Of a stretch of 64,000 nt of DNA, positions 1-64,000 are shown one piece after another. The notes under the pieces are model-generated. The model saw only the letters and a program-made list of their open reading frames with translations, was not told the DNA's origin and made no database searches. The translations under genes and the position numbers were made by a program. The first letter of the stretch is position 1; each line of letters starts with the position of its first letter. Source of the stretch: Pelagibacterales bacterium SAG-MED20 (GTDB lineage Bacteria > Pseudomonadota > Alphaproteobacteria > Pelagibacterales > Pelagibacteraceae); NCBI GenBank assembly GCA_014653975.1, contig JACWDR010000001.1, positions 1 through 64,000 of the forward strand, given 5' to 3'.

Positions 1-5
1 AACTT

Positions 6-899
6 ATGAGCACTACAATAAAAAGCAACTTACCTGCACTTTCAAATGAAGGTGGTCTATCTGCCTACCTTGAGCAAATTAAGAAGTTTCCAATGTTGGC
101 TGCGGAAGAAGAATATATGTTGGCTAAAAATTGGAAAACAAATGGTAATGTTAAAGCAGCTGAAAAACTTGTGACAAGTCATCTTAGACTAGTTGCTAAA
201 ATTGCTATGGGTTACAAAGGATATGGTCTTCCAGTAAATGAAATGATTTCAGAGGGAAACGTTGGTTTGATGCAAGCAGTCAAAAAATTTGAACCTGAAA
301 AAGGTTTTAGATTGGCTACATATGCGATGTGGTGGATTAGGGCTTCAATTCAAGAGTATATCTTGAGATCTTGGAGTTTAGTTAAGATAGGAACAACTAC
401 GGCTCAAAAAAAATTATTTTTTAATTTAAAAAAAATAAAAAATCAAATTGCACCTCAATCAGAGGGAGATTTAAGACCTGAGCATGTAAATGAAATTGCA
501 AATAAATTAGATGTTAGTGAGAATGAGGTGGTTTCAATGAATAGAAGGCTTTCAGGTAAAGAGTTTTCTTTAAACGCACAGATTGGAGAAGATGGAGATG
601 AATGGCAAGATTGGTTGGTAGATAAAGAATTAGATCATGATCTTAAATTTTCACATCAAGAAGAAATGGAGCAAAGAAGAGGTTTGTTGAAAGAGTCAAT
701 AAAAATTTTGAATGATAGAGAACGAGAGATTTTATATTCGAGAAGATTAAATGATGATCCCACAACTTTAGAAGATTTGAGCAAAAAATATAAAATTAGT
801 CGAGAAAGAATCAGGCAAATAGAAAATAAAGCTTTTGAAAAACTTCAAAAACATATGCTAATTTCTGCTAAATCTAAAAATTTACTACCAGTAAACTAA
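6..899 (+). CDS. rpoH: RNA polymerase sigma-32 factor RpoH
   Basis: Sigma-70 family region 2 ([18 protein letters not shown]...[49 protein letters not shown]) and region 4 HTH; RpoH-type. Confidence 0.95.
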
Positions 900-2188
900 G
901 CTTCAAAAGGGTTTTCTAAAAGAATTGTATCTTCTCTTTCTGGGCTTGTTGAAATACTTGATACTTTGGTACCAATAAAATCTTCTAATGCATAAATATA
1001 ATTTTTAGCATTTTCTGGAAGTTTTTCTATATTCTTAATCCCTTGAGTGGTAGTTTTCCATCCAGGAAACGTCTTATAAATAGGTTTAATTTTTAGTTGG
1101 TCTTCGACAGCAGCTGGAAGATAATTTATCTTTTTCCCATTTAATTCATATTCAACGCATACTTTGATTTCATCTAACTCATCAAGAACATCTAATTTAG
1201 TTAATGCGATTCCATCAATTCCAGAAATTTTAATTGTTTGTCTAACTAAAACTCCATCGAACCAACCACACCTTCTTTTTCTACTCGTTACAGTTCCAAA
1301 TTCTTTACCTCTTGAACCAAGTAATTCTCCAGTTTTGTCATTTAATTCTGTGGGAAAAGGACCTTCACCTACCCTAGTAGTATATGCTTTTGTAATACCG
1401 AGAACGTAATGAATAGAATTTGGTCCACAACCAGTGCCTGTTGCAGCACTAGATGCAACGGTGTTTGATGATGTTACAAAGGGATATGTTCCGTGATCTA
1501 CATCTAGCAAAATTCCTTGAGCTCCCTCAAATAATATTTTTTTTTTTTGTTTTTTAAATTCGTCGATTCTAAGCCAAACTGGTTGAGAAAACTTTAATAT
1601 TTCTGGGGCTATTTTTAATAGGTCTTTTTTTAATTTTTCCTTTTCAAAAATTTTTTTTCCCAAGCCTTTTCTAATTGCATTATGGTGAAGAAGAACAGTT
1701 TCTAATCTGTGATCGAGATTGCTTTCAGATCTTAAATCCATAACGCGAATAGACCTTCTGCCAACTTTATCTTCATAAGCTGGTCCAATTCCACGCCTAG
1801 TAGTACCAATTTTTCCTTTACCTGCTGCATCTTCTCTTATTTCATCCATTTCTCTATGAAAAGGTAAAATAAGATTTGCAGATTCTGAAATAATGAAATT
1901 ATTTACATTTACCTCAACTCCTTTAGATTTAATTTCTTCAATTTCTTCTAACAAGGCCCAGGGATCAACTACAACTCCATTTCCAATGATAGAGATTTTG
2001 TTTTTTCTTACAATCCCAGATGGGAGTAATCTTAATTTATATGTAATCCCATCAATTACTAATGTGTGCCCTGCGTTGTGTCCTCCTTGAAAACGAATAA
2101 CAACATCCGCCTGATTTGACAACCAGTCAACTATTTTTCCTTTTCCTTCGTCTCCCCACTGTGAACCAACGACTACTACATTTTTCAT
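896..2188 (-). CDS. purA: Adenylosuccinate synthetase
   Basis: [21 protein letters not shown]-loop, [14 protein letters not shown], full length 430 aa. Confidence 0.98.
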
Positions 2189-3000
2189 TATTTAAAATTT
2201 TTTTTTATTGTTATTGAGCTTAAATGGTTTATTGGACCATGGCCTTTACCAAGGTTAAGGTTAGATCTAATAGATTTGTTTACATACTTAGTGGCTAGCT
2301 CACAAGAATTCTTTAAGCTTTTTCCACATGAAAAGAATGTAGATATAGCAGATGAAAGTGTACATCCTGTTCCATGTGTATTACTAGTTGTAATTCTTTT
2401 ATTTTTAATGACCATAATTTCTTTTTTATTTACAAAAATATCTTGAACAATTTTAGAATTTAAATGTCCACCTTTTATAAAAACATTTTTAGCCCCTAAG
2501 TCAATTAATGTACTTGCTGCATGAATCATGTCTTCTTTAGTTTTTATTTTAATTCCAGCTAATATTTCAGCTTCAGGGACATTTGGTGTTATTAAACTAA
2601 CTTTTTTTATTAGCTTATTTTTTAATATTAGAATTGCCTCATCATCAATTAGCTTGGCACCCCCTTTTGCAACCATTACTGGATCTAAAACTACCTTTTT
2701 AACTTTAATTAAGTCTAATGAATTAATTACAGATTTAATTACTTTTGAAGAATGCAGCATCCCGATCTTTAAGGCATCTGGTTTAATATCTTTTGAAGTA
2801 AATTCAATCTGATTAGAAATTTCTTTAGCGTCAATGGGGATTATTGATTTAACACCAGTTGTATTTTGAGTTGTTATTGCTGTTATTGCAGTCATTGCAT
2901 ATGAACCTAAAGCAGTTATGGTTTTAATATCTGCTTGAATACCCGCTCCACCAGATGAGTCCGAACCTGCTATAACTAATATTTTGGATTTAGGTTTCAA
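2188..3000 (-). CDS. thiD: Hydroxymethylpyrimidine/phosphomethylpyrimidine kinase
   Basis: [41 protein letters not shown] and [11 protein letters not shown] motifs. Confidence 0.95.
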
Positions 3001-3001
3001 T

Positions 3002-4333
3002 TTATCTAATTCTTTTTTTTATAATTTTAACACATTTTTCAAGTAGCTTTTTATTTTCACTTTCACCCATTATTCTAATCTTAGACTCTGTTCCAGATTT
3101 TCTTACCAATATTCTTCCGATTCCTTTAATTAGTTTTTCCGCTTTTTTTATGGCACTTTTTACTTCACCGTTATTAATTATTCTCTTATCTTTTACTTCA
3201 ATATTTTCTAATATTTGAGGTGTTTTTTTAAAAGTGTCAAAAAAGATACTAGCTTTTTTTCCTTTTCTTAGAGAAAATAAAGTCTCTAGTGCAACTAGTA
3301 ACCCATCACCAGTCGTTGCAAATTTACCTAAAATTATATGTCCAGACTGCTCTCCTCCTAAGTTAAAGTTATTTTTTTGCATTTTTTCTTTTACATATCG
3401 ATCACCAACATTAGCCCTTAAAAAATTTATCTTTTTTAATTTAAAAAAATTTTCTAAACCATAATTAGTCATCAGGGTTCCAATAACACCTCCTTTTAAC
3501 ATTTTTTTCTTTTTCCATCGAATAGCTAGAGCAGCAATTATCTGATCTCCATCAATCACATTTCCTTTTTCATCACACATGATTATTCTATCTGCATCAC
3601 CATCAAGAGAAATTCCAATACTTGCTTTATACTTTCTTACTGCAGATTTAATCTTATTAGGGAATGTTGAGCCACAATTTTTATTGATATTTAAACCATT
3701 TGGTTTTATTCCAATTGCAATTACATTTGCACCTAGACTTTTTAATAATTTAGGACCTGCTTTATATCCAGCACCATTTGCACAATCAATTACTATTTTT
3801 ATGCCTTTAAGGTCAAAACTTTTAGGAAAATTTTTTTTTAATATTTTAATATAGTTTTCATTTGCATTTTCTAATCTTTTAACTCTTCCTAATTCTTTTG
3901 GCTTTAATAAATTATTTTCAATATTCTTATCAATTAAATTTTCTATTCTTTTTTCAATTTTGTCTGATAATTTTAACCCGTCTGGGCCAAACAGCTTTAG
4001 TCCATTGTCATAATATGGGTTATGAGATGCTGTAATCATAATTCCCATATTTGCTTTCATAGTTTTTGTTAGCATCGCCAAACCGTTAGTAGGTAAAGGT
4101 CCCAGTGTAAAAACATGCATTCCTGCTGATGCGAGTCCCGAAACTAATGCAGGCTCGAGTGTATAGCCAGATAACCTAGTATCCTTAGCAATTATTGCTA
4201 TTTGTTTCTTTTTTTTTTGACTATTGAAGTATGTTCCTGAGGCTAGCCCAAATTTGAAAAACATATCTCCATTAATATGTTTGCTATTTACAGTTCCTCT
4301 TATTCCGTCTGTTCCAAAATATTTTTTTTTCAT
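3002..4333 (-). CDS. glmM: Phosphoglucosamine mutase
   Basis: KYFGTDGIRGTVN, GIMITASHNPYYDNGLKLFG, DGDADR. Confidence 0.96.
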   Translation of the reverse strand: MKKKYFGTDGIRGTVNSKHINGDMFFKFGLASGTYFNSQKKKKQIAIIAKDTRLSGYTLEPALVSGLASAGMHVFTLGPLPTNGLAMLTKTMKANMGIMITASHNPYYDNGLKLFGPDGLKLSDKIEKRIENLIDKNIENNLLKPKELGRVKRLENANENYIKILKKNFPKSFDLKGIKIVIDCANGAGYKAGPKLLKSLGANVIAIGIKPNGLNINKNCGSTFPNKIKSAVRKYKASIGISLDGDADRIIMCDEKGNVIDGDQIIAALAIRWKKKKMLKGGVIGTLMTNYGLENFFKLKKINFLRANVGDRYVKEKMQKNNFNLGGEQSGHIILGKFATTGDGLLVALETLFSLRKGKKASIFFDTFKKTPQILENIEVKDKRIINNGEVKSAIKKAEKLIKGIGRILVRKSGTESKIRIMGESENKKLLEKCVKIIKKRIR

Positions 4334-5385
4334 TAATCTTTAAATAATTTTTTAAATACCTTTATGCTTTGTATTAACTCATTAACATCATGAATCCTTA
4401 AAATTTGAACACCTTGCATCATTGAATATAAACAAGAGGCTATCGACCCTCCAATTCTTTCCCTAGTATCATTTTTTCCAGATAATTCTTTAATAAATTT
4501 TTTTCTAGAAAGACCAAGTAATATAGGAAAACCAAGGGTATGAAAAATAGAAACTCTCTTTATTAAATTCATATTATGTTTCAGATTTTTTCCAAATCCA
4601 ATGCCTGGGTCTATTATTATTCTATTATGCTTTATACCTATTGATCTTAAAAATTTAATTCTTTCTTCAAAATAATCATATATGTCCAAAAGTTCATTTT
4701 TATATCTTGGATTGTTTTGCATATTTTCAGGTATACCCTGAGAGTGATGAATCACAAATGGAGTTTTATATTTTTTCAATATATTTATTGTTTCAGAATC
4801 ATAATTTAAACCCGAAACATCATTTACAAGTTTAATACCTAATTTTATCCCTTTTTTCATAATTTCTGACTTTCTAGTATCTATTGATAATGGGATTTTT
4901 TTGCTTGTTTTTCTAATTACATTTTTTATTCTCATCCATTCTTTTTTTGGATTTACAGGTTTAGATCCTGGTCTTGTAGATTCTCCACCAACGTCAACTA
5001 TATCTGCTCCAAATTTAAATAATTCTTTTGCATGATTTATTCCTTTATTTTTTTTATTAAAAATTCCTCCATCAGAAAAACTATCAGGTGTTAAATTTAA
5101 TATACCCATTATATTTGGAATTTTTTTAAAATCTAAATTGGAAAAGTTTTTTTTTTTTTTAATAATAATTTTTAGATCATTATTAATCTTTCTTTTTAAA
5201 GATATTGATAAATTTTTTAACTCTTTAAGGTTAATCGTCTTTTTTGAAAACCTTGATATAATTTCTATTTGATCGAATGATATTTCTTTATTTCCATTTA
5301 GAGGTAAAGTTTTTTTCTTTTTTACAAGTAATGCTGACTCTGTACCATAATAAAAATTACACACCCTTGTGTAATATCTTAACAT
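4333..5385 (-). CDS. folP: Dihydropteroate synthase (with N-terminal extension)
   Basis: IMGILNLTPDSFSDGG, DVGGESTRPGSKPV, IDPGIGFGK motifs. Confidence 0.93.
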   Translation of the reverse strand: MLRYYTRVCNFYYGTESALLVKKKKTLPLNGNKEISFDQIEIISRFSKKTINLKELKNLSISLKRKINNDLKIIIKKKKNFSNLDFKKIPNIMGILNLTPDSFSDGGIFNKKNKGINHAKELFKFGADIVDVGGESTRPGSKPVNPKKEWMRIKNVIRKTSKKIPLSIDTRKSEIMKKGIKLGIKLVNDVSGLNYDSETINILKKYKTPFVIHHSQGIPENMQNNPRYKNELLDIYDYFEERIKFLRSIGIKHNRIIIDPGIGFGKNLKHNMNLIKRVSIFHTLGFPILLGLSRKKFIKELSGKNDTRERIGGSIASCLYSMMQGVQILRIHDVNELIQSIKVFKKLFKD

Positions 5386-5391
5386 TAATTT

Positions 5392-7284
5392 TTAGTGGAC
5401 TATTTTTGGCTTAAGGCCCATTGATCCCAGGGCTGATCCCTTTTCTTCATCTTCAACTTTTAAATCTTCTTTATTGCTAGGATATATGTTTTTATTTATC
5501 AGATTTTCTATCTCTTCACCTGATAAAGTTTCGTAGGTTAAAAGCGCTTTGGCCAATTTGTGTAAATCTTCAAGTTTTTCTGTTAGAATTTTTCTTGCTC
5601 TTTCATACCCTTTGTCTACAATTTTTCTTATTTCAGAGTCTACTTTTCTTGATGTTTCCTCAGACATATTTTGAGTTCTTGCTACAGATCTTCCTAAAAA
5701 TACCTCTTCTTCATTTTCGCCATATGCAACAGGTCCTAATTCTTTACTAAGCCCAGCCCTCATTACCATTGCTCTTGCTCTTTTAGTTGCCTGCTCAATA
5801 TCACTTGAGGCTCCCGTTGTTACTTTATCTTCACCAAAAATAATTTCTTCAGCAACTCTTCCTCCCATAGCTATTGCCAATTGAGCATGTAGTTGTTCAC
5901 GTGTTTGTGATAATTCATCTCTTTCAGGAAGTTGCATCACCATTCCTAAAGCTCTACCACGTGGTATGATTGTTGCTTTATGAATTGGGTGTGCTGCATT
6001 TTCATTGATAGTTACTATTGCATGACCTGCCTCATGATAGGCAGTTAAAGTTTTTTCTTCCTCTGTCATTACCATTGACCTTCTTTCAGAGCCCATCATA
6101 ACTTTATCTCTGGCTTCCTCAAATTCAACTAATGTTACTATTCTTTTGTTTTTTCTAGCAGCAAGTAATGCGGCTTCATTAACTATATTAGCTAAGTCAG
6201 CTCCGGAGAAACCTGGTGTTCCTCTTGCAACAGTTCTTAAATTTACATCTGGTGCCATTTTGATTTTTTTAACATGAACCTTTAATATTTTTTCTCTTCC
6301 AATAATATCAGGAAGTCCAACAACTACTTGTCTATCAAATCTGCCTGGTCTCAATAAAGCTGGATCTAATACATCAGGTCTGTTTGTTGCAGCAATAATT
6401 ATTACTCCTTCATTAGTATCAAACCCATCCATTTCAACTAACAATTGGTTCAAAGTTTGCTCTCGTTCGTCATTTCCCCCACCTAAACCTGCACCTCTAC
6501 TTCTTCCAACCGCATCTATCTCATCAATAAAAATAATACAGGGTGAATTTTTTTTACCTTGTTCGAACATATCTCTGACTCTTGAGGCTCCAACTCCAAC
6601 AAACATTTCAACAAAATCTGATCCTGATATAGTGAAGAAAGGAACTCCTGCTTCTCCTGCTATTGCTCTTGCAAGTAAAGTTTTACCTGTTCCAGGTTGG
6701 CCAACCAATAAACAGCCTCTTGGTATTTTTCCACCTAGTCTGCTAAATTTTTTTGGGTCTTTTAAAAATTGAACAACTTCTTCAACTTCTTCCTTTGCCT
6801 CTTCAACGCCTGCAACATCATCAAATGTTACTTTACCTTTTAGTTCATTCATCATTTTTGCTTTGGATTTTCCAAAACCCATAGCACCACCCTTACCACC
6901 TTGCATTTGTCTCATGAAGAAAATCCAAACTGCAATTAACAATAACATTGGGAACCAAGACAATAGAACTCCAAATAAAGATGGCATTTTATCTTCTTTA
7001 GGTGCTGCTGAAATACTTACTCCTTTAGTAGATAATTTTTCAATTAAGTTTGGGTCGTTAGGTGAATACGTTGAAAAAGAATTTCCATTTGAAAGAACTC
7101 CTTTGATATTGTTTCCCTGTATTTCGACTTTAACTACTTCACCATTATCAACGGATGTTAAAAATTCTGAAAATATTATTGTGTCTTTTCCCCTAACATT
7201 CGACTGAGGGTTTTTAAACATATTATAAAGCCCAATAGTTAAAAAAACTATGACAGCCCACATTGCTAGATTTTTTATATTCAT
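5392..7284 (-). CDS. ftsH: ATP-dependent zinc metalloprotease FtsH
   Basis: AAA+ Walker [32 protein letters not shown] zinc motif. Confidence 0.98.
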
Positions 7285-7350
7285 AGGGATAAGATAATAA
7301 TTATTATCAATTAAACAAGTGTCAAATTGCTACAAAATTTAAAATATAAG

Positions 7351-8385
7351 CTATTTTTCTTTAGAAATTAATATAGTTTTACCAACTCTATCTATGTAGC
7401 AGCCACCGAGAGTAACCTTTGAAAATGACTTATCATTAATTAGGTTAATTATGTTATTTATACTTTTTCCTCTGACCGGGTAATATTTTTTACCGACATT
7501 TTGAATAATTTTTGTTAAAGATCTAAAAATTATCTCATGCGATTGATCAAAAAAATTTTGACTTAATATGCAAATATTTTTCCTTTTTAAATAAATTGCA
7601 TTTTTTTTTAAATTTCTATCTACATAAAATTTTATAGATGTATCTGAGTCTTTCAAATTATTTATAGTAAGTATAAATTTTTTTTTATCTAAACCCTCTT
7701 TTTCAAGTGAATGAAGTAGAGCTCTAATTCTAGTTCTCTTATAGTCTTTATTAATATTTGAAGGATCTTTAACAAAAAAATTGAATACTTCATCACAAAG
7801 ATAGATTAAATCTGTTTTTTCTAAATTTAATAATGGTCTTAAAATTTCTAAATTTTGATTTTTATATTTTACTTTCTGATCAAAAGAAATTAATCCATTT
7901 AATCCACTTCCTCTTACAATTCTGATTAAAAAATTTTCAAATAAGTCATTTAAATGGTGTCCTGTTAATAAATATTCAATATTATTTTTTTTACACTCAT
8001 TTGCTAGTAACGAAAATCTTTTTTCTCTAGCTGCTGATGATATATTTCTTAAAGGTTTTTTTCCATTCCATACTAAGATTTTACAATTAATATTAATCTT
8101 TTTTAAAACATCTTTAACTTTTTGAGCTTCTAATGAAGATTCTTTTCGAAGTTTATGATCAACTATAAAATATTCAACTTTTATATTATTGATTAAAGAA
8201 TAACATTTGGTCAAATAAGCAAGTGCTAAGCTATCTGGGCCTCCAGAAACAGCCACCGCTAAACTATCTTTAAAATTTAAGGAAGCTGAAAATTCCTTGA
8301 ATAATTTGAATATTTTTTTTTTACTTAGATGGTTGAGAATTTTTTTATGAGTTTTGTTTTGAGCACTCAAATTTTTTGGATTCAT
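7351..8385 (-). CDS. tilS: tRNA(Ile)-lysidine synthetase; ORF track start at 8445, internal Met at 8385 preferred
   Basis: AVSGGPDSLALAYL PP-loop (SGGxDS), HHLNDLFENFLIRIVRGSG. Confidence 0.9.
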   Translation of the reverse strand: MNPKNLSAQNKTHKKILNHLSKKKIFKLFKEFSASLNFKDSLAVAVSGGPDSLALAYLTKCYSLINNIKVEYFIVDHKLRKESSLEAQKVKDVLKKININCKILVWNGKKPLRNISSAAREKRFSLLANECKKNNIEYLLTGHHLNDLFENFLIRIVRGSGLNGLISFDQKVKYKNQNLEILRPLLNLEKTDLIYLCDEVFNFFVKDPSNINKDYKRTRIRALLHSLEKEGLDKKKFILTINNLKDSDTSIKFYVDRNLKKNAIYLKRKNICILSQNFFDQSHEIIFRSLTKIIQNVGKKYYPVRGKSINNIINLINDKSFSKVTLGGCYIDRVGKTILISKEK

Positions 8386-9328
8386 ACTTTGCTTTTTGAA
8401 GTACTGATTGATTTGCTTTAGGATATTGTTTTTCAACTCCCTCAATCATTTTACAGCCTTGTTCTTTTTCTCCTATCTGAACCATTGATACACCAAGTTT
8501 TAACAAATTTATAGGTGCCTTATCACCTTTTGGATATTTTTGATATCCCTCTAAATATGCTGAGGCTGCATCAGTGTAGAGCTGCCTGATTCTGAATGTT
8601 TCTGCGTACCAATATTGAGCGTTACCAGCTAGTTCATGATCAGAATTTGAAGTAACAAACTCTCTAAACGCTCTTTCTGCTGTACTGTAATCACCCACCT
8701 TTAAAAAACTTGTAGCAAATTCATATTGTTGTTCTGGTGTTTCATCAGGAAGTATTTTTTGTTCTGCTTCAAATTTTTCAGTAACTATTGAAGCTGTAGT
8801 ATCTACTGATTGTATTTGTTGAGATGTTTCATTGTTTTCTGTATCTTTATAACTAATTGAACCTAAATCTTGAGGTTGCGAAGATCCAGGTAAGTTTTTT
8901 TCCAATTGATCATTCTGCTTAAAGGTTATTTTTTTATCCCCATTTACCGAAGATAAAACGTTTTCAATATCTTGAAATCTTACTTGATTGTCAGATTGTG
9001 TTTTGGATAGCCTATTAGACAATTTATCTAATTTAAAATTAATTTCCTCAAATTTATTTGTAAGTTCTTGAAATTGAGACTCAATTTCTGACAATTTTAA
9101 CAGGTGTCTTGTTAGAACATCCTCTGAATTTCCATCCAGATTTTTTTCATCATTTGAGTTTTTTACATCAACTGACCCTGAATAAATTGCTCGTTCAAGT
9201 GTCTTTAAATCTTTTTGAATTAATTCTAAAATTTCATTTAAATTATGGTTGTCTGCAAAAGAAATGTTGGCAAATAGGATAAATATGAATGATATCTTTA
9301 ACTGAATTATTTTTTTATAATTAAACAT
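8345..9328 (-). CDS. cpoB: Tol-Pal system protein CpoB/YbgF (TPR)
   Basis: Signal peptide, coiled coil, C-terminal TPRs (YEFATSFLKVGDYSTAERAFREFV...), adjacent to pal-tol. Confidence 0.88.
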   Translation of the reverse strand: MFNYKKIIQLKISFIFILFANISFADNHNLNEILELIQKDLKTLERAIYSGSVDVKNSNDEKNLDGNSEDVLTRHLLKLSEIESQFQELTNKFEEINFKLDKLSNRLSKTQSDNQVRFQDIENVLSSVNGDKKITFKQNDQLEKNLPGSSQPQDLGSISYKDTENNETSQQIQSVDTTASIVTEKFEAEQKILPDETPEQQYEFATSFLKVGDYSTAERAFREFVTSNSDHELAGNAQYWYAETFRIRQLYTDAASAYLEGYQKYPKGDKAPINLLKLGVSMVQIGEKEQGCKMIEGVEKQYPKANQSVLQKAKYESKKFECSKQNS

Positions 9329-9364
9329 TATATAATGATTTGTAATTATAATGATGGCAAAAAA

Positions 9365-9395
9365 AAGACCCTATACATAACATGCATAGGGTCTT
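9365..9395 (-). terminator. Rho-independent terminator downstream of pal
   Basis: Perfect 10-bp stem aagaccctat/atagggtctt (9365-9374 / 9386-9395), followed on the minus strand by an 8-nt U tract. Confidence 0.85.
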
Positions 9396-9411
9396 TAATA
9401 ATTTTGTTTTA

Positions 9412-9894
9412 TTAGTTAGCTTTTACTGTGACCGATCTTCTATTTTTTGACCAAGCTAAAGGATTAGATCCTGAGTCTACCGGTCTCTCCTTACCATAAC
9501 TTAATACTGAAATTCTGTCTGAAGAAATTCCATAAGTCATCAAGTAATCTTTAGCTGAATTGGCTCTTCTTTCACCTAATGCTAAATTGTACTCTCTAGT
9601 TCCTCTTTCATCTGCGTGACCTTCTAAGACTACATTGATATCTGAATTTTTTCTTAACCAAGCAGCCTGTTTTCTTAATGTTTCTCTAGAGGCTGTAGTT
9701 AAAACTGTTTCGTTAGTTGCAAAGAAAACTCTATCTGGTACTCCTGATGCTAAATATTCAACTGTATCAGTTCCTGTGTAAACGTCTCCTTGCATTTGAC
9801 CTATGCTTGCTTTTTTTTGTGTGGCACAAGCAGTTAATACCAAACTCGCGATTAATATTAAAAATCCGTTTTTTAAAATTTTACTTAAGTTCAT
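9412..9894 (-). CDS. pal: Peptidoglycan-associated lipoprotein Pal
   Basis: Lipobox LTAC, OmpA-like VVLEGHADERGTREYNLALGERRA. Confidence 0.96.
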   Translation of the reverse strand: MNLSKILKNGFLILIASLVLTACATQKKASIGQMQGDVYTGTDTVEYLASGVPDRVFFATNETVLTTASRETLRKQAAWLRKNSDINVVLEGHADERGTREYNLALGERRANSAKDYLMTYGISSDRISVLSYGKERPVDSGSNPLAWSKNRRSVTVKAN

Positions 9895-9979
9895 TATTGC
9901 TCCTTAATTCTTAATTGAATTACATACTTTTTCACAACTAATTAGATGTTTCAAGTTAAAAAATCAAGTGATTTAGCAA

Positions 9980-11323
9980 CTAATTACTTAATAATGATGA
10001 CCAGGATGGGTCAGAAGCATCAGTTTCGGTCTCCACAAGTTTCTCATTATATCCGGTTAAATCAATCGACCATAGTTTAGCAGAAAAACCCTCTCCTTTA
10101 GAGTTAGTTTTAGTTTCTCTATAAAATATTAATACTCTTCCATTTGGAGACCAAGATGGTGCTTCTTGGTAAAAGTTTTCAGTTAAAAGTCTTTCTCCAG
10201 TTCCATCTGTTCTCATGACACCAATGTAAAATTTACCTTTATGGAGTTTGGTAAATGCAATTAAATCTCCCCTTGGAGACCAAACAGGGGTTCCATAAAG
10301 ACCGTTCCCAAATGAAATTCTTTTTACATTTTTTCCATTACTTTCCATTACATAGATTTGTTGGTATTTGCTTCTATCAGAATTAAAAGCAATATATTTA
10401 CCGTCAGGCGAATATGAAGGAGATGTATCTATTGAGGGATGATTGGTAATTCTTTCAACAATTCTATTCTCAAGATTCATAGTGTAAATATCTGAGTTTC
10501 CGTCTTGAGCAAAACTCATTATGATTTTTTTTCCGTCTGGAGAAAATCTTGGTGCAAAAGTCATTCCAGGAAAATCACCTACTACCTCTTGCATACCTGT
10601 TTCAATATCAAGTAAATAAACTCTAGGTAAATTTCTAAAGTAAGAAAGGTATGTCACCATTTGATTTGTAGGACTAAATCTTGGAGTTAAAACTAATTCA
10701 TTTCCAAGTGTCAAAAATTTATTATTAAAACCATCTTGATCCATAATTGCTAGTTTTTTAATTCTTTTGGTTTTAGGGCCTTCTTCAGCAACATAAATTA
10801 TTCTAGTATCAAAATAACCTTTTTCTCCAGTTAGGCGCTCATAAACTTTGTCAGTTATTATATGACCAACTCTTCTCCAATTACTTGGTACAGTGGTAAA
10901 AGCTAAAGCCATCATTTCTTTTCCCGCTAAAACATCCCACAATCTAAACTCCACTCTTAACTTTTCATCCACGAATGTTACTTTACCAGTTATTAAAGCT
11001 TGAGCTTTTATTAAATTCCAATCTTCGAATCTTGGTTTTAAATTTGCTATTTCAGGTTTTTGAAGAAATGCATCTTTATCAAGAGGGTTAAATAAACCAG
11101 ATTGTTTTAAATTATTTTCAACAACAGCTGATATTGCAACTCCAAGATTTTCTTTTTTCAAAATTTTTTTAAAATTACTCTTTGAATTTTTATCTATAGA
11201 TAAAGGAGAAACGGCTATAGGCAATGGGCTCAAATTTCCTCTAGTAATATCAACCTCTATTAAAGCTTGGGCTTTAATCGGTAATATAAATAATAATAAT
11301 AATAATACTAATCTTAATAACAT
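9980..11323 (-). CDS. tolB: Tol-Pal translocation protein TolB; signal-peptide Met at 11323 preferred over track start 11353
   Basis: WD40-like PD40 repeats ([45 protein letters not shown]). Confidence 0.95.
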
Positions 11324-11324
11324 T

Positions 11325-12134
11325 TTATCCTTCCAACATTTCTCTCGCATCAAAATTTAGCTGCAATTCTTTCCATCTTTCATATCCTGTGCTAGGGACT
11401 CTAAGAGGCTGACATAACTTTACAGCTCTTAGAGCACTTTCAGCTAAAACTTTATAAAACCCTTGTCCTGGTTTGTTCATTCTAGCATGATCAAGAATTT
11501 CAGATCTTATAATAGAACCATCAGGTTTCAATTGTAATCTAATTCTAACTAATAAATTTTCGTTATACGGTAATCCTAAAGGAATACTCCAACATCCAAA
11601 TATTTGAGCTTTTAGAGCATCTTCTTCACTAAGTGATAATCCTGATAAATCAACACTTTTATCTTGATCTTGGGTTACTTTATCTGATTTCTTATTTGTC
11701 TCTGCATTTTCAACTTTTGATTTATCAATTAATGCAGCAATATTATTTGGATCAAATAAATCTTTTTTTTCAAATTCAGAAACTTGTTTAATTTCGCTTT
11801 CTACTTTTTTAGGATTTTGTTTTTCATCTTTAATTTCTTCTACTTTTTTTATTTTTTCATCTGGTAATGGAATGGAGTCTGTCTTTTCTTTTTTTACTAT
11901 TTTGGGTGGCGCCTGTTCAGAAACAAGCTTTTTTTCTTTCTCCTTAACTTTTTCAATTATTTTTTTTGCTTTGGGAGCAAAGGGGATGTTGGTTTTATCT
12001 GTAATTTGAATAAGCTCAACTGAAACAATTGGGGGAAGGTCGATTGGTTTTTGTGACAAGAATGGTAAGCTCATAGCTGTAATCATAACAAGCATAATAT
12101 GAAGCCCAAAAGAAATAAAAACATTTCTATTCAA
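11325..12134 (-). CDS. tolA: TolA/TonB-C-type protein of the Tol-Pal system
   Basis: N-terminal TM, Lys/Glu-rich linker, C-terminal domain; position between tolB and tolR. Confidence 0.85.
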
Positions 12135-12139
12135 TTTAA

Positions 12140-12556
12140 TTACCTCTCTTTATATGGCTCAGAAATTAACGCTACCTTAGTAAAACCAGAGCCAGATAAC
12201 ATTCCCATTATTTCTAAAACACGACCATAATTTATTGATTTGTCACCCCTCACATAAATTCTCGTATCTGTTCTATTTTTAGATACGGCTAAAATTTTAG
12301 CTATTATTTTTTCATATTCAACTTTAGATTCTTGTATAAATATTTCTCCCTTTGAATTAATAGATAGCGTCAACGGCTCTAATTCCTCTGGCAATGAGTC
12401 TGCTGAACTCTCTGGTAGATCAACTTGAACACCGACTGTTAGTAAAGGTGCGGTCACCATAAATATAATAAGTAGCACTAACATTACATCTACAAAAGGA
12501 GTAACATTAATCTCACTCATGGGTTCTTTTGATGAACGATTGAGTTTAAAAGCCAT
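12140..12556 (-). CDS. tolR: Biopolymer transport protein TolR/ExbD
   Basis: SEINVTPFVDVMLVLLIIFMVTAPLL. Confidence 0.95.
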   Translation of the reverse strand: MAFKLNRSSKEPMSEINVTPFVDVMLVLLIIFMVTAPLLTVGVQVDLPESSADSLPEELEPLTLSINSKGEIFIQESKVEYEKIIAKILAVSKNRTDTRIYVRGDKSINYGRVLEIMGMLSGSGFTKVALISEPYKER

Positions 12557-12558
12557 TA

Positions 12559-13233
12559 TTAAATAATTGATAAAAATCTTTTAGAAAAATTTTCTAATTT
12601 TTGTAAATATTTTTTTGAGTCGTTATTAAATTTATTATATGCCACTACTGCAGGAATGGCAGCTAGCAAACCTAGTGCTGTTGCAAATAAAGCTTCTGCT
12701 ATACCTGGGGCAACAATTGCTAAACTTGTATTTCTTGAAATTGCAATTGATTGAAATGAATTCATTATTCCCCAAACAGTTCCAAACAAACCTATAAAAG
12801 GAGCTGTCGACCCAACTGTAGCTAAAAAAGTAAACCCTTTTTCAATTTTTACAATTTGTTTTTCAATACTAACTTCTAACATACTGCCCAATCTCTCATT
12901 AAGGTTAGATTTACTTTTAGACTTTAATAAGGTTTGCATAGAGTCTTTAAATAATGATGCCATGGGATTGGCTACATTTGCTGGTAAGCTATTATAAAAA
13001 GTTTCTGCTGATTTTGACTTCCAAAATTTTTCTTCAAACTCTTCAGACTCAATATTAATTTTTTTAAACAATCTAAATTTTTCAATAATAATTGCCCAGG
13101 AATAAATTGAACATCCAATCAACATTAGTATTACAGTTTTTACGATAAAGTCAGCTCTAATAAATAGGCTCCATAGTGAAAAATCAGTATTTGACGCAAG
13201 TCCAACTGCTTGAGATGTTATATCAGCTTCCAT
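12559..13233 (-). CDS. tolQ: TolQ/ExbB/MotA proton channel
   Basis: GLFGTVWGIMNSFQSIA...IAPGIAEALFATALGLLAAIPAVVAYN. Confidence 0.95.
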   Translation of the reverse strand: MEADITSQAVGLASNTDFSLWSLFIRADFIVKTVILMLIGCSIYSWAIIIEKFRLFKKINIESEEFEEKFWKSKSAETFYNSLPANVANPMASLFKDSMQTLLKSKSKSNLNERLGSMLEVSIEKQIVKIEKGFTFLATVGSTAPFIGLFGTVWGIMNSFQSIAISRNTSLAIVAPGIAEALFATALGLLAAIPAVVAYNKFNNDSKKYLQKLENFSKRFLSII

Positions 13234-13286
13234 AGCTAAGATTTCACACTTAAATGTGTCATGATTTTGACTTTATTTAAGATTAT

Positions 13287-13781
13287 TTATTCATCTATTT
13301 TGTAAGTCTCATAATAAAAACTAGCAATTAATATTGCATCAGCTTTATTAGAGTCTTTTTTTCTTGATAATTCTGATGAAAAGTAAGGAAATATCTCAAT
13401 TGCTTTAGTTCTACTAGCGTCCTTTTCTGAGTTTATAAGGTTAAAGTATTTTTTCCATTTTGCCGGCCTTATAAAATACATTGGCAACTGCATTGCTGAG
13501 CAAATTCCTTTTAGAATACCAAATGATTGACCAAAATTAAACATACTAGTTACCCCTTGACCAGGCATGGCTGAGACTTGTTCAATAACCACTTTAATAT
13601 CTTCTTTTTTAATACCTTTGATTCTTGAAGTAATTTCATAGGATATTTGAGCGCCATTGACTTGCTTTTTATTTTTTTTACCTTCAGCCATATTTGGCAT
13701 TTCAATGACATCTAATATTTTACCTTCCTGAAAAAAACAAATTGAACCTGTTATACCGGGATCAATTCCAATTATTAACAT
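13287..13781 (-). CDS. ruvC: Holliday junction resolvase RuvC-like nuclease
   Basis: IIGIDPGITGSICFF N-terminal RNase H fold, VVIEQVSAMPGQGVTSMFNFGQSFG, C-terminal KADAILIASF; next to yebC. Confidence 0.8.
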   Translation of the reverse strand: MLIIGIDPGITGSICFFQEGKILDVIEMPNMAEGKKNKKQVNGAQISYEITSRIKGIKKEDIKVVIEQVSAMPGQGVTSMFNFGQSFGILKGICSAMQLPMYFIRPAKWKKYFNLINSEKDASRTKAIEIFPYFSSELSRKKDSNKADAILIASFYYETYKIDE

Positions 13782-14506
13782 TACCTATCTCCAAAATTTA
13801 CATTTGAGAAGACATTTTGAACATCATCATCATCTTCTAGAGTTTCTAAAAATTCAATTGCTGAATCTTCTCTACCTTTTGTTATGTCAACACTATTTAA
13901 TGGGACCCATTCAATCTCTGTTGAAATAAAATTGACTATAACTGTTTCTAGTTTTTTTTTTACATTATAAATTTCATTTATTTCACATTGGATCTCATGA
14001 AAATTTTTATTTGAACTACATTCATCTGCTCCTGACTCAATTGCTAACTCAAATATTTTCTCATCTGATATTTCTTTTTTATCAATCTTAATAATTCCTA
14101 GTTGTTTAAAATTATGTGACGCAGATCCTTGGGTACCCAAGTTTCCTCCACTTTTTTGAAAAATTGTTCTAATATTTGAAGCAGTCCTGTTTTTATTATC
14201 TGTCAATGCTTCAACGATTACAGCTATTTTATCTGGACCAAAACCTTCATACCTTAAATTTTCAAAATTAGTTTCATTATTTACAGAGGATTTATCAATT
14301 GCTCTTTCGATGTTATCTTTTGGCATATTTGCTGATCTTGCTGCCTGTATTGCCGATCTAAGTCTTGGATTCATATTGGGGTCTTTGTCACCTAACTTTG
14401 CAGCCACACTAATTTCTTTTGATAGTTTAGAAAATATTTTAGATCTTTGCTTGTCAGCTTTACCTTTAGAGTGCTTTATACTTGCCCATTTTGAATGACC
14501 TGACAT
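13781..14506 (-). CDS. yebC: YebC/PmpR family transcriptional regulator
   Basis: MSGHSKWASIKHSKGKADKQRSKIFSKLSKEI. Confidence 0.96.
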   Translation of the reverse strand: MSGHSKWASIKHSKGKADKQRSKIFSKLSKEISVAAKLGDKDPNMNPRLRSAIQAARSANMPKDNIERAIDKSSVNNETNFENLRYEGFGPDKIAVIVEALTDNKNRTASNIRTIFQKSGGNLGTQGSASHNFKQLGIIKIDKKEISDEKIFELAIESGADECSSNKNFHEIQCEINEIYNVKKKLETVIVNFISTEIEWVPLNSVDITKGREDSAIEFLETLEDDDDVQNVFSNVNFGDR

Positions 14507-14511
14507 AATAA

Positions 14512-15318
14512 TTAATGAGAGTTTTTTAACTCTCCTCCATATGTAAAACTTTCTATTTTTTTTGCTAAGCCTGTTTCTATATCACAATCAACAATCACAC
14601 CAGATAAAGATGCTTCACCTGTAGTTGGAAAATGTTTTAAAGATTTTCGTTTTAAAAATTTACTAATTGAATTATTTTTATTCATCCCGATTACTGAGTC
14701 ATAATCCCCACACATTCCAGCATCTGTTTGATAAGCTGTACCATTTTTTAATACTCTTGCATCATTGGTGGGTATATGTGTGTGTGTACCTACTACTAAT
14801 GTAGCTTTGCCATCAAAAAAATGTCCCATAGCATTCTTTTCACTTGTAGTTTCACAATGAAAATCAACTATGAGAAAATCATAATCATCTTTTAACTTAT
14901 ATTTTTGCATGAATTTTTCAGCAACCTCAAATGCATCTTCACTTTTTTTCATAAAGACATTGCCCATTAAATTAAGCACTCCAACTTTCATATTATTTTT
15001 TGCAATGAACACTCCAAAACCGCTTCCTGGAGAAGGTTCAAATAAATTTTTTGGTCTAAGAAGTCTATTTTCTTTTTCAATATGAGACATTGTTTCTTTT
15101 TGGTCCCATACATGGTTTCCTGTTGTGATGACATCTACTCCACAATTAAAAAAATCTTTACAAATTTCTTCTGTAAGCCCGAGCCCACTATCAGCTGCAT
15201 TTTCTCCATTTATAACAACAAAATCAATTTTTTTGTTTTGAATTTCTGAAAGTAAATTTCTCAAAATTATCGAACGTCCTGGGATTCCAACTGCATCACC
15301 TAAAAAAAGAATTTTCAT
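14512..15318 (-). CDS. YmdB-family metallophosphoesterase (TIGR00282)
   Basis: MKILFLGDAVGIPGRSIILRNLL, VINGENAADSGLGLT, TTGNHVWDQKE, VGTHTHIPTND. Confidence 0.9.
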   Translation of the reverse strand: MKILFLGDAVGIPGRSIILRNLLSEIQNKKIDFVVINGENAADSGLGLTEEICKDFFNCGVDVITTGNHVWDQKETMSHIEKENRLLRPKNLFEPSPGSGFGVFIAKNNMKVGVLNLMGNVFMKKSEDAFEVAEKFMQKYKLKDDYDFLIVDFHCETTSEKNAMGHFFDGKATLVVGTHTHIPTNDARVLKNGTAYQTDAGMCGDYDSVIGMNKNNSISKFLKRKSLKHFPTTGEASLSGVIVDCDIETGLAKKIESFTYGGELKNSH

Positions 15319-15860
15319 TTAATAATAGATTTATTAGTTATAACATAATCTAGTTTTTGATCATATTTATTTATCGGTACTTTATTTATTTCTTGAACAT
15401 GAAGAGCTAAACCGATTTTTATAATCTTTTTTTTTTTAGATAAATTTGCAATTAAACGATCATAATATCCACCTCCATATCCAAGTCTGTTAAGTTTTTT
15501 ATCAAAAGCAACTAAAGGAACAAATATAATATCTGGAATTATCAAAGATTTTTTTTCTGGTTCAGGTATTCCATATCTGTTTATCTTTAAAGGATCAGAA
15601 AAAGTCCATCTATAAAAATTCATTTGAAAATTTTTTTTTATGACAGGTAAAGAAATCTTAAAATTATTTTTTTCAAATATTTTTAATAATTCCAAATCAT
15701 CTACCTCAAAATTTACTGGAAAATATCCACCTATAATTTTTTTTTTTATTTTTTTTTTATTTAGAAAATCTTTAATTTTACTAAAATTAATTTTGATATT
15801 ATATTTGTTATTTTTTTCTCTAATTTTTATAACTTTTTTTCTTAAATTAGATTTTAACAC
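15315..15860 (-). CDS. 5-formyltetrahydrofolate cyclo-ligase
   Basis: DIIFVPLVAFDKKLNRLGYGGGYYDRLIA motif. Confidence 0.9.
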   Translation of the reverse strand: MLKSNLRKKVIKIREKNNKYNIKINFSKIKDFLNKKKIKKKIIGGYFPVNFEVDDLELLKIFEKNNFKISLPVIKKNFQMNFYRWTFSDPLKINRYGIPEPEKKSLIIPDIIFVPLVAFDKKLNRLGYGGGYYDRLIANLSKKKKIIKIGLALHVQEINKVPINKYDQKLDYVITNKSIIK

Positions 15861-15864
15861 AAAC

Positions 15865-16311
15865 TTACTGAACTGGATTTTCTAAATTAGCCTTTTCAAC
15901 AAAACTCTCAATCTCATTTGTAGCTTCTTCAATTATTTTTTCATAATCTTTTTTATTCTTTTCAATTTCTTGTTTAAAATTTTCATGATCTTGGGATAAT
16001 TGAATCATTTCTTCCTCTTTTTTATCTTTATAATCATAAACTAAAGATTTTAGCTCTCTAAATTTGTCAGATAAATTTTTTAATTCAGTTTTTTTTTGAT
16101 CTATTTTTTTTTTAGTTTCAAAATACTCATCCATGATTTTAACTGAAGTAATCAATAAAAGTTTATTTTCACCTATATTTCCTAAATCATCCTTAAGATT
16201 GTTAAATTTTTGATTTATATGAGTTAATAGCTCTTCTAAATGCTCTTCTTGTCCATCATCACAAGATAAAAGAAAGTCTTTACCATTAAATTTAATATTT
16301 ACATTTGCCAT
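15865..16311 (-). CDS. zapA: Cell division protein ZapA-like
   Basis: ZapA N-terminus MANVNIKFNGKDFLLSCDDGQEEHLEELLTHINQKF, C-terminal coiled coil; adjacent to fthC. Confidence 0.8.
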   Translation of the reverse strand: MANVNIKFNGKDFLLSCDDGQEEHLEELLTHINQKFNNLKDDLGNIGENKLLLITSVKIMDEYFETKKKIDQKKTELKNLSDKFRELKSLVYDYKDKKEEEMIQLSQDHENFKQEIEKNKKDYEKIIEEATNEIESFVEKANLENPVQ

Positions 16312-16622
16312 TTGTCTATTTCTTCAAGTAAAATATCTGTTTCTTGATTTAATTCATCAATTTTTTCTGAAAATTCTGTCTCTTTTTTTTGTTCATCAAT
16401 TTTTTGCCGATTAATATCATCAAATTTTTGATTAAGTACTTTATGCTCACTTATTAGATCTTGGTATTTTTCTTCAATTTCTTTTTTTTCAATTTCTAAT
16501 TGATTTTTCTGGTTGTTTAAATTCTCTAAGTCAATTTTTAAAGTTGGATTTTGTAAACTCAAATTTTTTAATTTATTAAGAGCATAAGTTAGTTTTTTTT
16601 CTTTTTCAGTGTCAGTTTTCAT
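16299..16622 (-). CDS. Small coiled-coil protein upstream of zapA (possibly DUF4164-like)
   Basis: Highly charged heptad-like sequence, overlaps zapA start. Confidence 0.6.
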   Translation of the reverse strand: MKTDTEKEKKLTYALNKLKNLSLQNPTLKIDLENLNNQKNQLEIEKKEIEEKYQDLISEHKVLNQKFDDINRQKIDEQKKETEFSEKIDELNQETDILLEEIDKWQM

Positions 16623-16675
16623 ATATATATATTTATAATATTAAATTGAGTCTTTGAAGTCTAGATAGGATAATT

Positions 16676-18634
16676 TTGAACAAACTACATAAAGATTTAT
16701 CGAACGCAATAAGGTTTTTGTCAATTGATGCTGTTCAAAAAGCAAATTCTGGGCACCCCGGTATGCCTATGGGAATGGCTGATGTGGCAACAGTTCTCTT
16801 TAAAAGCTTTCTAAAATTTAACCCAAAAAATCCAAATTGGCTTAACAGAGACAGATTTATTTTGTCAGCTGGACATGGTTCAATGCTTCTCTACTCATTA
16901 TTATATTTGACTGGGTATAAAAGCATTTCCTTAAAAGATATTAAAAACTTTAGACAGTTAGATTCTATTTGTGCTGGTCATCCTGAATATCACCTAGGAA
17001 CTGGTATTGAAACAACTACAGGGCCACTTGGACAAGGAATTGCTAATTCAGTTGGATTTGCGATTGCAGAAGAAATTTTAAAAAAAAAACTGAGTAAGAA
17101 AATAATTAATCATAAAACTTACGTTTTAGTTGGTGATGGATGCTTAATGGAAGGTGTAAGTCATGAAGCGATGAGTCTGGCTGGGCATTTAAAATTAAAA
17201 AACCTGGTAATGTTATTTGATAATAATTCAATATCAATTGATGGACCAACTAATTTAGCAGTTTCAGATAATTTTAAAAAAAGATTTGAAAGTTATGGTT
17301 GGGACTACATTTTAATTAATGGTCATAATGAAAAAGAAATTTTTAAAGCATTAAAAAAAGTTCAAAATGCAAAAAAACCAACTGTCATTTCTTGTAAAAC
17401 AAAGATCGGTTATGGCTCACCTAATAAGTCAGGAAAATCTTCTTCACATGGAAGTCCTCTTGGTATAGATGAAATTAAACTTGTCCGAAAAGTATTGGAT
17501 TGGAAATACGAACCTTTCGAAATACCAAAAAATATTTTGAATGAGTGGAAAAAAATTGGTAATAAAGGTTTTAAACTTGAGACAAGCTGGAATAAATTTT
17601 ATAAAAGAAAAAAAAAAATTGTAAATAAAGTCTTAAAAAACAATTTTAATAAAGCTTTAAAAGTTGAAAAACAAAACTCTATTAAAGAATCTAAAAGCTT
17701 AGCTACACGAAAATCTTCTGAATTAACATTAAACGCTCTAATGAAAGAGAACAATACTTTGATAGGTGGTTCTGCTGATCTAGCTGGATCAAATAATACA
17801 AAAACAAAGCACCACAATATAATCAAACCCAGTGATTTTAATGGAGATTATATTCATTACGGAGTAAGAGAGCATGCAATGTGTGGAATAATGAATGGTA
17901 TAGCTCTACACAGTAAATTTATTCCTTATGGTGGAACTTTCTTAATATTTACAGATTACTGCAAACCATCAATTCGTTTATCAGCACTAATGGAACAAAG
18001 AGTTATTTATGTAATGACACATGATTCAATTGGGTTAGGTGAAGATGGTCCAACACACCAACCAATAGAACAGCTATCTGGATTAAGATCAATTCCAAAT
18101 TTAAATATTTTTAGGCCTGCAGACAGAATGGAAACTATTGAATGTTGGGAGCTAGCATTAAAAAATTCAAAAACGCCTAGCGTTCTATCTTTGACTAGAC
18201 AGAACCTTGATCCTATCCGAAAAAAATATTTAAATTTAAATAAATGCTCTTTTGGAGCTTATGAGGTTTCTAGAACTAATAAAAAAGTTTCTTTAACTAT
18301 ACTTGCTAGTGGTTCTGAGGTTAATTTAGCGATTGAAACTAGCCATAAATTGGCCAAAGATAAGATATATGCTAAAGTTATATCAGTACCATGCCAAGAA
18401 CTTTTTGATTTACAATCAAAATCTTACAAAGAAAAAATTCTTGGTGAAACAAAGTTTAAAATATCCATTGAAGCAGCTTCAACGGATTGCTGGAAAAAAT
18501 ACATTGGTACAAAAGGTTTGACTTTTGGAATTGACACATTTGGTAAAAGTGCACCTTATAAAGAAATTTATAAACATTTTGGATTAACTGCTGAAAATAT
18601 TTCCAAAAAAACTAAGAATCTAATAAAAAGTTAA
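16676..18634 (+). CDS. tkt: Transketolase
   Basis: ANSGHPGMPMGMADVA, GHGSMLLYSLLYLTGY, VGDGCLMEGVSHEA, EDGPTHQPIEQL; TTG start. Confidence 0.97.
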   Translation: MNKLHKDLSNAIRFLSIDAVQKANSGHPGMPMGMADVATVLFKSFLKFNPKNPNWLNRDRFILSAGHGSMLLYSLLYLTGYKSISLKDIKNFRQLDSICAGHPEYHLGTGIETTTGPLGQGIANSVGFAIAEEILKKKLSKKIINHKTYVLVGDGCLMEGVSHEAMSLAGHLKLKNLVMLFDNNSISIDGPTNLAVSDNFKKRFESYGWDYILINGHNEKEIFKALKKVQNAKKPTVISCKTKIGYGSPNKSGKSSSHGSPLGIDEIKLVRKVLDWKYEPFEIPKNILNEWKKIGNKGFKLETSWNKFYKRKKKIVNKVLKNNFNKALKVEKQNSIKESKSLATRKSSELTLNALMKENNTLIGGSADLAGSNNTKTKHHNIIKPSDFNGDYIHYGVREHAMCGIMNGIALHSKFIPYGGTFLIFTDYCKPSIRLSALMEQRVIYVMTHDSIGLGEDGPTHQPIEQLSGLRSIPNLNIFRPADRMETIECWELALKNSKTPSVLSLTRQNLDPIRKKYLNLNKCSFGAYEVSRTNKKVSLTILASGSEVNLAIETSHKLAKDKIYAKVISVPCQELFDLQSKSYKEKILGETKFKISIEAASTDCWKKYIGTKGLTFGIDTFGKSAPYKEIYKHFGLTAENISKKTKNLIKS

Positions 18635-18636
18635 AT

Positions 18637-19644
18637 ATGACAATAAGAGTTGGAATCAATGGTATGGGAAGAATTGGGAGAATGGTAATTAGAGCGATTA
18701 TCGAAAGCAAAAATAAGAATATAGAAATTAAACATATTAATAATCGATCTGATTCTGAAACAAGTTGTACCTTAATAAAATACGACTCTATTCATGGGAA
18801 GTTTGATGCAGATTTAGGTTTTGATAAAAATCATCTTATTATTAACAGGAGCAAAATTACATTTTCTCAAGAATCTAAAATTGAAGATATAAATTGGAAA
18901 AAATTCAATGTTGATTATGTTTTTGAATGTACTGGAAAATTTAATTCTAAAGATAAGTTATTGGCTCATATTAAAAATGGTGCAAAAAAAGTTATTGTTT
19001 CAGCACCATGCAAAAATGCAGATAAAACAATTGTATATGGTGTAAATCAAAACTTACTTTCTAAAGATGATCAAATAATTTCAGCAGCTTCTTGTACAAC
19101 AAATTGCCTAGCTCCTGTTGCTAATGTTTTAAATAAGAGTTTTGAAATTGAAAAGGGTTTTATGACAACTATTCATGCTTTTACTAGCGACCAAAGAATT
19201 TTAGATAATTCACACAAAGATCCAAGAAGAGCAAGGTCTGCTAGTCAATCAATTGTGCCAACATCAACTGGAGCATCTAAGGCTATAGGTGAAATCATAC
19301 CCTCTTTAAAAGGTAAAATTGAGGGTGTTGCTATGAGAGTCCCTACTCCTAATGTTTCTCTTATAGAGTTAATTTTTTGTTCAAAAAAAGAACTAGACAA
19401 AGAAATGATTAATGAAGCTTTTACTCAGGAAATTAAGAAGCAATCAAAAAAAGTTTTAAAAATAACAAAAGAAAAACTAGTATCAATTGATTTTAATCAT
19501 GATTCAGCCTCTGCAATTGTAGACTCATCCTTAACCACTGTTGTAGGTAAAAATATGGGAAAAATTTCAGCTTGGTATGACAATGAATGGGGTTTTTCAA
19601 ATAGAATGTGTGATATTGCAGAACACTTAGATCAGATCTCTTAA
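18637..19644 (+). CDS. gap: Glyceraldehyde-3-phosphate dehydrogenase
   Basis: VGINGMGRIGRMVIRAI, SAASCTTNCLAPVANVL, WYDNEWGFSNRM. Confidence 0.97.
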   Translation: MTIRVGINGMGRIGRMVIRAIIESKNKNIEIKHINNRSDSETSCTLIKYDSIHGKFDADLGFDKNHLIINRSKITFSQESKIEDINWKKFNVDYVFECTGKFNSKDKLLAHIKNGAKKVIVSAPCKNADKTIVYGVNQNLLSKDDQIISAASCTTNCLAPVANVLNKSFEIEKGFMTTIHAFTSDQRILDNSHKDPRRARSASQSIVPTSTGASKAIGEIIPSLKGKIEGVAMRVPTPNVSLIELIFCSKKELDKEMINEAFTQEIKKQSKKVLKITKEKLVSIDFNHDSASAIVDSSLTTVVGKNMGKISAWYDNEWGFSNRMCDIAEHLDQIS

Positions 19645-20822
19645 TGAGAAACATAAAAGACGAGTGTAATCTTAAACAAAAAAAAGTGCTTCTAAGACTT
19701 GATTTAAATGTTCCATTAGATAACGGAAGAATTACTGATACCACAAGAATTGATAAAATTCTTCCTACCATAAATTTTTTATTACAAAATAATGCTAAAA
19801 TAATAATTTTATCTCACGTTGGAAGACCAAAAGGAAAAGTTGTAAAAGAATTATCTCTTAATCCTATATGTGAAGACTTAAAAAAAAAATTAAACAAAGA
19901 TATAAAACTTGTCACAAAAAACTTGAAAGAAATAGACTCCAAGGATTTATTTAATAGTCAAGACGAGAAAATTATAATGCTTGAAAATCTTAGATTTTAT
20001 GATGAAGAAGAAGAAAATAATAATAAATTTGCAAAACATTTAGCAAGTCTGGCAGATATTTATGTTAATGATGCATTCTCCTGTTCACATAGAGCACATA
20101 CATCAATTTTTGAAATAACAAAATTTCTTCCATCATATGCAGGTCTTCAATTAAACCTAGAAATTGATGCTTTAACTAAAATTACATCTGAAATTAAAAA
20201 ACCTGTAACATGTATTATCGGCGGTTCCAAAATATCGACTAAAATCAATATAATTAAAAATTTGATACCAAAATTTGATAGTATTGTAATAGTTGGTGGA
20301 ATGGCAAACAATATAATAAAATATAAAGGGCACAATATTGGAAAATCTATACATGAGGATAATTGTGATCAAATAATTGAAGAGATATTTTATCTTTCAA
20401 AGAACAAAGAATGTAAGATAATTTACCCTGAGGATGTTGCAGTTAGTAAGAACTTAAATGGTTTATCAGACATTAAAGAATTAAATAATGTTTCTAAAGA
20501 TGAGTTAATTTTAGATATTGGACCAAAATCAATAAAAAATATAAAGAATATCATTGATAAAAGTAAAACTATTTTATGGAATGGTCCTGCTGGTTACTTT
20601 GAAAACCCAAATTTTGCTAAAGGCAGCTTTGAAATCGCAAAAAAAATAATGGAAAAAAATAAAACTAATACTATTTATTCAGTCGCTGGTGGTGGCGATA
20701 CGGTTGCTTTGCTTAATAACCTCGGTGCAATTAATAGCTTTAATTTTGTTTCAACTGCTGGTGGAGCCTTTTTAGAATACCTTGAAGGGAAAGAACTTCC
20801 TGGTATAAAAGCACTAAATTAG
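19644..20822 (+). CDS. pgk: Phosphoglycerate kinase
   Basis: VLLRLDLNVPLDNGRITDTTRI, LSHVGRPKG, SVAGGGDTVALL. Confidence 0.97.
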   Translation: MRNIKDECNLKQKKVLLRLDLNVPLDNGRITDTTRIDKILPTINFLLQNNAKIIILSHVGRPKGKVVKELSLNPICEDLKKKLNKDIKLVTKNLKEIDSKDLFNSQDEKIIMLENLRFYDEEEENNNKFAKHLASLADIYVNDAFSCSHRAHTSIFEITKFLPSYAGLQLNLEIDALTKITSEIKKPVTCIIGGSKISTKINIIKNLIPKFDSIVIVGGMANNIIKYKGHNIGKSIHEDNCDQIIEEIFYLSKNKECKIIYPEDVAVSKNLNGLSDIKELNNVSKDELILDIGPKSIKNIKNIIDKSKTILWNGPAGYFENPNFAKGSFEIAKKIMEKNKTNTIYSVAGGGDTVALLNNLGAINSFNFVSTAGGAFLEYLEGKELPGIKALN

Positions 20823-20823
20823 T

Positions 20824-21834
20824 ATGTCAGAATTAAATAAAATTGCTTTAAAAATTTTGTCAAATGGCAAGGGTATTCTTGCAGCTGATGAAAGTACTGG
20901 GACCATGACTAAAAGACTTGAAAGTGTAAATGTTCCATCATCTCCAGAAAATAGACTTTTATTTAGAAAAACACTTTTTTCATCTGAAAGCATGAAAAAT
21001 TGTATTGGTGGAGTGATATTGTATGACGAAACAATCAAACAAACTACAAATTCAAAACAAACAATTCCTGAGTTAATTTCTTTTTCTGATGGTTTGCCTG
21101 GTATAAAAGTAGATACGGGTGCAAAAGTTTTGGCAGGTTCACCTGAAGAAAAAATTACAGAAGGCTTAGATGGTTTAAGAGAACGATTAAAGGAGTATTA
21201 CAAACTTGGAGCACGATTTACAAAATGGAGAGGTGTATATAATATTTCAAATGACTATCCAAGTAAATTATCAATCTATGCAAATGCACATGCACTTGCA
21301 AGGTATTCTGCTATAGTGCAAGAATGTAAAATGGTGCCAATAGTTGAGCCAGAAGTTTTGATGGACGGAAATCATTCAGCAGAGGTTTGTCTCAATAAAA
21401 CTTCAGCAGTTTTAGAAAAATGCTTTGAAGAATTAATCCTGCACAATATTGATTTAAGTGGAATAATTTTAAAACCAAATATGATTTTAGCCGGAGCTAA
21501 TTCAGATAAAAAAATATCTGGGGAAGAAGTTGCTAAACTTACTTTAAAATGCCTTAAACAAAATGTTCCTTCAGATGTACCTGGAATCGCATTTTTATCA
21601 GGCGGTCAAACAGAAATAGAGGCCACTGAGAATTTAAACTTAATAAATAAAAATAATGATACTAATTTTATAATGACTTATTCATATGGAAGAGCGCTAC
21701 AAAAAAGTGCACTTAAGTTTTGGTCAAAAGATACTAAAGATATTAAAGGCACACAAACAATCTTCAACCACAGAGCTAATATGTGCACACTTGCAGCTCA
21801 AGGAAAATGGTCAATAGATCTTGAGTCAAAATAA
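20824..21834 (+). CDS. Class I fructose-bisphosphate aldolase
   Basis: GKGILAADESTGTMTKRLESV, GGVILYDETIKQ, VPIVEPEVLMDGNH, ILKPNMILAG. Confidence 0.96.
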   Translation: MSELNKIALKILSNGKGILAADESTGTMTKRLESVNVPSSPENRLLFRKTLFSSESMKNCIGGVILYDETIKQTTNSKQTIPELISFSDGLPGIKVDTGAKVLAGSPEEKITEGLDGLRERLKEYYKLGARFTKWRGVYNISNDYPSKLSIYANAHALARYSAIVQECKMVPIVEPEVLMDGNHSAEVCLNKTSAVLEKCFEELILHNIDLSGIILKPNMILAGANSDKKISGEEVAKLTLKCLKQNVPSDVPGIAFLSGGQTEIEATENLNLINKNNDTNFIMTYSYGRALQKSALKFWSKDTKDIKGTQTIFNHRANMCTLAAQGKWSIDLESK

Positions 21835-22444
21835 GACAAAAAAGAAATTTGTTTATTTAATTTCTCCAAATAAAATTAAAAGTGATAATTTTTATACTGA
21901 TCTATCGTTGATATTTAACACTAAAAAAGTAAGTTTTTTTCAATTAAGACTAAAAGAAGAAACAAATAAAACTAAATTAAAAATAGGAAAAAAAATCAAA
22001 AAAATTTGTAAAAAACATAATGTTAAGTTTTTGATTAATGATAATCCAACACTTGCTAAAAAACTAAATGCTGATGGTTGTCATTTAGGACAAAAAGATA
22101 TGAGCATTCTTAAAGCCAGAAAAATTTTGAAGAATAAAATTATTGGCATTACCTGCCACAATTCTATAGAACTAGCTCGGAGAGGAATTGAAGATGGTGC
22201 AGATTACTTAGCTTTCGGAGCTTTTTATTATTCTCAAACGAAAAAAACTAAATATAAAGCGAGTTTAAAAATATTAAAATTGGCTAAAAAGATAACTAAC
22301 GTTCCTTTAGTGGCTATTGGAGGGATAAAATTAAATAATTATAAAAAACTTTTATTGAATAAGGCGAACTTTTTAGCTATTTCAAGCTACATTTGGAATA
22401 ATAAAAAATATAAACCGTTAACGGCTATTAAAAAATTAAAATGA
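21821..22444 (+). CDS. thiE: Thiamine-phosphate synthase family protein
   Basis: FFQLRLKEE, KFLINDNPTLAKKLNADGCHLGQKDMS, GITCHNSIELARRGIEDGADYLAFGAFYYSQTKKTK. Confidence 0.82.
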   Translation: MSQNKTKKKFVYLISPNKIKSDNFYTDLSLIFNTKKVSFFQLRLKEETNKTKLKIGKKIKKICKKHNVKFLINDNPTLAKKLNADGCHLGQKDMSILKARKILKNKIIGITCHNSIELARRGIEDGADYLAFGAFYYSQTKKTKYKASLKILKLAKKITNVPLVAIGGIKLNNYKKLLLNKANFLAISSYIWNNKKYKPLTAIKKLK

Positions 22445-23001
22445 AAATATACGCAAGTGAAATTAGAGTTGGTATGTTGATAGAATACAAAGATGATTTG
22501 TGGCAAGTTTTAAAAACTCAGCATGTAAAACCTGGTAAAGGTGGAGCATTTGCTCAAGTAGAAATGAAAAGTGTTAATAAGAATACAAAGCTAAATGAAA
22601 GATTTAGATCAAGTGAATCTGTTGAAAAAGCTTCATTAGATGAAACTAAATTTAACTACTTATATGAAGATGAATCAGATTACTATTTTATGAACCCTAA
22701 ATCATTTGATCAAATTAATATTAAAAAAGAAGTTGTTGGAGAAAAAGGAAAAATGTTAACTGGAAATTTAGAAGTAAATATTAGTTTTTATAACGATAAC
22801 CCAATATCAGTTGAATTACCCAATCAGGTAACTTGTACAGTTAAAGCAACTGATGTAGCGCTCAAAGGTCAAACTGTTTCTTCCTCTTACAAGCCCGCAA
22901 CCTTAAATAATGGTATAAATATTCAAGTACCACCATTTATCGAGAGTGAAGACAAAATTATAGTTGATACAAGAACTATGGAATATATCAAAAAAATTTA
23001 A
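22441..23001 (+). CDS. efp: Elongation factor P
   Basis: [44 protein letters not shown]. Confidence 0.97.
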   Translation: [186 protein letters not shown]

Positions 23002-23006
23002 AACTT

Positions 23007-23747
23007 ATGAAATCAATATCAGCAAACCTAAATGTTATGATAAAGGCAGCTGAAAAAGCATCAAAGACTTTAATTAGAGATTTTGGAGAAATAGAAAAAT
23101 TACAAGTCTCAATGAAAGGACCCTCAGATTTCGTTTCAAATGCAGATTTAAAAGCAGAAAAAATTATAATTGAAGAATTAAAGAAAGCGAGACCAGGTTA
23201 CTCTATTATAAGTGAAGAGGATGGATCTGAGTTTAATAAGGATAAAAAAAATACATGGATAATTGATCCAATAGATGGTACAACAAATTTTTTACATGGA
23301 ATTCCTCATTTCGCTATATCAATTGCTTTAAAATTTGAAAATCAAATTATTTCAGGATTAATTTACGACCCTATAAAAGATGAAATGTTTTATGGTGAAA
23401 AAGATAATGGTGCTTTTTTTAACAACCAAAGAATTAGAGTTTCAAAAAAAAAAGAGTTAAATGCTTGTCTGTTTGCCACGGGTGGAAAATCTAAAAAAGA
23501 AATTGATTTACCTATAAGAAAATCTGGAAGTGCCGCCCTTGATATAGCTTACGTGGCTGCAGGTAGATATGATGGCTACTTTCAAAGTGATCTTAATTTA
23601 TGGGATGTAGCAGCTGGAATAATAATTTTAAAAGAGGCTGGTGGAATAATTAATGATATAGACCTTTCTCAAAATAAAAATATCCAAATAAGGGCCTCCA
23701 GTATGGCAATTAATGAAAAAATGAACGAAAAATTGAGGAACTTTTAA
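23007..23747 (+). CDS. suhB: Inositol monophosphatase family protein (SuhB-like)
   Basis: ISEEDGSE, WIIDPIDGTTNFLHGIPHFAISIAL, LWDVAAGIIILKEAGG. Confidence 0.93.
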   Translation: MKSISANLNVMIKAAEKASKTLIRDFGEIEKLQVSMKGPSDFVSNADLKAEKIIIEELKKARPGYSIISEEDGSEFNKDKKNTWIIDPIDGTTNFLHGIPHFAISIALKFENQIISGLIYDPIKDEMFYGEKDNGAFFNNQRIRVSKKKELNACLFATGGKSKKEIDLPIRKSGSAALDIAYVAAGRYDGYFQSDLNLWDVAAGIIILKEAGGIINDIDLSQNKNIQIRASSMAINEKMNEKLRNF

Positions 23748-23782
23748 TTGTTTTATAATATTCTTTTGCTATAAGTCTCGAT

Positions 23783-24013
23783 ATGAAAAAAGACATACAT
23801 CCAAACTACCACACTATTAAAGTCGAAATGACCGACGGAACTCAATTTGAAACTAGATCAACTTGGGGATCAGAAGGAGAGGTTTTAAAGTTAGAGATAG
23901 ATCCTAAATCTCATGCTGCTTGGACAGGTGGCAAACAAAAATTAATGGATAAAGGTCGAGTAAGCAAATTTAATAAAAAATTCCAAAACTTTAGATCAGA
24001 AAAAAAGGATTAA
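23783..24013 (+). CDS. rpmE: 50S ribosomal protein L31
   Basis: [29 protein letters not shown]...[10 protein letters not shown]. Confidence 0.95.
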
Positions 24014-24583
24014 ATGTCTAATACACCATTAATGCCAATGGCAACTGCTGTTTGGTTAGTAGAAAATACAACACTTACTTTTAAACAAATTGCAAAATTT
24101 TGTAATTTACATGAGGTAGAGGTGCAAGGTATAGCTGATGGAGAGGTGGCTAAAGGAATTATGGCTTATAATCCTATTATATCAGGTCAATTAACTAGAG
24201 AAGAAATAGAGCTATCTTCAGAAGATGAAAATAGAGATTTGAAAATTAAAAATACAGATATTGAAATATCTAGTGAGGATAAAAAAATTAAAAAATATAT
24301 ACCTTTATCTAAAAGACAAGATAAACCAGATTCAGCTTTATGGCTTATTAAACACCATTCACTACTTAAAGATTCTCAAATAGCAAAATTAGTTGGCATT
24401 ACTAAAAATTCTGTAACTTCTATAAAAAATAAAAGTTATTGGAATTTTAATAATTTAAGTCCTAAAGATCCAGTTGCAATTGGTCTTTTTTCTCAAAAAG
24501 ATTTAGTTGATGCAATTGAAAAAGCTGAAAGAAGAATAAAAAGAGAAAAAAAAGAAAAAGAGAAAGCAAAAAAGGCAAGTTAA
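24014..24583 (+). CDS. DUF1013 / TrcR-like cell-cycle transcriptional regulator
   Basis: MPMATAVWLVENTTLTFKQIAKFCNLHEVEVQGIADGEVAKGI..., alphaproteobacterial family. Confidence 0.9.
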   Translation: MSNTPLMPMATAVWLVENTTLTFKQIAKFCNLHEVEVQGIADGEVAKGIMAYNPIISGQLTREEIELSSEDENRDLKIKNTDIEISSEDKKIKKYIPLSKRQDKPDSALWLIKHHSLLKDSQIAKLVGITKNSVTSIKNKSYWNFNNLSPKDPVAIGLFSQKDLVDAIEKAERRIKREKKEKEKAKKAS

Positions 24584-24644
24584 TTTATAAATATGAATAA
24601 ATTTGATAGACATCAAAATTTTAAAGTGTTAGTTAATCACTTTT

Positions 24645-24851
24645 TTGGAGGTACTTACGAAAATAGAAGTTAAAGATAATAATATTGAGCAGGCTCTTAG
24701 AGTTCTTAAAAGAAAACTACAGCGAGATGGATTCTTTAAAGTTGTAAAGTTAAAGAGTGTTTATGAAAAGCCTTCTGAAAAGAAAAAAAGAATTCTCCAG
24801 GAAAATATTAAAAGAGTTAAAAAGCTAAATAAGCTTAAAAACAGAATTTAA
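24645..24851 (+). CDS. rpsU: 30S ribosomal protein S21 (start uncertain; see finding)
   Basis: IEVKDNNIEQALRVLKRKLQRDGFFKVVKLKSVYEKPSEKKKR. Confidence 0.93.
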   Translation: MEVLTKIEVKDNNIEQALRVLKRKLQRDGFFKVVKLKSVYEKPSEKKKRILQENIKRVKKLNKLKNRI

Positions 24852-24856
24852 TTTAT

Positions 24857-24933
<77 letters not shown>

Positions 24934-24937
24934 AAAA

Positions 24938-26186
24938 ATGATAGCTAAAATTAATAAAATTACTTCTAATGCTAGCGTAATAGATAAAGCTGTATTTTTA
25001 TTATTTGCTCTATTTCCATTAAGTGCAATACTAGGAAACTTATTATTAAATTTAACTTTTATAATAATATTTTTAATATTTATTGTAGATACAATTGTTA
25101 ATAAAGATTATCATTTTTTAAAAGATATTACTTTTTGGATTCTTACATTTTTTTTTTACTACTTTATTGGTAAATCTTTACTTCAGTATGGATCAATCTA
25201 ACTCATTATTAAGAATACTAAAATTTTTTTTAATGATTTTTTTTACAATTCAAATAAAAAAGATTATTCAAAAATATCCTGTTGATTTTGAAAAAATAAT
25301 TTTTGGATTTTGGTTAATAATATTTTCTATAGTGCTTGTTGATGTTGTATTTGAAATTACTTTTGGTTTTAATACACTTGGTTTTGAATCTGGTTATTAC
25401 CCAGTAAGAATAGCAAGTTTTTTTGGTGATGAGTTGGTTGTGGGGGCTTATTTTTTAGGATTTGGTCTTTTTTATATTGGTAAAATGTCTCATTTGTTAA
25501 AACAACATAATAAATTGTTAATAAGTATTATATTAATAGTTATATTTGTTTCCTTATTAATTGGAGAAAGGTCAAATTTTATAAAATTTTTTATTGGTTC
25601 ATCAATTCTCCTTTTTTTTGTTACTAATATAAATTTTAAAAAAGCAGTATTGATATTAGGGCTATTTCTTCTTACTTTTTTTGCATTATTAAACTTTAAT
25701 GAACAAATAAAATATAAATATAAGTCTCAATTTTTAGCAGCTGATGTTGGAGGAATTAATGATCTTCTAAAGAGTTCTCTTTACATTGCTCATTATGATG
25801 CTGCCTACAAAATTTTTCAAGAATATCCAGTATTTGGTATTGGTATAAAAAATTTTAGATCTGAAAGTAGAAAAGATAAATATCGAAACGATAAATTACT
25901 AAAAACAAATTCTAGAGGGTCAACACACCCACACCAAATTCATTTCGAAATTCTTTCTGAAACAGGACTATTTGGTTATATTAGTTTTGTAATTTTAATA
26001 GTAGTATCCTTGTCTATAAGCATAAAAAATTATTTTAAACAAAGAAATATTTATCAATTATCTTCAATAGTTTTTATTATCACCTTTATAATACCTTTTC
26101 TTCCATCGGGTAGTTTTTTTTCAACATTTACCGCAGCTTTATTTTGGATAAATTATGCAATAATGATGGGATACAATAAAAATTAA
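24938..26186 (+). pseudogene. O-antigen ligase/Wzy_C-family membrane protein split in two frames (24938..25201 and 25167..26186); possible phase-variable or frameshifted gene
   Basis: Two overlapping ORFs encode contiguous hydrophobic protein; C-terminal RGSTHPHQIHFEILSETGLFGYI is a Wzy_C/WaaL-like motif; frame change near T10 tract 25148-25157. Confidence 0.75.
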
Positions 26187-26216
26187 TTTTTTATAATTTT
26201 TATTAGCTATTTATTC

Positions 26217-27611
26217 TTAGAGATTCTTTGTTATATCTTCTGTCATTTTTTTTGCGTCTGCAAATAACATTAAAGTATTTTCTTTATAAAATAAATCATT
26301 GTCGATTCCAGCATAACCAGGAGATAAACTTCTTTTTACAAATAAAACAGATTTACATTTCTCAACGTCTAAAACTGGCATTCCATAAATTGGGCTTTGT
26401 GGATCTGTTTTTGCTACTGGATTTGTTACATCGTTTGCTCCAATTACAAATGCTACATCTGCATTTGCAAAGTCGTTATTAATTTCTTCCAATTCAAAAA
26501 CTTCATCATAAGGAACATTTGCCTCAGCTAACAGTACATTCATATGTCCAGGCATTCTTCCTGCAACTGGATGAATGGCGTAGGAAACCTTTATCTCATT
26601 CTTTTTTAGTGTATCTACCATTTCTCTTAAAGCATGTTGTGCTTGAGCTACTGCCATTCCATAACCAGGAACAATTATAACTGATGATGCGTTTTTCATT
26701 AAAAAGGCAGCATCTTCTGCATTTCCATTTTTAACAGGCTTTTGCTCTTTATTTACGGAAGATGTTGATTGCTCTGTTGCACCAAATCCTCCTAAAATTA
26801 CATTAAAGAAAGAACGATTCATTCCTTTACACATTATGTATGATAAGATTGCTCCAGAAGAACCAACTAGTGCTCCCGTTATAATTAAAGCACTATTTTC
26901 TAAAGTAAAACCGATTCCAGCAGCTGCCCATCCTGAGTAAGAGTTAAGCATGGAAATCACTACTGGCATGTCAGCTCCACCTATTGGAACTATTAATAAA
27001 AATCCTATTATGAAAGATACAGCTAATAGTATCCAAAAGAAATTCGAAGACTGTGTTGAACAAAGTAAATAAGTTAAAATTATTATTGAAATTAATATTA
27101 TAGCATTAAGTGGGTGCTGACCTTTAAAAGTTATTGGTGCACCTGACATTATTCCCTGCAGTTTTAAAAAAGCAATTATTGATCCAGAAAATGTTATTGC
27201 TCCTACTGCAGCCCCAATTGACATTTCAATCAAGCTTCCTAACTTGATGTTTCCAGAAGTTCCAAGATTGAAAGCCTCAGGATTTAAAAATGCAGAAATT
27301 GCAACAAAAACAGCTGCAAGTCCAACTAGGCTATGAAATCCAGCAACTAACTCTGGCATTGCAGTCATTGGTATTTTATATGCTATGAAGGCTCCTATTA
27401 AACCACCAATTAATAAAAAGATTAGAACATATATAAATCCATTTGAAAAATTTCCAATAGATAGGAATGTTACAGTAATGGCTATTATCATACCTAAAAT
27501 TCCAAAGAAATTTCCCTGTCTAGATGTTTCGGGGGACGACAGTCCTCTTAAAGCTAAAATAAATAAAACACCTGAAACTAAATAAAATATTGCTGATAAA
27601 TTTGCTGACAT
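26217..27611 (-). CDS. pntB: NAD(P) transhydrogenase subunit beta
   Basis: PGYGMAVAQAQHALREMVDTLKKNEIKVSYAIHPVAGRMPGHMNVLLAEANVPYDEV. Confidence 0.97.
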   Translation of the reverse strand: MSANLSAIFYLVSGVLFILALRGLSSPETSRQGNFFGILGMIIAITVTFLSIGNFSNGFIYVLIFLLIGGLIGAFIAYKIPMTAMPELVAGFHSLVGLAAVFVAISAFLNPEAFNLGTSGNIKLGSLIEMSIGAAVGAITFSGSIIAFLKLQGIMSGAPITFKGQHPLNAIILISIIILTYLLCSTQSSNFFWILLAVSFIIGFLLIVPIGGADMPVVISMLNSYSGWAAAGIGFTLENSALIITGALVGSSGAILSYIMCKGMNRSFFNVILGGFGATEQSTSSVNKEQKPVKNGNAEDAAFLMKNASSVIIVPGYGMAVAQAQHALREMVDTLKKNEIKVSYAIHPVAGRMPGHMNVLLAEANVPYDEVFELEEINNDFANADVAFVIGANDVTNPVAKTDPQSPIYGMPVLDVEKCKSVLFVKRSLSPGYAGIDNDLFYKENTLMLFADAKKMTEDITKNL

Positions 27612-27613
27612 AT

Positions 27614-27922
27614 TTATTTATCTTTCTTTTTTTTTTTATACATTTGAAGCATTCTTTGGGTAACCAAAAATCCTCCAAAAATGTTTATTGCTGCTAAAGA
27701 TATAGCTAAAAAACCAAATATACTTGAGGTATTAAAAATACTTTGAGAATTTCCAGCAAGTCCAGCAATTATTGCACCAACAATTATTACAGATGAAATT
27801 GCATTTGTTACTGACATTAATGGTGTGTGTAAAGAAGGTGTAACACTCCAAACTACATAATATCCTATAAAAATTGAAAGGATAAATATACTTAATCTGA
27901 ATATAAAAGGATCTATTTCCAT
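27614..27922 (-). CDS. NAD(P) transhydrogenase subunit alpha part 2 (PntAb)
   Basis: ~100 aa membrane protein, SVTPSLHTPLMSVTNAISSVIIVGA. Confidence 0.94.
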   Translation of the reverse strand: MEIDPFIFRLSIFILSIFIGYYVVWSVTPSLHTPLMSVTNAISSVIIVGAIIAGLAGNSQSIFNTSSIFGFLAISLAAINIFGGFLVTQRMLQMYKKKKKDK

Positions 27923-27926
27923 AATT

Positions 27927-29015
27927 TTATTTAATTAAAGTTTTATCAATTATTTCATCCTCTAAATTAATATTAATTTTGTTATTTTCTTTATCATATA
28001 GATTTGAAACAAAGTTAAATACATTTTTTGCATACAGGCTGGATGCAGAAGTTGCAAGCTTATTAAGAATATTAGTTTCTCCCATAATCTTTACTCCATT
28101 CTTATCTACAATTTTATCAACTTCTGTAAATGCGGTATTGCCTCCTTGTATGGCAGCTAAATCATAAATTATTGACCCGGACTGCATATTGTTTATCATT
28201 GTATCTTTGATGATGATTGGAGCTTTCTTTCCAGGGATTAAAGCTGTGCAGATTACAATATCAATTTTTTTTAATGTTTCACTTAATAATTCTTCTTGTT
28301 TTTTCTTGAAATCTTCAGAAGCTTCTTTAGCATAGCCACCTTCAGTTTCTAGATTTTCTGCACCTTGAACTGTTAGGAATTTTCCTCCTAAACTCTCAAC
28401 CTGTTCCTTAGAAGCCGTTCTAACATCTGTAGCAAAAACTATTGCTCCCATTCTTTTTGCTGTTGCTATTGCTTGTAACCCAGCTACTCCTGCACCTACA
28501 ACTAAAACTTTTGCTGCAGGAACAGTTCCTGCCGCTGTCATCATCATGGGTATAGCTTTTTCAAAACTTGCAAATGATTCTAAAACTGCTTTATAACCAG
28601 CAAGATTAGCTTGTGAAGAAAGTATATCCATAGACTGAGCTCTTGTTATTCTTGGTAACAATTCTAAGGAAAAAATATTTATATTATCTTTAATTAAATT
28701 TTGTAATTTTTCTTTGTTACTGTATGGATTAAAAATTCCAATTAATATTTGATTTTTTTTTACAAATGAAATTTTATCCTCTGACAATAAACCTAGCTGA
28801 GCAATAATATCTGCGTTTTCTATAATTTCTTTTTCATTATTTGAAATTTTAACACCTAACTCTTTATATTCACTATCTTTAAATCCTAAATGTTCGCCAT
28901 AATTTTCTGATAAAAATATTTCAAGACCAAGTGCTATATATTTTTTTGCAATTTCTGGAGTTATTGCAATTCTCTTTTCAATTTTTTTATTTTCAGAAAT
29001 GGAAACGATTCTCAT
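27927..29015 (-). CDS. NAD(P) transhydrogenase subunit alpha part 1 (PntAa)
   Basis: EKRIAITPEIAKKY, VPAAKVLVVGAGVAGLQAIATAKRMGAIVFATDVR. Confidence 0.96.
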   Translation of the reverse strand: MRIVSISENKKIEKRIAITPEIAKKYIALGLEIFLSENYGEHLGFKDSEYKELGVKISNNEKEIIENADIIAQLGLLSEDKISFVKKNQILIGIFNPYSNKEKLQNLIKDNINIFSLELLPRITRAQSMDILSSQANLAGYKAVLESFASFEKAIPMMMTAAGTVPAAKVLVVGAGVAGLQAIATAKRMGAIVFATDVRTASKEQVESLGGKFLTVQGAENLETEGGYAKEASEDFKKKQEELLSETLKKIDIVICTALIPGKKAPIIIKDTMINNMQSGSIIYDLAAIQGGNTAFTEVDKIVDKNGVKIMGETNILNKLATSASSLYAKNVFNFVSNLYDKENNKININLEDEIIDKTLIK

Positions 29016-29024
29016 CTAGAAATT

Positions 29025-29135
29025 CTACAATAAGAAGATCGCCATTAGAACTAAAACTGCTACTACCGCGACAGTTCCCCACAATACAAATTTGGTAAAA
29101 TTATTCCAAGTACTTTTATGGTTTTCATTATCCAT
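29025..29135 (-). CDS. Small aa3-type cytochrome c oxidase subunit IV-like protein (36 aa)
   Basis: Own translation: MDNENHKSTWNNFTKFVLWGTVAVVAVLVLMAIFLL; not in the ORF track (short); TM helix with family-typical N-terminus. Confidence 0.75.
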   Translation of the reverse strand: MDNENHKSTWNNFTKFVLWGTVAVVAVLVLMAIFLL

Positions 29136-29140
29136 AAAAA

Positions 29141-29266
29141 CTATTTTTGTCTTGCTTTAAATTTTGGATTTGTTTTATTAATTATATAAACTCTACCTCT
29201 TCTTCTAACTAATTTAGAGTTAAGGTCTCTTTTTTTTAGAGATTTTAATGAGCTTTTAATTTTCAT
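29141..29266 (-). CDS. rpmJ: 50S ribosomal protein L36 (41 aa)
   Basis: Own translation: [41 protein letters not shown]; not in ORF track (short). Confidence 0.93.
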
Positions 29267-29276
29267 AATTTTTTTA

Positions 29277-29391
29277 GCCGGCAATGTCCTACTCTCCCGT
29301 GCCTTAAGACAAAGTACCATCGGCGCTGAAGGGCTTGACTTCCGAGTTCGGAATGGGATCGGGTATTACCCCTTCGCAATAATCACCGGCG
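29277..29391 (-). rRNA. rrf: 5S ribosomal RNA, solitary
   Basis: Minus strand CCGGTGATTATTGCGAAGGGGTAATACCCGATCCCATTCCGAACTCGGAAGTCAAGCCCTTCAGCGCCGATGGTACT...GGGAGAGTAGGACATTGCCGGC; complementary ends. Confidence 0.95.
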
Positions 29392-29436
29392 AGAGTGTTA
29401 TACCTAATTAAAAGATATTGTAAACAATGAAATATC

Positions 29437-30324
29437 TTATTTTTTCAAGTTTTTTTTGAAATTTTCAATATATTCTTTGAGATCTATTCTTCCAAAGATT
29501 TTATAAACTTTATTAGAGAGATTCATATTAGTTAAAGCAGAAGCATACCTCTCTCCATTTCTAGGCTGTAACATTTTAATCTTTGAGCCAAATAATTTAG
29601 CAACTTCTAAAATTGTATAATCTTTCTTACTAGAAATACTATAATGACGACATTTATTTTTTTTCCAGGCATCAAAACAAACTTTAACTGTATCATTTAT
29701 ATGTGTAAATTTTCTAGATTGAGTTCCTGGCCTAACGATTGTAAGGGGTTTTTTATTTTTATAAGCATTTTCAAATATTCCTATAACTGTTGCCATTTTT
29801 CCTTTTGAAATTTGATTTGGTCCATACACATTGTAAAAATATATTATTTCATATTTCATTTTAAACCACTTTTTTAAATTTTCTAATAATTCTAGATTAA
29901 TTGATTTGGTAAATGCATATGGTGATAAATCTTTATCTCTTCCTTTGTTACCTAGGCTGGCAGAAGTTGCAGAATATATTAATTTAATTTTATTATTTAG
30001 ACAAAAATTGAAAACTGCATGAGATCCTACAGTATTATAATCTATACACTTATCCATATTTAAAAAACTTTGATAAATTCTAGAAAATTCACCAAAATGA
30101 AAAATTGCATTTATGTATTTTTTTTTTGAATTAAGTATCTGTGATATATTTTTTGTATTACCCTTTAAATATTTTATTTTTTTATTCTTAATATGATTTT
30201 TTTTTGAACCTGAAGAATAATTATCAATACTTAAAATTTGATAGTTTGAATTTTTTAATAAAAAAGCAATTAAATTTGCACCAACAAAACCTGCTCCACC
30301 AGTAACAACTATAATATTTTTCAT
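29437..30324 (-). CDS. NAD-dependent epimerase/dehydratase (GalE-like)
   Basis: VTGGAGFVGANLIAFLL, SATSAS..., NVYGPNQ. Confidence 0.88.
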   Translation of the reverse strand: MKNIIVVTGGAGFVGANLIAFLLKNSNYQILSIDNYSSGSKKNHIKNKKIKYLKGNTKNISQILNSKKKYINAIFHFGEFSRIYQSFLNMDKCIDYNTVGSHAVFNFCLNNKIKLIYSATSASLGNKGRDKDLSPYAFTKSINLELLENLKKWFKMKYEIIYFYNVYGPNQISKGKMATVIGIFENAYKNKKPLTIVRPGTQSRKFTHINDTVKVCFDAWKKNKCRHYSISSKKDYTILEVAKLFGSKIKMLQPRNGERYASALTNMNLSNKVYKIFGRIDLKEYIENFKKNLKK

Positions 30325-30328
30325 ATAT

Positions 30329-31264
30329 TTATATTTTTTTTTCTAAATATGATTGATAGGTTTTTAAAATTTGAGATCTCAAATCATAATTTGCCTTCCA
30401 TCCATATTTCTTAGCCAATGATGTATCGAGAACTTTTCTTGGAGTGCCATTTGGTTTTGATAAATCATACTTAATAATAATTTTTTTATTTGGAATAATA
30501 ATTTTTAAAAATAAATTAGCAAATTCTTTTATAGAAGAGTCTTTTCCACTTCCAATATTTATAATTGTATCTTTGGTTCTTTTATTCATAAAATAAATAC
30601 AAGCTTTAGCCAGTTCGTCCACATACAAAAGTTCTCTTTTTGCTTTTCCATTTCCCCATACCACTATATGTTTTTTATTTTTTACTTTGGCCTCATGAAT
30701 TTTTCTAATCAAAGATGGTACAAAATGAGAGTTTAATGGGTGATAATCATCATGAGGCCCAAATGTATTTGTTGGCATTAGACATATATAATTAGTTTTA
30801 TATTGCTCGTTATAGCTTTGACACATCTTTATGCCTGCTATTTTTGCAATTGCATAAGCATCATTCGTTTTTTCTAACTTCCCACTTAATAAATATTCCT
30901 CTTTAATTGGTTGTTTGCATTGCTTTGGATAAATACAACTGGAACCTAAAAAAATTAGATTTTTTATTTTACATAAAAATGCAGAATGAATTAAATTTGA
31001 TTGAATCATTAAGTTTTGATAAATAAATTCTGCCTTATATCTATTGTTAGAATATATTCCTCCGACCTTTGCAGCTGCTATAATAATAAAATTAGGCTTG
31101 TTTTTTTTTAAAAATTTTAAAACTTTATCTTGATTAGTTAAATCAAGTTTTTTTCTATTAGCTACAATAATTTTTTTAAAGCCTTTTCTTTTTAGCTCAC
31201 GAATTATTGCACTTCCAACTAGTCCATTATGTCCTGCAACATAGATTTTGGACCTAAAATTCAT
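30329..31264 (-). CDS. fcl: GDP-L-fucose synthase
   Basis: [56 protein letters not shown]. Confidence 0.95.
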
Positions 31265-32303
31265 TTTTACTTAGATTTTTTAATTCTGTATCAACCATGT
31301 CAGTGACAAGTTGTTGAATATTTATTTTTGCCCTCCAATTTAATTTCTTTTTAGCCTTATTAGCATTTCCAAGCAAAGTATCAACTTCCAATGGTCTATA
31401 ATATTCTTTATCACAGGCAACTATACATTTACCATCTAATGTATAACATTTCGAATTTATTCCTTTACCCTTCCAGATAAATTTAATTTTAAGTTCTTTT
31501 AAAACTAAGTTTACAAATTGTTTAACAGAAAATTGCTTACCTGTTGCTACAACATAATCGTCAGGATATTTTTTTTGTAACATTTTCCACATTGCTTCAA
31601 CATAATCTTTAGCATGACCCCAATCACGTTTAGCTTCTAAATTTCCTAAATATAATTTATCTTGTAATCCATTTTTTATTTTACAAAGTGCTATTACAAT
31701 TTTTCTAGTTACAAATGTCTCTCCTCTTCTTGGACTTTCATGATTAAACAAAATTCCATTACATGCAAAAATATTATACGCTTCTCTGTAATTAACTGTT
31801 ATCCAGTGCGCATAAACTTTGGCAACACCATATGGGCTTCTAGGATAAAATGGAGTTTTTTCACTTTGTGGTGTTTCTTGGACTTTTCCAAACATTTCAG
31901 ATGTACCAGCTTGATAAAATTTAGTTAATTTTTCGAAACCATGAAATTTAATTGCTTCTAAAATTCTTAGTGCCCCTACTGCATCTGCATTAGCTGTATA
32001 TTCTGGTACTTCAAAAGATACAGACACGTGTGATTGTGCTGCCAAATTATATATCTCTGTAGGTTTAATTTTTTTTATTAAAGAAGATACTGATATTGCA
32101 TCTGTTACATCTCCATAATGTAAAAAAAAATTTCGTTTGTTTTCGAATGGGTCTTGATAAATGTGATCTATTCGACCTGTATTAAATGATGAAGATCTTC
32201 TTTTAACACCATGAACCATGTAGCCTTTTTTAATTAAAAATTCAGCTAAATATGACCCATCTTGACCTGTCACACCAAAAATAAGTGCAATTTTTTTTTT
32301 CAT
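31254..32303 (-). CDS. gmd: GDP-mannose 4,6-dehydratase
   Basis: [68 protein letters not shown]. Confidence 0.97.
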
Positions 32304-32312
32304 TATAAGTTC

Positions 32313-33041
32313 TTATACAGTTTTTTTGCAGTATATATAGTCAAAAGATTTTCTCAATGGCATTTTAATTTTGAACAATCTTTGAAATCCATTGCGCAGT
32401 AAAAGGTCATGAATTTCAGAAAATTTATAATTTTTTTTAATCATATTGTCATAATGATGTTCAAAATAGATAAATTTTATAAGCTGAATATCTTTACCAA
32501 GCCCCTTTATTACCTCAAGCTCATACCCCTCAGTATCAATTTTTAATATATCAATTTTTTTAATGTCTTTTTGCTCAATAAACTCTGATAACATAATCTG
32601 AGAAACAAAGTTTTTTGTAATACAAAAATTTTTTTTAAAAAAAAAAGAAAGTATTTTATTTTTTCTTTTAAAATATGTTGAGTCTTGATCAATTAAATTA
32701 AATGTAGACGAATTACTATCTTGCAATTCATTAAATATTTTTTTTTTATTGGAGTTACCTACTCCAGTGTTAAAAATTTCTATATTAGTCTCATTATATT
32801 TTTTTCTTATTTTATCTACATTTCCATCAAGATACTTATATGTTTTGGTGCTCGCTTCAAATGAATAGATGTTTTTTATCTTAAAATTTTTTAAAAAATT
32901 TAATATAGTTTCTCCCTTATGTGCACCCACATCTATGATTACGTCGTATTGTGAATTAGATATATTCTTAAAAAAATTTATAATTTTTTTTTGATAAAAA
33001 AAATCGATAAATTTTAAAATAACATTAAATAAGTAGCTCAT
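32313..33041 (-). CDS. FkbM family methyltransferase
   Basis: IIDVGAHKGETILNFLKNF, IDILKIDTEGYELEVIKGLG. Confidence 0.9.
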   Translation of the reverse strand: MSYLFNVILKFIDFFYQKKIINFFKNISNSQYDVIIDVGAHKGETILNFLKNFKIKNIYSFEASTKTYKYLDGNVDKIRKKYNETNIEIFNTGVGNSNKKKIFNELQDSNSSTFNLIDQDSTYFKRKNKILSFFFKKNFCITKNFVSQIMLSEFIEQKDIKKIDILKIDTEGYELEVIKGLGKDIQLIKFIYFEHHYDNMIKKNYKFSEIHDLLLRNGFQRLFKIKMPLRKSFDYIYCKKTV

Positions 33042-34696
33042 TTTTTTGCACGGTAATAAATATAACTATTATTTAATGATTTAACATTAATTCCACCAGA
33101 ACATGCGGTTAAAATTTTTTCAATATGACATTTGTTAATATTTTCAATATTCTTAAAAATTGAAAAGTTTTGTTCTACACTTCTATAATATGCATTATTA
33201 AATATGTTATAATTATAAACATGATATTCTTGATTTAGTCTTGATACATTTCTACTTAAAAAAATAAAGATTGTTAATAATATTAAAAAATAAACCTTTT
33301 TTTTATATAATTTTGTATTAACAGAATATTTACTCAAATAAATTGAGAGTGGAATAAAAAATATCAATGCTATTAGGTGATATCCACCATATCTTAGTGC
33401 TGGAAGTAAATAAAACCACTGCAGTGTTAAAAAAACAATAATTATATAGGTCAACAAATATTGTGTTTTTTTTATTTTTATACTCTCTTTTGAGAAGAAA
33501 ACTAAAAAAACAAAAAGACTTAAAAAAACTAATCCTGCTAAAAAATCAGAAACTTTATTAAAAAAATACTCATTAAACCAATTATTTAACCAATTAAAGC
33601 CCTGTATATAAACCTCCGGGTTCTCTACTCGAAAATTAGGATTTGCACCTGCTTTTGCCCATTGTTGATACCAAAGATTCATTAGATCAACTTCTCCTAG
33701 TGGTATTGCCCAACTAAAACTTTCAAAACATAAAATTTTAACAGGGTATAATAAACATCCACTATTAAAAAAATTTACAGTAAGTAATAAAAATAATACA
33801 CTTATACAAAGATATGTAATCGTACTTTTAAAGAACAATATTAAAGAAATCTTTTTTTTAATAAAAAAAATTATTACAGGTATAGATAAAAGAATATATA
33901 AAGCATAAAATGTTTTTAGAGATATTATAAGTGTTATTAAAATTGGTAATTTTAAGAATTCATTTTTGTTTTGATTTGTATTGTTGTTGATTAGATGCAG
34001 TAATTCAATAACAGCAATCAGTATAAGTATCATTGCAGTTCTGTCGGTACCATGTTCGGCAAGGCGATAAAAAAAAACATTCACAAAAATCAAAGATAGT
34101 AACGATAAATAAAGAATATTTGATGGTTCTTTATGTTTTAAGTTTAATAATATTTTATTGTAAAAAATTATGTTTGCAAAACCCATAAAAAACACAGGAG
34201 AAAGATGTAATAAAAAAAAATTTGAAAATGGTAAATTAAATAAAGAAGATAAATAAAAAATTGAAGAATGAGTTCTAAACCCGTGATTGAAATTACCTAT
34301 ACCTACCATATTTGAATATTCTGTTAAAAGATGTATGTATGGAAAATGGTAATAGGGAAAATCATCATGTTGTTTATTTGCAAAAATAAATACAATTAAA
34401 ATTATAAAAACAATCAATAAATTTTTAATATTACTTTGAATTATTTCTTTGTTTTTATTAATAAAAAAATTTATCAATCCAATCAAAATTAAAATTGAAT
34501 TAAACAATTCTGTATGTGGAAAGATAAAACTGCTAATATAAGAAATTAATATAAGAATAAAAATTCCATAGATACCTATAAAACCTATATCTTTTTCTAA
34601 AGATTTATAAAAAAACTTATTAAACAAAATACCATAACCAATTATAGAAAATATAATTATCCAGTAATAAGTGAGTAATATAAAGAATGATACCAT
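33038..34696 (-). CDS. Polytopic membrane protein, putative GT-C-type glycosyltransferase
   Basis: Multiple TM segments; HDDFPYYHFP acidic loop motif after early TMs. Confidence 0.55.
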   Translation of the reverse strand: MVSFFILLTYYWIIIFSIIGYGILFNKFFYKSLEKDIGFIGIYGIFILILISYISSFIFPHTELFNSILILIGLINFFINKNKEIIQSNIKNLLIVFIILIVFIFANKQHDDFPYYHFPYIHLLTEYSNMVGIGNFNHGFRTHSSIFYLSSLFNLPFSNFFLLHLSPVFFMGFANIIFYNKILLNLKHKEPSNILYLSLLSLIFVNVFFYRLAEHGTDRTAMILILIAVIELLHLINNNTNQNKNEFLKLPILITLIISLKTFYALYILLSIPVIIFFIKKKISLILFFKSTITYLCISVLFLLLTVNFFNSGCLLYPVKILCFESFSWAIPLGEVDLMNLWYQQWAKAGANPNFRVENPEVYIQGFNWLNNWFNEYFFNKVSDFLAGLVFLSLFVFLVFFSKESIKIKKTQYLLTYIIIVFLTLQWFYLLPALRYGGYHLIALIFFIPLSIYLSKYSVNTKLYKKKVYFLILLTIFIFLSRNVSRLNQEYHVYNYNIFNNAYYRSVEQNFSIFKNIENINKCHIEKILTACSGGINVKSLNNSYIYYRAKK

Positions 34697-34703
34697 TATA
34701 CTT

Positions 34704-35492
34704 TTATTTAAAATTTTTGTTTAATAAATCAGCAATGACCTTGGTTAAATAAAAGTCAAAATTTTTTTTATGTTTCATCTGATTGTGTTTAAAAATATCA
34801 TTAATGAAATAATGTGCTTGTAATCTTTTTATCCACCAAGGTTTTGTCATAAATTTAGATTTTGACATAATTCCATCTGAAACTTTTCTATATGTGGTCA
34901 TTTTCTTTTCTGTAACAATAAAATTTTTATAAACCATTTTTGATAAACAAGTAATTCTAAAATCGATCTCCAAAAGAGGGTAGTTTTTTAATGACCTATC
35001 CTCAAAAAAAGATTTTAGAAATAGTTTTTTCATACTAATTGAACTAGTTGGATGAGTTGTTGGCCATATGTATTTAGATCTTTTATCTTTTAATTTAAAA
35101 TTATGAGAGCCATTGTTAATTAATATACTGGGTTTATCAAAAACTACATCGATCTTTTGATTTTGAGAAAAAATTTTATCTATTGTTAATAGTTTATTAT
35201 CTTCAAAAAAATCATCTGCATCAAGTAAGCATATAATTTCTCCTGTTGAAATTAAAAAGGCTTTCCTAAGTAAATCTAATTGGTTAGTTGCTGGACTAAT
35301 ACTAATTTTTTTTTCTTTTTTTATAATAACATTTTTATTATACTTTTCTAAAATTAAATCTGTATTATCACTAGAATAATTATCTAACAATATCACTTCA
35401 TAATCCTGATGTGTTTGATTTAAACAGGAATGTAAACATTTTTCTAAATAGGGTCCTTTATTGTAACTGCTAATAAGAATAGAAATTTTCAT
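34704..35492 (-). CDS. GT2 family glycosyltransferase
   Basis: ISILISSYNKGPYLEKCLHSCLNQTHQDYEVILLDNYSSDNT, CLLDADD. Confidence 0.93.
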   Translation of the reverse strand: MKISILISSYNKGPYLEKCLHSCLNQTHQDYEVILLDNYSSDNTDLILEKYNKNVIIKKEKKISISPATNQLDLLRKAFLISTGEIICLLDADDFFEDNKLLTIDKIFSQNQKIDVVFDKPSILINNGSHNFKLKDKRSKYIWPTTHPTSSISMKKLFLKSFFEDRSLKNYPLLEIDFRITCLSKMVYKNFIVTEKKMTTYRKVSDGIMSKSKFMTKPWWIKRLQAHYFINDIFKHNQMKHKKNFDFYLTKVIADLLNKNFK

Positions 35493-35506
35493 TATGAAAT
35501 TTAAAT

Positions 35507-36166
35507 CTAATTATGTCCCATTTCATTTAAAACCATAAAGCTTTGAACATATTTGGAGAATTTTTGATTTCTAACATTAAAGTTTAAATTATACATTTTG
35601 TTTCTTACATATTCGCTATTTTCATTTGAATATTTAAACTCTAAAATATTATTATTTAAATCAGCGAGATTTCTAAAAAAATTCCCTTCTGAATTTTGAT
35701 GAGTTTTAATTTTTTGATCAAATGTAATTCTAAGTTTTTTAGCTGTATCAATATAATAGTCTCTATTATAAGATACACTTAATACCTGAACTAAATTTAA
35801 AGAAGTTACCTCAAATATTTTATTGATAAATTTATCGGTTTTTAAAAAATTATTTAGATCATTTTTATCTTTAAATTTACCTAAACTAATCTTAGTTTTT
35901 TGGGTTGTTTGATTAATTTTTGTTTTTTTTTCAAAAAATACCTCTGAATTGTTAATATCATCATACCACCTTACTCTATATTTATTCCTATTAGAGTAAC
36001 CATTAATATTATCCCATAGACAATTTAAATCGATCGTATCATAATAAATTGAGTTAACCCTTCTATTAAAAAATATCTTTTTAAAAAAACCTTGAATCTT
36101 AAGATGATCTATTTTTCTTTGATCCCCTGGTAAAAATATAAATTTTTTTTCTATTCTTTGTTCCAT
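35507..36166 (-). CDS. VTC (polyphosphate polymerase)-domain protein
   Basis: RIEKKFIF N-terminus, VNSIYYDTIDLNCLWDNINGYSNRNKYRVRWY, VFFEKKTK, FKYSNENSEYVR: VTC/CYTH tunnel-like motifs. Confidence 0.78.
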   Translation of the reverse strand: MEQRIEKKFIFLPGDQRKIDHLKIQGFFKKIFFNRRVNSIYYDTIDLNCLWDNINGYSNRNKYRVRWYDDINNSEVFFEKKTKINQTTQKTKISLGKFKDKNDLNNFLKTDKFINKIFEVTSLNLVQVLSVSYNRDYYIDTAKKLRITFDQKIKTHQNSEGNFFRNLADLNNNILEFKYSNENSEYVRNKMYNLNFNVRNQKFSKYVQSFMVLNEMGHN

Positions 36167-36178
36167 CTTTAATATTTT

Positions 36179-38737
36179 TTAATATAATATCGAGTTAATA
36201 TATGAATTAGTTTCATTGCCTAAAATATTATTTTCATCAATAATTAATGAAGATTTTTTAGATTGAAGAATTTTTTTTTCATTAATTGTAAAATTTGTTA
36301 AATTTAAAGTTGGGACTCCATACTCTTTTTTTTTATTAAATAAAGCAATATCATATTGATTATTTGAAGAATAAAAATTTTTTATATATGATCTAGATCC
36401 ATCTTTAACCGCAATTGCTAATTTGCTATTTTGAACTTTGAATTCTTCAATTTTGACAACAGAATTTTCACCTATACTCAACCCTTTATCTAAAGAACGA
36501 TCAATCTCTAGCCCTACACCGTTTACATCAGCTCCTGAAATATCCATGCAATCATTTTCTATTTTTAAACAATAAACTTTATTAAATTTAACAATACCAA
36601 AATCTATATCAATTCCATCAGATTGAATGTTTTCAAGATAAATATTTTTTAAAGATGCGTCAGAACTTATTAAATTTATTGCATCTTCACTTTTTGACTC
36701 TCTTAAGATTAAATTTTCTAAGAGCACATTAGATTTAATAAAATTTAATCCAGCAAATAAAGTATACTGATCAAGTTTTGGATAACCTAAATTTTCAAAT
36801 TTCGTATTACTAATTTCAACGATATTATTTTCAAAGATTATTGAACCTGTGCTATCTGATTTTACTAAAATTTCTTTTTTATTGGTTCCTTCAAATTTAA
36901 TATCTCCTTTTACAAATAGTATGGAGTTTTTTGACAATTCGATTATTACATTTTCTTTTATAATAAAATTTTGATTTTTTTCAGTGTAAAAATTTTTATC
37001 CAAATTTATATTATTAGAAATTCTAAAAGTATTTTTTGAAATTTTTTCTACGCCAGGGTGAGTAGCAAGATTGATAAAATCTTTAGATATATTAGTAATT
37101 TTTTTTTTTGACATAGTGAAATCTTCCGACAAAAGATAAGGGATATTACTTTTTCCAAGTAAAATTTTTTTACAACCATTGTCCCAGTCAATAGTCATAT
37201 TTCCAGCCAGATAAATCACCTGCTTGATACTATTATCACAATCATTTGTAGTAATTTTTACTGGAAAATCTGAATAATTATCTTTAAAAAATAATTTTTT
37301 ATTTTCTAATGATATTTTAAAATGATCAAAATTTATTGAATTAATTTTGTTCTTGATTAATTTTGCTCTATCAAAAATAATCTTATCATCAAATAAATAA
37401 GGACCCAAACCTTTCCTTGATATTTTATCAACTTTAGAATTTTCTGAATAAACAGACAAATTAAATGTATCCAATTCATCTTTAATTTCTTCTAAAAATT
37501 CATTAATAAAATTATCAGAAGAATATAGTTCAAGATAATAAATATATTTTTCTAGAAAATTTGAATTTAGCTGACCATTTTTCAATTTAAAAAATTTTAA
37601 ATACCAGCTTTTATCGTCACAAATATAAATACAATTTGGTCTATTTTCTTGTAAAAAATCCGCAAGTATAAAATTTAAAAAGTTCCCTGCTCCAACATGA
37701 GCATCATATCCTATAGGCTCAAATTTAGAAGATATTGGGTTAAAATATAATCTAACACTTTTAGACAATGATCCGTGATAAGACCCCAATAAATCTATTA
37801 CTGCAAAATAACTTGCCCATTTATCTATATCAAAATGATTTTCAAAATTTAAATCATCGTTGTCCTTAATTTGGTTTAATATTGAAAAAGCAGACTTTGT
37901 CAATTCTGGATATTCTTTAAACCAATAAGACTCAGAATATAGTTCATAGTTTACATTTGGATAATGCTCGCCTATACCTTCATCTAAACTAAATATTGGA
38001 CCATTTCTTTTTTTTTGTCTTTCTAGTAATTCTTTTGAAAAACTTTCTTCTACAGCGTACACTCCTCTATTTTCATCATTAAAGTAAAGATTGATTGGAA
38101 AATAATTTAGGTAGAGATTATTAGTTTTTTTAAGTAATTTGTGAAATATAAATTCATATGCATAGTTTTTAGTTATTGGTTTTTGAACAGAAAACTCTTC
38201 CATACCCCAAAGTCTATTATCTCCAATTAAATCTAATTTATATGAAGAGGTAAGCTTATCTTTCCAATGAATTGGCCTTCCACCCTTAATTCTTATTTTT
38301 GCCTTATATTTTTTTTCTTTATTTTGAATTTCAAGCGGATGCATGCTTCGAAATTGAGGTGGTAATAAATTATCATTTTCTTCTTTCAGTTTTCTTTGAA
38401 TTTCAATTTGAAGAATGGTTTTTTGATTTACTTTTAGATACAATTTTTCAATTTCTGGTTTATTAAAAAAATATTTGATTTTAATCTTAGTTAAATCTAA
38501 ATATTTATTATATTTTAATAAATTAACTCCAAGATAAGGGTCCAAAATTTTATTATTTATTATAATAAATAAAGATTTTGCAGAATAAGTATTACCTATA
38601 CCACTTGAAGAATAATACGTACCAGCTGAAATAATAATAACTAAAAAAATAAAACCTAATCCTAATAATAGTTTAGTAAATAAAGATTTTATAAAAAGTA
38701 AATAACTAGAATTTAAAATTTTTTTTTTTATTAACAA
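36179..38737 (-). CDS. CotH-like kinase-domain protein with C-terminal parallel beta-helix
   Basis: KAKIRIKGGRPIHWKDKLTSSYKLDLIG, YFPINLYFNDENRGVYAVEESFSKELLE, FEPIGYDAHVG; C-terminal repeat-rich right-handed helix-like region; N-terminal TM. Confidence 0.75.
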   Translation of the reverse strand: MLIKKKILNSSYLLFIKSLFTKLLLGLGFIFLVIIISAGTYYSSSGIGNTYSAKSLFIIINNKILDPYLGVNLLKYNKYLDLTKIKIKYFFNKPEIEKLYLKVNQKTILQIEIQRKLKEENDNLLPPQFRSMHPLEIQNKEKKYKAKIRIKGGRPIHWKDKLTSSYKLDLIGDNRLWGMEEFSVQKPITKNYAYEFIFHKLLKKTNNLYLNYFPINLYFNDENRGVYAVEESFSKELLERQKKRNGPIFSLDEGIGEHYPNVNYELYSESYWFKEYPELTKSAFSILNQIKDNDDLNFENHFDIDKWASYFAVIDLLGSYHGSLSKSVRLYFNPISSKFEPIGYDAHVGAGNFLNFILADFLQENRPNCIYICDDKSWYLKFFKLKNGQLNSNFLEKYIYYLELYSSDNFINEFLEEIKDELDTFNLSVYSENSKVDKISRKGLGPYLFDDKIIFDRAKLIKNKINSINFDHFKISLENKKLFFKDNYSDFPVKITTNDCDNSIKQVIYLAGNMTIDWDNGCKKILLGKSNIPYLLSEDFTMSKKKITNISKDFINLATHPGVEKISKNTFRISNNINLDKNFYTEKNQNFIIKENVIIELSKNSILFVKGDIKFEGTNKKEILVKSDSTGSIIFENNIVEISNTKFENLGYPKLDQYTLFAGLNFIKSNVLLENLILRESKSEDAINLISSDASLKNIYLENIQSDGIDIDFGIVKFNKVYCLKIENDCMDISGADVNGVGLEIDRSLDKGLSIGENSVVKIEEFKVQNSKLAIAVKDGSRSYIKNFYSSNNQYDIALFNKKKEYGVPTLNLTNFTINEKKILQSKKSSLIIDENNILGNETNSYINSILY

Positions 38738-38748
38738 TATTTTCCTCT

Positions 38749-39474
38749 TTATTCATAAATTCCTGTTCTTGAATAAACATGAATAGAAATATTTTCTTGA
38801 TTTGTTTTTATTTTTTCGACAGTTCTCATAAAAGTATTAATTCTATTTTTTTCTACATCAAACCAAAAAACGTATTGTGAGATATTTTTTTCAACACGAA
38901 ATGATTTTAATTTTAAATATAATGTTTCTGATTTTAAACTTTCAATTATCTTTTCTATACCATCTTTACTGTCAGTAATTTCAATTTGCATAACATTTAC
39001 AGAACTGTCACTCAAATTTTGACTATTTTTTTTATCATCATAATATTTTTTTACAAATAAAATAATAATTATAAAAAAAGTACATATTATTGAAACTAAA
39101 AATTGATTTGCTCCATTCGCTAATCCAATACCAATAATAAAAAATAAATAAACTAATTCTTCTGGTTCTTTTATTGCTGCTCTAAACCTTACTATAGATA
39201 ATGCACCAACTAATCCAAGAGATAAAGCTAAAGAAAACTTTATCACTGTAATTACTAGAGTTGTTATTATTGCTAAAGGTATAAAGGTGTCAGAAAAATA
39301 AACTCTATCATTAAGAGTCCTAGAAAGCTTTATATATGCTGATTTTATAATTAAAGCTAAAAAAGCTGAAACTAAAATAGCAATTATAAAATTGCTGTAA
39401 CTTATGTCTGGTGCAGAATTTAAAATAAAACTTTCTAAGTTTTTTAAATTTGAGTCTAATAAATTTTTTTCCAT
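38749..39474 (-). CDS. DUF4956-family membrane protein
   Basis: IKFSLALSLGLVGALSIVRFRAAIKEPEELVYLFFIIGIGLANGANQFLVS. Confidence 0.85.
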   Translation of the reverse strand: MEKNLLDSNLKNLESFILNSAPDISYSNFIIAILVSAFLALIIKSAYIKLSRTLNDRVYFSDTFIPLAIITTLVITVIKFSLALSLGLVGALSIVRFRAAIKEPEELVYLFFIIGIGLANGANQFLVSIICTFFIIIILFVKKYYDDKKNSQNLSDSSVNVMQIEITDSKDGIEKIIESLKSETLYLKLKSFRVEKNISQYVFWFDVEKNRINTFMRTVEKIKTNQENISIHVYSRTGIYE

Positions 39475-39641
39475 AACAATTATATCTATATAATGTTTAT
39501 TAATAATATAATATTGATTTTAATCAACGACCAATTACTAATTTATGCTTTTTCTTCATATTAAGTCTTTATGTATTTTACTAAATAGATTGTTTTTAAT
39601 GTTATTAATCCACGTGACTCACATATGTTATTTATAAATAA

Positions 39642-40691
39642 TTATTTTTTAAAATTAATATTTAAGAACAACTTTTTTTTCATAAAAAAATACAAAACTA
39701 AATATATTACAATATTGGTTATTGTTACAAAAATTAAGATTTTTGTATTTGAATAAAGTTTATAAAAAGAAATAAATATTATTAAATTATAAATATTTAT
39801 TAAATTTGCAACAAGTGTGTTTATGTACTTATTATTAATTATTTTTTTTTTTATAAAATAATTATATATCATTTGGTGTAAGTGGTACTGATCTGCAACA
39901 TCTGCTTTATTATTTGAAAGAAGCCTTCTTATAATAGAAAATAAATTTTCAAAAGCTGGATACCATAAAAGAAAACAAATTAGATAAGGTGAGACTAGAC
40001 TGTTTTTTAATGAAAAATCTATAACAAAAAAAGATATAAAAAATGCAACTAAATATGATCCTGAATCTCCTAAGTAAATTTTTCCAAAAAAATTAAACGG
40101 AAATAAAACTATTAGAAAAATAAATAATAAATTTATGTTTGGGTTAATCAATAAATTAAAATCATAAGATAATAAAATTAAAAAAAAACATACCAAGGAA
40201 TAATATCCTATTACAAGGGTATTTAAACCATCCAAAAAATTACTTCCATTTATTAAAATTAAAACGCAAAAAATAGTAAATAGAATAGATATAATTTTAA
40301 AGTTCAATAAATAATTTAAAGTTTCTATTCTTAAATCTTTAATACCCAAATCAGTCAACACTATAAAACTAAGACATACAATAAATTGAAAAAATATTCT
40401 TTTTCCTGGGGACGACATTTTATTAGTATCTGATAAAAGGCCAGTAACCAAAATAAAAAAACTAAAAAGAATTAATAGAGATAAATCTTTAAAAAATAAG
40501 ATTGAGCATATATAGATAATAATTCCACCACACAATGAGGGTGACTTTAAATATTGTTCTTTTAGTTTTTTGTGTGCTGAATAAGATACTTGATCAATAA
40601 GTATATTATTTTTATTAAACACATAGATTATAAAAGAGGTTAATAGAAATGTTGTAAAGATTACGTAAAAAAAATTATCAAAATCAATCAT
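39642..40691 (-). CDS. WecA/MraY-family undecaprenyl-phosphate glycosyl-1-phosphate transferase
   Basis: NGSNFLDGLNTLVIGYYSL and GKIYLGDSGSYLVAFFIS active-site motifs; many TMs. Confidence 0.88.
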   Translation of the reverse strand: MIDFDNFFYVIFTTFLLTSFIIYVFNKNNILIDQVSYSAHKKLKEQYLKSPSLCGGIIIYICSILFFKDLSLLILFSFFILVTGLLSDTNKMSSPGKRIFFQFIVCLSFIVLTDLGIKDLRIETLNYLLNFKIISILFTIFCVLILINGSNFLDGLNTLVIGYYSLVCFFLILLSYDFNLLINPNINLLFIFLIVLFPFNFFGKIYLGDSGSYLVAFFISFFVIDFSLKNSLVSPYLICFLLWYPAFENLFSIIRRLLSNNKADVADQYHLHQMIYNYFIKKKIINNKYINTLVANLINIYNLIIFISFYKLYSNTKILIFVTITNIVIYLVLYFFMKKKLFLNINFKK

Positions 40692-41437
40692 AAATAACGT
40701 TTAATTATTGAATTAATACTTAAAAAAAAAATTAAAATTATGGAAAATAAAAAATTGATTTTTAAATACTTGTTATAAACTAAAAAAGCATCTTTAAGCT
40801 TTTGCATTACAGAGCTTGAAAGAGAATTATGCGTTTTTCTCCAAAAAACAAAGTTTTTATCAATCCCCATCATTTTAATATTTTTTTTTGATAATTTAAG
40901 CCACAATAAGTAGTCCTCTTTTGTTTTAAGATTAGGAAATTTTTCACTTTTTAATAGTTTAGAATTAATAATGACTGACGATAGAGCAATATCACATGAG
41001 AATAAAAGATCTCTAAATTTAATAATATTTGGAGATTTAATCTTTTTTAGCAGAATTCCCTTTTCGTCAATAATCGAGTAATTGCTATAAGAAAATTCTA
41101 AACAATTATTTTTCATAAATTTAATTTGTTTTTTAAGCTTATTTTTATCCCATACATCGTCAGAGTCTAAAAAAGACAAAAATTTTCCTTTAGATTTTTT
41201 TATTCCATAATTTCTAGAGATTCCTGCTCCCATATTTTTCTTATTAATTATAATATTTTTATTTTTAATTTTTTTTAAAGTTTTTTTTACAAATATTAGA
41301 TCTGATCTATTGCTATCATCATATATTAAAATAATTTCAAAATTTTTGTATGTTTGGTTTTTTATAGAGTCTATAGTTTTTTTAAAAAAAAGTTTTTTTT
41401 TATAATAAGGTATTATAATTGAAACAAGGTCGCTCAT
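40688..41437 (-). CDS. GT2 family glycosyltransferase
   Basis: VSIIIPYYKKKLFFKKTIDSIKNQTYKNFEIILIYDDS, FLDSDDVWDKNKL. Confidence 0.93.
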   Translation of the reverse strand: MSDLVSIIIPYYKKKLFFKKTIDSIKNQTYKNFEIILIYDDSNRSDLIFVKKTLKKIKNKNIIINKKNMGAGISRNYGIKKSKGKFLSFLDSDDVWDKNKLKKQIKFMKNNCLEFSYSNYSIIDEKGILLKKIKSPNIIKFRDLLFSCDIALSSVIINSKLLKSEKFPNLKTKEDYLLWLKLSKKNIKMMGIDKNFVFWRKTHNSLSSSVMQKLKDAFLVYNKYLKINFLFSIILIFFLSINSIIKRYL

Positions 41438-41445
41438 AAATATAC

Positions 41446-42576
41446 TTAGAAAGATAATAACATTTTTAAAGCCTTATAATGGTTAAATAGAGTAAATCTT
41501 TTAATATACCTCAAATTATTAAGTAAAATTTTCTTATCTTTTTTTTTCTTTATCAATTTATCAAAATTTTCTAAAAAACTTTTAATGTTATTTGATTCAA
41601 ATAAAAAACCATTGTAATTATCTTTTATAATTTCCCTTGGTCCTGTCAAACAATTGCTTGAAAAGACTGTTTTTCTACAAAATGCTGACTCAATTATTAC
41701 AAAACCTGGATCTTCCCACAAAGAAGAAAGGATAAAGGCTTCCGCATTTTTAATTAGGGGAAAGATATTTTTTACATAATCAATTAAAAAAATATTTTTT
41801 TCAAGATTGTTTTTAATAATAAATTCTTTTATTTTTTTTTTGTCTTCTCCTTCTCCGGCTATCAATAATTTGTAATCTGGATATTTGTCTAAAACCTCAT
41901 GAAAAGCTCTGCATAAAAAAATAAAATTTTTTTGTTTTGTTAGTCTTCCTGCTGCTAAAAAATAGTTTTTAAATTCAAGGTCACTTTTCTCATTTATTTT
42001 TTTTTTTATTTCAATAACTTCTATGACGGGGTCATATAATATTTTTATTTTTTCTGCTTCTACTATATTCAAACTTTTAATATATTCATAAGTAGATTCT
42101 GTTGGACATGTAATTAAATGAAATTTTTTAAGTGTTATTTTCCATAATATTTTTCTAAAAATATTCAATTTAGGAAGACCTGATATTCTAAGAATAAATT
42201 TAGTTTTAAATTTAAAAAGTAGTAATAGTATCATTGGTAGGGAGGTTATCAATTGAACTATTAAAAAATCAGGTTTTTCATTCATTATTAATTTTTTTAA
42301 AGGAAAAAATGATAAAATAAAAATTATAATAAACGAAAATCTACTTTTGATTTTTCCATACTTTGGAAGATAATCAATAAAAAATTTTCCAAAAAAATTA
42401 ATTGTTCTGATCTGATTATTTTTTAATTCTTTTTCATAAATATTAAATTCTCCAAAAAAATTTATTATTGAACAGGAATTTTTTTTAGAAAATTTCTGAA
42501 GTGAGTGAGCCGAATTAATTACTGCTCTTGGGGTAGCTATAGGGGTTAAAAAAGGCGACCAATAAAAACATTTCAT
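41446..42576 (-). CDS. GT4 family glycosyltransferase
   Basis: FLAAGRLTKQKNFIFLCRAF...LLIAGEGEDKKKI...AEAFILSSLWEDPGFVIIESAFC. Confidence 0.92.
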   Translation of the reverse strand: MKCFYWSPFLTPIATPRAVINSAHSLQKFSKKNSCSIINFFGEFNIYEKELKNNQIRTINFFGKFFIDYLPKYGKIKSRFSFIIIFILSFFPLKKLIMNEKPDFLIVQLITSLPMILLLLFKFKTKFILRISGLPKLNIFRKILWKITLKKFHLITCPTESTYEYIKSLNIVEAEKIKILYDPVIEVIEIKKKINEKSDLEFKNYFLAAGRLTKQKNFIFLCRAFHEVLDKYPDYKLLIAGEGEDKKKIKEFIIKNNLEKNIFLIDYVKNIFPLIKNAEAFILSSLWEDPGFVIIESAFCRKTVFSSNCLTGPREIIKDNYNGFLFESNNIKSFLENFDKLIKKKKDKKILLNNLRYIKRFTLFNHYKALKMLLSF

Positions 42577-42688
42577 CTTAATTTCAATTTTTTCATTTTT
42601 TTTTCATTTTTATCTTTTAAAATATATTTTTAACAATATATCTCATATAATATTTTATATAATTATAATTATAAAAATTATCTAAACT

Positions 42689-43324
42689 ATGAGTGATGAA
42701 TATAAATATAAATTAGACCATTTTTTGTTTCCATTAATCACTAATATACCTAAACCTAAAATTTTAGAATTAGGCGTTCAAAATGGAACATCTACCCATA
42801 AATTTTTAGAAATATGTAATAAAAATGATGGTTATCTATACTCAGTGGATGTTGATGATTGCAGCAAAGTCTCTAATGATTCTAGATGGTTATTTATGAA
42901 TACTCGAGATGATAACTTTGAATATATAAAAAAAAAAATACCACAAAAGCTTGATATAATCTACTTAGATTCATTACATGAAGCAAATCATGTAAATAAA
43001 ATTTTTTACTCATATTATGAAATGCTTAATGTTGGAGGATATTTTTTTATAGATGACATCTCTCACCTTCCTTACTTAAAAGAAAATGAAAGAAATAATT
43101 TCTATTGTGAAATTAATAACAAGGAAACCTTTGAAGAAATAATAGGAATATTTAATAATAACCATAATTTATTTGAATTAAATTTTTCTTTTAAATCTTC
43201 AGGTTTGGCAATTATAAAAAAAACAAGTCCTGAACCTTTGAAAAAAAAAATGAATATTAAATCTAGAGAAAAATCTCTTAAGAATATTCTTAGACTAATA
43301 TGGAAAAAAATAAAAAAAGATTAA
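42689..43324 (+). CDS. Class I SAM-dependent methyltransferase-like protein
   Basis: KILELGVQNGTSTHKFLEI, LDIIYLDSLHEANHVNKIFYSYYEMLNVGGYFFIDDI. Confidence 0.8.
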   Translation: MSDEYKYKLDHFLFPLITNIPKPKILELGVQNGTSTHKFLEICNKNDGYLYSVDVDDCSKVSNDSRWLFMNTRDDNFEYIKKKIPQKLDIIYLDSLHEANHVNKIFYSYYEMLNVGGYFFIDDISHLPYLKENERNNFYCEINNKETFEEIIGIFNNNHNLFELNFSFKSSGLAIIKKTSPEPLKKKMNIKSREKSLKNILRLIWKKIKKD

Positions 43325-44406
43325 TTATTTTTATGCCTTCGATGGATGGCGGTGGGGTTGAAAAAAATTTGATTATAGTATCAAATTTTTTGTCAAAATA
43401 TATTAAACAATTAACTTTAATAACTTTTGATGACAGTTTTAATAAAAAATTTTCAAAAAAAATCAATATTATAAATTATAAGCAAAAGACAAATAAAAAT
43501 TTTAGTAAATATTTTAAATATTTGGTCTGTTTATTCATTTTAACAAAAGAAATAATCCAAAATAGAAAAACATCAGTATTTTCTTTCCAGGCAAATATAT
43601 ATTGTTTGATATTAAGCCAAATTTTACAATTTAAAGTAATAATAAGGTCCAATTCTGCTCCTCAGGGATGGACAAAAAATTTTTTAAAAAAAATGATTTT
43701 TAAAACTTTTTTCAAATTTGCGGAAACAATTATAGTTAATAGTAAAGATTTTAAAAAAGAACTAGATAAAGAATATAATATTAAAAGTGTTGTAATTTAT
43801 AACCCACTAAATGTTAAAGAGATAGAGAAAAAGTCTCAAGAAAAAGTTAATATTAATTTATTTAAAAACCAAAATACTTTAAAAATTATTAATATTGCAA
43901 GATTTACAGATCAAAAAGATCATCTCACTTTATTAAAAGCTTTTAAAAAAATTTCAAAAAAATTAAAAGCAAAACTTTTAATCATGGGATATGGTGCAAA
44001 TAAAAAAAAAATAAACAATTTTATTGAAACTAATGATTTAAAAAAAATAGTTAAAGTAATTCCTTTTCAAACCAACCCTTATAAATTTTTAAAAAAATCT
44101 GACTTGTTCATATTAACTTCGATCTATGAAGGTCTTCCCAATGTATTACTTGAGGCAATGGTGTTAAAAAAATTTATCATTTCCTCCAATTGTCCAACTG
44201 GGCCAAAAGAAATTTTGCAAAATGGAAAGTTAGGTATGTTATTTAAAGTTAAAAATTACAAACATTTAGAGACTAAAATTATTGATTTTAATAATAATAA
44301 AAAATTTTATAAAAAAAAATTAGTTCCAGCGTATATGAGTTTAGAAAGATTTGATTTTTCAAAAAACTGTAACAAATACTTAGCAGTTATTAACAAGATT
44401 TTATGA
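43300..44406 (+). CDS. GT4 family glycosyltransferase
   Basis: MPSMDGGGVEKNLIIVSNFL, NIARFTDQKDHLTLLKAF, DLFILTSIYEGLPNVLLEAMVL. Confidence 0.93.
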   Translation: MEKNKKRLIIFMPSMDGGGVEKNLIIVSNFLSKYIKQLTLITFDDSFNKKFSKKINIINYKQKTNKNFSKYFKYLVCLFILTKEIIQNRKTSVFSFQANIYCLILSQILQFKVIIRSNSAPQGWTKNFLKKMIFKTFFKFAETIIVNSKDFKKELDKEYNIKSVVIYNPLNVKEIEKKSQEKVNINLFKNQNTLKIINIARFTDQKDHLTLLKAFKKISKKLKAKLLIMGYGANKKKINNFIETNDLKKIVKVIPFQTNPYKFLKKSDLFILTSIYEGLPNVLLEAMVLKKFIISSNCPTGPKEILQNGKLGMLFKVKNYKHLETKIIDFNNNKKFYKKKLVPAYMSLERFDFSKNCNKYLAVINKIL

Positions 44407-45500
44407 AAATCGCTTTTGATTATTCAATTTTTATGATTCAAAAATATGGTGGTATTTCAAGATATTTTATGGAACTTTCTAAGGCACTTAGCCAAGATAT
44501 TAATTGTAAAATTATTGCACCAATATCTATAAATGGTCACCTGAATGAGGTTAACCAAAATTTATTTAATCTAAAAAAACTTAGTAAAATTCCTCCATAC
44601 AGTACTAAATTAATTACTTACTCAAATTTCATAACAAGTTCTATTTATATGAATTTGTGGAAGCCAGACATTATTCACAAAACATACTTCAATGACCATC
44701 ATTACAAATCAATAAAAGCTAAGAAAATTTTAAATGTATGGGATCTTAGTCATGAGATTTATCCAGAACTATACAGCAAAAATAAAAATTGGAGACCAAA
44801 AAAAAAATCTCTTGAGCTTGCTGACCACGTAATATGTTCCTCACATAAAACCAAAAATGATTTGGAGAAATATTATAATTTTGATTTAAATAAAACCTCT
44901 GTTGTTTATCAAGGTGTTAACCAATCTATTAATCCAAAAAATGTCAATTATGATAAAAAAAAATATCTTTTGTATGTTGGTAGTAGACTAAAATATAAAA
45001 ATTTTGAAAACCTACTTAGAGCATTATCAATTAACAAACAAATACTTGATGATTTTCAACTTATATGTTTTGGAGAAGAAAAGATTAACCAGCTAGAAAA
45101 GGATTTAATTAAAAGTCTAGGCCTAAATGAAAAAAATATTTTATTCACTTCAGGAAACGATCAAAAACTTCATGAACATTATTTAAATGCAACTGCATTA
45201 ATATATCCATCTAAAAATGAAGGTTTTGGTTTTCCACCTTTAGAAGCAATGAGTTTTGGTTGTCCTGTAATCTCAAGCAATAACACTGCAATATTGGAGG
45301 CTACTAATTTGCCAGAATATAGTTTTGACCCTGAGTTACCTAAAGATATTGCATTAAAAATAGAAAATATAATATATTCAAAATCTAATATTAATTTTTT
45401 AATTAGTCACGGTCTAGAAAGAATTAAAGAATTATCTTGGAAAAAAACATCTCAGGATGCTTTAAATGTTTATAAAAAAATATTAAATAAATTATATTAA
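44403..45500 (+). CDS. GT4 family glycosyltransferase
   Basis: FMIQKYGGISRYFMELSKAL, LYVGSRLKYKNFENLLRAL, ALIYPSKNEGFGFPPLEAMSFGCPVISSN. Confidence 0.93.
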   Translation: MKIAFDYSIFMIQKYGGISRYFMELSKALSQDINCKIIAPISINGHLNEVNQNLFNLKKLSKIPPYSTKLITYSNFITSSIYMNLWKPDIIHKTYFNDHHYKSIKAKKILNVWDLSHEIYPELYSKNKNWRPKKKSLELADHVICSSHKTKNDLEKYYNFDLNKTSVVYQGVNQSINPKNVNYDKKKYLLYVGSRLKYKNFENLLRALSINKQILDDFQLICFGEEKINQLEKDLIKSLGLNEKNILFTSGNDQKLHEHYLNATALIYPSKNEGFGFPPLEAMSFGCPVISSNNTAILEATNLPEYSFDPELPKDIALKIENIIYSKSNINFLISHGLERIKELSWKKTSQDALNVYKKILNKLY

Positions 45501-45881
45501 TTTTTTTTCTAATCTAAATGTATCTTTCTCATAATTTTTTCCACCTCTCATACCATCAGCAAATGCCAATAAATTACTTGAACTTATAGCTTTAAATGCA
45601 TGTGCATGAAAAGGTTTATGAGTTACTAGAGAGTTTGCTTTTAGTACCTGTTTTTTTGGTTTTCCAATTAATTTTCCATTTTTATTTACTCTACAAGAAT
45701 GGAATATCAATTTTCCAGAAATTAAAAAAGAATATTGAGTACTTTTTTTATGAAAATGATTTCCACGAATGGCATTTTTATTGAATGTTACGAGTGTGCA
45801 ATGATCTTTCGGTTTATTAATAAATATATCAATAATTGAACCTCTTTTATCTTTAAAATTATTTTTTAGTATTTTCTTCAT
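45492..45881 (-). CDS. RmlC/WxcM-like cupin sugar-modifying protein
   Basis: DKRGSIIDIF, IRGNHFHKKSTQYSFLISGKLIFH, HKPFHAHAFKAI. Confidence 0.8.
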   Translation of the reverse strand: MKKILKNNFKDKRGSIIDIFINKPKDHCTLVTFNKNAIRGNHFHKKSTQYSFLISGKLIFHSCRVNKNGKLIGKPKKQVLKANSLVTHKPFHAHAFKAISSSNLLAFADGMRGGKNYEKDTFRLEKKLI

Positions 45882-47068
45882 TTTTTTTTATTAATTATTT
45901 TTGCTATTGAAGTATACATAATTTTTCTTTTTTTAAAAAATTTATTAATTAAATGATTGCTAATATTCCAGGGTAAAATTAATGCAGCTTTTATTTTTAA
46001 CTTTTTATCTTCTTGTATTATCTTAATTCCTGACATTGGTGTAAATTTATTAATTTTAAATTTTGATTTGTCTAAAATGAATTTTATGTCTTTATCTGTA
46101 AACCTACAGCAGTTTAATAATGTATTACCTTTAGTTGCTGCACCTACACCATAAACAGAATTTTTTTCTTTTAAATTTTTTTTAACAAATAATTGAATTT
46201 CTTTTATAATATTAGTAATTTCTTTCTTAAAGTTTTTAAAATCATTAAGCTTAACATAAGTAAACTTTTTAATACTTTTGTTTTTTTGATTACTTTTTTT
46301 AGCAAAAACTCTTAAAGAGCCTGCCATATATTTGATCTTTTCAAGTTTAATTATTTTAAAGTTTTTCTTGCTTAGAATTTTATTAATAGATTTTTCAGAA
46401 TAATAGTGTCTATGTTCATGATAAATTGTATCAAAACCAACTTTTTCAACCAAGGATTTTAAATCTGGAACTTCAAGTATGAGCGTTCCCTTATCTTTTA
46501 AAAGATATTTAGCAGCATCTAAAAAATTTAGATTATCATCGACATGGTTAAATACATTCGCTCCATAAATTATATCTGCTGTACCATATAATTTCTTAAT
46601 TTTTTTTGAAGATTTAAAATTAAAATAATCAATCAGGGTATTTATTTTCTTTTTTTTAGCCAGTAATGAAATATTTTTTGATGGATCTACTCCTAAAACT
46701 TTTGCTTTAGATATTTTTTGGATCTCATTTAAAAAAGTTCCATCATTACTACCTGCTTCTACAACTAAACTATTTTTATCAACTTTAAATCGATGAAATA
46801 TATAATTTGCAATTTTTTTAAAATGTAATCTTGAAACTGGAGAATTATCTGATGTATATGAATAATCATACTTTTCATATCTTTGAAAACTTGGAACAGG
46901 AAAAACAGATGTAAGATGAGAACAGTTACAATATCCAACTACTAAAGGATATTTTTTTAATTTAATCGCTTGTGATTTTGTTTTTAAAAATGTGTCAGCA
47001 CAAGGATGATTACCTAATGATAATTTATTAACAAATTTCTTATTACAAATATTACATTTTTTTTTCAT
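45878..47068 (-). CDS. NDP-sugar C-methyltransferase (Methyltransf_13/14 type)
   Basis: N-terminal zinc motif CNICNKKF...CNC, VVEAGSNDGTFLNEI, YHEHRHYYS, YGVGAATKGNTLLN. Confidence 0.88.
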   Translation of the reverse strand: MKKKCNICNKKFVNKLSLGNHPCADTFLKTKSQAIKLKKYPLVVGYCNCSHLTSVFPVPSFQRYEKYDYSYTSDNSPVSRLHFKKIANYIFHRFKVDKNSLVVEAGSNDGTFLNEIQKISKAKVLGVDPSKNISLLAKKKKINTLIDYFNFKSSKKIKKLYGTADIIYGANVFNHVDDNLNFLDAAKYLLKDKGTLILEVPDLKSLVEKVGFDTIYHEHRHYYSEKSINKILSKKNFKIIKLEKIKYMAGSLRVFAKKSNQKNKSIKKFTYVKLNDFKNFKKEITNIIKEIQLFVKKNLKEKNSVYGVGAATKGNTLLNCCRFTDKDIKFILDKSKFKINKFTPMSGIKIIQEDKKLKIKAALILPWNISNHLINKFFKKRKIMYTSIAKIINKKK

Positions 47069-47873
47069 TCAAGCTTTTTCTTAAATATTTTTTTAAAATA
47101 GTTAATGACTTTTTGTTGTAAAAAATAGTATTTTTTTTCAATTTGACTTTACTTATATTGGCTTTTTTTGATTTAAAAACAGATTTAAAATAAAAATTAT
47201 TAATTTTCACATAATAGTGATTGAATAAATCTATAATTTGAGAGACTTTAATTAAATCTTTGTTACCATAATCTTTTATAAAACTTTTAGCCTTTAAGGA
47301 CTCTTTGTATAAGACTTTTACAAAATGACTGACATCAGCATACCCTCTTTTATCAGATAAGTTGCCTGCAAAAGTACTCGCATATTTTTTTTTTAAAAAC
47401 ATTTCTTTAAACAGTTGGTTATGAAAGTGATCAGAATTAACGTATTTTTCTCCTATTAAGTTGAAAGGTCTCCATATTTGATAATCTTTAAATAAATCTT
47501 TATTTTTAAAAATAAACTTTTCACATTTTAGCTTTATGGATCCTATCATGTGGTTTTTTTCGTAATAAACACTTGATGATGAAATATAAATAATCTTATT
47601 AATTTTGATATTTAAAACAACTTTTTTTATCCACTCGAGTTCGTTTTTAAATTCATTTTTCATAAAATTTTTTCTTAAGATTCTAGGGCTTGAGAAAAAA
47701 TAGCAATTGTTAACGTTCTTTAATGGAAATTTTTCTATGTTGGTGTTTAAATTAAACTTTTTAAATTTTTTATTATCTTTACTAAAAAAAATAAAGTTTT
47801 TATCATTCTTTAATAATTGATAAAATGCGGATCCGACTAATCCTGATGAGCCAAAAACTATATTTTTTTTCAA
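47052..47873 (-). CDS. NAD(P)-dependent sugar epimerase/reductase
   Basis: VFGSSGLVGSAFYQLL Rossmann motif, IIYISSSSVYYEK. Confidence 0.75.
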   Translation of the reverse strand: MKKNIVFGSSGLVGSAFYQLLKNDKNFIFFSKDNKKFKKFNLNTNIEKFPLKNVNNCYFFSSPRILRKNFMKNEFKNELEWIKKVVLNIKINKIIYISSSSVYYEKNHMIGSIKLKCEKFIFKNKDLFKDYQIWRPFNLIGEKYVNSDHFHNQLFKEMFLKKKYASTFAGNLSDKRGYADVSHFVKVLYKESLKAKSFIKDYGNKDLIKVSQIIDLFNHYYVKINNFYFKSVFKSKKANISKVKLKKNTIFYNKKSLTILKKYLRKSLNEKKM

Positions 47874-47882
47874 TTAATCACC

Positions 47883-48836
47883 TTAAAGTTTGTAGATCTT
47901 ATTTTTTTTATACCAATCAAATGTTTTATAAAAAGTATCATAAAAATTTGAGTACTTTATTTTTGAAATATTTTTATTTAATTTTCTGTTACTACCGTGT
48001 GTTTTAAGAATATCTGCTTTATGTATTTTGGTTAGTTTTACTTTCACAGGGTACCTTTTATTAAAATTTTTTACAATATCATAAATATTTACAGGGTTAT
48101 TAGAGCATATATTAAAAATTTCATGTTTTTTAAATTTTTTTTTTATCAATTTACCTACTGCCTTAACCACATCTCCTATATACGTAAAATCTCTTAAGTG
48201 ATTCCCATAATTGTTTAAATGAAAAATTTTATTAGTCATGTGAGATTTAAACAGTTTCATCATAAACATATCTGGTCTGCCCCACTCACCATAGACAGTA
48301 AAAAATCTTAATCCAACAAATGATGTTAGTCCAAATTTTTGCTGCATTTCTGCAATTTTTTCATTTAATTTTTTACTTACAGCATATATATTTTTTGGAT
48401 TTAAATTTTCACTTTCTTTAAGAGGAAAATTATTATTTTCACCATAAACTGAACTTGAGGAAGCATAAATAAACTTTTTTATGTTATTATCTTTCGCTAC
48501 TTCTATTAAATTCAAAAACCCAAGTATATTAACGTTAATATATTTTAATGGTTTTTCAAAAGAATGTCTTACCCCAGCTTGTGCTGCCAAATTTATTATA
48601 GTATCTATCTTTTTTCTTTTAAAAAAATGTTTAAGCTTCTTTTTATTTTTAATATCAATTTTATTAAAAATAAAATTTTTACTTTTATTTAAAATTTTTA
48701 ATCTCTTTTTTTTTAAAGGTATCGAATAATATTCATCAAAATTATCTATTCCAAAAACTTTATGATTATTTTTTAATAGGTAGTTGGACAAACTAAATCC
48801 AATAAAACCTGCTGCTCCAGTAACTAAAATTCTCAT
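47883..48836 (-). CDS. NAD-dependent epimerase (UDP-glucuronate 4-epimerase-like)
   Basis: VTGAAGFIGFSLSNYLL, NLAAQAGVRHSFEKPLKYINVNILGFLNLIE, YASSSSVYG, FFTVYGEWGRPDM. Confidence 0.92.
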   Translation of the reverse strand: MRILVTGAAGFIGFSLSNYLLKNNHKVFGIDNFDEYYSIPLKKKRLKILNKSKNFIFNKIDIKNKKKLKHFFKRKKIDTIINLAAQAGVRHSFEKPLKYINVNILGFLNLIEVAKDNNIKKFIYASSSSVYGENNNFPLKESENLNPKNIYAVSKKLNEKIAEMQQKFGLTSFVGLRFFTVYGEWGRPDMFMMKLFKSHMTNKIFHLNNYGNHLRDFTYIGDVVKAVGKLIKKKFKKHEIFNICSNNPVNIYDIVKNFNKRYPVKVKLTKIHKADILKTHGSNRKLNKNISKIKYSNFYDTFYKTFDWYKKNKIYKL

Positions 48837-49660
48837 ATTTTAGATATGTTTTTTAAATATTTATAAATAAATATTATTAAGATCAGTATTTTATTTTGTC
48901 CATTATCAATTCTAATTTGAATTTCTTCCTTAAAATGATCAAAAAAATTAATGGTGCTTGAGAATCCACCTCTTCTAAAAGTTCCAAATACTTCTTCTTT
49001 TTTGGTTCCTATTCCCTGTAATTTTTTTTTAACAATCATTCTAAAAAAATAGTCATAATCAGATGAATATTTATATTTTAGATTATAAAGACCAACTTTT
49101 TTCGCTGAGCTAGTTTTGATAAAAAAACCTGTTGAATGACTAGAATAAAAACCCCAACTCCAATATATTTTGTAAGGTCTATACCCATGTAATACACCCC
49201 AGTGTTTTTTTACTGCGCCAAAAATAAAATCTTTATTTGGGTTCTTTTTAATATGTCCTGTCAATAGTTCTAAAGCGTTATTTGAATAATAATCATCAGA
49301 ATTTAAAAAACCTATATAATCTCCTTTTGCTAATTGCATCCCATTGTTAAAAGCATCATAAATACCCTTGTCCCTACCTGTACACCAATAATCAATCTTA
49401 TCTTCGTATTTCTTTATAATATCAATAGTTTTATCAGAGGAGCCACCATCAAGTATTATATGTTCATAGTTATCGTATTTCTGATTATGTAAACTTAAAA
49501 TACTTTCCTCTAAATATTTTTCATTATTAAGTACAGCCGTTATTATGGTTATCAAAGGTTTATCTATCTCGGATTTCTTAAAAATATTTTTTGTTCTAAG
49601 CCCACCTTCAATTTTTATATCTTTTAGCTTTTCAATACTTGAAAAGTGCTCATCTATCAT
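48833..49660 (-). CDS. GT2 family glycosyltransferase (WcaA-like)
   Basis: LITIITAVLNNEKYLEESILSLHNQKYDNYEHIILDGGSSDKTIDII, FLNSDDYY. Confidence 0.92.
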   Translation of the reverse strand: MIDEHFSSIEKLKDIKIEGGLRTKNIFKKSEIDKPLITIITAVLNNEKYLEESILSLHNQKYDNYEHIILDGGSSDKTIDIIKKYEDKIDYWCTGRDKGIYDAFNNGMQLAKGDYIGFLNSDDYYSNNALELLTGHIKKNPNKDFIFGAVKKHWGVLHGYRPYKIYWSWGFYSSHSTGFFIKTSSAKKVGLYNLKYKYSSDYDYFFRMIVKKKLQGIGTKKEEVFGTFRRGGFSSTINFFDHFKEEIQIRIDNGQNKILILIIFIYKYLKNISKI

Positions 49661-49663
49661 TTT

Positions 49664-50296
49664 TTATATTCTCTCTAACAAAATTGTTTTAGTCGGCAAA
49701 ATAAAATAGTCATCTATTTTTTTGGAGTTTAAAATTTTATGACATGCTACAGTTCTTAAGTGTACTAAATGATTCAAGAAAATTACTGTACAAGTTGGTA
49801 TATTAAACATTTTTCTATAAGACTTAATAATTTCATAGTTAATAAGCTTTGATAGTCCAAATAAATTTTTAGGTTTTTGTTTATTATTTTTAAAATTTAA
49901 GTTATCATACATTTCACTATTACCCTCATACAAAAACTTTGACTTTATACTTTTTTGCGAAACAATAAAATCTAATATGATTTTCAAAAAATTTATTTCT
50001 TTATCAAATATTTCAAATTTTTTTAAAGTAGATTTTTTAATATTCGATTGGTCTTCAAAAAAATAAATTTCATTAAAATTTTTTTTTAAAAGTTTAGTTA
50101 TATTTATTTCATTAAATTTAGGAAGCTTATGTAAATTGCTATTTTTAAAAAATCTTAATGTTTTTAAGTTTTTTTTAGTTTTTTTTAAGCAAATTCCTTC
50201 GATTAAGTATTTTTTTTTATGTAAATATTTCATCATAACTATTCCATTTTTTTCTGTAATTCCAAATATGAGTGCCGTTTTTTTTTTCATTATCAA
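49664..50296 (-). pseudogene. Degenerate, truncated GDP-mannose 4,6-dehydratase-like protein
   Basis: KKKTALIFGITEKNGIVMMKYLHKKKYLIEGI aligns with Gmd N-terminus but lacks the GxxGxxG; NLFGLSKL replaces SPYGVAKV; ends ~210 aa. Confidence 0.7.
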
Positions 50297-51439
50297 TTAT
50301 ATTTTAAATACTTTTTTACAAATTTTTTTGATGTGATTAATCTCAGTTTCCTTAAGATCGTAATATATTGGTAAAGATATACACGATTTAAAAAATAGAG
50401 ATGAGTTCTTATAATTATTTTTATTAAAGCCATATTTTCTTTTATAGAATGGCTGTGTATTAACTGGAATATAGTGTACCTGAAGTTTTATTTTATATTT
50501 TAAAAATTCTTTAATTATTTTTTCTTTTGTTTTTTTTATCTTTTTTAAGTTAATTAGAAGTGGATATAAATGGTAGGTATTTATTGTATTTTTAATTTTT
50601 TTTGGAGTTCTGAATTTTTCTTTATCATTAAATAAATTATCATATATTTGTGATATTTCTATTCTTCGAATTGTAAATTTATTTAACTTTTTTAGTTGAC
50701 TAATACCTAGTGCACAATTTAAGTCTGGTAATCTAAAATTATAACCTAAGTTAAAAACTTTATAGTCCCAGTGTTTGCTATTATTTCTTACTATCCCATG
50801 TTCTCGAAGTAGGGTTGCCTTTTCATTCATTATTTTGTTATTGGTCAAAATTGCTCCACCTTCTCCTGTGGTAATTGCTTTTACAGGGTGAAAACTTAAG
50901 GTTGCAAAGTCAGCATATTTTGTAGCATAACCTTTATTAAACTGAATACTTGAACCCATTGCATGACAATTGTCGTTAATTAAAGTGATATTATATTTCT
51001 TTTTTAATTGATGAAATTTTTTCCACTGAGCAGGTTGCCCACCATAGTCAGTGATTATGGCAGCTTTTATTCTTTTTTTTTTATCTTTTTCTAGCTCCTT
51101 TTCTAGTTGAAAAGGATCCATACAATAATCGTCTAAATTAATATCAATAAACAATGGTTTAGCTCCACAATGCTCAACTGAATTAATTGAAGATATAAAC
51201 GTAATAGGTGGCACAGCTATTAAATCTCCTTTTTTCCACTTTAAAATTTTTCCAATTAAAAAAAGTGCCGAAGAAGCATTCGATAAAACTGTAGAGAATT
51301 TACATTTAAAATTTTTTGTTAATTCCTTTTCAAATTCTTTTACTAAAGGTCCTTGAGTTAAATAATTACTTTTCAATGATTTTACTACATATCTAATATC
51401 TTGAGAGTCTATGCTTTGTTTACCATAAGAAATAGTCAT
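50297..51439 (-). CDS. pseC: DegT/DnrJ aminotransferase, PseC-like
   Basis: MTISYGKQSIDSQDIRYVVKSLKSNYLTQGPLVKEFEKEL, SFHPVKAITTGEGGAILTNN, GYNFRLPDLNCALG. Confidence 0.87.
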   Translation of the reverse strand: MTISYGKQSIDSQDIRYVVKSLKSNYLTQGPLVKEFEKELTKNFKCKFSTVLSNASSALFLIGKILKWKKGDLIAVPPITFISSINSVEHCGAKPLFIDINLDDYCMDPFQLEKELEKDKKKRIKAAIITDYGGQPAQWKKFHQLKKKYNITLINDNCHAMGSSIQFNKGYATKYADFATLSFHPVKAITTGEGGAILTNNKIMNEKATLLREHGIVRNNSKHWDYKVFNLGYNFRLPDLNCALGISQLKKLNKFTIRRIEISQIYDNLFNDKEKFRTPKKIKNTINTYHLYPLLINLKKIKKTKEKIIKEFLKYKIKLQVHYIPVNTQPFYKRKYGFNKNNYKNSSLFFKSCISLPIYYDLKETEINHIKKICKKVFKI

Positions 51440-51448
51440 TAAATAACT

Positions 51449-52438
51449 CTAATCAAAATCTTTAATATTTTTTTTTATTTCTTTTCTTATTTGTACAATT
51501 GATAAAAATTCAGAATTTTCTAAACTATTATAAGAATTGAAATTCTTATATTTAGAAATAGTTTTTTTTACTGCAAGTTTTCCAGAAAAACTAATTATAA
51601 AATAGTTCTTATTTTCAATAATTTTATTTGAATCTGATGCTTCAATTAATTCTTCATGAATTTTTTCTCCAGGTCTAATACCTATAAATTTTATTTTTTT
51701 CTTTGGATTGATAGCTTTCACTAAATCAAGAATTTTGTATGATGGTATTTTTGGAACAAACACTTCAGATCCCTTCATTTTCAATATGCACATATTTACA
51801 AAATTTGCTGCTTCAGTTAACGAAATATTGAATCTGGTCATATTTTTATCTGTCACAGTAAATGGTGATGTAAGACTTTTATTTTGATTTAAAAAAATAG
51901 GAATTACAGAGCCTCTACTACCCATAACATTGCCATACCTTATGACACTAAATTTAGTTTTTTTTAATCCCTTAAAAATATTCGCAGAAATAAATAACTT
52001 TTCTGCTGTTAATTTTGTTGATCCATAAAGATTGATTGGAGAAACTGCTTTATCTGTACTTATTAGTATTACTTTATCAATATTTTTATTAATACAAACT
52101 TCAATTAAATTTTGAGTACCAATAATATTTGTTTGTACTGTTTCAAATGGGTTATATTCTGTTGCTGGTACCTGTTTAAGGGCTGCCGAATGAACTACAA
52201 TATCTACACTATCTTGAATTGCCCACTCTAATCTACTTTTATCTCTTACATCCCCTAAATAAAATCTAAAAATATCTAAATTTGATTTCACAAAAGGTAA
52301 TTCTTGCATCATTAATTGTTTATACTCATCTCTACTAAAAACTATTATCTTTTTTGCCAATTTTTTATTTATTAATAATTTAATAAACTTTTTTGCAAAA
52401 GATCCTGTCCCACCTGTTATAAAATACGTTTTTTTCAT
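51449..52438 (-). CDS. pseB: UDP-GlcNAc 4,6-dehydratase (inverting), PseB-like
   Basis: YFITGGTGSFAKKFIKLLI, VVHSAALKQVPATEYNPFETVQTNIIGTQNLIE, STDKAVSPINLYGSTKL. Confidence 0.92.
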   Translation of the reverse strand: MKKTYFITGGTGSFAKKFIKLLINKKLAKKIIVFSRDEYKQLMMQELPFVKSNLDIFRFYLGDVRDKSRLEWAIQDSVDIVVHSAALKQVPATEYNPFETVQTNIIGTQNLIEVCINKNIDKVILISTDKAVSPINLYGSTKLTAEKLFISANIFKGLKKTKFSVIRYGNVMGSRGSVIPIFLNQNKSLTSPFTVTDKNMTRFNISLTEAANFVNMCILKMKGSEVFVPKIPSYKILDLVKAINPKKKIKFIGIRPGEKIHEELIEASDSNKIIENKNYFIISFSGKLAVKKTISKYKNFNSYNSLENSEFLSIVQIRKEIKKNIKDFD

Positions 52439-52481
52439 TTCTTTATTTTACCTTAATTTTTTTATTTATCATGTTTATAAT

Positions 52482-54254
52482 TTAATTATCTAATTTATTT
52501 AAATTAATATTCTTCAAATCAACCTGTGAAATATTTTTATTCTCTAGCTTATAAACAAAATCACAATATCTTAATACTTTTTCTCTATGAGATATAATAA
52601 TTAAAGTCTTTTCTTTATTTTGATTAAAGATAGTTTCTGTTAAATGTTCTTCTGAATCAAGATCCATAGCACTTGTGGGTTCATCATAAATAAGTATTTC
52701 GGGCTGACGATATAAAGCTCTTGCAATACCAATTTTTTGTTTTTGTCCTCCAGAAATATTTTTTCCTCCTTCTCCAACTAAATCTTCTGGTGATAATGTT
52801 TCTGATAAACCAGATGATACCATCATTTTTTTTACTCTTTCTTTATCTATATTTTCTTCACTAATACCAAGTGCAATGTTATTTTGAACACTATCATCTA
52901 TTAAATAAATTGATTGGGGTATAAAACCAATCAATTTTTGCCATCCATTAATATCATTGATAATATTTTTTTGATCAACTGATATTTCTCCATTAATTGG
53001 ATTTATTAATCCACAAATCAGATTGATAAGTGTACTTTTGCCTGCTGCATTACGACCAACTAATCCAATACAGGTATTCTTTTTTATTTTTAAATTTAAT
53101 TTATCTAAAACTAAATTTTTATTATTTTCATATTTAAAAGAAATATCTTTAGCCTCTATCTCTTCCTCAAATTTAAAATTATCATTCTTAATATTAGTGA
53201 AAATCTTTGTATCGTGTTTTTTATCCTCGAGTTCTTTTATTATTAATTCTAATGATACCACTCCAAATTTCATTTTTTGATACGCTACTGATAGACCACT
53301 TAGTGAAGGGATAATTCTATAGGCAGCAAATACATATATCACAAATATAGTAAAAAATTCTTCGAAAGGTAACTTCATAAAATTAATATAAACAATCATT
53401 CCTAGGGCAATAGTAATAAAAATAAATTCAAAAATTATTTTAGGCAATATACCAAAAACTGTCCTTTTGATTCCAAGCGGTATCATGGCATTGATATGCA
53501 AATTAAATTTTTTCTGAAAAAAATTCTCTATAGCAAGTAATTTAATTTCTCTAATAAGAGAAAAACCTTCTTGTAAATTTTTTAAAGAACCGAATGCATG
53601 TTTTTGTCTTCTTTTTCCAATAATTCTGATTTTGTTCTTTATAAACAATGCTAAAGATATTCCGAACATTCCAAATATAAACAAAACAATTAAGCTAGAT
53701 ACAAAAGAATAATAAAAAAGTAACCCTAAAACAAACATAGACATTAGTAATAATAAAAAAAAAGTAAAAAAAGGGCCAACAAAGCTATTCATTAAAGTGT
53801 CTACTTCTTGGATAGTATTTCTTATTAACTTTGCAGAGCTATTCTTAAAATGAAATGTATAATCTCTGGTTAAATAATGATTAAAAAGCTTTTTTGAAAG
53901 TTCTGCTTTTATAACAAGTAGAACTTTTGATTGAAAAAAAGTGTAAAAAACTAAAAATAAATACTTTAAAAGATAAACAAAAAAAATTGCTAAAATTGAA
54001 AGACTTATATAATTCAAGCTTAATGAGTCTTTTGATGATTTTAATATAGAAGAAAATACTTCATTTGTAGTTCCTTCGGGGTTAAATATTATATTGACTA
54101 GTGGAATCATAATTCCAATCGATAGCATTTCTAAAAAACCCGCTACAACCATAAAAATAAATAAAAATATTAAATTTTTCTTTCTTACAATTTCTATGAT
54201 TGATAGAAAATTTCTAAATTCTAAGATGTTTAAAAAGTTAAAATTATTCACCAC
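52482..54254 (-). CDS. ABC transporter ATP-binding/permease (PglK/MsbA-like flippase)
   Basis: Six-TM permease fused to NBD: GLVGRNAAGKSTLINLICG, ISGGQKQKIGIARALYRQPEILIYDEPTSAMD. Confidence 0.92.
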   Translation of the reverse strand: MVNNFNFLNILEFRNFLSIIEIVRKKNLIFLFIFMVVAGFLEMLSIGIMIPLVNIIFNPEGTTNEVFSSILKSSKDSLSLNYISLSILAIFFVYLLKYLFLVFYTFFQSKVLLVIKAELSKKLFNHYLTRDYTFHFKNSSAKLIRNTIQEVDTLMNSFVGPFFTFFLLLLMSMFVLGLLFYYSFVSSLIVLFIFGMFGISLALFIKNKIRIIGKRRQKHAFGSLKNLQEGFSLIREIKLLAIENFFQKKFNLHINAMIPLGIKRTVFGILPKIIFEFIFITIALGMIVYINFMKLPFEEFFTIFVIYVFAAYRIIPSLSGLSVAYQKMKFGVVSLELIIKELEDKKHDTKIFTNIKNDNFKFEEEIEAKDISFKYENNKNLVLDKLNLKIKKNTCIGLVGRNAAGKSTLINLICGLINPINGEISVDQKNIINDINGWQKLIGFIPQSIYLIDDSVQNNIALGISEENIDKERVKKMMVSSGLSETLSPEDLVGEGGKNISGGQKQKIGIARALYRQPEILIYDEPTSAMDLDSEEHLTETIFNQNKEKTLIIISHREKVLRYCDFVYKLENKNISQVDLKNINLNKLDN

Positions 54255-54960
54255 CAGATATATTTAATAATTCGTTGGTGATCTGAGTATTTTTCGAAGA
54301 ACAAAGAAAATAAATATATTCTGCAATTTCTGTAGTCTTTGCCATTCTTTTAGTTGGAATTAAATTTATTCTTTTTTTCATATTTTTGTTTTTAACTCTT
54401 TTATGAATTTTTGTATCTGTAACTCCTATTCTTAGGCAATTATATAAAACATTATATCTAATTTTCTCTTTTAACGGGCTTGGAAAAAACTCATTCATAT
54501 GTTTTGACAGTGAATATGCAAAAGTTTTTTCACCACCTCCAAATTTTGTACCAATGCTAGAGGTAAGCAAAACTCTTCCCCAATTCCTTTTTTTCATAGA
54601 ATTAACGACTTCTCTAAGAATAAGCCAACTTGAAAAATAATTTACATTTAAATGATGATTTATTTCATCAATTTTTAGCAAATTAAACTGTTTTGAATTG
54701 TTCAATCCTGTTAAACTAATAAATGCATCATGTTTTTTAAAAAAGGATTTGTTTTGCTTTACAAATTTTTCAAACTTTTGAATATGTTCAAAGTCAAAAC
54801 AAAAAAGATCTAAATTATTGTTTTGAAATTTTAAATCTTTTAATTTTTTACTACTTTTATTAAAATGAGCAGTAACTTTCCAACCAAGTTCAAGGTATTT
54901 TTGAACTACTGCAATTCCTATATCAGAACTCGCTCCAGTTATTAAAATTTTTTTTTTCAT
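54244..54960 (-). CDS. SDR family oxidoreductase
   Basis: ILITGASSDIGIAVVQKYLELG, LLTSSIG...FAYSLSKHMNEFF, C-terminal LLNISGGE. Confidence 0.88.
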   Translation of the reverse strand: MKKKILITGASSDIGIAVVQKYLELGWKVTAHFNKSSKKLKDLKFQNNNLDLFCFDFEHIQKFEKFVKQNKSFFKKHDAFISLTGLNNSKQFNLLKIDEINHHLNVNYFSSWLILREVVNSMKKRNWGRVLLTSSIGTKFGGGEKTFAYSLSKHMNEFFPSPLKEKIRYNVLYNCLRIGVTDTKIHKRVKNKNMKKRINLIPTKRMAKTTEIAEYIYFLCSSKNTQITNELLNISGGE

Positions 54961-54987
54961 TTGATAGCTGATTAATATATCATTTAT

Positions 54988-56112
54988 TTAAAATGTTAGA
55001 CCACACCTGTCACAAGGTTTGATTGTTTGTCTTTCATCATTTAAATGTTTTTTTCTTAAAGATTGAAAAAACTCTGAAGTCCAAATCTTTCTAATATTAT
55101 TTTGACTATAATCTAATTTACCCATTGTTAACTGACTTTTATAATCCACATCGCAAGGATTTGTAATGCCATCAAACCATACGTACATTCTTTCCCAAAG
55201 ATATGTACATGGAGAGTTAACCCCATCTGGATTATTATTGTAAGTATCCCATCTATTTTGTTCTTTTACAAAAACAACATGGTCAACGTATTGTGTCCAG
55301 AAGTCTGTAATAACTTTTGCATCTTGATCTTCATTAACTAAAACACCTGAAATTCTAGTTGTAGTTTTACTATTAGGAAATTCAGTATCCCTAATTTTTT
55401 TAAAATTTTTTATATTACTGACTACTTCGTTAAATTTACCTCCAACTCTTATTTTTTCATATTTTTTTTTATCAGACTCGTCTACTGAATATACAAGTTC
55501 ATTGACATTTGTTTCTAATATCTTTCTTATTAATTTTTCACTGAGTTTAGTTGCATTAGTATTCAGCTTTACTTCTAAAAATTTATTAGAAATATAATCT
55601 AGCATTTCAGGCAGTTTGGGGTGTAAAGTAGGCTCACCTCTTGAAGCCAGTGTAATTGCTTTAGTTCCATTTGCATAACATTCATCAATTATTTCTTTGA
55701 AAAAATCCATTTTCATTGTTCCCATGAAGGGTTTTTTTGTAAATGATTTATCTATTTGAAAACACATGGTGCATCTTATGTTGCAAGTAGATACAGGCTC
55801 AACTAATACGTATATTGGAAAGTCTGACACAATTTTTTCTTTTGGAAATTTTCTAAATTTATACCTAAATAAAAAATAATCTGGCCAACTATTTTGGGAG
55901 TGTTTTTTAAAATAAAGTAACTCTTGAGAATTAAAATCAAAAGGTAATGAGTTATTCTTTACGATATGTTCTTGAATTTCATTAAAATATATTTGATCTT
56001 CCTTACTCAAATTTTTATTTGAAGAGTTTTTTAAATTAATAAAAAAAGGATAGATTTCTTTATAAAAATCATTATCACTATTTTGGAAATATACGTTTTT
56101 TATTGAAGACAT
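54988..56112 (-). CDS. Radical SAM/SPASM-domain protein
   Basis: VEPVSTCNIRCTMCFQ (CxxxCxxC); C-terminal Cys cluster CTYLW...PCDVDYK...CDRCGLTF. Confidence 0.9.
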   Translation of the reverse strand: MSSIKNVYFQNSDNDFYKEIYPFFINLKNSSNKNLSKEDQIYFNEIQEHIVKNNSLPFDFNSQELLYFKKHSQNSWPDYFLFRYKFRKFPKEKIVSDFPIYVLVEPVSTCNIRCTMCFQIDKSFTKKPFMGTMKMDFFKEIIDECYANGTKAITLASRGEPTLHPKLPEMLDYISNKFLEVKLNTNATKLSEKLIRKILETNVNELVYSVDESDKKKYEKIRVGGKFNEVVSNIKNFKKIRDTEFPNSKTTTRISGVLVNEDQDAKVITDFWTQYVDHVVFVKEQNRWDTYNNNPDGVNSPCTYLWERMYVWFDGITNPCDVDYKSQLTMGKLDYSQNNIRKIWTSEFFQSLRKKHLNDERQTIKPCDRCGLTF

Positions 56113-56179
56113 AATATTATGTTAATTATCAATTATGTTAAAAATTTGATATGAACTTATACAATAATTCCTTAAATAA

Positions 56180-57352
56180 ATGAAAAAGAAAATAATAGTT
56201 CTCGGTGTTAGCAAAAGTGTTGCAGAAATTGATTGGATTTTACCAGTATTATTTGAATTAAAAAAAGATTATAAAATATTTACACTCTTCCAGCGTAGGG
56301 ACGCTTATAATACTCTTAAAAAAGATAAGATATTATTCAAACTTTGGAATGAAATTTCTGATGGGTATAAAATAGAAGATAGCATTGATAAAGTTAAGAG
56401 ATTTTTAGATCAAAAATTTTTTTTTAATAAAACAATAAATTATTTTTTTGGATTCAATATTAAAAATTATTTTAAAAAAAACAAAATTAATTTTTCAGAA
56501 ATTGCAGTATTTTTTTCAGAATTTGGAACCTATTCACCTTTCATTAGTTATATAAAAAAGGAAAATGTAAGACCTAAAATTATTCATTTTCCAACATCTG
56601 CATTTATTTTTGCTAAACCACGATTAAATGAAAAGGTAAACTATAGTTTGGGAGGAGACAATTTAATTTTGTGTAATGATAGTGATGTAGACTCATGGAG
56701 TAAAAGAATAGCTACAGAAAAAATCAAAGTAGTTGGTGTTCCTAAATATGATTTAGCCTGGTTAAATAAATTAATACCTATTATTAAAAAAAATAAAAAA
56801 CCTATTATTTTAATTGCTTATTCATCAAGATTTAAATTTGAAAAAGAGAAAAATGAAAAACAATTAAATGAAATTATGCAAGTTTTAAGTGAATTTATTA
56901 ATTTTAAAATTATTTTTAAAATACATCCAAGAAGAAATGATCCTTACTATTTAAAAATTTTAAAAAAATATAAAAATGTTGATTTTGAGATTTCAAAGGA
57001 AAATTTACTTACATTGGCATCCAAATGTGACATTTTTTTACATGACCGAGACTCTTCTGTGTTGCTTGAGGGACTAATCTTTAAAAAACCCTCCATTGAA
57101 TATTGGGAGGCGGTAAAACTTATAAATCGTGATATTGGTGTGGATATATTTAAACTTAATGTAAGAGCAAATAATTCTGATGAGTTAAAAAAATTGATCA
57201 AACTTGCAGAAGATAGTCCTTCACATGAAATATGGATAAATCAAAAAAATAACTTCTTGCTAAATTGTAAAAAATTTAAAGAAAGCGCTACGATACATTG
57301 TGTTAAAGTTATCCAAGAATTATTAAAAGAAAAAAATAATACCAAAAAATAG
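56180..57352 (+). CDS. Putative GT-B-fold surface glycan transferase
   Basis: IIFKIHPRRNDPYYLKIL...LTLASKCDIFLHDRDSSVLLEGLIFKKPSIEY, CDP-glycerol transferase/capsule GT-like. Confidence 0.5.
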   Translation: MKKKIIVLGVSKSVAEIDWILPVLFELKKDYKIFTLFQRRDAYNTLKKDKILFKLWNEISDGYKIEDSIDKVKRFLDQKFFFNKTINYFFGFNIKNYFKKNKINFSEIAVFFSEFGTYSPFISYIKKENVRPKIIHFPTSAFIFAKPRLNEKVNYSLGGDNLILCNDSDVDSWSKRIATEKIKVVGVPKYDLAWLNKLIPIIKKNKKPIILIAYSSRFKFEKEKNEKQLNEIMQVLSEFINFKIIFKIHPRRNDPYYLKILKKYKNVDFEISKENLLTLASKCDIFLHDRDSSVLLEGLIFKKPSIEYWEAVKLINRDIGVDIFKLNVRANNSDELKKLIKLAEDSPSHEIWINQKNNFLLNCKKFKESATIHCVKVIQELLKEKNNTKK

Positions 57353-57354
57353 AG

Positions 57355-57382
57355 TTGACTATTTTTAAAAAAAAAGTATTTT
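57355..57382 (+). promoter_or_regulatory. Candidate sigma-70 promoter driving the cobalamin riboswitch
   Basis: TTGACT (57355-57360), 16-nt spacer, TATTTT (57377-57382), just upstream of riboswitch. Confidence 0.45.
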
Positions 57383-57389
57383 TTTAGTG

Positions 57390-57520
57390 TGCTGAATCTT
57401 GGTGGGAAATAATGTGAAAAACATTAGCTGTTCCTGCAACGGTAACATTTAAAATGAAGCCCGAGTGCCACCCAGTATAGCCCGCTGTTGAACGATGGCC
57501 AGGAAAAGTCTAGTTCTGCA
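57390..57520 (+). promoter_or_regulatory. Cobalamin (B12) riboswitch
   Basis: Conserved core AGCTGTTCCTGCAACGGTAA (B12-box-like), GAAGCCCGAGTGCCACC, upstream GGTGGGAA; located before TonB receptor. Confidence 0.88.
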
Positions 57521-57582
57521 ATTTAAATTAACATCGGCATTAAATTAACTAACTTCTAATATTTAGAAGTTTAAAAAAGGAT

Positions 57583-59517
57583 GTGCAAAAGATGTTAAGA
57601 AAATTTTTATTATTTTATTTTATATTATTTACAAGTTCAGTTTTTTCTGAGGAAATTCCAATAATTGTAATTTCTGCTAGTAAAAAACCTCAGTCTATTT
57701 CTACAGTTGGAACGTCAGTGACAGTCCTTGAAGAAGACTTTTTTAAAAACTCAACTGAATATTTTTTAGGTGATGCTTTGTCTAGTAATACAACTAGTGC
57801 AAATTTTTTTCAAAGTGGTGGTCATGGAACCTCATCAGCAATTCAATTAAGGGGTTTGCCAAAAAGATATTCAACAGTTTATATAGATGGCGTTAAAATG
57901 TCTGATCCAGCAAGTGTATCAAATGATTTTGATTTCAATCATATTCTAACTAGCAGCATATCTAGAGTAGAAATTTTAAAAGGTAATCAAAGTTCAGTTT
58001 ATGGAAGTGGCGCCATTGGTGGAACTATAAACATTACAACAAAAAAAGGAAAGCCAGGTTTTCATAAAGATATTAACTACATGACTGGATCTCATGGTAC
58101 TCACAATTTATCTACTTCGCTATCAGGAGCTAATGAAAAAAATAATTTTTTTATTGGTTTAGAAAGATTTCAAACGGATGGAATCTCTAGAATGATGCAC
58201 AACGAAGAAAAAGATAGATACAGAAATAATTCATTAGTAGGAAATTATGGCTATACATTTTCAGATAAATTAGAATTTACAACAAATACAAGAATTGCAG
58301 AAAGTTATCTTCAATATGATGCTGAAAGTTCAACATCAGGATACACCCATAACGAAGAACAAGATGCTTTGGAAGCATCTTCAAATGTGTCGTTAGTTTA
58401 TAAACCAATAGAAAATTTTAAAAATAAATTTACTCTGGCCAACACCTACATAAAAAGAATTTATAATGCTGCTCCTGGAAGTAAAAATACCAGTAAAGAT
58501 AATTATTATGGAGACAGATATGCCTTTATGTATTCAGGTAACTACGATTTTGACCTAGATACTAGTGTAGTTTTTGGATCTGAAAGAGAAGAAGATGAAA
58601 TGGGTTTTAATGAAAATACATCAGGAAGAGTAGATCATAATAGTCTTGTCACTTCAAACTATTATGATTTTCAAAAAAGATTTCCAAATGATATTTATTT
58701 AACTTTTGGTTCAAGATTTGATGAACATGAACGGGCTGGTAACGAGGACTCACATAGATTTACTGCTGCTCAACTGTTTAATAATAAAACAACAAAATTA
58801 AAATTTTCTTATGGAACAGGCTTTAGATTTCCTTCATTGTATGAAGAGTTTTATGTTTATGCGTCCAATAAAGACTCACTCCCATTTGTAAAAGCAGAAA
58901 ATAGTGAAAGTCTTGATTTTGGAATTGAAAAAAATTTTTTAGATCGAAATTTAAAAATAGATATTACTTATTTTAATATAAGTTATACTGACGTACTTGA
59001 AGGTTGGGAAACAGGAACTAGTTCAGGCTTAGCATATACAACGCAAAATTTGCCAGGAAAAGTAAAATCACAAGGTATAGAGTTTATTTCAGAGTGGATA
59101 AAAAATGATTTTCTAAAATTTGGACTAAATTATACTTATACATCTACTTATGATGGTGCTGAGCAAAGCGATCCAAATGCCAATACTAGCTATTATAACG
59201 CACAAATGGTTAGAGTTCCTAGAAATATATTAAATTTAATTACTACTATTAAATTACCAAATTATGAAAACTTAAACCTAACACTAAATTCCAAATGGTC
59301 AGACACGGCGAGAGATTATGGAAATGGTAATCGGACATTTAGTGATGAAAGAACAGATGATTATTTTGTCAATGATTTATCAGTTAATTACAACCTATGG
59401 AATAAATATAATTTATATCTAAATGTTACTAATATCTTAGATGAAAAGTATGAAACTGTAAGAGATTACAATCAGATGGATAGATCATTCGGTTTTGGTA
59501 TAAAACAATCATTTTGA
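57583..59517 (+). CDS. btuB: TonB-dependent outer-membrane receptor, BtuB-like (ATG at 57592 likely true start)
   Basis: Signal peptide; plug LRGLPKRYSTVYIDGVKMSDPA, VEILKGNQSSVYGSGAIGGTINITTKKG; C-terminal aromatic residue; riboswitch upstream. Confidence 0.9.
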   Translation: MQKMLRKFLLFYFILFTSSVFSEEIPIIVISASKKPQSISTVGTSVTVLEEDFFKNSTEYFLGDALSSNTTSANFFQSGGHGTSSAIQLRGLPKRYSTVYIDGVKMSDPASVSNDFDFNHILTSSISRVEILKGNQSSVYGSGAIGGTINITTKKGKPGFHKDINYMTGSHGTHNLSTSLSGANEKNNFFIGLERFQTDGISRMMHNEEKDRYRNNSLVGNYGYTFSDKLEFTTNTRIAESYLQYDAESSTSGYTHNEEQDALEASSNVSLVYKPIENFKNKFTLANTYIKRIYNAAPGSKNTSKDNYYGDRYAFMYSGNYDFDLDTSVVFGSEREEDEMGFNENTSGRVDHNSLVTSNYYDFQKRFPNDIYLTFGSRFDEHERAGNEDSHRFTAAQLFNNKTTKLKFSYGTGFRFPSLYEEFYVYASNKDSLPFVKAENSESLDFGIEKNFLDRNLKIDITYFNISYTDVLEGWETGTSSGLAYTTQNLPGKVKSQGIEFISEWIKNDFLKFGLNYTYTSTYDGAEQSDPNANTSYYNAQMVRVPRNILNLITTIKLPNYENLNLTLNSKWSDTARDYGNGNRTFSDERTDDYFVNDLSVNYNLWNKYNLYLNVTNILDEKYETVRDYNQMDRSFGFGIKQSF

Positions 59518-59554
59518 TAATTGATATTTGATATAAACTGTTTATTGTATAGCC

Positions 59555-60088
59555 ATGCTTTTAAAAAAAAGTCATATTAAGACACTTTTAAGAAAAGATT
59601 TATTTCCATTAATATTGATATTATTAATGGTCTTTTCTAGAATGATACCCCATCCACCAAACTTCACTCCTATAATTGCCATTGCTGTTATGAGTGGCTA
59701 TTTTTTTAAAAACTTACATTTTTCAATTATAGTATTGTTTTGTTCAATGATTATTGGAGATATGTTTATTGGTTTTTATTCAAATATGTTTTATGTATAT
59801 TTTCCACTTTTCATTATTACTTATTTTTGTTTTTTAAAAAATAATAAAATAAATTCTAAAAACTTATTAATTTATGGAGTGTCTAGCTCTCTTGTATTCT
59901 TTATAATTTCGAATTTTGGAGTATGGATATCAGGTGGAATATACGAAAAAAATATTGCTGGTCTTGTTAATTGCTACATAATGGCAATTCCTTTTTTAAA
60001 GAATACAATGATTTCGACTGTATTTTTTAGCTATTTAAGCTTTATTTCTTGTATAACCTTTAATAAGATTACAAAGGAAACAGTTTAA
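59555..60088 (+). CDS. DUF6580-like membrane protein (ECF S-component-like)
   Basis: RMIPHPPNFTPIIAIAVMSGYFF, SNFGVWISGGIYEKNIAGLVNCYIMAIPFLKNT. Confidence 0.75.
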   Translation: MLLKKSHIKTLLRKDLFPLILILLMVFSRMIPHPPNFTPIIAIAVMSGYFFKNLHFSIIVLFCSMIIGDMFIGFYSNMFYVYFPLFIITYFCFLKNNKINSKNLLIYGVSSSLVFFIISNFGVWISGGIYEKNIAGLVNCYIMAIPFLKNTMISTVFFSYLSFISCITFNKITKETV

Positions 60089-60106
60089 TTAATAAACCTT
60101 AAGTTT

Positions 60107-61723
60107 ATGGGAATAAAAGTACTCTTTATCTATCCAAATACATTTGGAATGAATATGTTGCCCCCGGCAATAGCTTTATTTTCTTCTTTATTAAAAAGAG
60201 AAGGTCATCAAGTAGAAATTTTTGATACTACCTACCACTCAATGGATCAAGGAATTGACTCAGATGGAAGTAAAATGGATAAACTTCAAGTGGTTCCCTA
60301 TGATATGTCAAAAAGAGGAATAAGACTTAAGAATACAAGCTGGAAAGATGATGTGCATAAAAAAATAAAAGAAGTTCAGCCAGATTTATTAGCTTTATCA
60401 GTGACTGAAGATATGTGGGAATTAGGTGTTGAGATTCTTCGCGAAATTAAAAAATACAAAATAAAGAATAAAGTACCAACAATTTGTGGTGGGGTTTTTG
60501 CAACCTTTGCCCCTGAAATAGTTATAAAAGAAGAATTAATTGATATAGTTTGTGTTGGTGAAGGTGAAAATGCCTTAATAGACCTTTGCAAAAAAATTGA
60601 AAAAAAAGTTGATTATTCAGATGTTACAAATTGCTGGGTAAAAACAATTGGACCCAAATACTTAAAAAATAGAAACGTAATTAGAAAAAACCCTATATCA
60701 AAACCTGTTGATATTAATGAAAACCCAATAATTGATGTAGATCAATTTGAAGAAAATAGACTTTATAGACCAATGGGTGGTACGGTTTATAAGATGCTGC
60801 CAGTTGAAACAATACGGGGTTGCCCATATACTTGTAAGTTTTGTAATTCACCTGACCAAATAACACTTTACAACAAAGAAACAGATGGTGGGTTTTTTAG
60901 AAAAAAAAGAATTGATTTAGTTGAAAAGGAATTAATACATTTTAAAGAAAATCTTGGTGTAGAATATAATTATTTTTGGGCAGACACTTTTTTAGCAATG
61001 AATAAAAAAGAGTTCGACGAGTTTATTGAAGTTTATTCAAAAATAAACTTACCGTTCTGGGTACAAACCAGACCTGAAACAATCAATGATTATAAAATGA
61101 AAAAATTAGCCTCTGTAGGATTAGACAGAATGTCTTTTGGTGTAGAACATGGAAATGAGGAATTTAGAGCAAGAATTTTAGACAGAAGATGGTCCAATAA
61201 AGATATTATTGAAAAACTTAAGATTCCACATAAATACGGTGTCAAATATAGTGTAAATAATATAACTGGGTTTCCTCATGAAACTAAAAAACTAGCCTAC
61301 GACACAATTGAATTAAATAGACAGTTTGATTCAGACAACCAAAATTTGACAACATTTGTTCCTTTTCATGGTACCCCTCTCAGAAAAATGTGTGAAGATC
61401 TTGGATTAATAAAACCAGAGACAATTACAAAATGTTTAAATGATGATGATGGTGTATTAAATATGCCCCAGTATCCTCCTCACGAAATTAAAGAAATAAA
61501 AAAATGTTTTAATCTCTATGTAAAATTTCCCAAAAATCGTTGGAAAGAAATACAACGTGCAGAAAAAAACGATAAAGAAGGAAATAAAATATTTAATAAT
61601 TTGAAAGAAGAGTTTTTAGAAAAATATATGCCCGCGCCGAATGCAGATCCTCATGGTGGATTAGAAGATTTTATTGAACATGACAAAAGAACTAAGGCGT
61701 CCCAGGAACAAGCATTAACTTAA
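60107..61723 (+). CDS. B12-binding-domain radical SAM protein
   Basis: N-terminal Rossmann-like domain (PPAIALFSSLLKREGHQVEIFDT...VPTICGGVFATFAPEIV...CVGEGE) and IRGCPYTCKFCNSP CxxxCxxC. Confidence 0.9.
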   Translation: MGIKVLFIYPNTFGMNMLPPAIALFSSLLKREGHQVEIFDTTYHSMDQGIDSDGSKMDKLQVVPYDMSKRGIRLKNTSWKDDVHKKIKEVQPDLLALSVTEDMWELGVEILREIKKYKIKNKVPTICGGVFATFAPEIVIKEELIDIVCVGEGENALIDLCKKIEKKVDYSDVTNCWVKTIGPKYLKNRNVIRKNPISKPVDINENPIIDVDQFEENRLYRPMGGTVYKMLPVETIRGCPYTCKFCNSPDQITLYNKETDGGFFRKKRIDLVEKELIHFKENLGVEYNYFWADTFLAMNKKEFDEFIEVYSKINLPFWVQTRPETINDYKMKKLASVGLDRMSFGVEHGNEEFRARILDRRWSNKDIIEKLKIPHKYGVKYSVNNITGFPHETKKLAYDTIELNRQFDSDNQNLTTFVPFHGTPLRKMCEDLGLIKPETITKCLNDDDGVLNMPQYPPHEIKEIKKCFNLYVKFPKNRWKEIQRAEKNDKEGNKIFNNLKEEFLEKYMPAPNADPHGGLEDFIEHDKRTKASQEQALT

Positions 61724-61742
61724 TATAGAACTTAATAAAATT

Positions 61743-62603
61743 ATGGATCTTACAAAAAAAATAAACTTAAGGAAACCTATACTGATTGCTGAAATTGGTA
61801 TTAATCATAATGGATCAATTAATGAAGCTAAAAAATTAATAGATCTAGCAAAAAAATATAACTTTGACTTTGTAAAGTTTCAAAAAAGAACTCCTGAAAC
61901 TACTACACCAGACTTTCAAAAAAACTTACCTCGAGAAACACCTTGGGGGTTAATAACTTATTTAGATTATAAAAAAAAAATTGAGTTTGAAAAAAAAGAA
62001 TATGATAGTATAAATCGATATTGCAAAAAAGTTAAAATTGGCTGGTTTGCTTCAGCTTTTGATATTGAAAGTCAAAAATTTTTAAAAAAATATAGAACAA
62101 AGCATAATAAAATAGCTTCAGCTATGATAACTAATCTAGAATTTTTAGATTTTGTGGCTAAAGAAAAAAAAATTACATTTATTTCAACTGGTATGTGTGA
62201 AATGAAAGATATAAAAAATGCAGTAACTATATTTAAAAAAAACAAATGTCCCTTTATTCTAATGCATTGTGTTTCAACTTACCCCTGCCCTGATGAAAAA
62301 TTAAATCTATCATTAATAGTTAAACTTAAAGAAAAATTTAAATGTAATGTCGGGTATAGTGGACACGAATCTACAACTTCTCCCTCGATGATCGCATGGC
62401 TTTTGGGTGCAGTGGCAATCGAAAGACATATTACTCTTGATCGATCGATATGGGGTACTGACCAAGCAGCTTCTCTTGCAGAAGATGGGATGCGAATGCT
62501 GACTGGGTTAATAAGTAAAGCACCAGGATTAATTGGAACAGGTAAAAAAATATTTTCAGAAGATGAAAAAAAAATTTCTAAAAAGTTTAGATACTGGGAA
62601 TAA
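61743..62603 (+). CDS. NeuB-family nonulosonate synthase, lacking C-terminal SAF domain
   Basis: ILIAEIGINHNGSINEAKKLIDLAKKYNFDFVKFQKRTPE, FISTGMCEMKDI, VGYSGHE, AIERHITLDRSIWGTDQAASL. Confidence 0.9.
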   Translation: MDLTKKINLRKPILIAEIGINHNGSINEAKKLIDLAKKYNFDFVKFQKRTPETTTPDFQKNLPRETPWGLITYLDYKKKIEFEKKEYDSINRYCKKVKIGWFASAFDIESQKFLKKYRTKHNKIASAMITNLEFLDFVAKEKKITFISTGMCEMKDIKNAVTIFKKNKCPFILMHCVSTYPCPDEKLNLSLIVKLKEKFKCNVGYSGHESTTSPSMIAWLLGAVAIERHITLDRSIWGTDQAASLAEDGMRMLTGLISKAPGLIGTGKKIFSEDEKKISKKFRYWE

Positions 62604-62608
62604 ATAAT

Positions 62609-63283
62609 CTATAGTTTTTTAAAGTCTTTAATAGTGTCTATATCAAAGTTATGACTCATTTCATATCCTAGTATTTTCTGCCCTGCTATTCTATTTTTTA
62701 AAATAGTATATTTTACTCTCAATACATCAACACAACTATTCTGATGATAAGTTTGTTTTAAAGATTGTGTAGAAACACTATGATTTTGATTATTTTTTGT
62801 AATTGGATTATAAATAGAGTTATCTTTTTTTTTGTACCACATTTTTTCAATTGGGTCCTCTGAAACACAAACGGTTCTTAATGAATGAAAGGTATTTTTT
62901 TTAATCAATAATTTAATACAATTATCTATAAGATTTTTTTCTCTAATAGGGTATGTAGGTCTTAAGTGTACAATAATGTCAGGAATATAGTTCTCTTTAT
63001 CTTTTAGAAAATTAAGACAGTGTATAAAACACTCAAGATCTGTAGATCTATCTTTGGAGATTTTTTTTGGTCTCAAAAATGGAACTTCTGCTCCATATTT
63101 AATTGCAATTTTAGCATATTTTTTTGAGTCTGTGCTTACTATTGTTCTTTGAATATATTTAGATTTTAAAGAATGTTTAATTGAATGTGACAATAAAGGA
63201 GTACCTTTATATTTTTTTATATTTTTATCTTTAATTCTTTTGGACCCACTTCTTGCAGGAATAATAGAAATAATTTTTACCAA
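62609..63283 (-). CDS. Acylneuraminate/nonulosonate cytidylyltransferase (NeuA/PseF-like)
   Basis: IISIIPARSGSKRIKDKNIKKYKGTPLLSHSIKHSLKS, DIIVHLRPTYPIR. Confidence 0.93.
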   Translation of the reverse strand: MVKIISIIPARSGSKRIKDKNIKKYKGTPLLSHSIKHSLKSKYIQRTIVSTDSKKYAKIAIKYGAEVPFLRPKKISKDRSTDLECFIHCLNFLKDKENYIPDIIVHLRPTYPIREKNLIDNCIKLLIKKNTFHSLRTVCVSEDPIEKMWYKKKDNSIYNPITKNNQNHSVSTQSLKQTYHQNSCVDVLRVKYTILKNRIAGQKILGYEMSHNFDIDTIKDFKKL

Positions 63284-63963
63284 AGAGTATATCCTCCGTC
63301 CAAAGAAATATTCTCACCTATTATATATTTACTTTTTTCTGAACATAAAAAATCAACTGTGTTTGCAAGATCTTTTTTATTTACCATTTGATTGATTGGA
63401 GTTTTTTTTAAAAAACTTTTAATAAAATCTTTGGGTTGGTTATTTTTAACTCCACCAACTCTAATATTATTGATTCTTATTCCTTTTGGGGCTAATAATG
63501 TGGCATAGTATTTTGTAAGTCCCTCTAAAGCAGTCTTACTAACGCAATAAGATAAAGATTTTTTTCTGTTATAAATTGGATGATAAGGAGATTTAAGTCC
63601 ATATAAAGAAGAAAAATGTACAACAGATTTTAATTTTTTACAGGTCACACTAGAAAGTTCTATAATATTTTTAGGAACAACCACATTTTCATTTATATAA
63701 TCTAATAAAATCTTGACATCTTCATGTTTATTTTTATCTTTTTCTCTTTTTATATGATCATTTTTTCCACTAGCATTAATAATATAATTGATATTTTTAT
63801 TAACCTCTAAAAAATTTTTTAAAACAGTTGAGTCTAATAAATTTATTTTGTCATCTTTATCTATTGCTAAAAGCTTAGTATATTTTTTTTTTTTAAAAAA
63901 ACGATATAAATAATTTCCTATCAATCCCTTGTATCCAATTAATAAAATTACTCTTTTTTCCAT
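63277..63963 (-). CDS. SDR family oxidoreductase
   Basis: LLIGYKGLIGNYLYRFF; YCVSKTALEGLTKYYATLLAPKGIRINNIRVGGV; FLCSEKSKYIIGENISLDGGYTLW. Confidence 0.92.
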   Translation of the reverse strand: MEKRVILLIGYKGLIGNYLYRFFKKKKYTKLLAIDKDDKINLLDSTVLKNFLEVNKNINYIINASGKNDHIKREKDKNKHEDVKILLDYINENVVVPKNIIELSSVTCKKLKSVVHFSSLYGLKSPYHPIYNRKKSLSYCVSKTALEGLTKYYATLLAPKGIRINNIRVGGVKNNQPKDFIKSFLKKTPINQMVNKKDLANTVDFLCSEKSKYIIGENISLDGGYTLW

Positions 63964-64000
63964 ACTAAAATTTTTTAATTATATTTAAAATCTTACTTGA

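Follow-up and report, generated by a model that had tools for sequence, protein, structure and literature searches.

The minus strand of Pelagibacterales bacterium SAG-MED20 carries, within the stretch of 64,000 nucleotides analyzed here (the window), three contiguous open reading frames at positions 35507–39474, and the question raised by this locus is whether their products—a VTC protein, a CotH-fold/beta-helix fusion and a DUF4956 membrane protein—constitute a unit and what such a unit might do. A sequence-only reading had described three consecutive minus-strand frames from these families, the first two of 219 and 852 aa; the coordinates and sizes match, and all three families are real as judged by Pfam and homologue-profile evidence. 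The features are listed in Table 1. Intergenic gaps are 12 and 11 bp, and the TTG start of the 852-aa protein is backed by aligned N-termini (MLIKKK in the window, MIIKKK in locus L075 and MLIKKK in L078). The membrane-spanning layout envisaged earlier also holds in the hydropathy predictions, with no transmembrane (TM) segment in VTC, three to four in DUF4956 and an N-terminal anchor on the fusion; a simple threshold for an N-terminal TM segment is passed by 17 of 20 CotH proteins. The source genome is 0.98 Mb in 66 contigs and 71% complete, the listed order-mates being 1.0–1.5 Mb, and the G+C content of the window is 21–33%, with 21–26% over most of 32–54 kb.

Table 1. Positions of the three genes and of the domains and residues discussed in the text.
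Feature	Coordinates	Strand	Remarks
VTC/TTM protein, predicted polyphosphate polymerase	35507..36166	-	219 aa, no TM segment; PF09359
CotH-fold/right-handed beta-helix fusion, exported	36179..38737	-	852 aa, TTG start
N-terminal membrane anchor of fusion, residues 18-36	38630..38686	-	hydropathy
CotH-like domain, about residues 85-480 of fusion	37298..38485	-	profile match to 5jd9
His321 codon, aligned to CotH catalytic Asp228	37775..37777	-	alignment
Asp345 codon, aligned to CotH catalytic Asp251	37703..37705	-	alignment
Beta-helix region, residues 600-822	36272..36940	-	22-residue ladder of invariant D/E/K/S
DUF4956 membrane protein	38749..39474	-	241 aa, 3-4 TM + C-terminal soluble part; remote MgtC similarity

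The trio forms a single unit that is portable and inherited together. Of the 198 genomes searched in the order, 21 have VTC, 21 the middle protein and 25 DUF4956, and the three sets of genomes largely overlap; we read most of the single occurrences, from their coordinates, as contig ends. Twenty loci were fetched, and the three genes are contiguous in all 19 that are uncut. Eighteen of these intact loci have the order DUF4956, CotH-beta-helix, VTC on one strand, and in the nineteenth CotH is encoded on the other strand; of the 18, two have a further gene separating DUF4956 from CotH, and one has a further ORF ahead of VTC. The genes of the trio recur in 27–31 loci and any other neighbour cluster in at most 10. 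A scan of 399 genomes in the phylum gave nine VTC genes above the cut-off, in seven genomes, and each of these has a DUF4956 gene no more than 5 kb away. The association, also described earlier for other bacteria, is strongly non-random. Protein distance matrices of the three genes correlate at r=0.85–0.90 (P=1e-4, with species relatedness not removed). Between DUF4956 and CotH in one sub-branch of the cassette lies a family of about 340–350 aa with no Pfam match (L084 10546–11595 and L085 6822–7844).

Placement in a glycan island, which had suggested cell-envelope decoration, is true of the window copy—surrounded by genes for an FkbM methyltransferase, an LIC_10190 membrane protein, GT2 and GT4—but is not general, and some copies are situated between ilvC and leuA. 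At L080 and L082 the cassette (in L082 together with the further ORF) is flanked by the ilvC stop on one side and by a conserved promoter sequence of leuA on the other, and at L079 it occupies this site too, succeeded by a leuA 5′ fragment, a GT2 gene, a PMT_2-type gene and an intact leuA. In cassette-free genomes the ilvC-leuA spacing is 82–105 bp in five of seven, and the remaining two showed no leuA in the flank beyond ilvC. From this empty-site comparison it follows that the three genes are able to relocate together, with no need of glycan neighbours. The duplicated leuA fragment of L079 (11020–11118; 33 codons, 76% identical), just after the cassette, is possibly the scar of a second insertion. 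Near the cassette of L087, seven same-strand ORFs of 101–138 aa stand in a row (168–3317). There were no PADLOC matches that would indicate anti-phage defence, and a search for phage carriage gave no match in phage records.

These patterns bear on a simple role in phosphate storage, according to which VTC and DUF4956 would build up a polyphosphate store, with the exported protein a passenger unrelated to that task. We consider this very improbable, as the CotH fusion is co-inherited as tightly as the other two proteins by the correlations given above, and travels with them to new sites. Consistent with storage are a pairing of DUF4956 and VTC with a phosphate transporter gene in two alphaproteobacteria, described below, and the failure to find PPK1 in 11 of the 15 cassette genomes searched (the window genome being, as noted, incomplete). 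Among 25 genomes of the order that were searched PPK1 is patchy: it turned up in four of the 15 with the cassette and in four of the 10 without. The cassette was considered as a PPK1 replacement and this was rejected: PPK1 was not found in 11/15 and 6/10 of the two groups alike, and there is therefore no clear link.

The window VTC protein matches PF09359 with E=3.6e-26 (92.6 bits against a cut-off of 23), and the family profile matches yeast Vtc4 at 2.4e-14. Seventeen invariant residues of the window protein were mapped onto Vtc4, and the equivalents of R264, R266, K281, K294, R361, R373, E426, K428, S457 and K458 are invariant in 20 of 20 VTC copies. These include R264, R266 and E426, whose combined substitution (R264A/R266A/E426N) impairs the yeast enzyme (PMC9911596), and K458, which has been termed catalytic (PMC4641920); the polymerase residues of VTC are intact. 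Three of the four positions of the acidic patch of TTM hydrolases could be mapped, with R4 and K178 basic like Vtc4 and E6 kept where Vtc4 has T198. The window VTC protein is likely, from its residues, to be a polyphosphate polymerase. Yeast VTC couples polyphosphate synthesis to translocation (PMC9911596), and the cassette shares with the Vtc4/Vtc1 complex a tunnel domain having the same catalytic residues and a separate membrane component alongside. It differs, however, in lacking both an SPX domain and a Vtc1-type membrane domain, and DUF4956 is an unrelated membrane family; export would be by analogy only.

The membrane component matches PF16316 at E=3.5e-17 (63.1 bits, cut-off 30.6) and also matches MgtC, at 0.0038; the DUF4956 family is matched by 19 of 19 homologues and MgtC as well by five of the 19. 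DUF4956 is present without VTC in some genomes. Two alphaproteobacterial loci (L106 and L107, genomes G280 and G296) have a run of DUF4956, VTC and PHO4 phosphate transporter genes without CotH, and in Paenibacillus cellulosilyticus (L125 6935–10353) VTC and DUF4956 are followed by an extracellular carbohydrate-binding Cthe_2159 protein, with no adjacent CotH seen. We read the DUF4956-VTC pair as the core, its partner being either phosphate uptake or an extracellular glycan-type protein. The DUF4956 proteins of L106 and L107 form a diverged subfamily. On psymA of Sinorhizobium meliloti (L126 3260–5630) DUF4956 directly follows a caspase-domain protein, and that stretch has no VTC match.

The window 852-aa protein alone has no match to Pfam CotH, and a single-sequence AlphaFold2 model of it was unusable (pLDDT 34.5). 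A profile of 20 homologues has Bacillus CotH (5jd9/5jda) as its sole PDB match, with E=4.7e-17, or 2.5e-13 for the CotH core alone, and four of the 20 homologues match Pfam CotH, the best at 9.7e-13. Bacillus CotH has been proven to phosphorylate coat proteins, and its activity requires Asp228 and Asp251 (PMC7821199). These two positions (B. subtilis numbering) were located via their 23-residue spacing, which is shared by two Asp residues in the aligned Bacillus sequence. The Asp251 equivalent is kept in 18 of 20 order-level copies, the window included, and lost in two, whereas the Asp228 equivalent is His in 18 of 20, again including the window; His is also found there in five further copies fused to a beta-helix. 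Asp is kept at this position in the canonical-type CotH proteins of L113 (an LTD-CotH), Pseudobutyrivibrio, Planococcus and Nonomuraea. The window-type protein thus resembles the spore-coat kinase in homology over about 340 residues by profile and in its Asp251 equivalent, and differs in having His for Asp228, a membrane anchor, a beta-helix fusion and no spores. The earlier designation as CotH-kinase-like stands as to homology and the second Asp, but the kinase reading is weakened because of the His substitution. This change makes a kinase function less likely, and this part of the protein could be a non-kinase, though the His could still serve as base.

The C-terminal region of the window protein scores below the cut-off for Pectate_lyase PF03211 (E=0.0013, 18.8 bits against 25), and the same region of its relatives matches Beta_helix at 1.8e-11 and NosD at 9e-6; there is also weak resemblance to GH28 and polysaccharide lyases. 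A beta-helix profile searched against PDB gave nothing real (best 0.34) and no lyase structure, and direct comparison with the Paenibacillus Cthe_2159 protein showed no similarity. A coil period of 22 residues shows in the positions that 90% or more of the copies conserve, with 11 pairs at lag 22, a number that 20,000 random placements never attained. The beta-helix is the part under the strongest constraint, because its 223 residues hold 15 invariant positions and the 381-residue CotH region holds six. The right-handed beta-helix, a domain typical of proteins that act on sugars, is clear in relatives, but the proposal that it is a mere substrate-binding module is weakened, since the densest invariant acidic and Lys residues of the whole fusion lie here, together with the weak polysaccharide lyase and GH28 likeness.

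These same observations raise the alternative that the active component is the beta-helix, as a Ca2+-dependent enzyme of lyase or epimerase type acting on acidic exopolysaccharide, with CotH a degenerate substrate-binding scaffold and VTC/DUF4956 concerned with regulation by phosphate status. The invariant D/E/K ladder, the faint likeness to PF03211 and GH28, the His at the Asp228 equivalent with Asp345 lost in two of 20 copies, and the Paenibacillus pairing of VTC-DUF4956 with a carbohydrate-binding protein and no adjacent CotH all agree with it. We nonetheless regard it as rather unlikely: CotH is present in most other cassettes, even those without a beta-helix, the beta-helix profile has no PDB lyase match, and the Pfam lyase scores are under cut-off.

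The earlier description of the cassette as undescribed does not survive, as the literature already treats the combination as an accessory of pel and includes knock-outs (PMC7112168, PMC12345266). Streptococci, clostridia and bifidobacteria have genes for CotH, a polyphosphate polymerase and DUF4956 adjoining their pel operons (PMC7112168). In Streptococcus intermedius, deletion of SIR_1592 or SIR_1594 changes Pel and aggregation, loss of the DUF4956 gene raising Pel and loss of CotH lowering it; for the polyphosphate-polymerase gene SIR_1593 no deletion phenotype is described, and the authors of that 2025 paper did not find the arrangement outside pel (PMC12345266). SIR_1592-1594 (DUF4956, polyphosphate polymerase, CotH-FN3) and the window cassette alike have the three families contiguous in a polysaccharide context (PMC7112168, PMC12345266), with an extracellular CotH, a polymerase domain and a four-TM DUF4956 with a soluble C-terminus. 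They differ in that the order of the window lacks PelG, CotH bears a beta-helix instead of FN3 and has His for the catalytic Asp, and the cassette belongs to a Gram-negative envelope and is inserted at varied sites. PelG was found in none of 198 genomes of the order, and in one of nine other cassette- or DUF4956-bearing genomes (G310), on a separate contig.

The full beta-helix form of the cassette is also present in two other families of the phylum (L109–L112). On a Pseudobutyrivibrio plasmid, CotH-VTC-DUF4956 lies amid glycosyltransferase, acyltransferase and pyruvyltransferase genes, and on a Planococcus plasmid VTC-DUF4956-CotH is followed by genes for a HEAT protein and a chitin-synthase-like GT2. 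NELoc-2 of Clostridium perfringens (PMC2879425) and the Planococcus cluster (VTC, CotH, a protein of ~690 aa, HEAT and GT2) share VTC and CotH with the window, Planococcus having DUF4956 too, and no pel genes are listed near either; unlike the window cassette, these occur with the chitin-synthase-like GT2 and HEAT protein and have CotH without a beta-helix. What is already known, then, is the same gene trio, mainly as an add-on to Pel, a biofilm polysaccharide, in Gram-positive bacteria; what is new is a cassette without PelG, a beta-helix fusion with a 22-residue ladder, and His for the CotH catalytic Asp in most copies.

The opposite effects of the Streptococcus deletions on Pel (PMC12345266) also accord with a signalling module, in which the level of polyphosphate or phosphate is sensed by VTC and the soluble C-terminus of DUF4956 and regulates polysaccharide synthesis, with CotH phosphorylating an envelope protein; the proven coat-protein kinase activity of CotH (PMC7821199) and the pairing of DUF4956 with a phosphate transporter fit as well. 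We judge it improbable, given that the insertions at ilvC-leuA (L080, L082) bring in neither a dedicated regulator nor a glycan synthase alongside the cassette and that the catalytic Asp is replaced in most CotH copies.

A cytosolic polymerase and an extracytoplasmic protein are inherited as a unit, which implies that something would cross the membrane or be signalled across it; by analogy with yeast VTC, polyphosphate would be the natural candidate for what crosses. The reading that we favour, and about which we are evenly divided, is that cytosolic polyphosphate synthesis is coupled via the membrane protein to a CotH/beta-helix protein acting on glycan outside the cytoplasm. VTC, to go by its residues, would make polyphosphate from ATP at the cytoplasmic face, and DUF4956 would be its membrane partner, serving as regulator, conduit or both. 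The CotH/beta-helix fusion would be anchored at the outer face. There the beta-helix may bind or modify an acidic polysaccharide of the surface, and the CotH fold may perform or sense a phosphoryl transfer dependent on the VTC product. Overall, the module would modify a cell-surface glycan or control it, as its homologues SIR_1592-1594 affect Pel. A more specific version, which we think quite improbable, is that polyphosphate exported through DUF4956 is the phosphoryl donor beyond the inner membrane, in surroundings that lack ATP, and that His-type CotH uses it to phosphorylate surface polysaccharide held by the beta-helix.

The CotH/polyphosphate-polymerase/DUF4956 set is thus seen freed from the Pel operon, as a portable cassette standing by itself in another phylum, and the same set is apparently outside pel on Bacillota plasmids as well. 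A predicted eukaryotic-type polyphosphate polymerase in bacteria is thereby linked to the cell surface. The His-for-Asp change and the beta-helix ladder are precise targets for mutants, and the question of how an extracytoplasmic protein of kinase fold might act without ATP becomes testable.
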